From NCBI GenBank assembly GCA_913045055.1, contig CAJWPI010000003.1, positions 1 through 64,000 on the forward strand: a DNA stretch of 64,000 bases, given 5' to 3'. The DNA comes from an uncultured Gammaproteobacteria bacterium. Lineage in GTDB: Bacteria > Pseudomonadota > Gammaproteobacteria > Magnimaribacterales > Magnimaribacteraceae. Under the pieces are notes generated by a model, which was not told where the DNA came from, did not search any database, and worked only from the letters and a program-made list of their open reading frames with translations. The translations under genes were made by a program, and so were the position numbers. Of this stretch, positions 1 to 64,000 are shown piece by piece (the first letter of the stretch is position 1; every line of letters starts with the position of its first letter).

Positions 1-734
1 ACTTTTTGAGAAAGACTTAAAACATAACCATCTTCTTCTAAGCCAGAACTTAATTCTTCTGTATCTTGATAAATAATACCTATCTGAGTTCTATTAAGAG
101 GTACTTGAAAAGATACCCTGGTCGTATCGTAGCCTTTTAGTTCTGAATCAAAAGCAATAGCTGCGTAGAAAGAACTAGTTTTATAATTTAGAGATATGGA
201 AGTGGAATCTCCAATACTATTGTCTTCTTCATCTTCAGTACCCTTGATAGCATTAAAAGTTGCAGAAAACCCGTCTCCTAAAGTAGGAGTTGTATAGCCG
301 ATAAATTCACTCATCCTATTTTCTCCTTGTAAAATATTTTTTATATCTCCTGCAAGGTCATTAAATAGATCAATTTTTGATTGAGACTTTTTTAAAGCTG
401 TGTCGTGTGTTCCTAAAAATAAAGTTCCTAAAGAACTTTTAATTCCAATGAAGGTATTTCGCTGTTTAAGAACGCGCCCTTTTGATTCATCTGCTTTCCC
501 ATCCACTGGGTCTACTTCATATTCAGCTTGATAAATTAACTCTAGATCTTTCCTTAATTCTTTATTTCCTTTTATTCCTAATCTAGAAGCATTATTCTCC
601 TCATTTAAATCTGTTCCGGCTATTGTGTCTTGGGATTCGAGTGTTACTAATAATTTTCCATAAGCAGTAGTATCAGATTGAACTGAAAAAGAAAGCAGTA
701 AAGTTATTAATAGAAAAAGACCTTTAATCTTCAT
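1..734 (-). CDS. Gram-negative porin-like outer-membrane protein, C-terminus truncated by window edge
   Basis: Open minus-strand frame from ATG at 734 to the window edge (not in ORF track): MKIKGLFLLITLLLSFSVQSDTTAYGKLLVTLESQD...NNASRLGIKGNKELRKDLELIYQAEYEVD...GRVLKQRNTFIGIKSSLGTLFLGTHDT; signal peptide plus typical porin N-terminal pattern. Confidence 0.85.
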   Translation of the reverse strand, partial: MKIKGLFLLITLLLSFSVQSDTTAYGKLLVTLESQDTIAGTDLNEENNASRLGIKGNKELRKDLELIYQAEYEVDPVDGKADESKGRVLKQRNTFIGIKSSLGTLFLGTHDTALKKSQSKIDLFNDLAGDIKNILQGENRMSEFIGYTTPTLGDGFSATFNAIKGTEDEEDNSIGDSTSISLNYKTSSFYAAIAFDSELKGYDTTRVSFQVPLNRTQIGIIYQDTEELSSGLEEDGYVLSLSQK

Positions 735-793
735 AAATTAGCTAGTCAAGAACAAGTAATATTTTTTTCATGATCACATTGTAAAAAAACAAG

Positions 794-843
794 GTGACAA
801 TTAAATTAAACTTTGGTGACAATTAAATTAAACTTTGGTGACA
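794..843 (-). promoter_or_regulatory. Tandem Pho-box-like direct repeats upstream of porin
   Basis: Three GGTGACAATTAA copies at exactly 22-bp period (GTGACA at 794, 816, 838; TGTCACC on minus strand), 22 bp = 2 x 11-bp PhoB half-site spacing. Confidence 0.6.
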
Positions 844-916
844 ATTAAAGAACGTGCTTTTAATATTCTTAGCACTAATTTATTATCTCTTTGTCTTATA
901 CAATGGCCTTAAATAA

Positions 917-1756
917 ATGATTGAGTATGACGTATCAGAATATATAACCTTAAATAGAGCCCTCTACTCTGAAGAAAAGAGAAGATTGCATATTGAATTC
1001 TCAAAACTTCAAAAATGGGCTATAGATTATGAGAAGAAAATTGCTGTTGTTCTAGAAGGCCGAGACGCTGCCGGTAAGACTGATACTATAAATCTTCTTG
1101 CTAGACATCTAATTCCTGATCATTTTAGATATATTCATCTGGGTATCCCGACTAAGAATGAATCTAAAAGATGGTTTAAAAGATATAAACGACATATGCC
1201 AAAAGCTGGTGAAATAGTATTTTTTGACCGCTCCTGGTATACGAGAGCAACAGTTGAAGTAACTATGGGTTATTGCTCTGAAAAACAATACGCCAACTTC
1301 ATGAAAAAAGTCGTTTCTTGGGAAGAAGATTTAATTTCTTCTGGAATAGATATTATTAAAATTTATTTATCTATTGGAAAAGAACAACAAAAATCTAGAT
1401 TCCAAGAGAGACAAACTAATCCACTTAAACTTTGGAAGTTAAGTGAAAATGATTTGCGTATGGCAGATAAATGGGAAATATTTACTTTTTTTAAAAACAA
1501 GATGTTTGAAGAAACTTCTCATCATGCAGCACCTTGGGCTGTTATCAATGCAAACAACAAAATGGTGGCAAGATTAAGTGCGCTTAGATATCTTTTAAAC
1601 GAGTTTGATTATCTAGGAAAAACGTTACACAAGCCTAAAAGCTGGACAACAAAGATCAATAATTATCATCTAGATATCAACGGTGTAGAATTTCAAAACT
1701 TGAGTTACACGCAATTTCAAACCCTAAGAAAATTATCTAGTGAAAAAGACCGTTGA
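917..1756 (+). CDS. ppk2: Polyphosphate kinase 2 family protein
   Basis: Walker A EGRDAAGKTDTI and FFDRSWYTRATVE..MGYC motifs typical of PPK2. Confidence 0.9.
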   Translation: MIEYDVSEYITLNRALYSEEKRRLHIEFSKLQKWAIDYEKKIAVVLEGRDAAGKTDTINLLARHLIPDHFRYIHLGIPTKNESKRWFKRYKRHMPKAGEIVFFDRSWYTRATVEVTMGYCSEKQYANFMKKVVSWEEDLISSGIDIIKIYLSIGKEQQKSRFQERQTNPLKLWKLSENDLRMADKWEIFTFFKNKMFEETSHHAAPWAVINANNKMVARLSALRYLLNEFDYLGKTLHKPKSWTTKINNYHLDINGVEFQNLSYTQFQTLRKLSSEKDR

Positions 1757-2663
1757 TAGAGACTATATTAAAATTGCTGCTATAGATATTGGCTCTAATG
1801 CAGTTAAATATAAGCAATATAGACTTAAGCATACATCCCTGAGAGGGCACCCTATAGAACTTGATACCTTTAGCCGTATTTCTATTAGGCTAGCAACAGA
1901 TGTTCTCGAACTTGGAGAAATTAGTGAAAAAACATCTTCAAAACTAATCCATGAACTAAAAAGAATTATAAAAAAAGCAAAGAAAAGAAAAGTTGAATGG
2001 ATTGGTATTTGTGCAACTTCGGCTATGAGGGGTGCAAAGAATAGCGCAGAGGTTTGCAATCTAATAGAAGAAACTACAGATATCAAAGTTAACGTAATAA
2101 GTGGTATACAAGAAGCCTACTATCTGAAATATACAAACTTAAGTTGTATAGAGTCTAAGCCAACATGCCCACTTATTGTGGATGTAGGAGGAGGAAGTAC
2201 AGAAGTCCTTGTAAATTCTGATGAAGTATTATTCGATTCTTTTGATTTAGGGGCAGTGAGATGCCTAGAAAATAAGGACTACAGAGTAGAGTGGGACAGA
2301 TTGTATGAATGGTTAGAAAAAGTTAATCATCTTCCTGTAGAAATGTTGGTAGGCATAGGAGGGAATATAAGATCTTTAATGAAACTTTTAAATAAAAAGA
2401 AAGGATATCCAGTAGATAAACAAGAATTGAAGAACCTTTTAATTGAATTAGAGAAACTTTCTATAGAAGAAAAGATCAACCAACTTGGTTTAGCAGAAGA
2501 TAGAGCTGACGTTATTGTTCCAGCGGGTAAGATTTTTCTAGAAATTTTAGATAAGACTTCTATAAATTCTGTTTGCGCTCTTGAGTGGAGTCTAAGTGAT
2601 GCAATAGCTTTTGATTATTATCTTAATAATATTGAATTATTCTATGACTATAAAATAGCTTAG
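1740..2663 (+). CDS. Ppx/GppA family exopolyphosphatase-like protein
   Basis: IDIGSNAVK, VDVGGGSTE, GIGGNIRSL motifs of Ppx/GppA; overlaps ppk2 by 17 nt. Confidence 0.88.
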   Translation: MKKTVDRDYIKIAAIDIGSNAVKYKQYRLKHTSLRGHPIELDTFSRISIRLATDVLELGEISEKTSSKLIHELKRIIKKAKKRKVEWIGICATSAMRGAKNSAEVCNLIEETTDIKVNVISGIQEAYYLKYTNLSCIESKPTCPLIVDVGGGSTEVLVNSDEVLFDSFDLGAVRCLENKDYRVEWDRLYEWLEKVNHLPVEMLVGIGGNIRSLMKLLNKKKGYPVDKQELKNLLIELEKLSIEEKINQLGLAEDRADVIVPAGKIFLEILDKTSINSVCALEWSLSDAIAFDYYLNNIELFYDYKIA

Positions 2664-2665
2664 AC

Positions 2666-4003
2666 TTAAGAAGGAAGTTCTATCCAAAATCTTGAGCCAC
2701 CCTCCTTACCTTGTAAATTTTCTACACCCACACTCCCATACATTAACTTTGAAAGATTCTTGGCTATAGAAAGACCTAAACCAGTGCCACCTTCTTTTAG
2801 AGACCTGCCCTTATCAACTCTAAAAAACCTTTCAAATACCCTTGCGTGATATTTCTTTGGGATTCCTGGACCTTGATCCTGAACGTATATTTTAGTTCTT
2901 CCACTATTTTCTTTGGTAAATATCTTAATCGTCCCACCCTCAGGTGAATAAGCAATAGCATTTGAAAGAAAATTGCTTATAACTAATTCCAAAGCTGGGA
3001 TATCTGCAGAACAAGCAATGTTTAATGATTGGTCTAGTTCTAGTTTGATATTTTTGCTTAATAGAATATCGTCATAATTTAGAGCTACAGAAGAAACATT
3101 ATCCAGAATTTTTACTTTTTTGATATCTATCGGGAATTCACCTGCTTCTATTCGAGCTAAGTAAAGTAAGTCATCTACAATTCGTCTCATTCTATCTGCA
3201 TTCTTAACTATCGCAGAAGTAAAGTACTGAAGATCTTTTTTTTGGTTATCTTCTAAAGTAAGAATTGTTTCAGCAGTTGCACTTAATACACTAATAGGAG
3301 TCCTAAGTTCATGTGAAACATTACCAATGAAATCAGAGCGTACAGTCTCAAGCTGGATTAATCTTGAAATATCATTTATGACTAAGAGGGTATCAGCATT
3401 AGTCTCATTATGTGAGGCAGTAGCAAACAATACCTTTGTTTTAGGATCTCGCAGAGTGATTTCTTTAGATACAACTTTTCCTTGCAAGGCCTCAGATATC
3501 AGTTTTTTTAAATCTTTATTATTTACTTTATCTAAAAAATTTTCTCCAGGTGCTAAAGGAGCTGTATTCAATAATTCTGAAAATGCGGGATTGCATAGTT
3601 GTACTTTTCCTTGATCATCTATTGAAACAACACCTTGACCCATTTCTTCTAGGGCCCTCCCAAACTGATTTCTTTCAGAGGCAATAAAAGAAACTTCAGT
3701 TTTAAGTTCATTGGCTATCTCATTCATAGTATTTCGAATTCTCTTTAATCCAGCCCTCTTTGTGCCTTTAACTCCTGTAGCTTTAACAAGGTTTCTTGCA
3801 CTTCTTATGACCCCTAAGAATTCTTTTGAAAAGTAAGAGGAAGTAATATAGCTAAGAAAGAGCCCAATAGTTAGTCCTATTAACGAGAAAAAAAATAGAA
3901 ATATATAGTCCTCTACCCTACCTTCTATTAATAGGGCCAGCACTAAAACTATCAATGAGTTTGATAGGAAAGTGGACCAGAAAATTCTCCACCTGATATC
4001 CAT
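2666..4003 (-). CDS. phoR: PhoR-like sensor histidine kinase
   Basis: N-terminal TM segments, PAS-like domain, DFIGNVSHELRTPISVL H-box, GPGIP and GGTGLGLSIAK; adjacent to PhoB-like regulator. Confidence 0.9.
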   Translation of the reverse strand: MDIRWRIFWSTFLSNSLIVLVLALLIEGRVEDYIFLFFFSLIGLTIGLFLSYITSSYFSKEFLGVIRSARNLVKATGVKGTKRAGLKRIRNTMNEIANELKTEVSFIASERNQFGRALEEMGQGVVSIDDQGKVQLCNPAFSELLNTAPLAPGENFLDKVNNKDLKKLISEALQGKVVSKEITLRDPKTKVLFATASHNETNADTLLVINDISRLIQLETVRSDFIGNVSHELRTPISVLSATAETILTLEDNQKKDLQYFTSAIVKNADRMRRIVDDLLYLARIEAGEFPIDIKKVKILDNVSSVALNYDDILLSKNIKLELDQSLNIACSADIPALELVISNFLSNAIAYSPEGGTIKIFTKENSGRTKIYVQDQGPGIPKKYHARVFERFFRVDKGRSLKEGGTGLGLSIAKNLSKLMYGSVGVENLQGKEGGSRFWIELPS

Positions 4004-4012
4004 AAACTAAGA

Positions 4013-4702
4013 TTATATTATGTAATTAAAGCGGTAGCCTACTCCTCGCACAGTTTCTATCTTATTTCCTAAATCTCCAAGCTTGGCTCTTAACCTTTTG
4101 ATATGTGTATCAACAGTTCTAGTGGTAATTGAGTTGTTATAACCCCAAACTTTTTCTAATAACATTTCTCTAGTTTGCATGCGGCCGTTTCTCTCTGATA
4201 AATAGAGCAATAACTTAAACTCTATTAAAGTTAAATCTACTTCAATATTTCCAATATAAACCCGATGGGCGGAGATATCTATTTTTAAATCCCCTATCTC
4301 AATTTCATCAGTAATGGCTTCGCTTTTATTATTACGTTTTAAGATAGCTGAGATTCTTAGCACTAATTCTCGTACACTAAAAGGTTTCACTACGTAGTCA
4401 TCTGCACCAAGTTCAAAACCAACAACTTTATCAACTTCTTCTCCTTTTGCAGTTAGCATAAGAATACAGATATCTTGTCCAATATCTGAATTTCTAATTC
4501 TTTTGCATACTTCTAAACCAGAAATATCAGGGAGCATTAAGTCTAGAACAATTAGATCAGGTTTAGGTTCATTTAAGGCCTTTTTTAAGGCTTCTTCACC
4601 TCTTGTTACACCTTGAGTTTGGTAACCTTCAGATTGAAGATTAAACTCTAACGTCTTAAGGAGATCAGGCTCATCTTCAACTATTAGGATATTTGGTTTC
4701 AT
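4013..4702 (-). CDS. phoB: PhoB-like OmpR-family response regulator
   Basis: Receiver domain (VEDEPDLL, VLDLMLPDISG, LTAKGEE, DDYVVKPF) plus winged-helix (TRTVDTHIKRLRAKLG...VRGVGYRF). Confidence 0.92.
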   Translation of the reverse strand: MKPNILIVEDEPDLLKTLEFNLQSEGYQTQGVTRGEEALKKALNEPKPDLIVLDLMLPDISGLEVCKRIRNSDIGQDICILMLTAKGEEVDKVVGFELGADDYVVKPFSVRELVLRISAILKRNNKSEAITDEIEIGDLKIDISAHRVYIGNIEVDLTLIEFKLLLYLSERNGRMQTREMLLEKVWGYNNSITTRTVDTHIKRLRAKLGDLGNKIETVRGVGYRFNYII

Positions 4703-4704
4703 AT

Positions 4705-4731
4705 GACTTTAAATTGTCATAATGTGACAAA
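4705..4731 (-). promoter_or_regulatory. Pho-box-like half-sites immediately upstream of phoB start
   Basis: Minus strand TGTCACATTA-TGACAATTTAA-AGTCAT ending at the phoB ATG; same half-site words as the 5472-5584 arrays. Confidence 0.45.
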
Positions 4732-4760
4732 CTAATAATAATTTCAAGATTTAAAGTTAA

Positions 4761-5177
4761 TTATTGTCTAGTTTTAAAATGTTTTTTTGCAACCCTTTCT
4801 CTCAGTTCAGAACTTGAAAAATCATGAGGTCTAGAGTTAAAGTAACATTTATCTAGTGTATCTGATCTGCCTGTGAAGGGTTTTTCTCTATACTCTTCTC
4901 CAAGTATCCTTATATCCCATTCTACGGAACCCAAGATATTCAATACATCCTCTTCCGTATCATAAACAATAATTTCATCTACATACTTACAAGCAGAAAC
5001 CTGTATCTGTCGTTCTACTATACTTTGGACGGGTGTATTCTTTTCTTCTCTATCTACGGATGGATCAGTCTGTATACAGACTATTAGATGATCACATTGT
5101 TTTTTAGCTTCTTGAAGCATCATAACGTGACCTGCATGAAATAAATCAAATGCTCCAAAAGTAATACCTTTTTTCAT
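4761..5177 (-). CDS. TagD-like cytidylyltransferase / glycerol-3-phosphate cytidylyltransferase family
   Basis: GAFDLFHAGHVMMLQEAK HxGH motif and RPHDFSSSELRERV C-terminal motif. Confidence 0.85.
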   Translation of the reverse strand: MKKGITFGAFDLFHAGHVMMLQEAKKQCDHLIVCIQTDPSVDREEKNTPVQSIVERQIQVSACKYVDEIIVYDTEEDVLNILGSVEWDIRILGEEYREKPFTGRSDTLDKCYFNSRPHDFSSSELRERVAKKHFKTRQ

Positions 5178-5251
5178 TAGTTATTTTATAAAGTGAGAGT
5201 TGGTATCTAAATTATTGTATCTCAGCTAGAAAGAAAGTAAGAGTGTTAATT

Positions 5252-5280
5252 AAAAAAGGAGACTAAAGTCTCCTTTTTTT
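5252..5280 (-). terminator. Rho-independent-type hairpin (potentially bidirectional)
   Basis: AAAAAAGGAGACT-AA-AGTCTCCTTTTTT, 13-bp perfect inverted repeat with A and T tracts. Confidence 0.85.
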
Positions 5281-5337
5281 AATTCAAAGTTATAGTTAAT
5301 TTCTTACTTTAAGCAAATCAGAATTATTTATACTATA

Positions 5338-5442
5338 TTAATTTGTCTCCTGACCAACACAAACTTTCATATAGACCTTATCTATCCTTCCAGATTTCAT
5401 AACTTTGTTTATTTTTTGGCCTATTTTTCTTACTTTTTTCAT
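5338..5442 (-). CDS. Putative 34-aa basic microprotein (not in ORF track)
   Basis: Minus-strand ATG...TAA: MKKVRKIGQKINKVMKSGRIDKVYMKVCVGQETN; AAGGA just upstream of ATG; Pho-like array upstream, terminator about 58 nt downstream of stop. Confidence 0.5.
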   Translation of the reverse strand: MKKVRKIGQKINKVMKSGRIDKVYMKVCVGQETN

Positions 5443-5471
5443 ATTCCTTATGTTTTTAATTTCATAAATAA

Positions 5472-5532
5472 ATGACTTTTTTGTTACAAAATTAAGTCAT
5501 TAATATGACTAATATATGTCAATTATGTGACA
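5472..5532 (-). promoter_or_regulatory. Six tandem 11-bp-phased Pho-box-like half-sites
   Basis: Minus strand: TGTCACATAAT|TGACATATATT|AGTCATATTAA|TGACTTAATTT|TGTAACAAAAA|AGTCAT; first and last hexamers are exactly 5 x 11 bp apart. Confidence 0.65.
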
Positions 5533-5567
5533 AATTCAACAATAATAAAAGAAAACGAGGTCTTTAT

Positions 5568-5584
5568 GTGACAATTCTGTGTCA
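5568..5584 (-). promoter_or_regulatory. Additional Pho-box-like pair
   Basis: Minus strand TGACACAGAAT|TGTCAC, 11-bp spacing, 41 bp upstream of the six-unit array. Confidence 0.5.
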
Positions 5585-5620
5585 TTGAGGAAAAAACTTA
5601 TTAAATTTGCATTTTATGGA

Positions 5621-6778
5621 CTAATTAGTAATTGAATCCACTATATACCCCAAAAACTCTATGTTATCCCAACTTTCAGGGGCTTGTGTGACTTGTATAT
5701 TTTGACCTGAACGTACACTCTCTGTACCAAATCTAGTATATTTGCTATTCCTTACTATCACTAAATCAAGATCTTTATATACCCAGATATCATTGGTATG
5801 TAATCCCAATGCTCCGATTAGATTATTCTCAGGAAATATCCACCAATGCAGTCCATAATTATCTACTCCTTGGGCTAAAGAAGTTGATTCATTTACCCAT
5901 TTTTCTGAAATTATTTGTTCTTCTTTCCACTTACCATTCCTAGCAAAGAGCAAACCAAATCTTGCAAAATCTCTAGTAGTTGCATCTATACAGCAATAAG
6001 TCATAGTATGACCTGCCTTATCTGACCACCAGTCAGCAGTCATTTCTATCTTGGGAAATAATTCTCTTTCTGCAAATTCTCTTGCTGTCATACCGGTTGA
6101 AGTTTCTAGAATTCCAGAGAGGATCATTGAGTCTGAATTTGAATAAAGAAATTCCGTACCACTGGTCTTTGTTGCCTGCCTATTTAAAGCAAAAAATAAT
6201 TGATCATCGGCTGAAGTATAAATTCCTGCACCACCTATACCCTCATCCTCTAAACCTGATCTCATCTCTAAAATATCTCTAATAGAAATCTCTGATCTTG
6301 ATTTAGGACAGTCTAACGCCAGGCAAACTACTTCGTTGCAATCCCATTCGCTTACGTATTTACAGACCTTCTCATCTACTGAGTCTATATAGGCTTTATT
6401 AATAGCAATCCCTATTAAAGCACTAGAAACACTTTTTCCACTTGACCAACTGGTAGCTTTAGACAAGTAGTTGCTTCCCTCCCCATATCTCTCAGCAACT
6501 ATAACTCCGTACCTAACAATTACCACTGCTTGGGTATTTCTATCTTCTTTAAACGCATAATCTAGTGCTTGATCCAATTTTGATTTATCCATACCTGCTA
6601 AAGCGGATTCAACGACCTGCCAAGATACATCGGGCCAAGTGTTCACCGTAGGGCTCATAGAGTTAGATGGGGGCATTGTCATTATTTCCTCTTGAGAAGA
6701 AGAACTCCCTCCTCCACCACAGCTTATCAGCACTAATAATATTAATGATAAGTAAGATGACTTATTTAACTTTTTCAT
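5621..6778 (-). CDS. Beta-lactamase-family serine hydrolase, lipoprotein
   Basis: Lipobox LVLISCGGGG; SWSSGK (SxxK), YSNSD motif. Confidence 0.85.
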   Translation of the reverse strand: MKKLNKSSYLSLILLVLISCGGGGSSSSQEEIMTMPPSNSMSPTVNTWPDVSWQVVESALAGMDKSKLDQALDYAFKEDRNTQAVVIVRYGVIVAERYGEGSNYLSKATSWSSGKSVSSALIGIAINKAYIDSVDEKVCKYVSEWDCNEVVCLALDCPKSRSEISIRDILEMRSGLEDEGIGGAGIYTSADDQLFFALNRQATKTSGTEFLYSNSDSMILSGILETSTGMTAREFAERELFPKIEMTADWWSDKAGHTMTYCCIDATTRDFARFGLLFARNGKWKEEQIISEKWVNESTSLAQGVDNYGLHWWIFPENNLIGALGLHTNDIWVYKDLDLVIVRNSKYTRFGTESVRSGQNIQVTQAPESWDNIEFLGYIVDSITN

Positions 6779-7266
6779 TTAAACAATTTTGGATACTCAA
6801 AGGTCTCAAATTTTCCGCAATTTCTATACATATCAGACCAATCATCTAACTTAAAGGAAATATAAATTACTCCACAAGTTGAAAAATTTTTAGTGGGTTC
6901 TGAACACAACCAATAACTAAAGTCTTGTATGCCCGGATTATGTCCAACCATAGCAATAGATTTAGCAGATTGTGAAGATAGTATTTCTATAAATATATCT
7001 CTAGAAGCATGATAAAGTCTAGGTTCTGAAATAAGTTTACTCTCATCAAAGCTAAGTTCTTTTGCAATTAACTCAGCTGTTGCAAGAGCTCGATTTGCAC
7101 TACTTGAAATGATTAAATCTAAGTTAATTTTATAATCCTTTATCCTCTGACCCATTAAGGGAGCATTCGTATTTCCCCTGTTGTTCAATGGCCTGTCATA
7201 ATCTGAAAGGTTAGGATTAGACCAACTTGATTTAGCGTGTCTTATCAATAACAGGTTTAAATCCAT
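6775..7266 (-). CDS. Histidine phosphatase family protein (SixA-like)
   Basis: LLIRHAKSSW...DYDRPLNNRG and MVGHNPGIQD motifs. Confidence 0.88.
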   Translation of the reverse strand: MDLNLLLIRHAKSSWSNPNLSDYDRPLNNRGNTNAPLMGQRIKDYKINLDLIISSSANRALATAELIAKELSFDESKLISEPRLYHASRDIFIEILSSQSAKSIAMVGHNPGIQDFSYWLCSEPTKNFSTCGVIYISFKLDDWSDMYRNCGKFETFEYPKLFK

Positions 7267-7317
7267 ATTTATATTTTAACCTTTTCGATATTCATTTTAG
7301 AATAGGTATGTTGAGAT

Positions 7318-8145
7318 ATGGCAAAAATTATAAAAGAAGAATCTGCCCTTGGGGCTACCATTCAAGAAATTGATCTAAAGAATCCTTTAGACAACGACCT
7401 TAAGAATTTTATTATTAAGGCCTTGGCTGAGAATGAAGTCATATTTTTTAGAGATCAAGATATTTCTCCAGAACAACATAGAGCTTTTGCATCAAATTTT
7501 GGGAAACTACAAAACCATCCTGTCTACCCTACTGTCTCAGATTTCCCTGAGATAACTATCCTAGAGAATAATGAGAAAAACCCATCTAAAATAGAGAAAT
7601 GGCACACAGACATGACTTTCAAAAAGATTCCTCCGCTGGGTAGCATCTTACTTGGTAAAGTTATTCCTGAGAAAGGAGGAGACACACTATTTGCTAGTCT
7701 TTCAGCTGCTTACAATGATTTATCTAATGATATGAAAACATCATTAGAGTCTTTGACAGCAATTCATAGTTTTGAGCATGGTTTTAAAGAAAGCCTCTCA
7801 GAACCTTATGGAAGAGAAAAGTTAGCTCAAGCTTTAATCGATAATCCTCCTGTAGAACATCCCGTGATTCGAACTCACCCTTTTACCGGAAGAAAGCTTA
7901 TTTATGTAAATAGTTTATTTACTCTAAAAATTAAAAACTTAGCTGATGAAGAGTCTGAAGAATTATTGCAATTTCTTTTTAACCACATAAAACAAAAAAG
8001 ATTCCAATGTAGATTCTCTTGGGAGGTTAATTCAATAGCCTTTTGGGATAATAGATCAGTTATTCATAAACCTGATAATAACTATTGGCCGCAAGTCAGA
8101 AGAATGGAGAGAATAACCATTGAAGATAAAGAGAGACCCAGTTAA
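7318..8145 (+). CDS. TauD/TfdA-family Fe(II)/2-oxoglutarate dioxygenase
   Basis: EVIFFRDQDISPEQH, WHTDMTF (HxD), FWDNRSVIH. Confidence 0.9.
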   Translation: MAKIIKEESALGATIQEIDLKNPLDNDLKNFIIKALAENEVIFFRDQDISPEQHRAFASNFGKLQNHPVYPTVSDFPEITILENNEKNPSKIEKWHTDMTFKKIPPLGSILLGKVIPEKGGDTLFASLSAAYNDLSNDMKTSLESLTAIHSFEHGFKESLSEPYGREKLAQALIDNPPVEHPVIRTHPFTGRKLIYVNSLFTLKIKNLADEESEELLQFLFNHIKQKRFQCRFSWEVNSIAFWDNRSVIHKPDNNYWPQVRRMERITIEDKERPS

Positions 8146-8861
8146 TTCTGTTTGAAAAAATTTATCCACCATTGAGCAACCTCCATATTATCTGTTGTAT
8201 CTTCCAGTAAACTTTTTTTAGCTAACTGAAACAAAGATCTTCCTAAAATTTCTTTTCTGCTAGAAGCAACATCTAAAGCGTATTGGGAAGTAAATTCAGG
8301 ATGACCTTGCATACTCATTATGTGATTATCAATATAATACATAGCTATTGGAACTTGTTTATTTCCAGCAACTAATTTAGCACTGCGAGGTAAGACTTTT
8401 ACTTGATCTTTATGACTATGAATTAAAGCAATTGAAGGACTGTTAGTCTTTACCCAAGGGAATTGGGTAACAAAATTATATTGCTGCACTCCAACGGTCC
8501 ACCCTTCAGCTGCATCTCCAGATTCACCACCTAAAGCTTGAGCTATTAATTGATGCCCAAAACAAATACCTAATAATTTCTTTTGTTTTTTATGAAGTAA
8601 GCGAATATATTCTTCTAAATTCTTAATCCAAGATTCATCATCATAAATACTCAACCTACTCCCTGTTATTATATAACCTGAACAGTCTTCTTCTGAGTCA
8701 GGATATTCTCCTTTTACTACATCATAAATTTCTATTTCTATTGAAGGATCTAAATTTTTAAAAAGATTTATATAGAAGTCTCCTTGGTCTCCATGTTTTT
8801 TTTGTAAGTTTTCTAAAACATGATCTGTTAAAAGAATTCCTATATTCATATTATTTTTCAT
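8142..8861 (-). CDS. Class I glutamine amidotransferase-like protein
   Basis: LLGICFGHQLIAQALGG nucleophile elbow; MQGHPEF. Confidence 0.88.
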   Translation of the reverse strand: MKNNMNIGILLTDHVLENLQKKHGDQGDFYINLFKNLDPSIEIEIYDVVKGEYPDSEEDCSGYIITGSRLSIYDDESWIKNLEEYIRLLHKKQKKLLGICFGHQLIAQALGGESGDAAEGWTVGVQQYNFVTQFPWVKTNSPSIALIHSHKDQVKVLPRSAKLVAGNKQVPIAMYYIDNHIMSMQGHPEFTSQYALDVASSRKEILGRSLFQLAKKSLLEDTTDNMEVAQWWINFFKQN

Positions 8862-8925
8862 TAGAGCATTAATGACTATAAACGAAGAGACTGCTATTCT
8901 TAATATTTATTATAAGGAGTATTGA

Positions 8926-9711
8926 ATGAAAAATGATTATGAATTTTTAAATACCTCTATCGATGGTCATATTCTTGAAGTAACCATTAATAGGCCAGAG
9001 GTCTATAACGCTTTACATCCTCCCTCACAGCAAGAATTTCACGAAGTTTGGAATGAATTTGCTGATGATGAAGAACTTTGGATTGGAATAATTACAGGAG
9101 CTGGAGATAAAGCCTTTTCAGCTGGAAACGACCTTAAATATCAAGCCTCTGGAGGCGAAATGACTGCTATACCTGAAAGCGGTTTTGCAGGGTTAACGAA
9201 TAGGTTTAATCTAAATAAGCCTATTATCGCAGCTGTCAATGGAGTAGCTATGGGAGGAGGCATGGAAATAGCGCTCGCCTGCGATTTAATAATTGCTTCA
9301 GATAATGCAAGATTTGCTTTACCAGAACCAAAAGTTGGTCTAGCTGCATTAGCTGGAGGAATGCAAAGACTTCCAAGACAAATAGGTATGAAAGCAGCCA
9401 TGGGTATGATGCTAACAGGAAGGCACGTTGAAGCCTCTGAAGCTAAAGAGTTAGGAATCGTAAATGAGGTTGTAGAACAAAATAAACTATTAGAAACCGC
9501 TCGATCATGGGCCAAACAAATTGAAGAATGTTCTCCCATGTCTATTAGAGCTACCAAGCAGGTTGCTTATCAAAGTTTAGGTGAAGCAGATCTACAAAAA
9601 TCTATAAAAGGACAGTACTCCGCTGTTGGAGAACTATTTAAGAGTGAAGATTTTGTTGAAGGACCTAAAGCGTTTGCTGAAAAAAGGCCGCCAAAATGGA
9701 AAGGACGCTAA
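8926..9711 (+). CDS. Enoyl-CoA hydratase/isomerase (crotonase) family
   Basis: ITGAGDKAFSAGNDLK, GVAMGGGMEIALACDL. Confidence 0.9.
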   Translation: MKNDYEFLNTSIDGHILEVTINRPEVYNALHPPSQQEFHEVWNEFADDEELWIGIITGAGDKAFSAGNDLKYQASGGEMTAIPESGFAGLTNRFNLNKPIIAAVNGVAMGGGMEIALACDLIIASDNARFALPEPKVGLAALAGGMQRLPRQIGMKAAMGMMLTGRHVEASEAKELGIVNEVVEQNKLLETARSWAKQIEECSPMSIRATKQVAYQSLGEADLQKSIKGQYSAVGELFKSEDFVEGPKAFAEKRPPKWKGR

Positions 9712-10679
9712 AGAAAAATATATCGCTTTACCTTAAAGCTTGTTTCTTTTTACTCTTCATTAATACTGTGACTTCAGAAGAAGGTGGAGATAAAAACTTC
9801 GGGATTGTCATTCATGGAGGAGCTGGATCTTATGAGAATCTCTCCGCTGAAAAGGAGAAAGCATACAAAGATGGAGTTAATGAAGCTTTAATTAAGGGTT
9901 ATGAAATACTCAAATCAGGTGGAAGTAGTCTAGATGCTGTAACAGAAGCTGTATCTATTTTAGAAGATTTTCCACTTTTTAATGCAGGAAGAGGCTCAGT
10001 CTATACTTCAAAGGAAACTCAAGAGATGGATGCTTCTATAATGGATGGCTTGAATGGAATGGCAGGAGCTGTTGCTTCTGTCTCTACTATTAAAAATCCA
10101 ATTCGCTTAGCAAGAGCTGTGATGGAAAAATCATCTCATGTATTACTGGTTGGTGAGGGTGCTGAAGATTTTGCAAAACAGAATAAAATTAAAACCGTAG
10201 ATCCTTCTTACTTTCACTCTGAAAAAAATCTTCAAAGGGTTAGAAAACTCAAGAAAGATAAAAAATTAGGAACAGTAGGAGCAATAGCTTTAGACAAGCA
10301 AGGGAATTTAGCTGCAGCTACTTCAACTGGTGGAAGATCTAACAAGAGGCCAGGAAGAGTTGGAGATTCGCCTATTCTTGGTGCTGGAACTTGGGCTGAA
10401 AATGGATTTTGTGCTGTATCAGGAACAGGTCATGGGGAATATTTCATGAGACAACTAACAGCAGCAGAAGTTTGCAACAAAATGAAGTATCTCCAGATGT
10501 CTCTAGAAGATGCCGCTAATGCTGTTGTAGAGAGACTTTCTAAGACAGGAGGAGCGGGAGGTATAATTGCTATAGATTCGACAGGAAAAATGTCTGCCCC
10601 TTTCAATACTGCTGGCATGGTCAGAGGGATGTATTCCAAAGAAGAAGGTAAAACAATTAAAATTTATAAAGAAGATTAA
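9696..10679 (+). CDS. Isoaspartyl peptidase / type 2 L-asparaginase (Ntn hydrolase)
   Basis: IHGGAGSYENL..., DKKLGTVGAIALDKQGNLAAATSTGG autoprocessing site, signal peptide-like N-terminus. Confidence 0.9.
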   Translation: MERTLKKNISLYLKACFFLLFINTVTSEEGGDKNFGIVIHGGAGSYENLSAEKEKAYKDGVNEALIKGYEILKSGGSSLDAVTEAVSILEDFPLFNAGRGSVYTSKETQEMDASIMDGLNGMAGAVASVSTIKNPIRLARAVMEKSSHVLLVGEGAEDFAKQNKIKTVDPSYFHSEKNLQRVRKLKKDKKLGTVGAIALDKQGNLAAATSTGGRSNKRPGRVGDSPILGAGTWAENGFCAVSGTGHGEYFMRQLTAAEVCNKMKYLQMSLEDAANAVVERLSKTGGAGGIIAIDSTGKMSAPFNTAGMVRGMYSKEEGKTIKIYKED

Positions 10680-10832
10680 TCTATAGAGAATAGGTAAAAA
10701 AGCCTTTTAAGGTAATTGAATTAATTAATTAATTTAAATTTCTTAACATTCTGTTTACCTCAACTACTGTTGCCATTTAATGTTTAAGATAGATAAGGTA
10801 GAGTAAACATTATTAAGAAATAAGGAGAAAAT

Positions 10833-11597
10833 ATGTTCGACTTAACTGGTAAAACAGCAATTATAACGGGATCATCAAAAGGTATTGGGAAATCTATAGC
10901 TATGCAAATGGCACTACAAGGAGCAAAAGTTGTAGTTTCAAGTAGAAAAGCAGAGATGTGCGAAAAAACAGCAAAAGAAATAAATAATGCTTGTTCAAAA
11001 ACAGATGGAGAGGCTATTGTTATTCCGTGCAATATTTCAGATAAAACTGCTCTTAAACTTTTAGTGGATGAAACCAACAGCCAATTCGGAAAAATAGATA
11101 TCTTAGTTTGTAATGCAGCAACTAACCCCTATTTTGGATCCATTCAAGATATACCCGAAGAAGCTTTTGACAAAGTTATGAACAATAATATAAAAAGTAA
11201 CCATCTCTTATGCCAAATGGTTATCCCTGAAATGATTGATAGAAAAGATGGAAGTATTATTTTTATTTCTTCTGTAGGGGGTATTAGAGCCAGTACGGTA
11301 ATTGGAGCTTACAATGTATCTAAAGCAGCAGATATTATGTTAGCTAAAAACTTGGCTGCCGAGTTTGGTAAATTTAATGTCCGAAGTAATGTCATAGCAC
11401 CAGGTCTATTTAAAACTGACTTTGCAAAAGCCCTATGGGAGAACCCAGAAATTTTAAAACAGGCTACAGCAACTTGTCCTATGAGAAGAATTGGCGAACC
11501 TGATGAAATTGGAGGGGCGGCTGTATTTCTAGCTTCTAAAGCTGCAAGTTTTGTGAACGGTCATACCCTAGTAATTGATGGTGGATCTACGGTTTAG
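10833..11597 (+). CDS. Short-chain dehydrogenase/reductase (SDR)
   Basis: TGSSKGIG, NAATN, S...YNVSK. Confidence 0.93.
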   Translation: MFDLTGKTAIITGSSKGIGKSIAMQMALQGAKVVVSSRKAEMCEKTAKEINNACSKTDGEAIVIPCNISDKTALKLLVDETNSQFGKIDILVCNAATNPYFGSIQDIPEEAFDKVMNNNIKSNHLLCQMVIPEMIDRKDGSIIFISSVGGIRASTVIGAYNVSKAADIMLAKNLAAEFGKFNVRSNVIAPGLFKTDFAKALWENPEILKQATATCPMRRIGEPDEIGGAAVFLASKAASFVNGHTLVIDGGSTV

Positions 11598-11609
11598 TGG
11601 GAGATAAAA

Positions 11610-12431
11610 ATGGAAGACGAAGTTGTTTTATTTCAGAAAAAAGAAGGAGTAGCTACCGTTACCCTTAATAGGCCAGATCGTCTTAATGCAGTTAATGACG
11701 GAATTAGAGCTGGTCTTAGAGAGAAACTAGATGATGCTTGTAAAGATGATGAAGTAAAAGTAATTATTATTACTGGAGCCGGACGAGGTTTCTGTGCAGG
11801 AGCTGATATGGATGGCTTAGCTGCTACAAGTGAAGGCAAATCACAAGGAAAACAAAGAGAAGCAGAAAAAAGAAATTATGCTGCAAATAATGTAAAAGGT
11901 TTTGATGGTGGATTCAGTTATTTTCCTACTTTACCTAAACCTGTTATTGCAGCAATTAATGGACCAGCTGCGGGTGTAGGTTTCATAATGGCATTGTATT
12001 GTGATATCAGGTTTGCAAAAGAAGGAGCAGTGTTCTCAAGCGCTTTCTCAAAAAGAGGTTTAATAGCCGAATGGGGAGTTGGATGGATATTACCTAGATT
12101 AGTAGGTATAGCCAGAGCTAACGACATTTTATTTTCTTCTAGAAAATTTACTGCGGATGAAGCTGAGAAGATGGGATTAGTAAACCAAACATTCTCAGAA
12201 GAAGAATTTGATAATTCTGTATTTGAATATGCTAAAGAACTTGCTGAGAGTGTCTCTCCAAGATCCGTTAGGATAATGAAAGAGCAAATTTATAACGCTC
12301 AAAGAGAAACAATTGATGAGAATCTTGAGAGCTCTATGAAAGCAATGATAGAAAGTTTTGATACGGAAGACTTCAAAGAAGGAGTAGCTCACTTTATAGA
12401 AAAAAGAGCACCTAAATTTACAGGAAAGTAA
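11610..12431 (+). CDS. Enoyl-CoA hydratase/isomerase family
   Basis: ITGAGRGFCAGADMDGL, GPAAGVGFIMALYCDIRFA. Confidence 0.9.
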   Translation: MEDEVVLFQKKEGVATVTLNRPDRLNAVNDGIRAGLREKLDDACKDDEVKVIIITGAGRGFCAGADMDGLAATSEGKSQGKQREAEKRNYAANNVKGFDGGFSYFPTLPKPVIAAINGPAAGVGFIMALYCDIRFAKEGAVFSSAFSKRGLIAEWGVGWILPRLVGIARANDILFSSRKFTADEAEKMGLVNQTFSEEEFDNSVFEYAKELAESVSPRSVRIMKEQIYNAQRETIDENLESSMKAMIESFDTEDFKEGVAHFIEKRAPKFTGK

Positions 12432-12432
12432 A

Positions 12433-14136
12433 ATGGATATGAACGATCTTTCGAAAAAAGAGGTAAGAGAGAAAATTGCTCTAGACTTTACTAAAGATGG
12501 CCTCTTTGAACTAGCAGAGCAGACTATAAGAGGAAATAAATATCATGTATTTGCTAATGCTCCAAAGAATCTATTTGAATATTTCCAATTTGGATTAACA
12601 CATGGAGAGTGGAATTTCATTTCTTATGAAGGGAAACAATATTCCTATCAAGAAACTTTAAACCAAGCTGCAGGATTATCGCATTTATTAATAAATGAAT
12701 ATGGAATAAAAAAAGGCGATAGAGTCGCATTAGCAATGAGAAATTATCCCGAATGGATTTTTTCTTATATTGCCATAACTTCAATAGGAGCAATAGCTGT
12801 ACCTCTTAATTCATGGTGGCAAGCAAAGGAATTAGAATATGCATTGACCCATAGTGATTCAAAAATTTTTATAGGTGATGAAGAACGCATCACCAGTCTA
12901 GAAGGTTTAGTCTTGGATATTCCAAGAATAAGTGTGAGAAGTAAAAGACAAGATTTTAAAAATACCGTCAACTTCGAAAGGGTAGTAAAACCAATGGATC
13001 ATTTTCCTAAAGTAGAAGTTTCTCCAGAAGATGATGCCAGTATCATGTACACTTCTGGAAGCACTGGATTCCCTAAAGGAGTGGTCTCAACACATAGATC
13101 CATAATTTCTACTCCCATATCCTGGTTGATGTTAGGATTTATAGCATCTAGTGTTGATTCGGGAGCAGGTCAACAAATTCCTGAACACCCTTGTACAATA
13201 GCTGCTGTACCACTTTTCCATGTTACAGGTTCTCACTCTATATTTCTTCTGTCGGTATTATTAAAAAGAAATATAGTTCTAATGTATAAATGGGATCCAT
13301 TAGAGGCTATTAAACTCATAGAAAAACATAAAGTAACTACTTTTAGTGGAGTACCCACAATGGCATGGGAAATACTACAAGCACATAAACAAAATCCAGA
13401 CATAGATCTTTCAAGCCTCTTAGATTTAGGGGCTGGTGGCGCCGCTAGACCTCCAGAACAACTAAAGGCTCAAGAAAAGGAATTTCCAGATAAAGGAGCT
13501 CAAATAGGATATGGATTAACTGAAACTAATGCTGCAGGAACAAATGCCGGAGGATCCTTACTCTATGAAAGACCTACCTCTGCTGGATTCCCTACTCCTT
13601 TTTTAACTTCAGTAAGAATCTTAGATGAAAAGAACAAAGATTTAAAAACTGGTGAAATTGGAGAAGTAGCTATTAAATCTACTTCTAATTTTAGATGCTA
13701 TTGGAAAAACCAAGACGCTACTGATGAAGTACTGGATAAGGAAGGCTGGTTTAAAACTGGTGATGTTGGTACCTTAGATGAAAATGGCTTTCTCTATATA
13801 AAAGATAGAATAAAAGACATTGTTATAAGGGGTGGAGAGAATATAGCGTGTTTAGAGATAGAAGCAGCTATTTACGAACACCCTTCAGTCCTAGAAGCAT
13901 CGGTATTCGGAGTACCTGACGAAAGACTTGGAGAAAAGCTTGCTACAAAAATAGCTACCAATCCCAACATGAAATTAAGTAAAGAGGATATATCTAACTT
14001 TTTATCAGAACGTTTAGCTAAATTTAAAATTCCTGAATTTATTTGGATACAGGTTGAACAATTGCCAAGAATAGCTTCAGGGAAGATTGCTAAAAAAGAA
14101 ATGAGAGAAGAGGCAATAAAAGAACTGGGTGTCTAA
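12433..14136 (+). CDS. Acyl-CoA synthetase / AMP-dependent ligase
   Basis: MYTSGSTGFPKGV, GYGLTETNA, KDRIKDIVIRGGENI motifs. Confidence 0.93.
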   Translation: MDMNDLSKKEVREKIALDFTKDGLFELAEQTIRGNKYHVFANAPKNLFEYFQFGLTHGEWNFISYEGKQYSYQETLNQAAGLSHLLINEYGIKKGDRVALAMRNYPEWIFSYIAITSIGAIAVPLNSWWQAKELEYALTHSDSKIFIGDEERITSLEGLVLDIPRISVRSKRQDFKNTVNFERVVKPMDHFPKVEVSPEDDASIMYTSGSTGFPKGVVSTHRSIISTPISWLMLGFIASSVDSGAGQQIPEHPCTIAAVPLFHVTGSHSIFLLSVLLKRNIVLMYKWDPLEAIKLIEKHKVTTFSGVPTMAWEILQAHKQNPDIDLSSLLDLGAGGAARPPEQLKAQEKEFPDKGAQIGYGLTETNAAGTNAGGSLLYERPTSAGFPTPFLTSVRILDEKNKDLKTGEIGEVAIKSTSNFRCYWKNQDATDEVLDKEGWFKTGDVGTLDENGFLYIKDRIKDIVIRGGENIACLEIEAAIYEHPSVLEASVFGVPDERLGEKLATKIATNPNMKLSKEDISNFLSERLAKFKIPEFIWIQVEQLPRIASGKIAKKEMREEAIKELGV

Positions 14137-14145
14137 GGAGAACTA

Positions 14146-14949
14146 ATGGAAATAACAAATAAAAGGGTTGTGGTAACTGGAGCGGCAAGTGGTATAGGTA
14201 AAGCCTTATGTAATGCTTTTAAAGACTCTGGAGTAGATTCTGTAGTAGCTGTAGATATTAATGAAGAGGGAGTAAGCAAAACAGCTGCAGAAATAGATGG
14301 TCATAGTGTAGTTGCAAATGTAGCAAAAGAAGAAGATATTAAAAGAATTATTGATGAAGCTAATAAATATTCAGGGGGAATTGATATTTATTGTTCTAAT
14401 GCAGGCATATCTGGTGCACCAGGTTTTATAGAAGCTAAACAAGGAGATTGGCAAAATATTTGGGAAGTTAATGTCATGTCACATGTTTTTGCAGCAAAAA
14501 ATGTTATTCCTCAGATGCTTAAACAAGGTGAAGGATATTTGATGAATACAGCCTCCGCAGCAGGATTATTAACTCAATTAGGGAGTGCTGGATATTCAGT
14601 AACTAAGGCCGCAGCTGTAAGTTTCGCAGAGTGGATAAAAATCACTTATGGTTCAAGGGGTATTGGGGTATCTTGCTTATGTCCTCAAGCCGTTAGAACA
14701 GCAATGACTGCACAAGGGCCGGGGGTTGCGGGAGTGGATGGCATGATAGAACCTAATGTAGCTGCTGAAGATGTAATTGACGCTATAAGAAACAATCGGT
14801 TTTTGGTTACACCTCATGAAGAAGTTCTAGAATACGTTAAAAGAAAAGCTGCTGATAGGGACAGGTGGATTTACGGCATGCAGAGATTGCAAGATAATTT
14901 TGTAGAACAACTTTCTCATGTGAAGGACTATCAAAATTTTAAGAAATAG
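14146..14949 (+). CDS. SDR family oxidoreductase
   Basis: TGAASGIGK, YSVTK. Confidence 0.93.
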   Translation: MEITNKRVVVTGAASGIGKALCNAFKDSGVDSVVAVDINEEGVSKTAAEIDGHSVVANVAKEEDIKRIIDEANKYSGGIDIYCSNAGISGAPGFIEAKQGDWQNIWEVNVMSHVFAAKNVIPQMLKQGEGYLMNTASAAGLLTQLGSAGYSVTKAAAVSFAEWIKITYGSRGIGVSCLCPQAVRTAMTAQGPGVAGVDGMIEPNVAAEDVIDAIRNNRFLVTPHEEVLEYVKRKAADRDRWIYGMQRLQDNFVEQLSHVKDYQNFKK

Positions 14950-15594
14950 TTATTTTTTTTTCGTATATTGAAAAAAAGCAAACCAACATACAGCTGGTAA
15001 TAAGGCTACCCCAATAAAGGCTATAGCTGCAGATTCATTTTTTAAAGCAGCTGTACCTAGAGCAGAAAAAACTAGGGATACACCTAGGTTAGATAATGAA
15101 GTAGCTAGTATAAAAGTTTTAAACGACATATTGGTCATCCCAGCAGCTAGGGTTGTTAGTTCAGCAAAAAAAGGTGCAGGTCTTGCAAGAATTAGAGCTA
15201 AAATACCAAATTGATTTGATAGTCGCTCTGCTTGTAGTAAGTCCTTCTCTCCAATTAGTCTTTTACTTAAAGGTCTAGCAGCTAACATCCCCATCAAGTA
15301 ACCTACTAAACAGCTAAAAGTTAGACCAAGCCAAATAACCACAAATGAGATTGAAAACCCAAGAGTAGCTCCTGCTAAAGTATTAGTTAGACCGTTGGGT
15401 ATTGGGAAGAAAACATCAGCAGTTAAGGCAGTAATAATGATTAAAGAAGTATTAAATAGGTTGCCGCTTGTCCAGTCTAAAAGATCTTGACTTAACTTAA
15501 GAATTTGAGGTTCAAGTAATAATAAGGGCAAGATTATTGAAGTCATAAATATGACCAAAAAAATAGAAAGTTTTAACCAAAATGGAATGGTCAT
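14950..15594 (-). CDS. VTT/TVP38 (DedA-like) membrane protein
   Basis: Multi-TM; FFPIPNGLTNTLAGATLG and ILARPAPFFAELTTLAAG typical of the VTT domain. Confidence 0.75.
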   Translation of the reverse strand: MTIPFWLKLSIFLVIFMTSIILPLLLLEPQILKLSQDLLDWTSGNLFNTSLIIITALTADVFFPIPNGLTNTLAGATLGFSISFVVIWLGLTFSCLVGYLMGMLAARPLSKRLIGEKDLLQAERLSNQFGILALILARPAPFFAELTTLAAGMTNMSFKTFILATSLSNLGVSLVFSALGTAALKNESAAIAFIGVALLPAVCWFAFFQYTKKK

Positions 15595-15608
15595 TTAGTT
15601 AAGAAAGT

Positions 15609-16490
15609 TTAATATTTCTTAGTGCTATCAGGTTCATTTATAACTTTATTCTCTATATAGCCTAATTCTGAAATAGCTATCTTAATGACATCTCCAGCTT
15701 TTAAAAACTTTCCTTCCACTACCCCTACTCCTCCTGGTGTTCCTGTTAATATTAGATCTCCAGGTTCTAAAGTAAAAGCTGTGGAAAGATGTTCAACTAA
15801 AGTGTAGCAATCAAAAATTAGATGTTTTGTATTAGAGTCTTGTCTTTTTTCACCATTTACTTCTGTTGTGATACTTAAGTTATGCGGATCAGAGATCTCA
15901 TCGGAAGTAACTATTGCGGGACCAAAGGGACAATGGGTATCGAAAGATTTTCCCATGGTAAAAGTTGGTGATCTCAATTGCCAATCCCTGACACTAAGAT
16001 CGTTAGCAATGGCAAATCCAGCTATAACCTTATGTGCTTCTTCTTTTGGAATGTGTCTACATTTTTTTCCTATTATAAAAGCAAGTTCTCCTTCAAAATC
16101 TAACATTTCAGACACTTTAGGATCATGTACTTCTTCAAAAGGTCCAGCTACCGAAAGAGACTGTTTATTAAAAACCATAGGAACTTCAGGTTCTTCCATC
16201 TCCCTTCCAGCTGCCCTAACCTCCTCAAGATGGTCAGCATAATTTAATCCAATAGCAAGAATTTTTGGAGGTCTAGGTATGGGTGATTTTAACTTTATAT
16301 TAGTGAGTGGTATTTTCCTTTTTGTTTGTTCACAAAGTTTTTTGGCTATATTGAGAACTTCCTCTCCCCCTTCAAGAAAAGCTAACATGTTATTGGGAAT
16401 ATCTTGGTCCTGAGAAAAGGGAATTATATTATCCTCTTCTAGAGATCCGATGCCTTCCTCGCTTTCATTTAGGTAAGTTATTAATCTCAT
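15609..16490 (-). CDS. Fumarylacetoacetate hydrolase (FAH) family protein
   Basis: ILAIGLNYADHLEE, LDFEGELAFIIGKKCR, GDLILTGTPGGVG. Confidence 0.92.
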   Translation of the reverse strand: MRLITYLNESEEGIGSLEEDNIIPFSQDQDIPNNMLAFLEGGEEVLNIAKKLCEQTKRKIPLTNIKLKSPIPRPPKILAIGLNYADHLEEVRAAGREMEEPEVPMVFNKQSLSVAGPFEEVHDPKVSEMLDFEGELAFIIGKKCRHIPKEEAHKVIAGFAIANDLSVRDWQLRSPTFTMGKSFDTHCPFGPAIVTSDEISDPHNLSITTEVNGEKRQDSNTKHLIFDCYTLVEHLSTAFTLEPGDLILTGTPGGVGVVEGKFLKAGDVIKIAISELGYIENKVINEPDSTKKY

Positions 16491-16534
16491 GAGATTCTCC
16501 TAAAATTATATTTTGAGCTACAGGAACAGTATTC

Positions 16535-16547
16535 TACCAAAATGGTA
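16535..16547. promoter_or_regulatory. Small inverted repeat, possible operator between divergent FAH and VOC genes
   Basis: TACCA-AAA-TGGTA in the divergent intergenic region. Confidence 0.25.
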
Positions 16548-16609
16548 ATAGTTAATTGATAATGGCTAATAAAGAATCTAGACTCTCACAGTTAACAGGA
16601 GAATAAATA

Positions 16610-17623
16610 ATGTCAGGTATAAAAGTAAAAGAGGTTGCTTACCCTACTCTTCAATGTCCAGATTTAGATATTCAAGAGCAGTTTTTAATCCATTTTGGGA
16701 TGCATACCGTTCAAAAAACAGAAGATACTCTATTAATGAGGGGAGAGGGTCCTCAACAATTTATAGAAGTATGTAAGAAGGGAGAAAAAAAATTTATAGG
16801 AGCAGCATTTAATGCTGAATCTTTAGAAGATCTAGAAAAACTAAGTAAAGCTGAATCTTTTACTGATATTGAAGAGCTTCAAACACCAGGAGGAGGATTT
16901 TCTACTAAAGGTATTGATCCTGACGGCTTGGAAGTTGCTGTCTTATTTGGAACAAAAGAAAGAGATATAGATAAAGAGCTGATTCCTCATGCATCTAATG
17001 AAGGAGGTCAAAAGAATAGAATTAATGAAATTAAAAGATTCTCTAAAGGGACATACCCTAAAATCCTAAGATTTGGTCATTATGGTATAAATTCAGTAAA
17101 TATCCCAGAAGCCTTGAAATGGTACAACAGTCACATAGGGATCATTGCAACTGATATTATCAAAGTCCCTCCCCCTCCCATAACAGAAGATTCTATGACT
17201 ATCGGAATATTTGCTAGATTAGATCGAGGGCTTGAACCTACTGATCATCACTCAATTTTTTGGCTGGATGCTAACTTACAATCAGAAGGGGTTCCGGGTT
17301 TAAATCACGTATCATTTGAGATGGTAAGTATAGATGATGTCTTTATGGGTCATGAAATATTAAAAAAACATGCTAAAGAATTCAATTATGAATCAGAATG
17401 GGGTGTGGGTCGACATTATCAAGGAAGTCAAATTTTTGATTATTGGCGTAGCCCTTTCAAACAAATACATGAACATCAAACGGATGGAGATTATTTTGAC
17501 AACACAATTCCTCCGCAATTAATAGATGCATCAGGAGATGGAGATCCTAAAAATCCTGAATTAGGACCATCACAATGGGGAGATCCTATATCTGCTACCT
17601 TTGGAAATAAAGAAGGAGTTTAA
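16610..17623 (+). CDS. Two-domain VOC protein, extradiol ring-cleavage dioxygenase-like
   Basis: Two VOC repeats; candidate metal ligands in FGHYGINSVN, GLNHVSFEM, IHEHQTDGD. Confidence 0.75.
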   Translation: MSGIKVKEVAYPTLQCPDLDIQEQFLIHFGMHTVQKTEDTLLMRGEGPQQFIEVCKKGEKKFIGAAFNAESLEDLEKLSKAESFTDIEELQTPGGGFSTKGIDPDGLEVAVLFGTKERDIDKELIPHASNEGGQKNRINEIKRFSKGTYPKILRFGHYGINSVNIPEALKWYNSHIGIIATDIIKVPPPPITEDSMTIGIFARLDRGLEPTDHHSIFWLDANLQSEGVPGLNHVSFEMVSIDDVFMGHEILKKHAKEFNYESEWGVGRHYQGSQIFDYWRSPFKQIHEHQTDGDYFDNTIPPQLIDASGDGDPKNPELGPSQWGDPISATFGNKEGV

Positions 17624-17627
17624 GCTT

Positions 17628-18398
17628 ATGTCTATTTCAGAAAAACCAGTAGCTATAGTAACAGGTGGCAGTAGGGGCGTCGGGGAAGCAACAGCTATCT
17701 TCTTAGCTAAAAAAGGATGGAATGTAACTATAACCTGTACAAGTTCAATTAAAGATGCAAATAAAGTAGTTAAAAAATGTGAGGATCTAGGAGCAGAAGC
17801 ATTAGCACTTTCAGCAGATGTTTCAGAAGATTCTTCTTGCAGAGAAACCGCAAGTCAAACTCTAGATAAATGGGGAAGAATAGATAGCTTAGTTAATAAT
17901 GCTGGTACTACTAAATTTGTTTTTGACCACTCTGATCTTGAGGGTCTAGATGCACAAGATTTTCTAAAGATTTATAAAGTAAATGTAGTGGGTCCTTTTC
18001 AGATGGTAAGAGCTTGTAAAGAATCTCTTCTTAACAGTAAGAACCCAAGTGTTGTGAATGTTTCATCAATTGCAGGTATAAAAGGTATAGGGAGCTCATT
18101 AGCATATGCTTCGTCAAAAGGCGCTCTAAATACTATGACTAAATCGATGGCCAGAAATCTTGGACCGATTAGAGTTAATGCAGTTTGTCCGGGTTTTATC
18201 CAGGGAGAATGGCTAAAAAAAGGATTGGGGGAAGAACTTTATAATGCAGCACTTAAAAATATTCAAGACAATACCCCGCTTGGTCTAGCAGTAACTCCAG
18301 ATGAAGTAGCAGAAGTAATCTATGGATTCATAGATGTTTCAAAAGTTATCACTGGGGAAACTTTTCTTGTGGATGGAGGACACCATCTCACAATATAA
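17628..18398 (+). CDS. SDR family oxidoreductase
   Basis: TGGSRGVGEA, NNAGT, YASSK; start moved from the track TTG (17601) to ATG 17628 preceded by GGAG. Confidence 0.9.
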   Translation: MSISEKPVAIVTGGSRGVGEATAIFLAKKGWNVTITCTSSIKDANKVVKKCEDLGAEALALSADVSEDSSCRETASQTLDKWGRIDSLVNNAGTTKFVFDHSDLEGLDAQDFLKIYKVNVVGPFQMVRACKESLLNSKNPSVVNVSSIAGIKGIGSSLAYASSKGALNTMTKSMARNLGPIRVNAVCPGFIQGEWLKKGLGEELYNAALKNIQDNTPLGLAVTPDEVAEVIYGFIDVSKVITGETFLVDGGHHLTI

Positions 18399-18445
18399 AA
18401 TTTTACGTATCTTTAATACTAAGAAAAAACAGTCTAAGAAGTCTA

Positions 18446-19969
18446 GTGGATAAAAACTTTGATGTAGTAATCATTGGATTGGGACCTGTTGGAAGTCTAC
18501 TTGCAGCCTTATTAAATGAAGAAGGTTTAAAAGTATTAGGAATAGAAAAAGATAAAGAGATATTTCAATTACCAAGAGCTATAACTATTAATGATGAGAG
18601 TCTAAGGATTATGCAAAGTGCAGGTTTGGAGCATGTTTATTCAGAAAATAGCACTCCGGTAGAGGGTGCAGAGTTCATTAATAGCGAACATCAAAGAATA
18701 GGTGAAGCATTAAAGATAAAAGGGTTAATAACTCAAAATGCATGGAACCCTATAAGTTTCTTTCACCAACCGACAACAGATCAAAATATTAGAAATATAC
18801 TAGAAGACTCTGAAATAGAAATATTATTAGAAGAGAATTTAATTGATATTCAACAAAAAGAGTCTGTAGTAGAAATAGAAACTGAAAATCTCATTACTAA
18901 TAAAAAATCTCTTTTTACATCAAACTTTTTGGTAGGAGCAGATGGGAGCTCCAGTACTGTAAGAAATTTACTTGCTATTGAACAAGAGGATCTGGACTAC
19001 AACAGAGAATGGGTGGTAGTAGATGTTAAACTAAAAGAAGAAATTGCAATGTCTCAAATGGCAGCTCAAATCTGTGATCCAAAAAGACTAGCAACTTATA
19101 TTCCTGCTCACCTACCCTACAAAAGATGGGAATTTCTTATTCTAGATGATGAAGATAAAAAAGAAATAGAAAAGGAAGAAACTATTCAGCGGCTTATAGA
19201 GCCATGGTTAAAACCTGATCAATATAGCATTCTAAGAAGTGCTATCTATAAGTTTCATGCTGTTTTAGCAAAAGATTTTAAGGTACAAAACTGCTTCTTA
19301 ATAGGAGATGCTGCACATCAAACACCACCCTTTATGGGAGAGGGTATGAACACAGGTTTTAGGGATGCAAGTAACCTTGCTTGGAAACTAGTATTAGCCT
19401 TAAAGGAAAAAGACTTTGTAACAGCTTTGCTAAATTCTTATCAAACTGAAAGAAGACCTCATGCTCAATTCATTGTAGAAAATTCCGTATCTATCGGTAA
19501 GTTAATGGCAGCCTATGCCGCTGCTGAAAATCCTGACGATGTTCCAGAAGAACTGGTAAATAAAGGTTATGCTTCTTATATTATTCCAAATCTTCATGAG
19601 GGTCTTTTTTTTGGGGGAATAGCAGATCCAAGCATGGGATCTGGTTCTTTGTTTCCTCAATTTATAGAAATCAAGAAGAATAAAATAATTAAAAGAAAAG
19701 ATAATTTGCTTGGAAGTGGCTTTGCTATTATTTCAAAAAAAGAAATAGAATTATCACGAGAAGAAGAAGACTTCTATAACAAATTAAACACTAAAATAAT
19801 AACAATAGAAGAAGATCAGATTCTTCAAAATCACTGGCTTAGTAGCTATATGCAAATGGGAGAAACCTTTATAGTAAGACCTGATAAATATATTTTTGGA
19901 TGTTCTTCAGATAGAGTATCTTTTCAAGAATTAACAATTGATTTAAAAAATAGATTAAGAGCTAGATAA
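18446..19969 (+). CDS. FAD-dependent aromatic hydroxylase-like monooxygenase (MhpA/PheA type), GTG start
   Basis: VIIGLGPVGSLLAALL, GADGSSSTVR, LIGDAAHQTPPFMGEGMNTGFRDASNLAWKL. Confidence 0.9.
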   Translation: MDKNFDVVIIGLGPVGSLLAALLNEEGLKVLGIEKDKEIFQLPRAITINDESLRIMQSAGLEHVYSENSTPVEGAEFINSEHQRIGEALKIKGLITQNAWNPISFFHQPTTDQNIRNILEDSEIEILLEENLIDIQQKESVVEIETENLITNKKSLFTSNFLVGADGSSSTVRNLLAIEQEDLDYNREWVVVDVKLKEEIAMSQMAAQICDPKRLATYIPAHLPYKRWEFLILDDEDKKEIEKEETIQRLIEPWLKPDQYSILRSAIYKFHAVLAKDFKVQNCFLIGDAAHQTPPFMGEGMNTGFRDASNLAWKLVLALKEKDFVTALLNSYQTERRPHAQFIVENSVSIGKLMAAYAAAENPDDVPEELVNKGYASYIIPNLHEGLFFGGIADPSMGSGSLFPQFIEIKKNKIIKRKDNLLGSGFAIISKKEIELSREEEDFYNKLNTKIITIEEDQILQNHWLSSYMQMGETFIVRPDKYIFGCSSDRVSFQELTIDLKNRLRAR

Positions 19970-20748
19970 TGGATCTGGGCATTAAAGGAAAAAAAGCACT
20001 TGTATGCGCATCTTCAAGAGGTTTAGGAAAGGCGTGTGCTGAAGCCTTAGTATTAGAAGGGGTGAACGTAACTGTAAACTCAAGAAATGAAAGAAATTTA
20101 GAAGAAACAGTTGAAGATCTTAAGAAATTTAATGCAGGCAAAGTAGAAATGATAGTTGCTGATTTAAATACAGATGAAGGTTTAAAGCTGCTCAAGCCAG
20201 TTTGTTCTAATATAGATATCCTGGTTAATAATAACGATGGTCCTCCCCCTGGAAATTTTCTTAATACAAAAAAAGCTGACTGGTTAAGTGCTATCGAATC
20301 TAATATGTTATCAGCTATCTCTCTTACTCAGTATGCTCTTCCAGGTATGAAAAAAAGAAATTTTGGAAGGATCATCAATATAACTTCCGCAATGGTTAAG
20401 TCTCCTAATCCCCTCATGAGTCTTTCCACAGCTGCAAGAGCTGGTCTTACGGCTGTAGCTAAGGGACTATCAAAAGAAGTTGCGATTAATAACGTTACCA
20501 TTAATAACCTATTACCAGAAAGATTTGACACTGATAGGCAGGTTTTTATGACAAACTTATTGATGAAAAGTAAGAAGATTACTAGAGAAGAAGCAAGAGC
20601 TGAGATAACCTCTTCTATTGCAGCAAATCGTTTTGGTAACCCAAAAGAGTTTGGTGCAACTTGCTCCTTTTTATGCAGTATTCACGCAGGCTTTATATCT
20701 GGACAAAATATCCAGTTAGACGGTGGTTCTTATGACGGGCTTATTTAA
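19969..20748 (+). CDS. SDR-fold protein with non-canonical active site
   Basis: SDR-like sequence with VCASSRGLG and NNNDGPPPG; YxxxK position reads LSTAAR. Confidence 0.85.
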   Translation: MDLGIKGKKALVCASSRGLGKACAEALVLEGVNVTVNSRNERNLEETVEDLKKFNAGKVEMIVADLNTDEGLKLLKPVCSNIDILVNNNDGPPPGNFLNTKKADWLSAIESNMLSAISLTQYALPGMKKRNFGRIINITSAMVKSPNPLMSLSTAARAGLTAVAKGLSKEVAINNVTINNLLPERFDTDRQVFMTNLLMKSKKITREEARAEITSSIAANRFGNPKEFGATCSFLCSIHAGFISGQNIQLDGGSYDGLI

Positions 20749-20756
20749 AACTATTA

Positions 20757-21887
20757 TTATCTTTGAATAATAGTAACAGCACTCAAACCTGGAGCACCAT
20801 ATACATGAGAATAACCAGTACGTAAATCACCAGGTGCCTGTCTTTTTTCTCCCTCCCCTCTAAGTTGAATGCATATTTCGTGAACCTGTCTCAAACCTGA
20901 AGCTCCAATAGGTTCTCCGTTTGCAATACAGCCACCATCAGTATTAACTGGAAGATTACCTGTTATCTCAGTAGCTCCTGTTTGAATCATTTCCTCTTGA
21001 TCGCCATCTTTACATAAGCCATTTTCTGACATATGCATAATTTCCGCACCTGCTTCTGTATCCTGTAATTGAGCAACGTCAATATCTTCTGGTCCAACTC
21101 CAGCCATTTCATAAGCAGCTTTGGAGGCATCTACTGTTGGACTCTCAGCTTGATCTATTGCCTGGCCTTTTGTAAAGACCTCAAAAGATCCATACCTTCT
21201 AGTTCTTACTACTGCTGCTTTTAAATAAAGAGGTGTAGATGTGTATTTTTTAGCCATACTTGCTTTACACATAATGATTGCAGCTCCTCCTTCAGCAGGT
21301 GAACAAAACTGATATTTTCTTAAAGGATGACTTAACATAGGTGAATTCTTTATTTCATCATATGACAAAGGTTGTTTTCTCCAAGCTTTAGGGTTCAAAG
21401 ATCCATTTCTGAAAGCCTTCTCGGCAACTTTAATTAATGTATCATCTGAAATTCCATAATCTGACATGTATTTTTGAATTTTCATTCCAAAGAATTGAGT
21501 GGTTAGTGCTAAACCAGTTTTACCATACCAATCTGGCGAATCTACTCTAAAAGCTCCTCTTTCATGCTTATCAAACCCAACTGCAATACCAATATCAAAA
21601 GCTCCTGATTTTATTGCCATATAAGCTGACTGCAAAGCACTACCACCTGTAGCACATCCATTTGCAACATTAATAAACTGAAGACCTGTCAAACCCATTT
21701 TACTTACCATTGAATCAGCTGCACCAGCCGCAGCGCTTCCTCCATAAGCAAACTCTAGATCGCTCCAGTCCACTCCAGCATCTTTTAGGGCTTCTCTAGC
21801 AGCATAGATTCCTTGATCCTGCCCACTAACACCTTCTGTTCTGCCAAAAGGATGTATTCCAATTCCAATAATAGCTACATCGGTCAT
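20757..21887 (-). CDS. Thiolase-superfamily / lipid-transfer protein
   Basis: NGCATGGSAL, thiolase C-terminal GEPIGASGLRQVHEI. Confidence 0.9.
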   Translation of the reverse strand: MTDVAIIGIGIHPFGRTEGVSGQDQGIYAAREALKDAGVDWSDLEFAYGGSAAAGAADSMVSKMGLTGLQFINVANGCATGGSALQSAYMAIKSGAFDIGIAVGFDKHERGAFRVDSPDWYGKTGLALTTQFFGMKIQKYMSDYGISDDTLIKVAEKAFRNGSLNPKAWRKQPLSYDEIKNSPMLSHPLRKYQFCSPAEGGAAIIMCKASMAKKYTSTPLYLKAAVVRTRRYGSFEVFTKGQAIDQAESPTVDASKAAYEMAGVGPEDIDVAQLQDTEAGAEIMHMSENGLCKDGDQEEMIQTGATEITGNLPVNTDGGCIANGEPIGASGLRQVHEICIQLRGEGEKRQAPGDLRTGYSHVYGAPGLSAVTIIQR

Positions 21888-21889
21888 CT

Positions 21890-22330
21890 TTATTCTCCAT
21901 CTATTGGTGCGAATGCGAAGGCAATAACATCATTTCCTTCTTCATCTTCTATAAACTTATGAAAAACCAATTCCATAGGCATGCCTATCTCAAGTTTCTC
22001 TGGATCTGACTCTGTTAACCTGCTCTCTACTCTAACTTGACCATCTAATTCAATATATCCTACACCATAAGGCTTAAAGTTCTCTAGAGTTTCTGGCCCT
22101 GCATAAGGGGGAGATTTTGGTAAAAAGCCTTGAACAGTCCAACTCCATAAAGTTCCCTTAGTATTTAAAGGTATTTTCTCCATATTTGTACCGCAGCATC
22201 TCGGGCATCCATCTTGAGTAGGAAAAGTTACTGCTTCACAATCACTGCACTTGGAACCTTTTAGATGAGGGCTGTCTGAAGGCCAGTCAAATAAAGTTTT
22301 ATCTATTGATACACCTGAGTTTTTAGTCAT
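21890..22330 (-). CDS. Zn-ribbon/OB-fold (DUF35) protein
   Basis: CSDCEAVTFPTQDGCPRC zinc ribbon followed by OB-fold; abuts the thiolase. Confidence 0.9.
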   Translation of the reverse strand: MTKNSGVSIDKTLFDWPSDSPHLKGSKCSDCEAVTFPTQDGCPRCCGTNMEKIPLNTKGTLWSWTVQGFLPKSPPYAGPETLENFKPYGVGYIELDGQVRVESRLTESDPEKLEIGMPMELVFHKFIEDEEGNDVIAFAFAPIDGE

Positions 22331-22362
22331 AGTTATATTTTATCCTGAATAATAAGTTTTGT

Positions 22363-22746
22363 TTATCTTTGATACAAAGGTCTACAAGTATCAGCTAACA
22401 GATAACTCATCTCATTAGAAGTCTCTATATTACCCCAAATCCTACAATAAGGAGTACCATCAGTTCTTTTTTCTATCTCAACTTGCTTCACTTCAATTCT
22501 ATCAATTAAGTTATTAGAACCTTCTTCAAGCACCTCATAAAAGCTTCCTATAAATACTGATTTTCCAGGGATATAGCTTGCATAATGCATTTTCATTTTG
22601 TTTTCTGTTATATACATAAAATCTGCATTACCTTCCCAAGCTGCACCAATTAATTCACCTTCTTTAGAACAAGAAAATAAACAAATAACGATAAGAGTTA
22701 AAAGGTAAAGTGCTTCACTTCTTTTTCTTAGAGGTACGATAATCAC
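22363..22746 (-). CDS. Putative small lipoprotein, unknown function
   Basis: GTG at 22746 gives MIIVPLRKRSEALYLLTLIVICLFSC lipobox; overlaps crotonase 3' end; start inferred. Confidence 0.55.
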   Translation of the reverse strand: MIIVPLRKRSEALYLLTLIVICLFSCSKEGELIGAAWEGNADFMYITENKMKMHYASYIPGKSVFIGSFYEVLEEGSNNLIDRIEVKQVEIEKRTDGTPYCRIWGNIETSNEMSYLLADTCRPLYQR

Positions 22747-23554
22747 CAAATTTTTTGTCGCGTTTGTTGAGGGCATCAGTTATACCCTTAGATAGTTCTT
22801 TTAGGTGTTCTCTAGTAGCTTTTGTATGCATAGCCAAAGACTGCAGCTCTGTACCAAACCTAATACCTGTTCTCATGCCCATAACTTCCATCTGTCGATG
22901 TACAGCTCTTTTATTAATGGCTTGAATTTCAGGCGGAACTTTAGCAATTTTTTCAGCTATCTTGAGAACTTCATCGGCTAATTTATCTTCACTAAAACAT
23001 TTATTAGCAAATCCTTTTTCTACTGCTTCTTCTCCACTAATTGAATCTCCAGTTAACATCATTTCCATTGCATTACGCATTCCCATTAACCAAGGAAAAA
23101 ATTGATTGTCAGGTGGGCTAATGGCTCTTACAACTGGATAGCCTATCTCAGCATCTTTAGCAACATAAACCAGGTCACAAGAAGTAGCTAATTCAGTCCC
23201 TCCTGCTAAACAATAACCATGAACTTGAGCAACCACCGGGGTAGATAAATCCCATATCTTAAAAGCTCCTTCAACTACATGGCGAGGCCAGAAACCTTCA
23301 TTGGTACTAGTATGATAAGGTAATTCAGAAGAAACATTAAAACCCAAATCGTAACCAGCACTAAAACACTTCCCTGCTCCACCTAGAATTATGACTCTTG
23401 TTTCCTCATCCCTATCAAGATCTTCCAGAGCAGAAAATAGCTCTTTTCTTAGAGGATTAAACATAGCATTTCTTTTTTCTGGTCTATTCAGGAGCACTCT
23501 GGATATACCTTCTTTAGGTTTTTCTATTAATAGATATTTATATTGTGTTGACAT
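22715..23554 (-). CDS. Enoyl-CoA hydratase/isomerase family
   Basis: LGGAGKCFSAGYDLGF, GYCLAGGTELATSCDLV. Confidence 0.9.
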   Translation of the reverse strand: MSTQYKYLLIEKPKEGISRVLLNRPEKRNAMFNPLRKELFSALEDLDRDEETRVIILGGAGKCFSAGYDLGFNVSSELPYHTSTNEGFWPRHVVEGAFKIWDLSTPVVAQVHGYCLAGGTELATSCDLVYVAKDAEIGYPVVRAISPPDNQFFPWLMGMRNAMEMMLTGDSISGEEAVEKGFANKCFSEDKLADEVLKIAEKIAKVPPEIQAINKRAVHRQMEVMGMRTGIRFGTELQSLAMHTKATREHLKELSKGITDALNKRDKKFGDYRTSKKKK

Positions 23555-23562
23555 AATTCTTA

Positions 23563-23943
23563 TTAGGCTCTTCTGGGAGGAAATGAACCTGGGCCGAGTG
23601 AAGGAACCGTACTTAAAATTTTCTCAGGTTTTTCTATACTAATGGAGGTGCCTTCAATTTCCAATGCAAAAGTTCTTAATTTTATTGACGCCGGAGGGCC
23701 CTTTACTTCACCATTTCTTACGTCAAAAATTGCTCCATGAACTGGGCAACTTATTAAATTTCCGTCTATCCTTCCTCCACATAGAGGTTCATTGGCATGA
23801 GTACATTGGTCTTCAATAGCAAAAATACCATCTCTAGTATGACATAGAAGGACTTGAACCCCATTTACCTCTAGAGAAACAGATTGACCTAACTCAATAT
23901 CAGTCGAGTCAGCAACCACTATGAATTCTTTATCTTCAGACAT
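23563..23943 (-). CDS. Rieske [2Fe-2S] ferredoxin
   Basis: CTHANEPLCGGRIDGNLISCPVHGAIFD (CxH/CxxH). Confidence 0.93.
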   Translation of the reverse strand: MSEDKEFIVVADSTDIELGQSVSLEVNGVQVLLCHTRDGIFAIEDQCTHANEPLCGGRIDGNLISCPVHGAIFDVRNGEVKGPPASIKLRTFALEIEGTSISIEKPEKILSTVPSLGPGSFPPRRA

Positions 23944-23946
23944 TAT

Positions 23947-25293
23947 TTAAGAATTGTTCTTAATAAAATCTTGAATTGAACCTTCAATATATCTATCTAT
24001 GGTTTCGTGATGAAATCTTATTCGTCTCTCTTGATAAGGCATATAATCACCTCTAAAACCTCTTGAACTTAGTCCTTGTTGTTGGCTTTGCCAAACCGCT
24101 ACATCTTGATCTATACCAGGTCCGGCACTAATTTCACCAAATTTACCAGTTAGGTGCTCTACAGGAGAGTCAATAGCTACATACTTGCCCATGGAATTAG
24201 AATAATACTCATTCGCCCCTTCAGGAAACCATGTGAAATACCACATATCGAAGTAACATTTATTAGGATCAGTTGGATGAGGATTACCACGAAGGAAAAT
24301 ATTTCCATCAGGTTTCATACTAAAGTAGACATTTGGAAAGAAACCGTAATGATAATTATCAGTAAGCTGGTCATCATTAAAAAGAGAAAAATCATACCCT
24401 TTTTTTTCAGATAACTTACGTTTTTGGTTTTGCAGGTCTTTACGAAATTCTTTAAATCTCCCTCTATAAGATTCTATGTCCATTTCCCAAAATTCTGCAT
24501 CTGGCTTTAAGCTTTCTATTATCAAATCTTCTTCCTTTTCAGCATGTGGAGTTGGAATTGAACCTGGCATTAACATACGAACATTTCCATTTAAATAAAG
24601 ATCAAATTGACAACTTTGATATCTTTCATCAAGAAAATATTTTAGTTGGGGGTGGACATCGGGAATATGGTAAGACTCATTGAAATTGTCTTGAACGCAC
24701 TTCCAATTGAAGTTGCCTTCAATTGTCACCCAATCCGTTCTTTTCATTTCTTCTAGCGGATATACAGAGAGATGTTCTTGATGTGGAGATAAGTAATCAT
24801 GTAAAGAACTGCAGTTTTCATCCATGTTATACCAAATAAACCCTCCCCATGTTTCACAAGGTATTTCTACTAATTTCAACTTTCCGCAAGGAGACCCTTG
24901 GGGGAAATCCTCTTCATCTCTTACATAAATTAGCTCACCCTCTAAAGAGTACTGCCATCCATGATATCCACAAGAAAATGTCTTCGCCTTTCCTTTTTCT
25001 GACTGAACAAGCCTATTAGCTCTATGCTGACATACATTAAAGAAAGCTCTTATTTTGTTGTTATTATCTCTAACACACAAAATAGATTCTCTCCCCATTT
25101 CGCAAGTAATGTAGTCTCCTTTTTGGGGCAATTCTTCAACTAAACCCGCAATAAGCCATACTTTTGTCCACATACCCTCCCACTCAAGCTCCATAAACTC
25201 TTTTGAAGTATATCTTTCGCCTAAAAGAGGTTTATTACCTAAAGGGGGTTCAGGGGCTTTAGAAGTATCTGTACCTTTTAAATTTACAGCCAT
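23947..25293 (-). CDS. Rieske aromatic-ring-hydroxylating oxygenase alpha subunit
   Basis: CQHRANRL...CGYHGWQYSLEG; catalytic NFNESYHIPDVHP. Confidence 0.93.
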   Translation of the reverse strand: MAVNLKGTDTSKAPEPPLGNKPLLGERYTSKEFMELEWEGMWTKVWLIAGLVEELPQKGDYITCEMGRESILCVRDNNNKIRAFFNVCQHRANRLVQSEKGKAKTFSCGYHGWQYSLEGELIYVRDEEDFPQGSPCGKLKLVEIPCETWGGFIWYNMDENCSSLHDYLSPHQEHLSVYPLEEMKRTDWVTIEGNFNWKCVQDNFNESYHIPDVHPQLKYFLDERYQSCQFDLYLNGNVRMLMPGSIPTPHAEKEEDLIIESLKPDAEFWEMDIESYRGRFKEFRKDLQNQKRKLSEKKGYDFSLFNDDQLTDNYHYGFFPNVYFSMKPDGNIFLRGNPHPTDPNKCYFDMWYFTWFPEGANEYYSNSMGKYVAIDSPVEHLTGKFGEISAGPGIDQDVAVWQSQQQGLSSRGFRGDYMPYQERRIRFHHETIDRYIEGSIQDFIKNNS

Positions 25294-25298
25294 TATTT

Positions 25299-26066
25299 TT
25301 ATTCTCCCATCAACTCTTCCATAGTTGGTAATCTTCTTAAATGCCCTCCGCCACTTACTCTAATATTGTCACCAGTAGAGATACACTGATCACTTGCTAG
25401 CCATAAGGCTGCATGTGCAACATCATCAAGTGACGGCATTCTACCAACTGGGGTTTCTTTTATGAAGGCAGATACCATATTTGGATTTGTGAAAAGGGCC
25501 TCAGTCATTTCTGTTTCTACTAAACCAGGTGAAAGACTATTAACCCGAATTCCTTGGGGTCCATACTCATAAGCTGCAATTTGGACAATTTTATCTGTAG
25601 CTGCTTTAGCACCTGCATATCCTCCTAAACCAGTATTTGTTAGTTCAACAGTTAAAGAAGAGAGAGTAATAATGGATCCACCATCTTTCATTACTGCAGC
25701 ACTTTCTTTAATAAAAAGAGTAGGACTTATGAAGTGTAAATTAGTATATTCCAACAAATGCTCTCTAGTCATTTCTGCTATAGGTACAGGGTTGTATATA
25801 CCTACCGCGTTAACTGCTATATCTAGAGACCCATGAGTTGAAACTACCTCACCTATTAGATTTTTAACTTCCTGATCATTAGTAAAATCAGCAGCAATAA
25901 AAGTGCAACCGATATTGTTTGCAATTTCTTCTAAAGCGTCTTTTCTTCGACCAGAAATAACTACTTTTGCTCCAGCTTCTATAAATATTTTTGCTATAGC
26001 TGATCCAATTCCTGGTTCGGATGAAGCGCCAACTATTAGTGCTATTTTATTATTCAAAGTTATCAA
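25299..26066 (-). CDS. SDR family oxidoreductase
   Basis: GASSEPGIGSA, YAGAK. Confidence 0.9.
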   Translation of the reverse strand: MITLNNKIALIVGASSEPGIGSAIAKIFIEAGAKVVISGRRKDALEEIANNIGCTFIAADFTNDQEVKNLIGEVVSTHGSLDIAVNAVGIYNPVPIAEMTREHLLEYTNLHFISPTLFIKESAAVMKDGGSIITLSSLTVELTNTGLGGYAGAKAATDKIVQIAAYEYGPQGIRVNSLSPGLVETEMTEALFTNPNMVSAFIKETPVGRMPSLDDVAHAALWLASDQCISTGDNIRVSGGGHLRRLPTMEELMGE

Positions 26067-26084
26067 GATTATCTCCTTTTTTTA

Positions 26085-26864
26085 CTAAGCTGGGACCATA
26101 CCGGAAGTAACAGACATTGTATTATCAACGCACATTCTTGTGCCACTTACAAATTTAGACTCATCAGATGCAAGGTAAAGCACTAAATAAGCAACATCAT
26201 TTGGTTCGCCAATAGCGGTAGCCTCTGCCCCTGGAGTTTGCAGACTGGCAAGTCCAGCTTCTTCCATTAACCCTGGCATAGATTCAACCATTGGAGTGGT
26301 AATACCAGAAGGAGCAATAGCGTTACAGCGAATATTTTTCTTTTCTTGTTTACAATGAACTGCGGTTGCTCTAGTCAATCCTTCTATTGCTGCCTTGGCT
26401 GCACAGTATGCTACAACATACCTCTCTCCTTGATGAGATGCTAGTGAGGCCATATTGATTATTGAACCTGATCCAGATCTATCCATATAAGGTATAGAGT
26501 ATTTACACCCAAAGAAAGTACCGTCAACATGCACTGACATAATAAATTTATAATCTTCTGTTTGTTGGGACTCGATAGTTCCAGGAATAACTATCCCAGC
26601 ATTGTTAACTAAAATATTTAATGATCCAAATTCCTTTTCGGTATTCTTAAGGATTTCTTCCCATCTCTTTTCATCCCTTACATCTTGTTCCATAAAAAGA
26701 GCTTTGTCTCTTCCTAGTTCTTCTGCAAGTTTTTCGCCTGCATCCACATCGGTATCAGTCAGAACAACTTTAGCTCCTTCTTGAACTAACAATCGAGCAT
26801 CTGCAGCTCCCAATCCCTTTGCTGCACCAGTAACAACAGCTACTTTACCTTTCACTCTATCCAT
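26085..26864 (-). CDS. SDR family oxidoreductase
   Basis: TGAAKGLG, NNAGIV, YCAAK. Confidence 0.93.
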   Translation of the reverse strand: MDRVKGKVAVVTGAAKGLGAADARLLVQEGAKVVLTDTDVDAGEKLAEELGRDKALFMEQDVRDEKRWEEILKNTEKEFGSLNILVNNAGIVIPGTIESQQTEDYKFIMSVHVDGTFFGCKYSIPYMDRSGSGSIINMASLASHQGERYVVAYCAAKAAIEGLTRATAVHCKQEKKNIRCNAIAPSGITTPMVESMPGLMEEAGLASLQTPGAEATAIGEPNDVAYLVLYLASDESKFVSGTRMCVDNTMSVTSGMVPA

Positions 26865-26875
26865 AAATTTCTCAA

Positions 26876-27373
26876 CTAAGTAATTTGATACATTCTGTAA
26901 GCAACTCCGCCTTCAACCTGCTTACCCACTCCCACGCACACTATGTCGTTAAGCCAAAGATATTTTGGGTGACTAGTCTCAAAAGTAGGAGATACTCTAA
27001 AGTAATATTCTGATGGATCTAAAGAAGAGGCAGCGACTGTTGGTTCATTTTCTTTTGCTTCTGGATTGATAATCCTACCTGTGTAGCTTAAGTATATTTT
27101 TGCCCCATCGTCTGTTTCCCATACAGCTCTTACATCTACTTTCATAGCGTTTGGTCGCCCAGAAGCTAAATTAATCCAATCTCCACCGCCGGGAAGAACT
27201 TTTCCTTTCATTTTAGGACCAGAGAACTCTCCCTCTTTAATATAAGCAATCATCCTATTACCCCAAGCGGCTTGACCTATAGGTCCAGGTGTTGTTTCAG
27301 GGTCAACATAGATAACAGCTTCACAAAGTAAATCACCCTTTAAGTCTAAACCTTCAAACATAGTAGTATCCAC
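26876..27373 (-). CDS. DUF3237 family protein
   Basis: Pattern GPIGQAAWGNRMIAYIKEGEFSGPKMKGKVLPGGGDW...YYFRVSPTFETSHPKYLWLNDIVCVG. Confidence 0.85.
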   Translation of the reverse strand: MDTTMFEGLDLKGDLLCEAVIYVDPETTPGPIGQAAWGNRMIAYIKEGEFSGPKMKGKVLPGGGDWINLASGRPNAMKVDVRAVWETDDGAKIYLSYTGRIINPEAKENEPTVAASSLDPSEYYFRVSPTFETSHPKYLWLNDIVCVGVGKQVEGGVAYRMYQIT

Positions 27374-27454
27374 TGAAAACCCCCTATTTAAAATTGAAAA
27401 GAGATTATGCCAGTATTAATAAAACACACAAGTAAGTCAAAAGTTTAAATAAGA

Positions 27455-28729
27455 CTATATTTTCGTGCTTTTTGCTGCTTTGTAACCAACGATAGATAAG
27501 AGAATTGCAACAGGAAGTGCTGCATAAGCTATAGATCCAATAGCTAGACCTAATACAGTTAGAAGGGTCACTGATTGACCGCCTAAGTAATCACCTGTTC
27601 TGGCTACAAACGTATCCATCATTACGGTTGATTTGTAACGATCTTGTTTATTAAGACTAGTAAAAATAGTTTCTCTAGTTGGTTTATTTAGACCATATTC
27701 AAAAACCCTAATTAGAACGGTCAACACCAAAACAGCAGTTATTGTTGGGTAAGTAGCATAAGTCCCAAAAGCGATTAAAAGAAAAATCCCATAAATAGTT
27801 AATATTGGAACTATTCCGACTGTTCTTAATAAATATGAAGTGAAGAGAAATTGCATAATTAAAGTTAAAGGGGTAACTATTTGTTCTATTTGGGCGAAAA
27901 AGGCAGTTCTTTCACATGGGTCACTAGACCAATCTTGAATGATAGTTAAGGATATCATCCATGCAGCAGTTGAAAGTCCTGTCCACAATAATATATAAAA
28001 AGCCATGAACTTGATTTGAGTTTGTTTTAAGGTATTCCTAAAAGCTTCAAAACTTGAGCCTCCTAGAACTTCCCCTCTATCATCAGTCTTTTTTGGATGA
28101 CTTCCTGAAGTGAGGCTTCTAGAAAGAAGAATTGCTATTAAAAGGCATGCAATTGAAAAGACTATTAGTGAAATTGGTCCTAAATCAGATATGGCACTCT
28201 TTCCACATATTTCTGTTGAAAAATACCTAGCTGTAGTGGAGCCAAAAAAAGCACCCAGTGACCCTCCAGCACTGACAACTCCAAATACACGTTTAGCATC
28301 AGTTGTAGTAAAGTAATTTATTATAGTTACCCAAAAGATTGAAACGACAAAAAAGGAATAGACATTGCACCAAACGTAAAAAGCTCTTCCTGTCCATTGT
28401 CTACCTTGCTCGCCAAAAAAAGACCAACATAATAAAAAAATTACGAGATTTACAATAAAGAAAGAATAACAATAAACAACAATACGACTAGTCTGAATCT
28501 TTGAAATAACCCAAGAATAGATTGGGTTTATAAGCCCCATAACAATAACTATAGCTAATAAGATATATGGTAAATTAAAGATACCTCCTTCTATTGCCAT
28601 TTCATTTCTAACAGGTCTAAGTGCGTACCAGGAAGCTAGGACGAAAAAAAAGAAAGAAAAGGATTTTACTAAAGAAAAGATTTCATCCCCTTTCAAAGTA
28701 GGGAAAAAGCTTTCACTTTTTTGACTCAT
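27455..28729 (-). CDS. MFS / NTP-NDP translocase-like membrane transporter
   Basis: About 12 TM; ALRPVRNEMAIEGG, RVFGVVSAGGSLGAFFGS. Confidence 0.75.
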   Translation of the reverse strand: MSQKSESFFPTLKGDEIFSLVKSFSFFFFVLASWYALRPVRNEMAIEGGIFNLPYILLAIVIVMGLINPIYSWVISKIQTSRIVVYCYSFFIVNLVIFLLCWSFFGEQGRQWTGRAFYVWCNVYSFFVVSIFWVTIINYFTTTDAKRVFGVVSAGGSLGAFFGSTTARYFSTEICGKSAISDLGPISLIVFSIACLLIAILLSRSLTSGSHPKKTDDRGEVLGGSSFEAFRNTLKQTQIKFMAFYILLWTGLSTAAWMISLTIIQDWSSDPCERTAFFAQIEQIVTPLTLIMQFLFTSYLLRTVGIVPILTIYGIFLLIAFGTYATYPTITAVLVLTVLIRVFEYGLNKPTRETIFTSLNKQDRYKSTVMMDTFVARTGDYLGGQSVTLLTVLGLAIGSIAYAALPVAILLSIVGYKAAKSTKI

Positions 28730-28793
28730 AAAGCTATTTATAAATTAATATAATATTAGAGGATAACACCATCTTAAGAAACTACTGAAACTA

Positions 28794-29504
28794 ATGGAAG
28801 CAGAACCCTTTATTCTTTTTGGAAAAGATCACTTACTTGCCGTATCAGCTGTAATTCTAACAGCTATTTTTTTTCCTCTTTATTTAAGGCAAGTATCTCC
28901 AGCTTTTAAACTCAGATTCGGTTATATTTTGGCTTGCATTCTAATTCTAAATGAGCTTATCAAGCCCTATTATCATACCCAATTCTTCGGTTACGATTTA
29001 TTTAGGGTTCTTCCTTTTCACATGTGTGCTTTATCAGCTTTCTCAATTTCTTTTTTCCTTATAACAGAAAAAAGAATTCTTTTTGAAGTAGCCTTTTTTT
29101 GGGGTATAGGAGGGGGTTTAATGGCACTCTTACAACCTGATACTCCTTTTGACTTCCCTGACCCTGTTTTTATAATTTTTTATCTTAGTCACGGAGGTAT
29201 GCTTTTAGCTATAGGTCATGCCTCTATTGCTCTAGGCAATAGACCGCGACTTGATTCTGTTAAAAGAGCAATAATGATATCTTTAGTTGTCCTGGTAATA
29301 ATTTACATTATTAATCTAATTCTAGGACCACCAGCTAATTTCTGGTACTTAGGTGCCAGACCTGAAGGAGCTTCAATTATGGATATAATGCCAGAACCTC
29401 CTAAACATATTCCAATAGTGATTGGTTTGGGTTTAATAATGTTTAGTCTTATTTACTTGCCTTATTGGATCTACGATCAAATAACAGCTAAAAATGCTGA
29501 ATAA
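28794..29504 (+). CDS. TIGR02206/YwaF-like integral membrane protein
   Basis: Multi-TM with LPFHMCALSAF and FYLSHGGMLLAIGHA patterns. Confidence 0.65.
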   Translation: MEAEPFILFGKDHLLAVSAVILTAIFFPLYLRQVSPAFKLRFGYILACILILNELIKPYYHTQFFGYDLFRVLPFHMCALSAFSISFFLITEKRILFEVAFFWGIGGGLMALLQPDTPFDFPDPVFIIFYLSHGGMLLAIGHASIALGNRPRLDSVKRAIMISLVVLVIIYIINLILGPPANFWYLGARPEGASIMDIMPEPPKHIPIVIGLGLIMFSLIYLPYWIYDQITAKNAE

Positions 29505-30327
29505 GAAGTGTTGGGATATTGCATGTATTAGATTTTACTGTAGCTACTAGTGTGTCAGGTTTTCTTCCTTCTTTTATTTTAGAAACTTCAAAACCTTCTA
29601 CAACTAAACGCTTATAAGTTGCTTCTATGTCTTGTACTACCCATGCCAAGCCCCAAAAGGAGTCCTTAGGTTCTTCATCATCTTCCTTAGCTATAACCTC
29701 TAAGGTTGTATGATTTAATCTAAAGAATAACATTCTACCCCCCCACTTCTCCACTGTCTGATCCAAAGCAAGTCTAATACCAAAAGTATCTCGATAAAGA
29801 GATATAACCCCTTCAGGGTCATTAGTATTAATAACAACGTGATCTAGCCTATTTATTGGGGAATTAAATTTTTGTTTATGTACCGGAAGTGCGTCGGTTT
29901 TATGTTGAATGAAGAAAGTAAATAACCCTCTGGTTACAGAAGAAGGAATGAAAAGATTTAGCCAAGTTCTTGTCTTTTGTTTATGTATGTCTTCACCTTT
30001 GCCTGTAGTTAAATTTACTTTTTTTATTCCCTTTTTAATAAAAGTTTTTTTTAATTCCCTGATATCAGAAGCACCAAAAGCAAGTCCTGCAATCCCCTCT
30101 CCATTTTTTTTAAGAAAATCTTTAATCATTTCTGAACCTGAACCTGGGCCACAAGAAGCTAAAAGTTCTATATAAAGATTTTCTAAAGGAAATAAAGCAT
30201 TTTCAGTGCCTTGATCGGAATGAAAGCCTTTCCAAGTTGGAGGGAAACCTAAAAGTTTAGTGTAATTATTAATTGCCTTAGGGAGATCTTCAACAGCAAT
30301 AATTATGTGGTCAACAGAATCAAGCAA
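29488..30327 (-). CDS. VOC family / glyoxalase-like protein
   Basis: VDHIIIAVEDLPKAINNYTKLLG and LDHVVINTNDPEGVISLYRDTFG. Confidence 0.85.
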   Translation of the reverse strand: MLDSVDHIIIAVEDLPKAINNYTKLLGFPPTWKGFHSDQGTENALFPLENLYIELLASCGPGSGSEMIKDFLKKNGEGIAGLAFGASDIRELKKTFIKKGIKKVNLTTGKGEDIHKQKTRTWLNLFIPSSVTRGLFTFFIQHKTDALPVHKQKFNSPINRLDHVVINTNDPEGVISLYRDTFGIRLALDQTVEKWGGRMLFFRLNHTTLEVIAKEDDEEPKDSFWGLAWVVQDIEATYKRLVVEGFEVSKIKEGRKPDTLVATVKSNTCNIPTLLIQHF

Positions 30328-30338
30328 TTTATGATTTT

Positions 30339-31343
30339 TTAAGAAGCTAATCTATGGAAACCTTGAATTAGAGCATCTGAATTTTTTAGATTCTTTAAAG
30401 TATCTTCTACTATTTCAATTCTTTGATCTTTAAGTTCATGATGAATATCTTCACCATGCCATCTAACCATTTTATTCCAATGAGAATCTATAAAATCAGC
30501 ACCTAATATTTCTCCCTTTTCAGTTTGAAAGGTAAAAGATCTAAGTTCAGAGATTATCAAATTTAAGTAAGCGACATGTATGGCTTCATCCTGCCTAATT
30601 CTTCTTACCATCTCCGCAGCTAAAAGAGCATCATTTCTCCTGTCTTTGAATAGATCTTCACAAGAAGCAATATTCATAGAAAACTGAAAGAAACATTCTG
30701 CTCTCACTTCAATCATTAATACATTCATTAAAAAATCTACTATCCCAGCATATTCGGTTGCGATAGGCCATTGATCATCTTCTTCAACTGGTCTACCTAT
30801 ATTCTCTGGAACTTCAGGTATAGGGTAGGCATCCTGTCCGAATAATAAATCTCTAGCAGCAAACCACATCTGGTCATGTGCTCCTAGTTGACTATTTGGA
30901 TCGCCTCCTTCATCGAACCCATGAGCAACAAAAAGACCTTTATTCATATGTCCTGTAGCACTATCTGATATATCTTCTTTGATAATTCTCTGAAAGTCAG
31001 GAGCTGTAATTTCTGCTAGCGCTTGACCTCTGGCCTCGATTACACCCGTGATCGTTAGGCTATTCCATAGAAACGCACCTTCTCCTAAGGATAAAAGATA
31101 TTTAGCTTGATCAAAGTTAGGATAATTCCCATATTTTAGAATTTCTACTGAGCAATCTAAAAGAGGATGCCCTTGATTGGTTAGATTCTCAGCCCATTGA
31201 TTAACAGCGGTCCATCGCTTTCTTGTTCTGGGCGATATATATTTCCCTTCTCTATCCAAACCCCCATGCAATAAGTATCCTGCCATTTCATTCGGGGCAT
31301 GAAACTCATGCTCACTCATAATTTCATCAAAAGAATAAATCAT
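30339..31343 (-). CDS. Uncharacterised, possible ferritin-like/diiron protein
   Basis: Helical; IEVRAECFFQFSMN and RIRQDEAIHVAYLNL resemble E...ExxH metal-helix pairs. Confidence 0.5.
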   Translation of the reverse strand: MIYSFDEIMSEHEFHAPNEMAGYLLHGGLDREGKYISPRTRKRWTAVNQWAENLTNQGHPLLDCSVEILKYGNYPNFDQAKYLLSLGEGAFLWNSLTITGVIEARGQALAEITAPDFQRIIKEDISDSATGHMNKGLFVAHGFDEGGDPNSQLGAHDQMWFAARDLLFGQDAYPIPEVPENIGRPVEEDDQWPIATEYAGIVDFLMNVLMIEVRAECFFQFSMNIASCEDLFKDRRNDALLAAEMVRRIRQDEAIHVAYLNLIISELRSFTFQTEKGEILGADFIDSHWNKMVRWHGEDIHHELKDQRIEIVEDTLKNLKNSDALIQGFHRLAS

Positions 31344-31582
31344 GTCCTATTCCATATTTTAGATTTTATAACATTATAGAAGTCTTTAAACTTTGCAATG
31401 ATTTCTGGACCTAAAAGAGCTACACCCCCGTAAAACGTTATTCCGCTGATTATATACAAAATACTTCCGTAGGTTGCTATTTCACCCCATTCATAACCCA
31501 TAAAAGGAATTATGGGTATAGCAATATATGGTGGAATAGAAATTACTACTAGAGAATACCCTATAACTTTACGCAAATTCAT
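31340..31582 (-). CDS. Small two-TM membrane protein
   Basis: 80 aa, two hydrophobic segments; overlaps next ORF by 4 nt. Confidence 0.65.
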   Translation of the reverse strand: MNLRKVIGYSLVVISIPPYIAIPIIPFMGYEWGEIATYGSILYIISGITFYGGVALLGPEIIAKFKDFYNVIKSKIWNRT

Positions 31583-31632
31583 ATCTATAAAGTGTTGTTT
31601 TCTTCCTTAAGAGTTATATTTCTTGCTAATAA

Positions 31633-32760
31633 TTAAACTTTAGGCATTTGAGAATTAACTTTTTCTAACGCTTCTAAATATTCTTTTACTAGTCGATTTA
31701 TAAGACTTCTACATGACTCAACTTCATTAATTTGTCCAACTACCTGCCCTATCGGATTAAAGGCTACTTCTTGAGTCTTGCCTTTGCCTGCATATTGATG
31801 GGTTCTTCTCATTGCATCAGCAGTTACTAGTCCTTGAAGAGGCATACCTAAAGGATCGGGTGTATCTTTTTTCTCCCATGCTTCAGTCCAATAATTTTTT
31901 AACATTCTTGCAGGCTTTCCTGTCCATGCAGTTGATCTAACTGTATCACCACTAGTTGCATTGAAATAGGACTGTTTTTGTTCAGGCTGTGCAAAAGCTT
32001 CTTCTACTGCTAGCCAAATAGAGCCAGTCCATATTCCTTCTGCTCCCATAGACATTGCTGCTAACATTTGTTCTCCGCTACCTATACCTCCTGCAGCAAG
32101 GACAGGTGTAGGAGAAACAGCTTTTATGATTTCAGGCCATAGAACCATACTCCCTATTTCTCCAGTATGTCCTCCTCCCTCATAACCTTGAGCTATTATT
32201 AAATCTATACCAGCTTCCATATGTGAGATAGCTTGTTTCGGTTTTCCACATAGCGCAGCCATTACTCTTCCAGAAGATTTTATTTTTTCTATAACTTCTT
32301 TTGGAGGGGTTCCTAAAGCATTTGCTATCATCTTACAGTTTGGTCTTGTAAGAGATTCATCAACTAAAGGTAAAGCAGTTGCCAGGGTCCACCCAAATAA
32401 GCCCATCTTTTCTTGAGAGTTTGGCCAAGGAGGGACATCATGGGACTCTAAAAGTTTCTCAGCAAATTCTTGATGTTCTTTTGGAATCATATCTATCATC
32501 TTTGATTCAAGTTCATGCGGATCCATTTCATCCATGCCTTCATACTTTTGAGGGATAACAACATCCACGCCATAATGAAAGTCTCCTATATGGTTATCTA
32601 TCCAATCTAGCTCATCTTTAAGTTGTTCTTGAGAAAAGCCTACAGCACCTAAAACACCAAACCCTCCTGCTTTACTTACTGCTACAACTACATCCCTGCA
32701 ATGTGAGAAAGCAAAGATTGGATACTCAATCTTTAATTGTTTGCAAATATTGGTTTTCAT
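31633..32760 (-). CDS. Nitronate monooxygenase / 2-nitropropane dioxygenase-like flavoprotein
   Basis: EYPIFAFSHCRDVVVAVSKAGGFGVLGA, GYEGGGHTGE, PVLAAGGIGSGEQM; start taken at the second Met. Confidence 0.88.
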   Translation of the reverse strand: MKTNICKQLKIEYPIFAFSHCRDVVVAVSKAGGFGVLGAVGFSQEQLKDELDWIDNHIGDFHYGVDVVIPQKYEGMDEMDPHELESKMIDMIPKEHQEFAEKLLESHDVPPWPNSQEKMGLFGWTLATALPLVDESLTRPNCKMIANALGTPPKEVIEKIKSSGRVMAALCGKPKQAISHMEAGIDLIIAQGYEGGGHTGEIGSMVLWPEIIKAVSPTPVLAAGGIGSGEQMLAAMSMGAEGIWTGSIWLAVEEAFAQPEQKQSYFNATSGDTVRSTAWTGKPARMLKNYWTEAWEKKDTPDPLGMPLQGLVTADAMRRTHQYAGKGKTQEVAFNPIGQVVGQINEVESCRSLINRLVKEYLEALEKVNSQMPKV

Positions 32761-32847
32761 GTTTAATAAAAATTGAACATACAAATATAATTCAATTTAC
32801 TCTATACTCAAACTGTATATAAAGATTATCATCTTAGGAGACATAAT

Positions 32848-33540
32848 ATGAAAAAAATTAATACTTTAGTTATATCCTTCTTAGTGTTCTTTGCACCTAT
32901 TACTTATGCAGAAATGTTAGAAGTATATTCCTGGAAACCTTTCCCAGGTAAAGGCACTGATCTCATTGAAAGTATGGCTGAGGCTGCTGCTATTCATACA
33001 GAATTAGGGGCAGTGGTCAATATATATGCAAGAGATGTTGGATCTGACTATCAAGGCTTCGATTACGTGATGCGCTGGAATGACCCAGCGAGCTGGGCTG
33101 CTTCAAGAGAAGCGGCTACAAAAAGCCCTAAATTAGAAAAGTTCTTTCAGAGAGTCTCTAGAAAACCTTCTGGGGAACTTGTTGGTAGTTTAGAAGGACT
33201 CAATCTAGATCTCTCAGTAAGTGCAGATAGTTTTGGAAATATAAAGGTTTTTAGGGTTTATGTATGGGACCCTGCTCCAGGACAAACTCAGCAGTTATTA
33301 GAAAATTTCGCAACAGCTAAAAGAATTCATGAGTCTTTAGGTGCTAGAGTTGAATCTTATAGTGAAGGTATAGGTGGGACAGGAAACTTCCACTATACGC
33401 TTGGGTTTGAGAGTTGGGGTACCTTAGCTGAATTTTTTGTGAAATTAGCTACAAATGAAGAATGGGCAGCTTTTCAAGCTTCTAATGACCCAACTGCTGC
33501 TACCTTGGTTCACTCATATCAAGCGTCGGGACTAAATTAA
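32848..33540 (+). CDS. Secreted protein of unknown function with internal duplication
   Basis: Signal peptide; two similar halves (EVYSWKPFPGKGTDLIESMAEAAAIHTELGA / RVYVWDPAPGQTQQLLENFATAKRIHESLGA). Confidence 0.7.
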   Translation: MKKINTLVISFLVFFAPITYAEMLEVYSWKPFPGKGTDLIESMAEAAAIHTELGAVVNIYARDVGSDYQGFDYVMRWNDPASWAASREAATKSPKLEKFFQRVSRKPSGELVGSLEGLNLDLSVSADSFGNIKVFRVYVWDPAPGQTQQLLENFATAKRIHESLGARVESYSEGIGGTGNFHYTLGFESWGTLAEFFVKLATNEEWAAFQASNDPTAATLVHSYQASGLN

Positions 33541-33558
33541 CTTTTAGTTTTATTTACT

Positions 33559-33589
33559 AAAAAGGGTTCAAATGATTGAGCCCTTTTTT
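33559..33589 (+). terminator. Rho-independent terminator
   Basis: AAAAGGGTTCAA-ATGA-TTGAGCCCTTTTTT. Confidence 0.85.
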
Positions 33590-33632
33590 GTTGATAAAAA
33601 ATCTGCTCTAATCTTATTTTGGAGAAAGTTTT

Positions 33633-35729
33633 ATGAAAAAAACCGCGATTATAATTTTTCTATTTATTTTTAATTCTTGTACGGAGGAAAAAACAATGAA
33701 TCCCTTCTTAACTGAATATGACACACCTTATCAAATACCCCCTTTTGAAAAGATAGAAGACAAACATTATCTGCCGGCTTTCATGAAGGGTATGGAAAAG
33801 CAAATTGAAGAAGTAAATGCTATAGCTAATAATAAAGAAACTCCAACTTTTGAGAATACTATCGTGGAAATGGAAAGGACAGGTAAGATTTTAGATAAGG
33901 TCTCAAGCGTTTTCTTTAATCTCAACAGCTCTAATACAAATGATGAAATGCAAGAAATAGCAAAAGAGATAAGACCTAAGTTATCTGCTCATAGAGATGC
34001 TATCTTTTTAAATAAAAAACTCTTTAAAAGAGTAAGCGAGATCTACAAACAAAGAGGAAATTTGCAACTCGATACTGAACAAAAAAGATTGGTTGAAGAA
34101 ACACATAAATATTTTATTAGATCAGGAGCGCAACTTGATGATAAATCAATGCAAATGCTTACTGAAATTAATCAAAAACTATCTTCTTTAACCACACAAT
34201 TTGGTCAAAATTTATTAAAAGAAACAAATGAAGGCTTTAGTTTAATTATAGAAGATGAAAGACGACTAGAGGGTCTTCCTGAAGACATACGTAACCAAGC
34301 AGCTAAATTAGCTGAATCTGAGGGATATACGGGCAAATGGTTATTTAAGCCAACTAGGGTCAGTATGTACCCGTTTTTAACTTATTCTACTCAAAGAGAT
34401 CTTAGAGAGAAGCTTTATAAATCTTATATAGAAAGAGGAAATAACAATAACGAAAGAGACAATAAACAAATAGCAATAGAAATGGCTGACTTGCGAACTC
34501 ACAGAGCTAATATATTAGGGTATGCAACTCATGCAGACTTTGTTCTCGAGAACACTATGGCTAAAACTACTGAAAATGTTAAAGATTTATTAGACAAGGT
34601 ATGGAAACCTGGTCTAAATAGAGCAAAAAAGGAAGCTGAAGAAATGCAAGAACTAATTCAACAAGAAGGAGCTAATTTTAAATTAGCGGCTTGGGATTGG
34701 TGGCACTATTCAGAAAAGATACGACAACTTAAATACGATTTTTCTGAAGAGGAAATAAAACCCTATTTTAGTGAGACAAGAGTACTCCAAGGAGCATTTG
34801 ACGTAGCAACTAAACTATTTGATATAACTTTTCATGAAAGATTTGATTTGCCGAAATATCGAGAAAATATTAGAACATTTGAAGTTAAAAACTTAGAAGA
34901 TGAAGTAATAGGAATTTTTTATACAGATTACACAGTCAGGCCAAATAAAGGTGGAGGGGCTTGGATGAATACTTTTAGAAGTCAAAGTAAATTTGATGGT
35001 GTGCAGATTCCTCTAGTAATGAATACTTGTAATTTTCCTCCTCCTAATGAAAAAGGTATCTCTTTACTTTCTTTTGAACAAGTAACTACTCTATTTCATG
35101 AATTCGGACATGCCTTACATGGACTTCTTTCTGATGCTAACTATCCTAGCCTTTCGGGTACAAATGTTACAAGAGACTACGTCGAGTTTCCTTCTCAAAT
35201 GATGGAGAATTGGGCAAGAGAACCTGCTGTAATAGCAGAATATGCTAAGCACTATGAAACGGGTAAATCTATGCCTTTAGATCTTTTAGATAAGATATCT
35301 AAAGCAGGACAATTTAACCAAGGGTTTGCTACTACTGAATATGTAGCTGCTTCTTATTTAGATATGGCATGGCACAGCCAGGAAGAAAAAGTTACTGATG
35401 CTAACCAGTTTGAAAAAGAAACATTAAATGAAATAGGTCTCATAGACCAAATAACTAGCAGATATAGAAGCACCTACTTTGCCCATATTTTTGCAGGAGG
35501 GTACTCCATGGGATATTACAGTTATCTCTGGACTGAAGTATTAGAAGCTGATGCCTTTCAGCCATTTAAAGAAAAAGGAATTTTTGATAAAGAGACAGCT
35601 AATAAACTTAAGAAGTATGTCTACTCTGCAGGAAATACTGATGACTTGATGAGCCAATATGTTAGATATAGAGGGTTTGAACCTGAGATAAAACCTCTGT
35701 TAAAAAAGCGCGGATTAGATGAATTTTGA
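33633..35729 (+). CDS. M3 family oligopeptidase / dipeptidyl carboxypeptidase-like lipoprotein
   Basis: HEFGHALHGLLS zinc motif; lipobox FNSC; M3 architecture. Confidence 0.93.
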   Translation: MKKTAIIIFLFIFNSCTEEKTMNPFLTEYDTPYQIPPFEKIEDKHYLPAFMKGMEKQIEEVNAIANNKETPTFENTIVEMERTGKILDKVSSVFFNLNSSNTNDEMQEIAKEIRPKLSAHRDAIFLNKKLFKRVSEIYKQRGNLQLDTEQKRLVEETHKYFIRSGAQLDDKSMQMLTEINQKLSSLTTQFGQNLLKETNEGFSLIIEDERRLEGLPEDIRNQAAKLAESEGYTGKWLFKPTRVSMYPFLTYSTQRDLREKLYKSYIERGNNNNERDNKQIAIEMADLRTHRANILGYATHADFVLENTMAKTTENVKDLLDKVWKPGLNRAKKEAEEMQELIQQEGANFKLAAWDWWHYSEKIRQLKYDFSEEEIKPYFSETRVLQGAFDVATKLFDITFHERFDLPKYRENIRTFEVKNLEDEVIGIFYTDYTVRPNKGGGAWMNTFRSQSKFDGVQIPLVMNTCNFPPPNEKGISLLSFEQVTTLFHEFGHALHGLLSDANYPSLSGTNVTRDYVEFPSQMMENWAREPAVIAEYAKHYETGKSMPLDLLDKISKAGQFNQGFATTEYVAASYLDMAWHSQEEKVTDANQFEKETLNEIGLIDQITSRYRSTYFAHIFAGGYSMGYYSYLWTEVLEADAFQPFKEKGIFDKETANKLKKYVYSAGNTDDLMSQYVRYRGFEPEIKPLLKKRGLDEF

Positions 35730-36631
35730 AGAAATATATTCATACTCCATTTAAAGGCGGATCAGGCGGGGTAAAACTAGGTCTTGAACCTATAGAAGAG
35801 CCCTGCTGGCTTGAAGTAGACACCCTATTTATAAAAGAAATAGAAAAAAAGAGAGAACTTTTTAATTCTAATAAGAATAAAGTTTTTCAAGCTATTGATG
35901 AGTCGCAAGAATCTCAAATTGAATTATTGAGATATATTAAAAATTATCTTAGTGAATACTATTCAGATAATTTCACCTTTGAAGAAAATAGAATCCAAAT
36001 AGAGATAAATGGAGAAACTCTGCAAATTCAAGAAGATCCTCTAAAACCCTTAGAAACTTCCTCTTTTTTAGTTCAGGAAGATCTTTTGTTAATGCTGCCT
36101 GATGCAAATAATTCTTATCGTCTTGGCGCTGCATCTCTTTGTGCTCCTTCTAATTGGTCATTAACTGAGAAGTTTAAAAAGTCACTCCTAGGACTTCATG
36201 CTGGAGTTCCTGGATATAAAGAAAAAATTTCTAGGAGAGTAAATAAAATTTTCTGTCGTTTAGAAGAAGATAGAATCTTTGAAAGATTCAATTGGTCAAT
36301 TTACGATAACCCCTCTCTTTTTCAACCTAAAAAAAGCAAATCTGATGTAACTAGAAGATCTGATTTAAAAGTAAATGATGCAGGAGATAAGCTCTTTATA
36401 AGAGTAGAGAGACAGACTATTAGAAGACTACCAATATCACATGCAGTAATCTTTACTGTAAGAGTTCATGTTTATCCTCTTTCATCAATAAAAGATGATT
36501 TAAATAAACTTACCGATCTCCGTTTAGCAATAGAGAATCTTCCAAAAAGAATGAAAAGATATAAAGCACTTGATCAAATTGAAAAACCAATTTTAGGATG
36601 GTTAGAAGAGAGGATTGTTAAATTGGGATGA
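35726..36631 (+). CDS. DUF3445 / heme-dependent oxidative N-demethylase-like protein, TTG start
   Basis: YRLGAASLCAPSNWSLTEKFKKSLLGLHAGVPGY...RRVNKIF...ERFNWSI; overlaps M3 peptidase by 4 nt. Confidence 0.8.
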   Translation: MKKYIHTPFKGGSGGVKLGLEPIEEPCWLEVDTLFIKEIEKKRELFNSNKNKVFQAIDESQESQIELLRYIKNYLSEYYSDNFTFEENRIQIEINGETLQIQEDPLKPLETSSFLVQEDLLLMLPDANNSYRLGAASLCAPSNWSLTEKFKKSLLGLHAGVPGYKEKISRRVNKIFCRLEEDRIFERFNWSIYDNPSLFQPKKSKSDVTRRSDLKVNDAGDKLFIRVERQTIRRLPISHAVIFTVRVHVYPLSSIKDDLNKLTDLRLAIENLPKRMKRYKALDQIEKPILGWLEERIVKLG

Positions 36632-36637
36632 CTTTCT

Positions 36638-38590
36638 TTAGAGGTGTTCAGAAAGAAAGAGGTCCATAGCTCTAAAAAATTCTAATCGATTCTTGGCTAA
36701 ACTTAAAAAGTGGTCACTATCTTCTTGTTGAATATATATATAATCAGCTTTAGCCCTCCTTAAAGCAGCTTCCATTCTTGTGCCATGTTCAAGTGTAACT
36801 CTTGAATCATCTTCTCCTTGAACAAGTAATACTGGTATATTAATTTGATTAGCAAGATTTACAGGAGATGTTTTTATCAACTTTGATCTCTCTGTGCCTA
36901 TCATCTCTCTTGTCATCTTGCCTGTTCCATAGTACCAACTCTCTTTTATTAACAAACTAAGATCTGTTACTCCTGCAAAACTAACTGCGCACTTAAAAAG
37001 ATTAGAGTTAGCTGCACCCATTAGAGCCGCATAACCTCCGTAACTTCCTCCTACAATACAAATACTATCTTCATCAGCAATACCTTCATCTATCATCCAA
37101 CGTGTTGCGTCTTCGATATCGGTCTGCATCTCCAGGCCCCATCTTTGTAATCCAGCTTTTTTAAAGTCTAAGCCATAGCCAGATGATCCTCTAAAATTTG
37201 GTTGCAAAACTGCATATCCTCGAGAAGTAAAAAAAGAAGTCCAATAATCAAATCGCACATCGTCGTCAGCAGCTATTGGTCCTCCGTGTGGAAAAATAAC
37301 TGTTGGAAGATTTTTATTTTGGCCTTTTGGTAAGGTCAAATATGCCTCAATCTCTAAGCCATCTCTCGCATTGAAATATACTGGTTCTCTAGGTGGTAAA
37401 TCAACACCAGATAGGCGGGGGAATGTATTTGCTATTAAATCTAAACCCCCTTCTGTTTCATCTCCTAAATAAAATTCTCCAGGTTTGTCATTATCCACTA
37501 CATAGAGAATGAATCGTTTTCTGTCTTTACTAAAACTTATAAAATAAACATGATCGTCAGGAAATTGATCGTAAACAGTCTTTTCAAATTTTGCTATCTC
37601 TTGATCCCAAGTAACTAACCTTCCGTTTTCGTCCCAATGCCTAACACCAATAGGATCTTTTGAACCCCCGGCGTATCTTAAACTGCCTTCAACATCTCTA
37701 TTTGGATCTGAATATACCAGCTCCCTAGAAACTTCTTTCCCATCTTCAATATTAACTTTGAAAATTGCCAGCTTACCTTCATGATAAGCCGAAATCCAAA
37801 CTTGCTTAGGGTCTTCTCCAAAACCAAGAACATTAACTTCCTTTTCATCAAAAAGACCAAATTTCCAGAGTGTTATCCATTGATCTAGATCAGGATCTTT
37901 ATAAAGCACAGATTGTTGATTCTTACTTGCTTTTCTATCAAAACCGAAACCAATTCGAACTTTTCCTTCTTTATCTGTTTTCCACATTCTTATATCTGAT
38001 TTAGCTCTCTTGACCACATCAATGGCACTTGAACGCACATTAACTTTTACTACATCTGGATACCTATCATTATTAATTGGAATAGAAACAAGTATGTGAT
38101 CAGGATCATCACTAAGTTTATCTATAACGGTATTATGAAATTGGGGAATACGTGCAAGCTTCTTAAAATGCTCTTTTCTGAAAACAGGTTGAAAGGCCGA
38201 CCCATTATCAAATTTTGTGCCATCTGCTTTTACATACAATAGCCTGGTATTATCGATTTTAGTTCTAAAAAAATCGGCACTAAACCAAGCATCTGCTAAT
38301 AGGGTTTCGTTATCAAACCATGAAAAGCTTTGCAATTTCATTTGTTTGTTGTCAGAAGAAAGTAACGGCATCAATCCTTTGTTTGATTCTAAATCTTGAA
38401 TATATATAGCCGAATATCCATTTTTTAAATTTGCAAACAAAGCTAATTTCGTACCATCTGGAGATATTTCTACGTCTCTAAATTGAGGAAGCGTTGCAAA
38501 GACTTCGACAGGAATAAACTCCTTGGATAAGGAAACTCCTGAGAACAGGAGTAAAGTTAAAACACAAGAAAATAAATATTTATTCTTCAT
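36638..38590 (-). CDS. S9 family prolyl oligopeptidase-like peptidase
   Basis: VIFPHGGP, GGSYGGYAALMGA, GEDDSRV, DSDHFL. Confidence 0.93.
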   Translation of the reverse strand: MKNKYLFSCVLTLLLFSGVSLSKEFIPVEVFATLPQFRDVEISPDGTKLALFANLKNGYSAIYIQDLESNKGLMPLLSSDNKQMKLQSFSWFDNETLLADAWFSADFFRTKIDNTRLLYVKADGTKFDNGSAFQPVFRKEHFKKLARIPQFHNTVIDKLSDDPDHILVSIPINNDRYPDVVKVNVRSSAIDVVKRAKSDIRMWKTDKEGKVRIGFGFDRKASKNQQSVLYKDPDLDQWITLWKFGLFDEKEVNVLGFGEDPKQVWISAYHEGKLAIFKVNIEDGKEVSRELVYSDPNRDVEGSLRYAGGSKDPIGVRHWDENGRLVTWDQEIAKFEKTVYDQFPDDHVYFISFSKDRKRFILYVVDNDKPGEFYLGDETEGGLDLIANTFPRLSGVDLPPREPVYFNARDGLEIEAYLTLPKGQNKNLPTVIFPHGGPIAADDDVRFDYWTSFFTSRGYAVLQPNFRGSSGYGLDFKKAGLQRWGLEMQTDIEDATRWMIDEGIADEDSICIVGGSYGGYAALMGAANSNLFKCAVSFAGVTDLSLLIKESWYYGTGKMTREMIGTERSKLIKTSPVNLANQINIPVLLVQGEDDSRVTLEHGTRMEAALRRAKADYIYIQQEDSDHFLSLAKNRLEFFRAMDLFLSEHL

Positions 38591-38599
38591 AATTTTATT

Positions 38600-40054
38600 T
38601 TATAAATTTTCAGGTAAAACGAAACTACTATGAAACCCTGGAGGTATTTGTTGAGGAACAATTAATTGACATAAAGGGCCTTTAGACAAATCTTCTGCTG
38701 GAAATATTTGAATCTCTCCTTTATTACTTTTAGTGTTAGTTACAAAAGTTAGAAGGTAACCGTCATCTTCTGTTTGAGAATTATTTCGGGGAGCAAATTG
38801 CATTTCACTACCAAAACTTCCCTCTGGAAATTTATATGTTTGACTATTTTTTGTATTGCTGTCTATCTTAACAAGTCCATCAAATAAGATTACATCAGTA
38901 TCAGCTAAAGAGACGTGATAGCTATATCTAGAAGGTAGACCCCCGTATCGATTATTAATTGTTGGAAACTCTGTTAATAAATCATCTATTCTCTCTTCCT
39001 TTGTATTACCAGTTTCTAGGTTAAATCTATACCTGTGGTAGCAAGCATCTAATTTGAGCCAAGCTAACATAGTTCCGTAAGGCCCGGAGAGTTTTTGTCT
39101 CACTTCTGGAGAAGGAACTGGTGTAGACATCCTACAAACATCTAGCACTACTTCAGCACCTTCTTCCCACGAATTAATTACATGGTAAATATAACAAGGG
39201 TCCGCTTCAAACCACCTAATGGTATCTCCAGACGCCATTCTTTTTAAAACTCCAAATCTACTTTGGATCTCAGGGTAGAAAGTTACCTTATGAATATCTT
39301 CTTTTAAAAGTTTAGGATCCCAAAACATTGGTAAATCCATCAAAATAGAATAGTTAGTAGTAAAGGCCATAGAATGAGGTAGTCTCGCGCCTGGTAAATC
39401 TATTTCAGTAAAATTTACTAACTCAGATTTCTTATTTAATACACCATAAGTCATATAAGGAGGCTTAGCTGCGTAATCAAAGAAAAGTAAATCTCCTGTA
39501 GCTTCATCTGTTAAACAGTGGGCTGACATTTGTCTGGCTCCAATAGATCTTAGATCTATGCTTCCTAGGGTGTTTAAGTTAAGTGGATCTAAGGAATAGG
39601 CTTCACCACACTGATAAAATGTAGAAATAGCTTTTCCTGCATGGATGGTAATATCGGTATTTGAATTATCTTTTAACCATAGATCAGAGCCCCAGGCAGT
39701 TTCTAGTGCTCTATCCGGAGTATCCATTAAACCCGGCCAAATGGACTTTTTCTTATTACTTTCTATTTCGAAAGCTTTAGTTGTAACCCATCTATTTTTA
39801 TAACTAACTTTCCCGTCTTCAAAGTGAGCGGAATGTACCATTCCATCGCCATCAAACCAGTGGTAACTACCATATGGTTGAAACCTTTGATTAGGTCCAT
39901 TTCTTAGATAGATACCAGAAAAATCTTTAGGTATCTCTCCTATGCACTCGAGTGTTGATTCAGTAATTTCCTTTCTTACAGGTTCATGAGGTCCGGTAAG
40001 ATATGGGTTATCACCAAAATCTACAAAATTATCAAAAACTTTAGATGTTGCCAC
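38600..40054 (-). CDS. Carotenoid oxygenase family protein
   Basis: FSGIYLRNGPN, HWFDGDGMVHSA, conserved His contexts (SAHCLTDEATGDLLFFDY, FHSSFV). Confidence 0.92.
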   Translation of the reverse strand: MATSKVFDNFVDFGDNPYLTGPHEPVRKEITESTLECIGEIPKDFSGIYLRNGPNQRFQPYGSYHWFDGDGMVHSAHFEDGKVSYKNRWVTTKAFEIESNKKKSIWPGLMDTPDRALETAWGSDLWLKDNSNTDITIHAGKAISTFYQCGEAYSLDPLNLNTLGSIDLRSIGARQMSAHCLTDEATGDLLFFDYAAKPPYMTYGVLNKKSELVNFTEIDLPGARLPHSMAFTTNYSILMDLPMFWDPKLLKEDIHKVTFYPEIQSRFGVLKRMASGDTIRWFEADPCYIYHVINSWEEGAEVVLDVCRMSTPVPSPEVRQKLSGPYGTMLAWLKLDACYHRYRFNLETGNTKEERIDDLLTEFPTINNRYGGLPSRYSYHVSLADTDVILFDGLVKIDSNTKNSQTYKFPEGSFGSEMQFAPRNNSQTEDDGYLLTFVTNTKSNKGEIQIFPAEDLSKGPLCQLIVPQQIPPGFHSSFVLPENL

Positions 40055-40228
40055 TTATTTCTCCAAACAAGAATTATGTCCTATTTGTTTAATGAGCGAA
40101 ACTGATTATTATGTACATTAAAGAAATTGTTTCTTTTGTTTAAATTTAATAAAACCTCAATAAAAAGACTCCTAGAATCTGGATACTTTAAAATAGATAA
40201 GTAAATTAACCTTTAATATCAATAAGAT

Positions 40229-41560
40229 ATGACTATAATCTCAACTATTAGAAACTTTCTTGCCAGTAAAGTAATGTCAAGGGTGCTTAATGACTGGTCT
40301 GATCAAAGCATTCTCCTAAAAAAAAGAGAAAAGTTTGAATTAATAAGAAAAAAAGAAGGCAGACAACATCAAGTCTTTTATTTTCATGAACTATCAGACC
40401 CTTATTCGCATATCACCGCACAACTTATTAGCAAATTAAATAAAAATTACGATATTGATCTAATCCCTTTACTTGTAGGAGATCCTCCAAAGGCAACTGT
40501 TCATGAACCAAACCTCTATAGAAAATATTGTCTTTCTGATGCTTTGAGAATAGCTCCCTTTTACCAAGTAGAATTTCCTAGCTCTACCCTACCAGAAGAT
40601 AACCTCATTCTTTTAGGTCAAAGGGTGTTGAGTAGTCTAGACAAAGATAACTTTATAAATTCTGTAGCAGAAATTAGCAACTTTGTTTGGTCTGGAAACC
40701 AGGAAGCCTTAGAAGCTCTAGTAGATGATAAAACCCTATCAAAGCAAGGAATGTTATCAGTAATTTCTTCAAACGAAGAAAAAAGGGATAAAGTAGAAGC
40801 TTATATGGGTTCAACCTTTAGTTATGAAGGGGAGCTCTATTGGGGTGTGGATCGTCTTGATTATCTAGAAGAAAGATTAATAGATTTAGGTTTAAAAAAT
40901 AACTTAAATAAAAGTCTAATTTCAGAAAAGAAACAAACAATTGCAACTAACATTCCACAAGAATCTAATCTCGAATTAGAGTTTTATCCTTCTCTTAATA
41001 GTCCTTATACTTCAATAGTATTTGAAAGAGTAAAAGAATTGGAATCTAGTTATCCTATAAAGATTATTACAAAACCAGTTTTGCCTATGCTGATGAGGAA
41101 TATGACAATTCCTAGATATAAAGCTAAATATATTTTTAAAGATACAGCTAGAGAAGCTAGGAAGTATGGAGTCCCTTTTGGAAAAGTAAAAAGTCCTTTG
41201 GGTAAGCCCGCTGAAAGAGCATATTCCCTTTTTCCTTGGATAGATCAACAGGGAAAAGGCTTTGAATATATTTATAGACTTATGATTGCTTCTTTTAGGA
41301 AAGGAGAAGATATTGGGAAAAAAAGATATTTGAGAAAGTTAATAGAAGACCTTCAATTGGAATGGAATGAAGCTGAGAAGCATTTAGATAGTGATGGATG
41401 GAAAGAAATTTTAGAAAAGAATAGGCTTATTATGTATGAAGGTAGATCTTGGGGAGTTCCTACATTCAAACTAGTAGACGGGGAAAATAATTTTACTACT
41501 TGGGGTCAAGACAGAATTTGGTTAGTAGAAGAAGAAATTATAAAACGCTTAAAGCAATAG
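40229..41560 (+). CDS. DsbA/2-hydroxychromene-2-carboxylate isomerase-like protein, two tandem domains
   Basis: FYFHELSDPYSH and EFYPSLNSPYTS as domain starts; GVPTFKLVDGENNFTTWGQDRIWLVEE domain end. Confidence 0.7.
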   Translation: MTIISTIRNFLASKVMSRVLNDWSDQSILLKKREKFELIRKKEGRQHQVFYFHELSDPYSHITAQLISKLNKNYDIDLIPLLVGDPPKATVHEPNLYRKYCLSDALRIAPFYQVEFPSSTLPEDNLILLGQRVLSSLDKDNFINSVAEISNFVWSGNQEALEALVDDKTLSKQGMLSVISSNEEKRDKVEAYMGSTFSYEGELYWGVDRLDYLEERLIDLGLKNNLNKSLISEKKQTIATNIPQESNLELEFYPSLNSPYTSIVFERVKELESSYPIKIITKPVLPMLMRNMTIPRYKAKYIFKDTAREARKYGVPFGKVKSPLGKPAERAYSLFPWIDQQGKGFEYIYRLMIASFRKGEDIGKKRYLRKLIEDLQLEWNEAEKHLDSDGWKEILEKNRLIMYEGRSWGVPTFKLVDGENNFTTWGQDRIWLVEEEIIKRLKQ

Positions 41561-41569
41561 GAGAATTGT

Positions 41570-42703
41570 ATGGAAGTGCATGGAGATTGTGATCCAAAGT
41601 TCACCAAAGTTAAAGAGATATTTGCTGATCTTTACCTGCAAGAAAGGGAATTAGGTTCAGCGTTTGCAATTTTTAAAAATGGTAAACCTCTTGTAAACAT
41701 TTGGGCAGGTTACCAAGATCTAAATAAGACTAAAAAATGGCAAGAAGATACTCTTGTTACTGTGTACTCTACTACCAAAGGCATTGCAGCTTTATGTATT
41801 GCTCTAGCTGTTGAAAAAGGACTTCTTGATTATCAAGAAAGGGTAGAAAAATATTGGCCAGAATTTGGATGTAATGGGAAAGAAGAAATAACCGTTTCAA
41901 TGCTAATGTCCCATCAAGCAGGAATATGCAGCCCTCTAACAAAAAATATAGATGACTACTATAACCAGGAATCTATGGCCAAAAAACTAGCTTCTATGCA
42001 ACCTATTTGGAAACCAGGAACCGCATGTGGTTATCACTCTATGACATATGGTTGGCTGGTAGCTGAATTAATTTTAAGGGTAACAGGCAAAACAATTGGA
42101 ACCTTTTTCCGGGAAGAAATAGGTGATAGAAATGATATAGATTTCTTTATTGGTCTACCTGAAGCCGAAGAGTTCAGGGTTGCTGAATTAGAATCTTTTG
42201 AGAAGATCTTAGATAACCAGAACAAAAACGCGGATAAAAAAATAGAATTAACTGTCGCTCAAGAGGCTTTAAAAGAATCTGTTAATACTATAGATCATCA
42301 TAATTCTAGAGAGTGGAGACAAGCTGAAATACCTGCAGCAAATGGACAAGGAAGTGCAGCTGGCTTAGCTAAACTATATAGCTTAGTTACTCCTGAAGAC
42401 TTATCTCTAAGAATTTTAGATGAAAGGATTGTCAAGGAAATGACAGAGACTCAAGTAGAAGGTAAAGACCTGGTATTAAGAGTTTCCCTGCGATGGGGGA
42501 ATGGTTTTGTACTGAATAAACATAAATTCGTTTATGGTCCTGTAGAGAAGGCTTTTGGTCATTCAGGATATGGGGGTTCTTGTGCTTTTTCTGATCCAGA
42601 GAATAAATTAGGTATCTCTTATGTGATGAATAAAATGGAGAATAATTTTGCTGGAGATGTTCGTTCAATTCAATTGATCAACGCGACGTATGAATGTATG
42701 TAG
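41570..42703 (+). CDS. Beta-lactamase-family serine hydrolase (EstB-like)
   Basis: STTKG (SxxK), GYHSMTYGW. Confidence 0.88.
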   Translation: MEVHGDCDPKFTKVKEIFADLYLQERELGSAFAIFKNGKPLVNIWAGYQDLNKTKKWQEDTLVTVYSTTKGIAALCIALAVEKGLLDYQERVEKYWPEFGCNGKEEITVSMLMSHQAGICSPLTKNIDDYYNQESMAKKLASMQPIWKPGTACGYHSMTYGWLVAELILRVTGKTIGTFFREEIGDRNDIDFFIGLPEAEEFRVAELESFEKILDNQNKNADKKIELTVAQEALKESVNTIDHHNSREWRQAEIPAANGQGSAAGLAKLYSLVTPEDLSLRILDERIVKEMTETQVEGKDLVLRVSLRWGNGFVLNKHKFVYGPVEKAFGHSGYGGSCAFSDPENKLGISYVMNKMENNFAGDVRSIQLINATYECM

Positions 42704-42717
42704 TTTTGGATGTCAAC

Positions 42718-43677
42718 TTAGGTAATAATATTTAAGAGTCTTTCTAACAACCAAAAACTCCCAATACCTCCTATAGAATAAGAAGCAAACTGGTAACTTG
42801 CTTTAGAAATATAAATTTTATTTAGAATCCATATTAGGAATAATGCCAAAGGGATAATAATAATTTGTCCTATCTCGATTCCAATATTAAAGAACAACAA
42901 TGATAGACCTAATTCATTGCTTGAAAAGCCTATCTGAGCTAAAGCTCCAGCAAATCCAAATCCATGTATAAGACCAAAACCGAAAGCTATCAACCAGGGG
43001 GTACGAAGATATTTTTTTTTCTCCCCTACCTCCAAAGCAAGATAGATTAAAGTTAAAGCTATTAAGGCCTCTGCTAAAGATTGAGAAATCCTTATCAGAT
43101 CCAAAACTGATAAAACCAAAGTTAGGCTATGTGCTACAGTGAAAGCTGTAATGGTTTTAATTAATGTTCCGATTCCTTGTACTACAAAAACCAACCCGAT
43201 TATAAATAAGATATGGTCTATGCCACTTAATAAATGCTCAACTCCTAACCTAAAATAACTTGTTGGATATAAAGTAGTCTCAAGAGGGATCATTAATGTA
43301 GGATTTTCAACACTTACTAAACTTTCAAAAGTTGATCCATCTAAATACTTTATGGTTACTAAAGCATCAATCATACGAGACAACCCTTTAAAGTGTATTT
43401 CTTTTGCTTTTATTGACTCAGTACAGGTTATGATCAATTCTAAAGTAGAATATTTGCTTCCTACATAAGGTAATGACTTATCCCCTTCCTCACATATTTT
43501 AGGTAAATCTACCTCTCCTTTATTGACACTTGCATTAATAGGAAATAACCAAGTTACTTCATACTTATTTAATTCCTTTTCTTCTAAAACTAAACGGGCA
43601 GGATTTAATTCATGTGAATTTATTTGGAAAGAAACAAGGAACAATAGAACCAAAAAAGATTTACAACAAGATGCCAT
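42718..43677 (-). CDS. HupE/UreJ family membrane protein with extended extracytoplasmic domain
   Basis: GVEHLLSGIDHILFI, AHSLTL, GLIHGFGFAGAL; signal peptide. Confidence 0.85.
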   Translation of the reverse strand: MASCCKSFLVLLFLVSFQINSHELNPARLVLEEKELNKYEVTWLFPINASVNKGEVDLPKICEEGDKSLPYVGSKYSTLELIITCTESIKAKEIHFKGLSRMIDALVTIKYLDGSTFESLVSVENPTLMIPLETTLYPTSYFRLGVEHLLSGIDHILFIIGLVFVVQGIGTLIKTITAFTVAHSLTLVLSVLDLIRISQSLAEALIALTLIYLALEVGEKKKYLRTPWLIAFGFGLIHGFGFAGALAQIGFSSNELGLSLLFFNIGIEIGQIIIIPLALFLIWILNKIYISKASYQFASYSIGGIGSFWLLERLLNIIT

Positions 43678-43678
43678 A

Positions 43679-44479
43679 CTAATCAGTAAATTTTGGATTT
43701 ATAACTATCTTGTATTCGGCCTTTAAATCTTTTAAATAGCTCTTGTCTTGCTCTTCTTGCCTTTTTAGAAGGAAATCTGATAACACTTGACTAAAAACTT
43801 CTTCAAAAGAAGCTTCTTGTGGTTGAGTTTTTCCTAGAAGGAGAATTAAGTGACTCCCATAAACAGACCTAAATGGTCCAGACCATTCATTTAAATTCAT
43901 ATTGTGTAAATTCTTTGAGAAGCCTTTACCAAAGATTCTTTCAATCTCTTTATCTGTTTTTAATGAAAAGTTTTTTTTATCCATAAAGGGGTCACTTCTA
44001 ATTTCTTCATCAGTTTGCATTAGTTTACTTAGTGCTTCTTGTGCTCTTTTCAGTCCTTGTTGATCTTTAGAGAAATAAAGGTGGGTAAAAGTATATTTGA
44101 CGTCTTGAAAGTAGTCTGACTTATGTTTGAGAAAATAGTCCTGTAAATCTTTTTGTGAAGGCTCTTTTGTATTTATTTCTTGTCTTAGAAAACCTAATTT
44201 CTGTGCCAACCTTCTTTTTATAATAATATCGTTCTTGTCTAATCCTAATTTAAGAGCCTCTCTATAGAGGATCTCTTCCTCTACTAGCTGATTTATTATC
44301 TTACTAATCTCGTCTTTACTTGGTTCTCTTCCAACCTGTTCTTGCCAACTTGCTATTAAACTTTCTATTTCATCATCATAAATTACTATACTATCTTCGG
44401 TTTCGTATGAACCCAAAAAAAGATCAAGTAAAAATATTCCTAATCCTATAGAGAAGAAGATTATCAGCTTCTTATTCAA
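43679..44479 (-). CDS. PpiC/SurA-like peptidylprolyl isomerase, membrane-anchored
   Basis: N-terminal TM, INQLVEEEILYREALKLGLDKND, parvulin-like FRSVYGSHLILLL. Confidence 0.8.
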   Translation of the reverse strand: MNKKLIIFFSIGLGIFLLDLFLGSYETEDSIVIYDDEIESLIASWQEQVGREPSKDEISKIINQLVEEEILYREALKLGLDKNDIIIKRRLAQKLGFLRQEINTKEPSQKDLQDYFLKHKSDYFQDVKYTFTHLYFSKDQQGLKRAQEALSKLMQTDEEIRSDPFMDKKNFSLKTDKEIERIFGKGFSKNLHNMNLNEWSGPFRSVYGSHLILLLGKTQPQEASFEEVFSQVLSDFLLKRQEEQDKSYLKDLKAEYKIVINPKFTD

Positions 44480-44498
44480 TGTCTTTTGAATAAATTAA

Positions 44499-46589
44499 CT
44501 ATGCGCTAGGTGTATACCAAATTGGAGAGGACCAAGCCCTTTCTTGAATAGTCTTATGTAAGTCAGGCCTAGGTTCAAAACCATTCTTTATAGCATCCCA
44601 AGTAGACCATCTGCAGGTTGGGTTTTCTAAAACTCTTACATAGTAAAAGGATTTTTCTTTAGGATTAAAATCTGGATCCCTCCATAAAGCCTTAAGCTCA
44701 GAAGACCCTATTCCAGAAGAAATAGAACAATCCTCTATATTCACCCTTGCACCATTGTCAGGGCATCTATTTGTTACGGGATCTACTTTAAGACCATTTG
44801 AGCAGACTACATCGTACACAACTTCAGAAGGTGCTCCGGAAATCTGAGCTACCGAACCTTTGATTATTTGGATCCTTTGTAAAGGAGCGCCATTAACATC
44901 CCTTAGAGCCCAAACGAGAAAATCAGGTGATTGCTTGTCTGAATATACTAAATCTCCTCCCATAGGAACGCCCTTGGAATAAGCTAATTTTTCCATATTG
45001 TCATCACTTAACATCGACTCTTTAAAGTCTTTACCTGCAAAAAACCTTAATTTTATGCGTGTACCAGAAGTTGCGTATGTTTCTTTCCTTCGAAAGGCGT
45101 TAAAAATTGATTCACGTGTATTTTCTTCTGCCCATACAACTGCTAATCCTGATGCTCCCCATTCTTTAAAAGGCGGATCATTGTAGTAATCATTTCCTAT
45201 CTTCTTGAGAGCTACTAAGCGTGCTGCAACACCCTGCTCAAGGGCATCTAGTTGAACTGAACCTCCTTCATCTGCTATACCCATAGCTTGTAACATTTCC
45301 GTACTTAGAGGTACTGAACCACGTAGTTCAGGGGTTCCGTCTAAAATTCCTATTTTTGAATTAAAATTAGATTCATCATCAGATATTGCACCAGTGTGTG
45401 TATCACTAGCACCTACCATTCCAAACTTATAGGGATTACCTCTATTTTCTTCTTGTAGACCCAGACCATCTAAATAAGCCTGTCTAACATAACTTCCAAA
45501 AGGTCTACTATAACCAGGATGTCCAACTCTTACGCTCATTATCTCAAAATCAGCCCATTCATCGTTTGGGGATAATAACGGATGTGTATCAGAAGTACCT
45601 TTAACTTGTGTCATCTCAACTAAGGGTTCATTTCGCATTCTAAAATCAGCATAATCCACATTTACTGGGTATCCATTCCAATTTTCTAACTCAAACATTT
45701 GGCCATTAGAACCATTCGGATTGTGGGGTATAGCTATAGTATCAACACCCTGTTCTCTCAAATTATCCATCCAAGACCATAAATCTTCAGGATTTAAAGA
45801 TTTCAATCTTGAAAAAGGCTCTAATGTGACTTTGCTTCCTGAAAAGATAACATTCCTATGTAGATTTCCTCCTTCAAAAGGGGGGCTGCCATAAGGGTTC
45901 ATAAATGAAGCACCCTTATCTGTAAAACTTGTTGAAGATGTATATTCATAAGCTACAAAAGTAGTAAATTTTCCTGGATCATTATGCCTTTGAGCACTTG
46001 AGATAACATCTCTCCATGCAGTTCTATGTATATCTACATCGTACATACTTGAAGCACGTGCTTGGTCACCTGTAAATAAATATTCTATAGCTCCCCACCA
46101 ACTGATATTTTGAGATGATTGTGTTACCCAATAGGCAAACAAATTAGCTCTCTCAGGAACTGATGCTATTGTTCGGTTATCTTCTCTATTGAGGTTGTGA
46201 AAGGGTTCAGTTCCAGCTCTTGTATTATTAGGATCGGCCCAACCAGGTACACTACCAAGTAGAAATCCATGATCTGTTACAGCATAAAAATCAAGAGGTT
46301 CACGTAACTGCATATCATAACCTAATGGATGCTTGATAATTCCTCCTTTAGCATAGCTATAAGCATCGTCCGGTGTTGCTGTAGTTCCAAAAATAAAGGC
46401 ATCAAAAGAATGTTTAGTGTGAACATGTAAATCGCCAAAATACACATTCCTTTCCTTGTTAAAATCTTCAGAGGGTTCGTTTAAGGTATTGACCGCTAGA
46501 TCAGAATAATCAACAACCTTATCCCCGGGAGAGCAACTCCAAAGGAATACTATGAAAGGTATTGTTAGTAATTTAGATTTGAAATTCAT
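44499..46589 (-). CDS. DUF3604 lipoprotein (PHP-like)
   Basis: NVYFGDLHVHTKHSFDAF, AVTDHG, GASDTHTG; ATG at 46589 preceded by GGGAG; lipobox FLWSC. Confidence 0.9.
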   Translation of the reverse strand: MNFKSKLLTIPFIVFLWSCSPGDKVVDYSDLAVNTLNEPSEDFNKERNVYFGDLHVHTKHSFDAFIFGTTATPDDAYSYAKGGIIKHPLGYDMQLREPLDFYAVTDHGFLLGSVPGWADPNNTRAGTEPFHNLNREDNRTIASVPERANLFAYWVTQSSQNISWWGAIEYLFTGDQARASSMYDVDIHRTAWRDVISSAQRHNDPGKFTTFVAYEYTSSTSFTDKGASFMNPYGSPPFEGGNLHRNVIFSGSKVTLEPFSRLKSLNPEDLWSWMDNLREQGVDTIAIPHNPNGSNGQMFELENWNGYPVNVDYADFRMRNEPLVEMTQVKGTSDTHPLLSPNDEWADFEIMSVRVGHPGYSRPFGSYVRQAYLDGLGLQEENRGNPYKFGMVGASDTHTGAISDDESNFNSKIGILDGTPELRGSVPLSTEMLQAMGIADEGGSVQLDALEQGVAARLVALKKIGNDYYNDPPFKEWGASGLAVVWAEENTRESIFNAFRRKETYATSGTRIKLRFFAGKDFKESMLSDDNMEKLAYSKGVPMGGDLVYSDKQSPDFLVWALRDVNGAPLQRIQIIKGSVAQISGAPSEVVYDVVCSNGLKVDPVTNRCPDNGARVNIEDCSISSGIGSSELKALWRDPDFNPKEKSFYYVRVLENPTCRWSTWDAIKNGFEPRPDLHKTIQERAWSSPIWYTPSA

Positions 46590-46649
46590 ATGCCTACTCC
46601 CCAATTTGTATATTATAAATAATACACTTTTATAGAAAAAAAATAAGTC

Positions 46650-47903
46650 TTACCATAGATCGTATTTCTGTAACTCTGCTCTTCCTACAACCATATGATG
46701 TACTTCATCAGGTCCATCAGCAAACCTTAAATGCCTCATGTCAGCATACATACCAGCTAAAGGTGTCCATTGTGAAATTCCTGCCGCGCCATGCATTTGA
46801 ATAGCTTGGTCTACTATCAGACATGCTTTTTCTGGAACCATGGCTTTTACCGCACTAATATAGACTCTGGCTTCTTTATTGCCTAAAACATCCATTGCCT
46901 TAGCTGCCTGTAAAACCGATAGTCTCATTGCATTGATCTCTATTCTTGCACGAGCAATAACTTCAACATTTTTACCTAACTTTGCTATAGGTTTTCCGAA
47001 GGCTTCTCTTGACCCAGCACGCTTTACCATTAGTTCAAGAGCAGTTTCAGCTTTTCCTATGGTACGCATACAATGATGAATACGTCCCGGACCAAGACGA
47101 ACTTGGGATATTTCAAACCCTCTTCCTTCGCCTAATAATATGTTTTCTTTCGGAACCCTTACATTATTAAGCTTAATATGCATATGTCCTTGAGGAGCAT
47201 GGTCTTGACCAAAAACCTGCATACCTTCTAAAATTTCAACTCCGGGAGTATCTTTTGGAACTAGTATTTGAGATTGTTGCTTTGAAGGATGTGCGTCTGG
47301 GCTTGTTTTGACCATAACAATCATTATTTTACAACGCGGATCTCCTGCACCAGATATATAGAATTTTTCACCATTTATCAACCACTCTGACCCTTCTAAA
47401 ACTGCACTAGTACTTATATTTTTAGCGTCTGAAGAAGCTAAATTTGGTTCAGTCATTGCATATGCTGATCTTATTTCTCCATTTAATAGAGGCTCTAACC
47501 ACTCTTTCTTTTGTTGAGCTGATCCTACATGTTGTAAGACTTCCATGTTTCCTGTATCTGGAGCACTGCAATTCATAGATTCAGAGGCCAAAGGATACTT
47601 TCCTAACTCTGCTGCTATATATGCATAATCTAAATTAGTTAAGCCCTCCCCTATTTTTCCATCTAGATCAGGTAAGAAGAAATTCCATAAACCTAATTCT
47701 CTAGCCTTATCTTTAGCTCCCTCTAATAATTCCATCTGTCGTGGGTGCCAAGACCATCGGTCTTCTTTCTCTTTGTGTAAGTCAAAAAACTCTTGCTGTA
47801 TAGGGGCTACATTTTCTTCACAATGTTTCTTTACAAGGTCCATTAAAGCATGGGCATCAGGTGACATTGCTAACTGAAAAAGTTCATTATTTAAATTTGA
47901 CAT
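46650..47903 (-). CDS. Acyl-CoA dehydrogenase
   Basis: YAMTEPNLASSDAKNI, GREAFGKPIAKL-like SREAFGKPI, QMHGAAGIS. Confidence 0.93.
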   Translation of the reverse strand: MSNLNNELFQLAMSPDAHALMDLVKKHCEENVAPIQQEFFDLHKEKEDRWSWHPRQMELLEGAKDKARELGLWNFFLPDLDGKIGEGLTNLDYAYIAAELGKYPLASESMNCSAPDTGNMEVLQHVGSAQQKKEWLEPLLNGEIRSAYAMTEPNLASSDAKNISTSAVLEGSEWLINGEKFYISGAGDPRCKIMIVMVKTSPDAHPSKQQSQILVPKDTPGVEILEGMQVFGQDHAPQGHMHIKLNNVRVPKENILLGEGRGFEISQVRLGPGRIHHCMRTIGKAETALELMVKRAGSREAFGKPIAKLGKNVEVIARARIEINAMRLSVLQAAKAMDVLGNKEARVYISAVKAMVPEKACLIVDQAIQMHGAAGISQWTPLAGMYADMRHLRFADGPDEVHHMVVGRAELQKYDLW

Positions 47904-47919
47904 TATTTCTCCTTATTAA

Positions 47920-49938
47920 TTAATTGGTCTTAAACCAAATTGGTGAAGACCAAGCTCTCTCTTGAATAGTTTTTGCTACTTTAGTTCTTGGTTTAGTGCC
48001 TGCTCTAAGTGCATCCCACATAGACCATCGACAAACTGGATTTTCAAGAACTCTAACATAATAGACAGATTCAACTTTGGAGTTGAAATCTGGGTCTTGC
48101 CATATTGCTTTCAGCTCAGAAGAACCTTTATCTTGAGATATAGAACAATCACTCAAATCAACAGAAGCTCCATTATTAGGGCAACGATGGGTTATTGGAT
48201 CCACTGTTAATCCATCAGAACAAGCTATATCGTAAACCTTTTCTTTGGTTTCTTTAGAGAATTCTGAGTCATACCAGCCCTTTATAATCTGTACTCTTTG
48301 TAGAGGAGCTCCCCTTGCATCTTGTTGAGCAAAAACTAAAAAACTAGGTGATGTTGTGCCTTCTGAAAATAAATCTCCCCCCATAGGCACACCAGCAGCA
48401 TATGCTTTCTCAACAAGATCTGGATCATTTAAATTAAGAGAACTAATCTTATATCCTGAAAAAAATCTTAATTTGATTCTAGTTCCTGAAGTTGCGTAAG
48501 TTTCTTTTCTTTTTAAAGCTGCAAACAAAGAATCTCTCGTATTTTCTTCAGACCATACTGCTGCTAAACCAGAAGAGCTAAAAAGAGTTGATCTTAAATT
48601 AGCGTATGTCACGTTTTCCTCTTGGCTGCTCTCTATTCCGCTAGCTCTTAGGTCAGTCTGCATATTGATCATAGGTCCTGTTAAAGGAACAGATCCTCTT
48701 GATACAGGAGAGCTTGACAAGGGTGAAGATCCAAAATAGTTACTTTCATCAAATGTAAAAGCTCCATCATGTGTATCACTTGAACCAATAAATCCTACTG
48801 CAAAGGGATTTCCTCGCGCTTCACTTCTTAAAGCCAGACCATTGACAAGAGCCTCTCTGACATAACTCCCATTAAGTAGACTATACTGAGAAACATTCCC
48901 CTTTCTAGTACTAAGAATTTCAAAGTTTGCCCATTCATCTTCTGGAGAAAGGCGAGGATGAGTCTCAGAAGTTCCTTTTATTTGTGTTATCTCAACTATT
49001 GGTTCATTTCTCATTCTAGTTTCAGAAAAACTTTGGTCAATTGGCATACCATTAAAATAATCCATTTTGAATGTTTCACCGTTAGACTGATTGGAGTTAT
49101 GGGGAATTGCTAGACTATCAACTCCTTTATTACGTAAAGAATCCATCCAAGCCCATAGATCTTCTGGATTTATAGAATCAGCCCTAGTAAATGGTCTTTT
49201 CGGAGCTTTAGATGATTCAAAAATTACGTTTCTATGGTAAGAAGCTCTCTCTGGAGCTGGGCTGCTTACAGTCCACTCATAAGCAATAAAGGTAGTAAAT
49301 TTTCCTGGATCATTGTGCTTTTCAGCAGCTTCTTTAATATCACGCCAAGCAAAAAGATGTGCATCATAGTCAAATGCCTTAGATGCTAAAGAGGAGTTAT
49401 TTGTCAGCCAAGCTTTAGTTTGATCTAAAGTACTGCCTCGAGTGGCAATAAATTTTCCTGCCTCTTCTCTAAATAATTTTATTCTTCTTAAAATTGAGGA
49501 ATCATTAAGATTTTCAGGTGCATTTATGTTGTGGAAAGGCGTAGCTTCAGGCAATTTAGATAATTCAGAAGTAGTATCTGCCCATTTCTCAACTACTCCA
49601 AGAAATAACCCATGATCTGTAACTGCATAAAAATCTAGGGGCTCTTCTAGCTTCATGTCAACACCCCAAGAATTAACTACCAATTTTCCTTTAGCAAATT
49701 CATAGCTAGAGTTAGGGTTAACATCAGCTCCAAGCAAAAAAGCATCAAATGAATATTTTGTGTGAACGTGTAAATCTCCAAAATACACATTCCTAAATTT
49801 ATTGTAATCAGATGACTTGGATTGCTTTATCTCCTCATTGTTAACAATCCGATAGTCTTCGATAATTAAAGAGTCATCAGAACAACTCCAAAGGAATATT
49901 AAAAAAAGAATGATTAGGTTCTTCTTCAAAAGAGACAT
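47920..49938 (-). CDS. DUF3604 lipoprotein (PHP-like), paralogue of 44499-46589
   Basis: NVYFGDLHVHTKYSFDAF, AVTDHG, GSSDTHDG; lipobox FLWSC. Confidence 0.9.
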   Translation of the reverse strand: MSLLKKNLIILFLIFLWSCSDDSLIIEDYRIVNNEEIKQSKSSDYNKFRNVYFGDLHVHTKYSFDAFLLGADVNPNSSYEFAKGKLVVNSWGVDMKLEEPLDFYAVTDHGLFLGVVEKWADTTSELSKLPEATPFHNINAPENLNDSSILRRIKLFREEAGKFIATRGSTLDQTKAWLTNNSSLASKAFDYDAHLFAWRDIKEAAEKHNDPGKFTTFIAYEWTVSSPAPERASYHRNVIFESSKAPKRPFTRADSINPEDLWAWMDSLRNKGVDSLAIPHNSNQSNGETFKMDYFNGMPIDQSFSETRMRNEPIVEITQIKGTSETHPRLSPEDEWANFEILSTRKGNVSQYSLLNGSYVREALVNGLALRSEARGNPFAVGFIGSSDTHDGAFTFDESNYFGSSPLSSSPVSRGSVPLTGPMINMQTDLRASGIESSQEENVTYANLRSTLFSSSGLAAVWSEENTRDSLFAALKRKETYATSGTRIKLRFFSGYKISSLNLNDPDLVEKAYAAGVPMGGDLFSEGTTSPSFLVFAQQDARGAPLQRVQIIKGWYDSEFSKETKEKVYDIACSDGLTVDPITHRCPNNGASVDLSDCSISQDKGSSELKAIWQDPDFNSKVESVYYVRVLENPVCRWSMWDALRAGTKPRTKVAKTIQERAWSSPIWFKTN

Positions 49939-49949
49939 AGCTAAGCCTG

Positions 49950-50633
49950 TTACTCTACTAAAATAAGTAAATCGTCTGAATGATTTCTAATATCTAATTT
50001 CTCATCCATCAATTCTTTACTCCAAATTTCATCAAGACTTGTAGCCTTAACTGCAAAATCAGCATAATCTTTAAATCCGCAAGTAATATATACTGCCATT
50101 TCAGGGCCAAATCTATGTTGACTTAAGTTACATTCTCCAAAAGAGCGCTTGTAAGCGCTGAATAATTTATTAGCGCTTTCTATTTGTCCTGAACCTGTTA
50201 AGTAAGGACCCCAATCAAATTTTGAGAGCAGAAGAAAGGGATGGATCTTAGTTGCATTTCTTTCTAAAACTTTGACTATATTGTCAGTATGAGCGCTGTA
50301 GCTTTGAGGAGAAGTTGATTGAGTTGCAGAAAGAGTTTTATCCATTATCTTTGCAAAATGATTTAAATCATCGAACAAACAAAAAGTATAAAAAGCTCTT
50401 TGTCCCCCAAAATGGTGTCTATACACTCCGCAATCGTTATAACCATTCTCTAATTGCGTCTTTTGCAAATTTATTAATTCTTTTTCTAAATCAGCAGGAT
50501 TCTGACCTGAAGATATCTCGTAAGTAGATAGTAAGACATATTCATTAGAAACAGTTTTTTCATCTTTTTCATGATGAGCTGCAAAGAAGTTAGTAGACAT
50601 AAGAATCAAAAGGGGAAAAGTTAAAAATTTCAT
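49950..50633 (-). CDS. Secreted protein of unknown function
   Basis: ATG at 50633 (MKFLTFPLLILMSTNFFAAHHEKD) preceded by GGAGG 5 nt upstream; track start at 50669 less likely. Confidence 0.7.
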   Translation of the reverse strand: MKFLTFPLLILMSTNFFAAHHEKDEKTVSNEYVLLSTYEISSGQNPADLEKELINLQKTQLENGYNDCGVYRHHFGGQRAFYTFCLFDDLNHFAKIMDKTLSATQSTSPQSYSAHTDNIVKVLERNATKIHPFLLLSKFDWGPYLTGSGQIESANKLFSAYKRSFGECNLSQHRFGPEMAVYITCGFKDYADFAVKATSLDEIWSKELMDEKLDIRNHSDDLLILVE

Positions 50634-50700
50634 AGATACCTCCAAAGAATTAATGATGTTAACTATCAAGTAGGTAAGAAAGAAAGTAAAGTGAAATAAT

Positions 50701-50730
50701 TTGACAAGAAATAAAAATATACTGTATATT
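50701..50730 (+). promoter_or_regulatory. Candidate sigma70 promoter
   Basis: TTGACA (50701-50706), 18-nt spacer, TATATT (50725-50730). Confidence 0.5.
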
Positions 50731-50739
50731 TATACAGTA
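50720..50739. promoter_or_regulatory. LexA-binding (SOS) box
   Basis: TACTGTATATTTATACAGTA: CTGT-N8-ACAG, 9-bp perfect arms; 19/20 match to the E. coli consensus TACTGTATATATATACAGTA. Confidence 0.8.
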
Positions 50740-50924
50740 TGAATGATATGTATAGAAAAAATAAGTCTAATAAACAACCTATGGCTATAAAAAGAGAATA
50801 TTCTCATAGCGAAGAAATCTTGCAGAGTTCATGGATTGATCGTTTAATTATGAATATGTATATAGTTTTGTCTGGTTTTTTATTGGCTATTAGTATAGCC
50901 TCTCTATCAAATATTAGTGGCTAA
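50739..50924 (+). CDS. Small single-TM protein, putative SOS-inducible membrane microprotein
   Basis: 61 aa, C-terminal hydrophobic MNMYIVLSGFLLAISIASL; directly downstream of LexA-type box; start could be the Met at 50748 or 50781. Confidence 0.65.
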   Translation: MNDMYRKNKSNKQPMAIKREYSHSEEILQSSWIDRLIMNMYIVLSGFLLAISIASLSNISG

Positions 50925-51039
50925 AAAAACAACAAGATCTCGACATAACCCCGTAGCTAAATTTTCAAAAAAATTTAATAAACCAAAAACTTTTAGAGAT
51001 AAGACTAAATACTCAAGAAAGGATCAAAAAAAAGACTAA
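50917..51039 (+). CDS. 40-aa Lys/Arg-rich microprotein (not in ORF track), GTG start
   Basis: MAKKTTRSRHNPVAKFSKKFNKPKTFRDKTKYSRKDQKKD; overlaps preceding ORF by 8 nt in a different frame. Confidence 0.6.
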   Translation: MAKKTTRSRHNPVAKFSKKFNKPKTFRDKTKYSRKDQKKD

Positions 51040-51121
51040 GAATTCTTTTATTTGCTCTTGTTTATCAATATAACTCGAACTATGCTTAGAGCCCTATTTC
51101 GTTATAACTAGGGAAAAATTA

Positions 51122-52312
51122 ATGGATTTAAATTACGGTCAAGAGTATGAAGATTTTAGAAACGAGGTACAGAGCTTCATCAAGACTAATGAGAAGGTTA
51201 ATCTCCACGGAGCAAAATTAAGAAGTCCAGAAAGAGTTGAATGGCAAAAAAAACTAATTGATCATGGCTATTTTGCACGCTCCATCCCGAAACAATATGG
51301 TGGTTTTGGCGGTGAAGTAGATATTATTAAAACAAGAATAATTGCTGAAGAATTTGCTAAATCTCCTATCCCTAAACCTCTTGGAGGACAAGGAATTCAA
51401 ATGTTAGTGCCTACTCTATTAGAACTAGGAAATGAAGAACAAAAACAGACTTACATAAAACCAACACTCCACGGGGAAATGATATGGTGCCAAGGCTATT
51501 CAGAGCCTAACTCAGGTAGCGATTTAGCTAGTCTGCAGACTAAAGGTGAACTAGATGGAGAAGAGTGGGTTATTAATGGACAAAAAATTTGGACAAGTAC
51601 AGCTAAATTTGCACAAATGTGCTTCTGTCTTGTCAGAACAGAACCAGAAGCTCCAAAGCACCAAGGGATAAGTTTTCTGCTTATACCTATGGATTCTTCT
51701 GGTATAGAAATTAGACCTATTATGCAAATGACCCTAGACGCAGATTTTAATGAGGTATTTTTTACTGATGTGCGTATCCCTAAAGAGAATATTGTAGGAG
51801 AAAGGGGCGAAGGCTGGAAAGTTGCTAACTCTATACTGGGGCACGAAAGAGGTTCCTTAGCTGATCCTAATGTAACTATGACTAGATTGAATGCGTTAAT
51901 AAACCTTATGAAGGATGAAACTATAGATGGCCAAAGGATTATTGATAAAGATTCTTTTAGAGATAGACTTCTTAAAATACAAGGTAGAGTGCTTGCACAA
52001 CAATCTAATTCTTTAAGGATTCTATCTGGACAGATAAATAAAGATCAGAATACTAGCATGGCTCGTCTTATAACTAAGCTACAAGGTACTGAGTTAAGAC
52101 ATGAGCTCGAGGCTTTGGCTATAGATGCAATGGGTGAACTTGGTACTCTTTATGAAAACAGTCCGCATCTTCGTGATAATGGATCTTGGCAAATGTCTTA
52201 TATGTATTTTTTAGGTTTGATAATAGGAGGAGGTACTAGCCAAATTCAAAAAAATATAATTAGTGAGAGGGGTTTAGGTATGCCTAAAGAGCCTAAGGTT
52301 CAAGGAAATTAG
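51122..52312 (+). CDS. Acyl-CoA dehydrogenase
   Basis: CQGYSEPNSGSDLASLQT, GQKIWTSTAKFA. Confidence 0.93.
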   Translation: MDLNYGQEYEDFRNEVQSFIKTNEKVNLHGAKLRSPERVEWQKKLIDHGYFARSIPKQYGGFGGEVDIIKTRIIAEEFAKSPIPKPLGGQGIQMLVPTLLELGNEEQKQTYIKPTLHGEMIWCQGYSEPNSGSDLASLQTKGELDGEEWVINGQKIWTSTAKFAQMCFCLVRTEPEAPKHQGISFLLIPMDSSGIEIRPIMQMTLDADFNEVFFTDVRIPKENIVGERGEGWKVANSILGHERGSLADPNVTMTRLNALINLMKDETIDGQRIIDKDSFRDRLLKIQGRVLAQQSNSLRILSGQINKDQNTSMARLITKLQGTELRHELEALAIDAMGELGTLYENSPHLRDNGSWQMSYMYFLGLIIGGGTSQIQKNIISERGLGMPKEPKVQGN

Positions 52313-52313
52313 T

Positions 52314-53459
52314 ATGTATTTTGGATTATCAGAAGAACAAGTAAGTCTACAAGAAACAATAAAAAAATACCTAGAGGACCAGGCTCCTTTAGAAGTGATA
52401 AAAGAAATAGCTGCGGGAGATGAGTTAAAAACCATAGAAATACATAAAGGATTATTAGACTTAGGAATCAGCTCTCTTCTAGTACCAGAAGAATTCGGTG
52501 GCTTAGAACTGGACTTACTTTTTGCTGCAGTTGTATCTACTGCTCTAGGATCAGGTACAGCACCAGTCCCTTTTATTGGTGCTTATGTAATGGCTCCATT
52601 AGCCCTCAATCTTGGAGGAAACCGTTCTCAAAAAGAACAATGGTTGCCGAAAATAGCAAGCGGTGAGGTATTAATGGGAATTGCTATATCTGAATTCATA
52701 GGTGCACGTGAAGACTCTGGTATAAACTTTAAAAAAGGCAAAGTAAATGGGAGGGCATTATTTGCAATAGATGCAAAAAATTCTGATGCCTTAATAGTTT
52801 CTAATAAAGCAGGTCAACTTTTCTTAGTACACACAGGTTCATCGGGAATATCGCAAACAGAGTTAATAACTGTAGATAAAACAAGAATATCTACAGAAAT
52901 ATTATTTAAAGATGTTAAGGCTGAAATTTTACCTGAATCAGAAAAGGATCTAGGGATTATCAATAAAGTTATAGACGCTGGGAGAATAATGCTTGCAGCA
53001 GATTCCCTAGGTGCAGCTCAGGTAATGTTAGATAAAGCAATTGCTTATTCCCTAGAAAGGAAACAGTTTGGTAGACAGATAGGGTCATTTCAAGCTGTCA
53101 AACATATGTGTGCTGAAATGGTAGCAGAACTTGAACCTTGTAACGCCATGGTTTGGCATGCTTCACATTGTCAAGAAAATATACCGCATGAAGCGAGACT
53201 TATGGCTTGTCATACCAAGGCACATATATCAGAAGTAAGTCGTGAAGTCTCTAAAACTGCTATTGAAGTGCATGGAGGAATGGGATTTACAGATGAATTG
53301 GGTCTGCATTACTGGTTTAAAAGAATTGGATTAAACAGACAATTACTTGGGTCTCCTGAATTAGTTAGAGAAGAGGCTGCTAAGATTCAAAACTTTGATC
53401 AAGCCTCAGATGATGATAACAAAGGAAATGATGAAGTCGGAAACCCTCTAGTAGTTTAA
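52314..53459 (+). CDS. Acyl-CoA dehydrogenase
   Basis: ERKQFGRQIGSFQAVKHMCAEM, EVHGGMGFTDE. Confidence 0.93.
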   Translation: MYFGLSEEQVSLQETIKKYLEDQAPLEVIKEIAAGDELKTIEIHKGLLDLGISSLLVPEEFGGLELDLLFAAVVSTALGSGTAPVPFIGAYVMAPLALNLGGNRSQKEQWLPKIASGEVLMGIAISEFIGAREDSGINFKKGKVNGRALFAIDAKNSDALIVSNKAGQLFLVHTGSSGISQTELITVDKTRISTEILFKDVKAEILPESEKDLGIINKVIDAGRIMLAADSLGAAQVMLDKAIAYSLERKQFGRQIGSFQAVKHMCAEMVAELEPCNAMVWHASHCQENIPHEARLMACHTKAHISEVSREVSKTAIEVHGGMGFTDELGLHYWFKRIGLNRQLLGSPELVREEAAKIQNFDQASDDDNKGNDEVGNPLVV

Positions 53460-54472
53460 AGACTGTAGACCTTCTTTGCAGTATTAAAAAAGAGGTCTTC
53501 TTTTTCCTTAGTAGAAAATCCTAATGCTATCTTTTTTAAAGCATTCCAAAGTACTGGATAAGAAATAGATTGTTTATCTACAGGAAAATTGCTTTCAAAC
53601 ATACATCTTTCTGTACCGAAAACTTTTATGGTATGTAAATAATAGGCTTTTTGAGCACTTACCAATTCATCAGAAGTTGCAGGCCTGTCAGCTTTGTGCC
53701 AGTCCCACCCATTTATTGGCATAGCCATGCCACCTAATTTAGAATATACGTTTGGGCACTCGGCAAGTTCAGTAATATCTTCTTTCCATTTTTTAAAAAT
53801 ACCCTCCCTTTGTCCCTCATATTTTCCTATACCTAAAGGACCGCCAAAATGATCATGGATGATTACTAAACTTGGGAAGTTTTTAGCTAACTTGGTTAAA
53901 TCCTTAATTTGATTATGATAATGCCATGAGTCAAAAGTTAAGTTTCTTGCCTCTAGTTGCTCTATTCCTTTTTGAAACATGTCGTCCAAATAAATGTGTT
54001 GTATTGGATTTGAATGAGAATTTCTTACTTCCTCACTATCATCCCAACCTCCGGCGTGTCTTATGCCTTTAAATAAACCTTCCCCCTTATCAATATGTGC
54101 TTCTAATACCTCACCAACAGAATCACCTAACATCATATTTGCATGACTAACTATTGCAGAAATTTGAGCTTTAGATGGGTCAGAAATAGATTCTTTAGCA
54201 ACTCCAACAACAAATTCAGTCTCTCCTACGGGTTTAAGAGCTTCAGGTCCCTTATCGTAATACCCTTGTCCACACTCGACAAAAACAGTTTTTACTAGAT
54301 TATGTCCGCTGGATGTATCTTCCCAAAGATCCTTTAATAAGTAATATTGATCTTTTGGAATTCCTTGTGTTCTACCAGGGGCCGGCCATAAATGATGATG
54401 GGGATCTATTATAGGAAAATCTGGATCAATTATTTCTTCTTTAACCTGGTCTAACCATTCCCGATGACTCAT
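53456..54472 (-). CDS. Amidohydrolase family protein
   Basis: IIDPHHHLWP, VIIHDHFGGP, FESNFPVDK. Confidence 0.88.
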   Translation of the reverse strand: MSHREWLDQVKEEIIDPDFPIIDPHHHLWPAPGRTQGIPKDQYYLLKDLWEDTSSGHNLVKTVFVECGQGYYDKGPEALKPVGETEFVVGVAKESISDPSKAQISAIVSHANMMLGDSVGEVLEAHIDKGEGLFKGIRHAGGWDDSEEVRNSHSNPIQHIYLDDMFQKGIEQLEARNLTFDSWHYHNQIKDLTKLAKNFPSLVIIHDHFGGPLGIGKYEGQREGIFKKWKEDITELAECPNVYSKLGGMAMPINGWDWHKADRPATSDELVSAQKAYYLHTIKVFGTERCMFESNFPVDKQSISYPVLWNALKKIALGFSTKEKEDLFFNTAKKVYSL

Positions 54473-54534
54473 AATTCTTTCCTCTTATGCTATCTAGACT
54501 AATTATATTAACTAAACTCTGATTTATTAATAAT

Positions 54535-55524
54535 ATGAACAAAAATATTTTAGTTTTTGTTATAAGTTTACCTCTTCTTCTGCTGGCTGATGAAGATCAA
54601 GAAATAAATTCTTTTATTATGGGCTTTGGTTCGTGTTTAGATGAAGAAAAATCTCAAGAAATATGGAAATCCCTAGAAAAAGAAAATTTAGATACTTTCT
54701 TCTTTATGGGAGATAACGTATATGGAGACACTGAGTCTGGAGTGCTCACCAAAATGGAAGATTCGTATAAACAACAAGAAAGGAATTTACCTCCCTGGCT
54801 TAAGAGGCTTAACCCCCTAGCTATTTGGGATGATCATGACTACGGTCTTAATGATGCTGGTAAGGACTACCCTTTCAAGAGAGAATCTCAAGAACTTTTT
54901 TTAAAGTTTTGGAAAATTAATAAAGATGATCCAAGACACCAAAGAGAGGGTATTTATTTTTCTGAAGTAAAAAAATTTAATGATAAAGATATTCTAATAA
55001 TTGGATTAGACACTAGGTACTTCAGATCAAGCTTAGAAGGTAAAAGCAAAAACTATCTTTCAACTAACGACTCTAAGAAAACTATTCTGGGTAACGATCA
55101 ATGGGATTGGTTAACAGAAGAGCTGCACAGAGATGTAGATTTAGTTATTTTAGTGTCTTCCATCCAAATTCTTGCTACTAATCATGGTTTTGAGAAATGG
55201 AATAATTTTCCACATGAGAGACAAAGACTCTTAACTCTAATCAAAAAATCAGATAATAAAGTCGTATTGGTCTCCGGAGATAGGCATAAAGGCGGAATTT
55301 ATAAACAGAATAACCTTTATGAATTAACTTCCTCTTCTCTCAATAAACCTCTTCCTGTTTTCTTTCAAGGTTTCTTTGGAAAAGAAACAGACCCTTTATT
55401 AATTGGTGAAATGCAATATGTTGCAAATTATGGAGTCGTAACAATTGATGAAATGGGTTTATTAAAAATCTTTCTTAAAGATAAAAATGGAAAGATATTA
55501 CAGGCAGTTAAAATAGAGTTGTGA
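54535..55524 (+). CDS. Alkaline phosphatase D-like metallophosphatase
   Basis: GFGSCLDEE, FMGDNVYGD, AIWDDHDYG, VSGDRHKGG. Confidence 0.88.
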   Translation: MNKNILVFVISLPLLLLADEDQEINSFIMGFGSCLDEEKSQEIWKSLEKENLDTFFFMGDNVYGDTESGVLTKMEDSYKQQERNLPPWLKRLNPLAIWDDHDYGLNDAGKDYPFKRESQELFLKFWKINKDDPRHQREGIYFSEVKKFNDKDILIIGLDTRYFRSSLEGKSKNYLSTNDSKKTILGNDQWDWLTEELHRDVDLVILVSSIQILATNHGFEKWNNFPHERQRLLTLIKKSDNKVVLVSGDRHKGGIYKQNNLYELTSSSLNKPLPVFFQGFFGKETDPLLIGEMQYVANYGVVTIDEMGLLKIFLKDKNGKILQAVKIEL

Positions 55525-55544
55525 TCTAATAAATAAGTTTCTTA

Positions 55545-55781
55545 TTAGTTTTTAACTAAATTTTTCCTTTTAGGTGGCTTAGCAATTTGCCATTTTGCTG
55601 GTCTTGAACCTTCTCCTACCCACTCAAAATAATTACAAACTGTCCCTGGATCAACATAATTTGGTTTACTAGTAATAGTTAATTCGTGATCTTTGCAGTG
55701 GTTATCAATTTCTTCAGAAGTATCAGCTACTAGATAGACCTTTCTCCCTTCTCTATCTAATGCGTTTGCAAATTTTGTCAT
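55545..55781 (-). CDS. Small protein of unknown function
   Basis: 78 aa intact ORF between annotated genes. Confidence 0.55.
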   Translation of the reverse strand: MTKFANALDREGRKVYLVADTSEEIDNHCKDHELTITSKPNYVDPGTVCNYFEWVGEGSRPAKWQIAKPPKRKNLVKN

Positions 55782-55824
55782 TAAAAATCTTAGTTATAGT
55801 AGTGTTATTTTAGCTTATAGAGAG

Positions 55825-56232
55825 TTAATCGAATATGGTAGTAACTACTTTTCTTTTAAAATTACCATCTCTGTGCTCAAAAAGAAATACCCCCTGCCAA
55901 GTACCTAGGTCTAGTTTATTATCTTTAACAGGAATTGAGAGAGATGTGTCAGAAAGTAAACTCTTTAAGTGTGCAGGCATATCATCTGGGCCCTCAGTAT
56001 TGTGATTATATTCTGAACCTTCCGGAGCTAGTTTATTAAAAAAATTTAAAATGTCCTTTTGGACATCCATACTAGCATTCTCTTGGATAATTAATGAAGC
56101 CGAAGTGTGTTGAATAAAAAGATTGCAAATTCCAGAAGATAACGTTGAAGAAGAGACTGCTTTTTCTACATCTTTAGTAATTTCATATAAACCCTGGCCG
56201 TTTGTAAAATAAGTAAACTCTTCTCTATACAT
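55825..56232 (-). CDS. YjbQ/UPF0047 family protein
   Basis: LFIQHTSASLIIQENAS, DMPAHLKSLL, GTWQGVFLFEHR. Confidence 0.92.
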   Translation of the reverse strand: MYREEFTYFTNGQGLYEITKDVEKAVSSSTLSSGICNLFIQHTSASLIIQENASMDVQKDILNFFNKLAPEGSEYNHNTEGPDDMPAHLKSLLSDTSLSIPVKDNKLDLGTWQGVFLFEHRDGNFKRKVVTTIFD

Positions 56233-56238
56233 TTATCT

Positions 56239-57228
56239 TTAAACATTATATTTATCAGATTTGTATGCTCTCAAATTCCCACTCTTCTCAAACCAAAGGT
56301 AGGTCTTTTCCAATCCCTCTTTTATCTTATATTTTGCTTTCCAATCAGAGTTTTGAATTATTTTTGTATTGTCACAAACTAACCTATTAACCTCACTTTC
56401 ATCAGGCCTAATTCTTAACTTTTTTGAGGTAATTTTTATGTTTTTTCCAGAAATATTCGCAATTAATTCAGCTAATTCACCAATAGATATCTCCTCATTC
56501 ATGCCTATATTCGTGACCTCTCCTTTAAAAGAAGCATTTTCACTTATAGTTATAAAACCTCTACAAGTATCTTCTACGAAAGTTAGGTCTCGTGTTGGAG
56601 CTAAGTTTCCCAACTCAATTGTTTTTTTGTTAGAAAGGATTTGTGAGATTATTGTTGGTATAACAGCTCTCAGCGATTGTCGTGGACCGTAGGTATTGAA
56701 GGGTCTAACTATCTTAATGTTTAACCCAAAAGATTTAAAATAACTAATAGCTAATTGGTCAGCTGCTATCTTTGAAGCTGAATATGGCGACTGCCCAACT
56801 AAAGGATGATTTTCATCAATAGGTACATATTGAGCCGAACCATAGGTTTCACTTGTTGAAGTTATCAAGAGATCTTCTGTATTAAGCTTTCTTGCACTTT
56901 CAAGAACATTGTATGTTCCTTCTACATTAGTCCTAATATAAGCAAGAGGTGAGACATAAGAATATGGGATTCCTATTAATGCTGCGAGATGAAACACCAT
57001 TTCTTTTCCTTCCATGGCATTAAACACTGAGTCATAATCCCGAATATCGCCCAATACCACGTCTATCTGGTCTTTAAATTTTGATTCTTCTAACCAACCC
57101 CAATTGTTCTCAATATTGTATCTGTCAAAACATGTTACTTTATTACCAGCATCAACTAACATTTCTGCTAAATGGGAGCCAATGAAACCACAGCCCCCCG
57201 TAATAAGAATTTCTTTATTTCTAATCAA
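56239..57228 (-). CDS. NAD-dependent nucleotide-sugar epimerase/4,6-dehydratase
   Basis: TGGCGFIGSHL, STSETYGSA, YSASK. Confidence 0.9.
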   Translation of the reverse strand: MIRNKEILITGGCGFIGSHLAEMLVDAGNKVTCFDRYNIENNWGWLEESKFKDQIDVVLGDIRDYDSVFNAMEGKEMVFHLAALIGIPYSYVSPLAYIRTNVEGTYNVLESARKLNTEDLLITSTSETYGSAQYVPIDENHPLVGQSPYSASKIAADQLAISYFKSFGLNIKIVRPFNTYGPRQSLRAVIPTIISQILSNKKTIELGNLAPTRDLTFVEDTCRGFITISENASFKGEVTNIGMNEEISIGELAELIANISGKNIKITSKKLRIRPDESEVNRLVCDNTKIIQNSDWKAKYKIKEGLEKTYLWFEKSGNLRAYKSDKYNV

Positions 57229-57267
57229 AATCTTCTCGTTTTAAAGTCTTTCCCATTTTTTACTATA

Positions 57268-58593
57268 TTAGACAGATCTTCCAACACCTTTATATTCAAA
57301 GCCCCTTGTCTGAAGCTCTGATGAATTGAGAATATTTCTTCCATCTAAAATAAGCTTTCTCGTCATGAGCTTGTCTAATTCTTCTAGGTTAGGATTCCAA
57401 AATTCCTTCCATTCGGTACAAATTATAAGACAATCTGATTCTGTTGCAGCTTCCAGGGCTGATTGACAGATTATAAAAGAACTGTTTTTTATTTCATATG
57501 CTTCAGGCTCCTGACTCACAATTGGGTCATACGCTTTAATTTTAGCTCCTTCATCTAATAATCTTTTTATTATTGTTAGTGAGGGAGCTTCTCTTGTGTC
57601 ATTAGTATTAGGTTTAAATGTTAGACCCCAAATTGTAATTGTCTTGTTAGATAAATTATTGTCGAAAAGATCAAGGGCTAAAGAAGACAAAAAATCCTTT
57701 TGAGTTTTATTAACTTCTCTAACTGCCTCTAAAATAGGCAAGTCTGTTCCTTGTAATTGAGCTTGTTGTAGCAATGAATCTATATCTTTAGGGAAGCAAG
57801 ACCCTCCAAAACCACATCCTGCATACAAAAAACTTTCTCCTATCCTGGGGTCTGAGCCCATACCCAATCTAACTTCTTCAATATCTGCTCCAACATTTGT
57901 ACAAAAATGTGAAAGTTGATTCATAAAACTAATTTTAGTAGCTAAAATGGCATTAGAAGCATATTTTGTTAATTCTGATGAAGGTGCTGAAATTACTAGC
58001 ATTCTATCGTTCCGGCGATTGAAATCTTGGTAAATATCCTTTGCAGTCTTTATAACACTTTCTTCATCAGTGCCAAGAATAATTCTATCTGGTTTTAAGA
58101 AATCAGAAACAGCACTGCCTTCCTTCAGAAATTCTGGATTTGAAGCAACAAATACTTGAAAGTCTTTTCCCCTAGCCTGAATACCTGCATTTATTTGTTC
58201 TTCTACTTCAAGAGAAGTACCTACAGGAACAGTAGACTTAATAAATACTGGAATAGAATAATTCAACTCTTCAGCCAGTGTGTTTGCTACATCTATAACA
58301 TATTTTAAATTTGTAGCTCCTGTTCCATCATCAGGAGTGCCGACGCAAATCATTGCAGCTTCAGTTCTATCGAGGCAACTCTTTGGATCAGATGTAAAAC
58401 TTAATTTCTTATTTTTTAATCCAGTTTGCACTAAAGGTTCGAGACCTGGTTCAAATATAGGAATTTTTCCTTCTAACAAAGATTCAATTCTTTTCTTATC
58501 AATATCAACGCAGGTGACCTCATGTCCAACTTCTGCTAGACAAGCACCTGTAACTAGGCCCACGTAGCCAGTTCCAAAGATAGTAAGCCTCAT
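57268..58593 (-). CDS. UDP-glucose/GDP-mannose dehydrogenase family
   Basis: GTGYVGLVTGACLAEVGHEV, YAGCGFGGSCFPKD, WGLTFKPNTNDTREAPS. Confidence 0.93.
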   Translation of the reverse strand: MRLTIFGTGYVGLVTGACLAEVGHEVTCVDIDKKRIESLLEGKIPIFEPGLEPLVQTGLKNKKLSFTSDPKSCLDRTEAAMICVGTPDDGTGATNLKYVIDVANTLAEELNYSIPVFIKSTVPVGTSLEVEEQINAGIQARGKDFQVFVASNPEFLKEGSAVSDFLKPDRIILGTDEESVIKTAKDIYQDFNRRNDRMLVISAPSSELTKYASNAILATKISFMNQLSHFCTNVGADIEEVRLGMGSDPRIGESFLYAGCGFGGSCFPKDIDSLLQQAQLQGTDLPILEAVREVNKTQKDFLSSLALDLFDNNLSNKTITIWGLTFKPNTNDTREAPSLTIIKRLLDEGAKIKAYDPIVSQEPEAYEIKNSSFIICQSALEAATESDCLIICTEWKEFWNPNLEELDKLMTRKLILDGRNILNSSELQTRGFEYKGVGRSV

Positions 58594-58698
58594 AAGATCA
58601 GAATTTTAAGCAATCTAGGATATTTAAATAATCTTTAGTGCGCATCCTATCAATAAAATATAAAGAATAAATCTTTATTTTTTCTAAACACATAAATT

Positions 58699-60504
58699 TC
58701 ATTCTAAAGAGAAGGCTAATAAGACATTGCCTGGAATTTGATCATGCCCGCCAAAACCTGAGTTAGTAAAAACCCAATCATCCACTATAACTGGTCCTGC
58801 TGCATCTATTGAACCTCCTTTAGCTTTTGTACTATACGCATTTACAGCTATAAAATCTTTTTTTGTATCAAAAGTCCACACTCGTTTCCCTTGAGTAGTA
58901 TAAGCAAAAAATCTTCCATCTAGGGAACCAGCAAAAATTACATCATTAGTAATTGAAATTGGCGCCGAAAAACCTAAAAGATTCTTTTCATTACATTCCT
59001 CACAGTCTTTTCTAAGTTCAATAGAAGATACCCATAATAAATTTCCAGTTGAAATATCTAAGCTATAAAGTCCAGGTGAAGGTTTCATATCGTATAGCCC
59101 TTCATCTGAAGGAATTTCTCTATCAGATATACCCACAAATAAGGTATTTCCCTTAGTAGCCATTCCCCAATGTACTCCCCCAAGCTTCCCTCCTCGACCT
59201 AATCTTTTTGACCAAATCTTTTGTCCATCCTTTGGATCAAAAGCATAGACCCAACCAGATTTTTGACCAGCTATTACTATTTCCTTGCCTTGATTGTCTT
59301 TTGTATAAATAACAGCTGCACCAAAGTCTAGATCAGGTCCATCTTCTTCTGGGCAGCTGGGATGAAGGGGGATCATACAAGCAAGATTAAAAGCATCTTT
59401 AGGGGTGGTCTGATGGGACCAAATTCTTTTACCTGTATCAAAATCTAAAGCAATAATAGCATCACTAAATTCTGATGCTGGTGATTGAAGACTTTGGGCT
59501 GTTCCAAAAAAGATTTTATTTCCTGAACTATCTATTGTTGGAGTGGACCAAACAGCAGCTCCTGAGGGTGCAAACTTTTTTACCCTCGTAATTAAACGCT
59601 TCCCTATTAACTCAGCTTTAGGCAAAACTCTGTGATTCCATATTAACTCTCCAGTATAAACATCTACTGCTACTACTGCCCCGCTGGTCTTGCAGCATTC
59701 ATGAAAAGGATCAAGAGGCATAACAGTCTCTATTGTAGAAATAGGGATTATTAGTTTAGAGCCATATAAAACAGGTGATCCAGTAGAAAAATTAAATTCT
59801 TCAGAAGGTAAATCGGTTTTCCAGCGAACTGATCCATCTAACAGGTTTAGAGAATAGACCGTTAAATAAGAGTCAATAAAATATAAAAAAGCGTTATTCA
59901 GTTTTACTAGAGGAGAGCTCCTTATGTCTCCTTCAGCTCGATAAGACCAATGAACACAGCCCGTTTTTTTATCAAGGGCATAAATAAACCCGGTAGAGGT
60001 GCCAATGATTAATAAATTTCCTATTACTACCGGTGGAGAGCGAGACTCCAAGCCTTTCACATTAAAAACCCATCTTAGTTTTAAGTTACTTACATTTCTG
60101 CTATCTATATCTGAATCAGGCTGATATCTAGTGTTGGTATTCGTAACTCCCCAACTAGACCAGTGACTCTTGCCTAATACATCTTTTTTCTTTAGATCAA
60201 ACTGGCATTCTTCAAACTGATCATCTACCACAGCTTCACTAATAAAATCTGCAATAAGAAATTGCTCCTCTTGTGTAAGGTGGGCAGATTGTGATTTCAT
60301 TTTTCCCCGTTGCATAACTGCTACTAACCCTTGTTTAGTGTACCAAGACATTGATTCTAGAGATGGTGCTTGTATATTTGGGTCTAAATGACAATTGAGA
60401 CAGTTACTCTCAACTAATTGTTTAGCAGATTCATCTGAAAATACAAATGGGCAAGAGAAAAAACAAAACAGCAAACTCAAAGAGATTCTAAAAAAAGAGT
60501 GCAT
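58699..60504 (-). CDS. Cytochrome c - PQQ beta-propeller dehydrogenase-like secreted protein
   Basis: Signal peptide from internal Met, CLNCH heme motif, repeated YALDKKTGCVHW / YAFDPKDGQKIW blades. Confidence 0.85.
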   Translation of the reverse strand: MHSFFRISLSLLFCFFSCPFVFSDESAKQLVESNCLNCHLDPNIQAPSLESMSWYTKQGLVAVMQRGKMKSQSAHLTQEEQFLIADFISEAVVDDQFEECQFDLKKKDVLGKSHWSSWGVTNTNTRYQPDSDIDSRNVSNLKLRWVFNVKGLESRSPPVVIGNLLIIGTSTGFIYALDKKTGCVHWSYRAEGDIRSSPLVKLNNAFLYFIDSYLTVYSLNLLDGSVRWKTDLPSEEFNFSTGSPVLYGSKLIIPISTIETVMPLDPFHECCKTSGAVVAVDVYTGELIWNHRVLPKAELIGKRLITRVKKFAPSGAAVWSTPTIDSSGNKIFFGTAQSLQSPASEFSDAIIALDFDTGKRIWSHQTTPKDAFNLACMIPLHPSCPEEDGPDLDFGAAVIYTKDNQGKEIVIAGQKSGWVYAFDPKDGQKIWSKRLGRGGKLGGVHWGMATKGNTLFVGISDREIPSDEGLYDMKPSPGLYSLDISTGNLLWVSSIELRKDCEECNEKNLLGFSAPISITNDVIFAGSLDGRFFAYTTQGKRVWTFDTKKDFIAVNAYSTKAKGGSIDAAGPVIVDDWVFTNSGFGGHDQIPGNVLLAFSLE

Positions 60505-60514
60505 TATTTGATTG

Positions 60515-61270
60515 CTAATTGATAAATAATAAAACACTTACACTTAAACCAACAAACACTATAAGTATATTTAATTTTTGGGAAGAGACTTTTCGGGCTA
60601 TATAGCTTCCGCTATAACCTCCTAAGACAGAAAAAAACATCATACCTAAAGCTAAAGGCCAGTGTATTAACTCTGCTAAAGAAAAAGCAATAACTGAAAT
60701 GGATGTTAAAAGTAATGAGAATAGAGATTTAAGTGCAAGCATTTGCTTAAGATTTTGATTCCCACTCATTGAAAATATTGCCATTAAAGCAATCCCCAAT
60801 CCTCCATTAAAGTAACCTCCATAACCACTCACAGCAAAAACCCCAACTCGTTCTAGAAATGAGTTTTTTGATGCACTTTCTTTAAACTTAGTTATTCTAG
60901 GTCCTGATATAAAGAGAAAAGTGGCTAGAAGGATTAGAAAAGGAGCTAACTCTCGAAATAATTTGTCTGAAGTATTAATTAACGCATATGAACCAATAAT
61001 AGCCCCTACAACAACTATAGACATTAAGATAGCTAGCTGTCTCTTATTAATTGAATCTAAAGAATTTCTTAACCCGAAAACTGTCCCAAGATACCCTGGT
61101 AAGAGTACTGATGCATTAGTTGCGTTAGCACTTACTGGAGGTAAGCCTACATAGAGCAAAGCTGGTAAAGTAAAGAAGGTGCCACCCCCAGCCAAGGCAT
61201 TTAACAGTCCAGCAAAGAAAGATGCTATTCCTAGAATGATGTATGTTGGTATTGTGAGAACTTCTAGCAT
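60515..61270 (-). CDS. TauE/SafE family membrane transporter
   Basis: FFAGLLNALAGGGTFFTLPALL, GYGGYFNGGLGIALMAI. Confidence 0.9.
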   Translation of the reverse strand: MLEVLTIPTYIILGIASFFAGLLNALAGGGTFFTLPALLYVGLPPVSANATNASVLLPGYLGTVFGLRNSLDSINKRQLAILMSIVVVGAIIGSYALINTSDKLFRELAPFLILLATFLFISGPRITKFKESASKNSFLERVGVFAVSGYGGYFNGGLGIALMAIFSMSGNQNLKQMLALKSLFSLLLTSISVIAFSLAELIHWPLALGMMFFSVLGGYSGSYIARKVSSQKLNILIVFVGLSVSVLLFIN

Positions 61271-61295
61271 AGAAAGAAGTAAAACTGCAAAAAGA

Positions 61296-63113
61296 TTATT
61301 TGAGGTTATTAATCATATCTTCTACAAAATCCTCGACTATGAACAACGGGGGCTCTCCATTGTCTAAAACTGCAGAATGGAAAGATCTTATATCAAATTT
61401 ATTTCCTAATTCTTTCTTTGCTCTTTCACGTAACTCAAGAATCTTTAACATTCCAACTTTATAACTACATGCCTGGCCGGGCCAAACAATATATCTTTCT
61501 ATCTCCGTTACCACTTCGGTGTCTGACATACCGGTGATACTCTTCATATAACTCATTGCCTCTTCTCTTGTCCATCTTTTGTAATGAATACCAGTATCAA
61601 CAACCAGCCTAACAGCTCTAAACAATTCACTTTGTAAAACGCCAAGTTCATCATATAGATTTTCAGCTAACCCTGCTTCAACTGCTAGCTTTTCAGAATA
61701 AAGCGCCCACCCTTCTCCAAATGCAGAAGTGTAATAACCAAACTTCCTGTAAAGAGACAAGGTGTCATTTTCTAGACTTAAAGCATTTTGAAGGTGATGA
61801 CCAGGTATAGCTTCATGAAAAGCTAAAGTTCTCATACTATAAGTGGGAGTTTGTTTTATATCAAAAAGATTAGCATAAAAAACTCCGGGTCTGGAACCAT
61901 CTAAAGCAGGAGACATATAGTAACCTCCTGCTTGATTTTCTTCTGAATATTCAGGAACAGCTCTAACCTCAACCTTAGCTTTTGGTAAAGCAAAAAAGTA
62001 GTCTTTCATTACCTTCTCTGTCTCTTTTACTATCTCTGTATAATCTCTAACTACTATATCCTTTCTATCTGGTGTATCAGGGTATAAGAATTGGGGATCT
62101 TCGTTCATTTGGTTCATTAATTCACCAACACTCAGTTCTTCTGTGTAGCCTAAAGAATTTAGTATTTGCCTCATTCTTAAAGTAATTCTTGCTACTTCAC
62201 TAAGACCAATCCTATGTATATCTTCAGCACTATAATCAGTTGTGGTATAGGATCTGAGTCTTAATGCGTAATATTTATCTCCATCTGGTAATGACCATAC
62301 ACCATGGAGTTTGTTTGCATTCGGAAGCGTTTCTTCCATAAATAATAGCAAACTCTTGAAGGCTGGATTGACGCTCTCTTTTATAGCTAGTTGGACTTCC
62401 TTGTATAAATTATTTTTATCTTCAAGGTCAACTTCAAGTTCTTCAACTTTTCTAAGAAAAACCGTAAATAAAGGATTCTCTTCGTTAGGGTAATTTAGAA
62501 ATTCATTTAATTGTCTTATTACATGATTGAAAACAAATTCTGGAGGAAAAATATTTTGTTTTCTTTGTTCATTAAGAATCTCTAGATTTGCTTCAAATAC
62601 TTCATCAAAAAGATTTAGTCGATCAATGTAATATTTAGCTTCTGAGATATTTCTTATAGGATGAATGTCAGTCATGAATTCAACTATATTTAAATGAAGA
62701 CCCCCTATTTGGTTGATGGGATAGCTATGAAAAGGGAAAAGCTCTTCCTCTTGGATTGTGTTTTCTAGAGAAAAAAGAGCAATTCTTTGTGTAACTTGCT
62801 GGTCTTTAGAAAGTTTTAGAGAATCATAAGATTCTATCATTGCTTTCCTTTCTTTAGCTTTCATCAGATCGATTGATATTTCTTCTAAATCTGTGATAGA
62901 CAATTTTGAAAGATGTCCTGTTGCCCAATTAAACCTATCGACGATACCTAAATAAGTTAGACCCTCTGGAGTATCAGAAAAATCTATTATTAAATTTTTA
63001 GCTAGATAATGATCAATTGAGAAAGGTTTCATATAAAATAAATTAGTTAAATACATCACTCCAAACAAGCAAATTATTCCAAATAAATAGGCTATGTACC
63101 GCAATATTCTCAT
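61296..63113 (-). CDS. DUF885 family protein (putative metallopeptidase)
   Basis: LAFHEAIPGHHLQ (HExxxGHH) and FGEGWALYSEKLA. Confidence 0.92.
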   Translation of the reverse strand: MRILRYIAYLFGIICLFGVMYLTNLFYMKPFSIDHYLAKNLIIDFSDTPEGLTYLGIVDRFNWATGHLSKLSITDLEEISIDLMKAKERKAMIESYDSLKLSKDQQVTQRIALFSLENTIQEEELFPFHSYPINQIGGLHLNIVEFMTDIHPIRNISEAKYYIDRLNLFDEVFEANLEILNEQRKQNIFPPEFVFNHVIRQLNEFLNYPNEENPLFTVFLRKVEELEVDLEDKNNLYKEVQLAIKESVNPAFKSLLLFMEETLPNANKLHGVWSLPDGDKYYALRLRSYTTTDYSAEDIHRIGLSEVARITLRMRQILNSLGYTEELSVGELMNQMNEDPQFLYPDTPDRKDIVVRDYTEIVKETEKVMKDYFFALPKAKVEVRAVPEYSEENQAGGYYMSPALDGSRPGVFYANLFDIKQTPTYSMRTLAFHEAIPGHHLQNALSLENDTLSLYRKFGYYTSAFGEGWALYSEKLAVEAGLAENLYDELGVLQSELFRAVRLVVDTGIHYKRWTREEAMSYMKSITGMSDTEVVTEIERYIVWPGQACSYKVGMLKILELRERAKKELGNKFDIRSFHSAVLDNGEPPLFIVEDFVEDMINNLK

Positions 63114-63122
63114 CCTTCTAAC

Positions 63123-64000
63123 TTACTCCTTAAATTCTAAACGTTTGGCATGCAAAATAGGTTCAGTATACCCGCTAGGTTGAACCCTGCCTTGCAAAAC
63201 CAGAGAACAAGCTGCAGAAAAAGCAAGTCCAGAATAATCTGGAGCCATATTGTTATATTCAGGGTCTCCTGCATTCTGCTTATCAACCACTATCGCCATG
63301 CGTTTCATGGTTTCAATTATTTGTTCTTCAGAACAAATACCATGATGTAACCAGTTAGCCATATGTTGACTTGATATTCTGCAAGTAGCTCTATCTTCCA
63401 TTAAACCTATGTTGTTGATATCAAGAACTTTTGAACACCCTACTCCTTGATCAATCCATCGAACTACATAACCCAATATGCCTTGAGCGTTATTATCCAG
63501 TTCATTCTGAATTTCTTGTTTTGTTAAGCTTCTACCTTTTTCTAAGATTGGGATAGACAGCAAGTTATTAATGTCTACTCTAGGTCTGGTGCTTAATAAT
63601 TCTTGCTGTTCTGATACTGATACCTGGTGATAATGCATAACATGCAGGGTGGCTGCAGTGGGAGAAGGAACCCAAGCGCAATTAGCTCCTGCTTCAGGAT
63701 GCATAGTTTTAGTTTGCAACATTTCTAACATTTCATCTGGCATGGCCCACATCCCTTTTCCTATTTGAGCTTGCCCTTTAAAGCCGGTAAGCAAACCGTT
63801 GTCTACATTCCAGTCTTCATAAGCATTTATCCAGGGTTGTTGTTTCATCTCAGCTTTGGGTACCATCGGACCAGCTTCCATACAAGTATGAATCTCGTCT
63901 CCAGTTCTATCTAGAAATCCTGTATTAATGAAAATTACCCTTTCCTTAGCTTCCCTTATACATTCCTTGAGATTGAGAGTAGTTCTTCTTTCTTCATCCA
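63123..64000 (-). CDS. glcB: Malate synthase G, N-terminus truncated by window edge
   Basis: Frame stays open to 64000: ...[25 protein letters not shown]...; [21 protein letters not shown]. Confidence 0.92.

Follow-up and report, generated by a model that had tools for sequence, protein, structure and literature searches.

A Phosphate-Array-Linked Microprotein Family beside phoR in SAR86 Bacteria and Carried by Marine Phages

What does a short open reading frame (ORF) behind an array of putative PhoB boxes encode, and how might it serve the phosphate response? The question is raised by a locus in an uncultured bacterium of the SAR86 cluster (order level; genome G000, 1.49 Mb). SAR86 bacteria are abundant in the nutrient-poor surface ocean. 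The whole stretch of DNA analyzed here, 64,000 nucleotides long, is referred to as the window. The initial annotation had proposed a self-contained, Pho-driven transcript acting as a microprotein mRNA, a small RNA (sRNA), or both. The features of the locus are as follows.

5569..5584, minus strand: upstream pair of Pho-like half-sites, TGACA-N6-TGTCA (TGACAcagaatTGTCA), 11 bp apart
5473..5532, minus strand: putative PhoB boxes, six TGTCA/TGACA-like half-sites in 11-bp register, scoring above shuffles
5338..5442, minus strand: ORF of the 34-aa MKSGR-family microprotein MKKVRKIGQKINKVMKSGRIDKVYMKVCVGQETN, stop codon included
5252..5279, minus strand: intrinsic-terminator-like hairpin with a 12-bp stem and a T run (from sequence and fold)
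4761..5177, minus strand: cytidylyltransferase-like gene (138 aa), the next gene downstream; a phoB neighbor conserved in family f1
4013..4702, minus strand: phoB-like response regulator, the presumed activator
2666..4003, minus strand: phoR-like sensor kinase (HisKA, HATPase_c, weak PAS), the presumed target

The window locus and its neighborhood

The array in the window was as initially described: from position 5532 on the minus strand, the half-sites TGTCA, TGACA, AGTCA, TGACT, TGTAA, and AGTCA follow one another in exact 11-bp register, four of the six being degenerate, and the further pair does stand upstream at 5584-5569. With a simple half-site score of 8 of 12, it is the top six-unit array on both strands of the 64 kb; the maxima in five dinucleotide shuffles of the window were only 4 to 5. 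The locus thus has a Pho-regulon type of promoter, defined by tandem 11-bp TGTCA-type putative PhoB boxes, and from this array we infer that the unit may respond to phosphate. The AAGGA motif and the 34-aa ORF were both found, with a short spacing of 2 bases between AAGGA and ATG. The terminator hairpin (AAAAAAGGAGAC-TTTA-GTCTCCTTTTTT, 5279-5252) was also present, with a stem of 12 bp in the fold instead of the 13 bp claimed; it was seen in the fold and was not reported by the pattern scan. The window ORF by itself is not separable from chance, and it is the relatives described below that make it more than a chance ORF.

Downstream of the ORF and on the same strand lie the cytidylyltransferase-like gene, phoB, and phoR, an order kept in many genomes of the window's family (f1). 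The window phoR is approximately 1.3 kb downstream of the peptide and not directly upstream. Near the corresponding place, four genomes (G005, G010, G020, and G028) have an array and a secreted protein of about 150 aa with no Pfam match, which in G010 occupies exactly the slot of the peptide. The window peptide was considered as a remnant of this 150-aa protein and the idea was rejected, because no convincing likeness was seen by eye and the peptide has a family of its own.

Two side observations concern other genes behind Pho-type arrays. A family of secreted proteins of approximately 130 to 150 aa (ACFRSDKP...LVGLMSDYLQF type) stands behind such arrays in many SAR86 genomes, with a match in 38 of 101 genomes; the single member tested had no Pfam match (examples are L048, 3275-3727, and L044, 1570-2025, as well as L064, L067, L070, and L083). 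Within the window, a weaker array-like stretch (795-854) lies immediately 5' of ppk2 (917-1756), and ppk2-ppx may also be under Pho control.

A microprotein family in SAR86

A plain protein search with the window peptide returned the window copy, chance matches, and nothing else. The first lead came from reading behind the arrays of relatives: G044 encodes MITTFWNKFHSFMKSGRLNKVIKLSGIK behind an array that comes immediately after phoR. When the shared core was written as a degenerate DNA pattern, 26 of 203 genomes of the order had a match (3 matches for the reversed control); most matches were ORFs of 28 to 29 aa behind arrays, and some were due to chance. A profile built with the window copy included detected the family in 25 of 203 order genomes at E values of ≤2e-8, MKAGR variants among them. 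Altogether, the core MKSGR(I/L)xKV was found at 24 SAR86 loci beyond the window, again mostly in ORFs of 28 to 29 aa, with the consensus MxKxIWNKFHxFMKSGRLxKV. Weaker forms also occur (in family f4, for example, MARLFKKLDKLMKAGSLERVIRKSF follows an array), and genomes of the window's own family mostly do not carry the peptide.

Among cellular genomes, the strict pattern was confined to SAR86 apart from matches that we set aside. L161, a contig assigned to Euryarchaeota, has a phoR and a peptide of the SAR86 type, and L189, assigned to Planctomycetaceae, shares 97% identity with a viral contig; both contigs appear to be misbinned. Alphaproteobacterial matches of the type QLHSLMKSGRF... stand in another context without arrays and were set aside as unrelated. 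A class-wide profile search gave only chance matches, for example to the end of an amidohydrolase-like ORF. Neither the window peptide nor one phoR-linked relative matched any Pfam family, DUF1127 included. The MKSGR family, as yet undescribed, is absent from Pfam, PHROGs, Rfam, and the literature searched.

The arrangement around the peptide is also conserved. A Pho-type array (P ≤ 0.01 each) precedes 21 of the 25 SAR86 loci, window included, and a three-unit array pattern with one mismatch was found in 20 of 61 order genomes (reversed control, 0); the 11-bp array is a real motif in this order. phoR lies upstream of the peptide at 20 of the 24 loci other than the window, with a secreted-protein gene standing between the two at L340. 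The four exceptions represent a second site in genus g8, away from phoR and behind array-like sites. The peptide of this g8 subtype (GRIxKVWNSM; L325, L326, L327, and L332) is followed by a strong terminator. At two of the 25 loci, L337 and L340, no in-frame start codon was found upstream.

Does the window copy belong to this family, defined by the core [F/I][H/N]xxMK[S/A]GR[L/I]xKV within a short ORF? The peptide carries INKVMKSGRIDKV, and it misses the FH and W positions of the family. With a profile built without the window copy, the window ORF scored 16.9 bits (E value of 2e-7 for one sequence), equivalent to about 5e-4 across the 2,377 window segments, of which the next best scored 8.9. 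Since scaling to the whole genome gives a value near 0.01, membership rests on sequence plus context, the context being an upstream array (P = 0.002) and a nearby phoR. On this combined basis, the window copy is a divergent family member. No further genome of its genus (g1) was present among the genomes searched.

Conservation of the peptide rather than of an RNA

Across the SAR86 members, the conserved Gly uses all four of its codons, the Arg uses four, and the Ser/Ala position uses six, with a pN/pS ratio of 0.36. This synonymous variation indicates that the peptide is what is conserved. The phage set described below was picked by an amino acid pattern, so that its invariant residues are partly so by construction; its pattern-free positions are spread over synonymous codons. 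The family shows protein-level selection: the amino acid sequence is conserved and synonymous change is free. Once its terminator is removed, the window transcript is no more stably folded than shuffled sequences (z = -0.78), and Rfam gave nothing at the gathering score for the window, only subthreshold matches that were mostly on the other strand. As no unusual structure exists beyond the terminator, the sRNA half of the initial annotation is left without support.

Homologs in marine phages

The pattern FHxxMKSGR[LI] matched at least 120 stretches of viral contigs, and at least 119 short peptide ORFs were found in marine viral contigs (95 distinct among the matches listed); a codon-permuted control gave 0 matches. 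The phage contigs that were examined gene by gene are mostly T4-like. One of them has about 68% DNA identity to Pelagibacter phage HTVC008M, the genome of which contains no such ORF by motif scan. Searches of cultured phages by tblastn with three phage-type peptides yielded nothing, or an unrelated Pseudomonas phage at an E value of 4, and PHROGs gave only weak matches (E values of 0.02 to 0.07) to families of unknown function. No viral match was obtained for the window-type core MKSGRI[DN]KVY. The best tRNA match, 91% over part of the gene, was uninformative as to phage host. A DNA palindrome, TTTCAT-N6-ATGAAA, was rejected as an element: it results from the codons of FHxxMK, and the window does not have it.

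Among the matches listed, a Pho-like array (P ≤ 0.01) precedes the peptide at 12 of 90 unique phage loci, and the T4-late-like sequence TATAAATA stands upstream at 26 of 90 (1.6 expected), in 11 of the 26 at 13 nt from the start codon. Some phage forms possess an N-terminal hydrophobic segment. The phage contexts fall into 56 neighbor clusters among the matches listed, and include genes that we take to be RegA-like, Hsp20-like, curli-type, and structural genes. Curli genes have been reported for this phage group (PMC7029224).

Relatives of the window cytidylyltransferase-like gene (52 to 59% identity) were also seen in 13 listed viral stretches (L207, L208, L220, L225, L227, L228, L233, L248, L265, L283, L286, L292, and L307). 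They may be ordinary phage cargo, rfaE having been reported for this phage group.

In three phage contigs (L206, L235, and L256), a Pho-like array is followed by a conserved 5' untranslated region (UTR), then by a secreted protein of 94 aa, and finally by the peptide. A homologous stretch lies between phoR and the peptide core on the SAR86 chromosome G154, where the secreted protein is 64% identical to that of L206 at the protein level and the UTR is closely similar. A scan with the UTR only, independent of the peptide, detected nine phage stretches, and in nine of nine a peptide of the MKSGR type follows, with a diverged core in two (L351 and L354). This unit, shared at the DNA level, argues for an exchange of genes between these phages and SAR86.

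The UTR itself (AGTAGGGAAACCGAAGTNCAGTTGNCGGATAGTT...; about 50 nt) lies between the array and the start codon in phages and in a single SAR86 chromosome (L206, L256, L349-L355, L218, and L340; alignment A5). It had no match in Rfam and looks like an undescribed RNA element; it is not found in the window. The secreted protein belongs to a second family, of about 95 to 100 aa, that occurs behind Pho-type arrays in SAR86 and 11 viral contigs and, in some loci, directly 5' of the MKSGR peptide (L078, L079, L082, L340, L206, L235, L256, and L359-L369).

Proposed role and alternative explanations

Since many SAR86 genomes have the family beside phoR and phages carry it as well, it may regulate the phosphate starvation response. 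The explanation that we favor, though tentatively, is that PhoB induces a microprotein whose role is to tune the PhoR/PhoB circuit and which has been exchanged with phages. The locus would be a one-gene unit for a phosphate starvation microprotein: phospho-PhoB would bind the 11-bp array and start a short mRNA ending at the hairpin, and translation would give a basic peptide of about 25 to 35 residues, with two short helices around the conserved MKSGR turn. Its most likely site of action would be the PhoR sensor complex, on the cytoplasmic side of the inner membrane, where the peptide would modulate by feedback the very circuit that induces it; marine phages probably apply it, under Pho-like arrays or late promoters, to the same host machinery. 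By analogy with MgrB and the DUF1127 proteins, we take damping as the default sign of the effect, over locking the circuit on. A structure model (mean pLDDT, 79; pTM, 0.33) places helices at residues 2-16 and 19-29 around the MKSGR turn. The net charge is +6 to +8, with a basic, amphipathic N-terminal stretch; this helix and the hydrophobic segment of some phage forms fit membrane proximity.

Several observations count against this explanation. The g8 subtype sits apart from phoR, most f1 genomes do not have the peptide, and two of the 25 SAR86 loci have no in-frame upstream start codon. The array is absent from many phage copies, and a late promoter is odd timing for a change in sensing. Moreover, adjacency to phoR may reflect simple co-regulation within the Pho system. 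A stronger version, in which the family directly resets the PhoR/PhoB switch as a feedback built into SAR86, and marine phages took over the Pho-controlled unit so as to direct the phosphate response of the host during infection, appears somewhat unlikely to us.

The charge, the amphipathic stretch, the hydrophobic-segment fusions, and the late-type phage promoters would also suit a Pho-regulated cationic amphipathic helix that attaches to the inner membrane or to a membrane transporter and, in starved or infected cells, alters uptake, the envelope, or lysis with PhoR uninvolved. This reading reduces the phoR linkage to co-regulation, and it sits poorly with the strict conservation of the short K-S/A-G-R motif, which points to a specific partner; we regard it as rather unlikely. 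The peptide, being short and basic with one invariant motif and found in T4-like phages beside expression genes such as the RegA-like gene, might instead be a soluble inhibitor or adaptor of RNA polymerase, the ribosome, or a nuclease that slows or redirects expression in starvation and late infection. In SAR86, however, the peptide is linked with phoR and Pho arrays and not with genes of transcription or translation, and the phage contexts are many (the 56 clusters among the matches listed), which makes this an unlikely reading.

Another alternative is specific to the window: the family would be real, and the window copy would be decaying in a slot that relatives give to another Pho-driven gene. 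The missing W and FH positions, the scarcity of the peptide in other f1 genomes, the array and 150-aa secreted protein in the slot of G010, and the lack of a second g1 genome among those searched all agree with decay, but the frame, the array, the terminator, and the MKSGRI-x-KV core are intact in the window, and we consider decay improbable. A regulatory or dual-function RNA, to which the short self-contained transcript, its strong terminator, and the conserved 5' UTR of one phage/SAR86 subgroup (window excepted) might point, is very improbable given the ordinary folding, the subthreshold Rfam matches, and the conservation of amino acids.

Comparison with known systems

The microprotein behind a Pho array that was initially proposed is supported by SAR86 homologs behind Pho-type arrays beside phoR and by homologs in marine phages. 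The larger result goes beyond that unit: a phoR-linked SAR86 family is also carried by marine phages. The family is a concrete, testable candidate for the tuning of phosphate signaling in uncultured bacteria and for phage access to that signaling. A search that joins a DNA motif with an operator array and gene order can recover genes of 25 to 35 aa, which annotation usually leaves out.

On the basis of its gene linkage to phoR, we propose the MKSGR family as a candidate member of the class of small proteins that modulate sensor kinases. DUF1127 small proteins (Agrobacterium SDPs and E. coli YjiS) bind PhoR (PMC12501420). Both groups are proteins of <50 aa tied to phosphate control; PhoR binding is reported for DUF1127, whereas for the MKSGR family, which has no DUF1127 match, is 25 to 35 aa long, mostly phoR linked, and shared with phages, PhoR is a putative target. 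MgrB, a membrane protein of 47 aa, is a feedback inhibitor of PhoQ (PMC8404706). The likeness lies in the proposed logic only, a small protein of a two-component regulon acting back on the sensor kinase; MgrB belongs to another system, the kinase interaction of the MKSGR family is putative, and we claim no sequence kinship. Cyanophage genes have been described under host PhoBR control, among them enzymes and a high-light protein (PMC10976474). Marine T4-like phages appear in both cases to place genes under the host Pho system, with enzymes and a high-light protein there and, here, a microprotein that the hosts also carry beside phoR.
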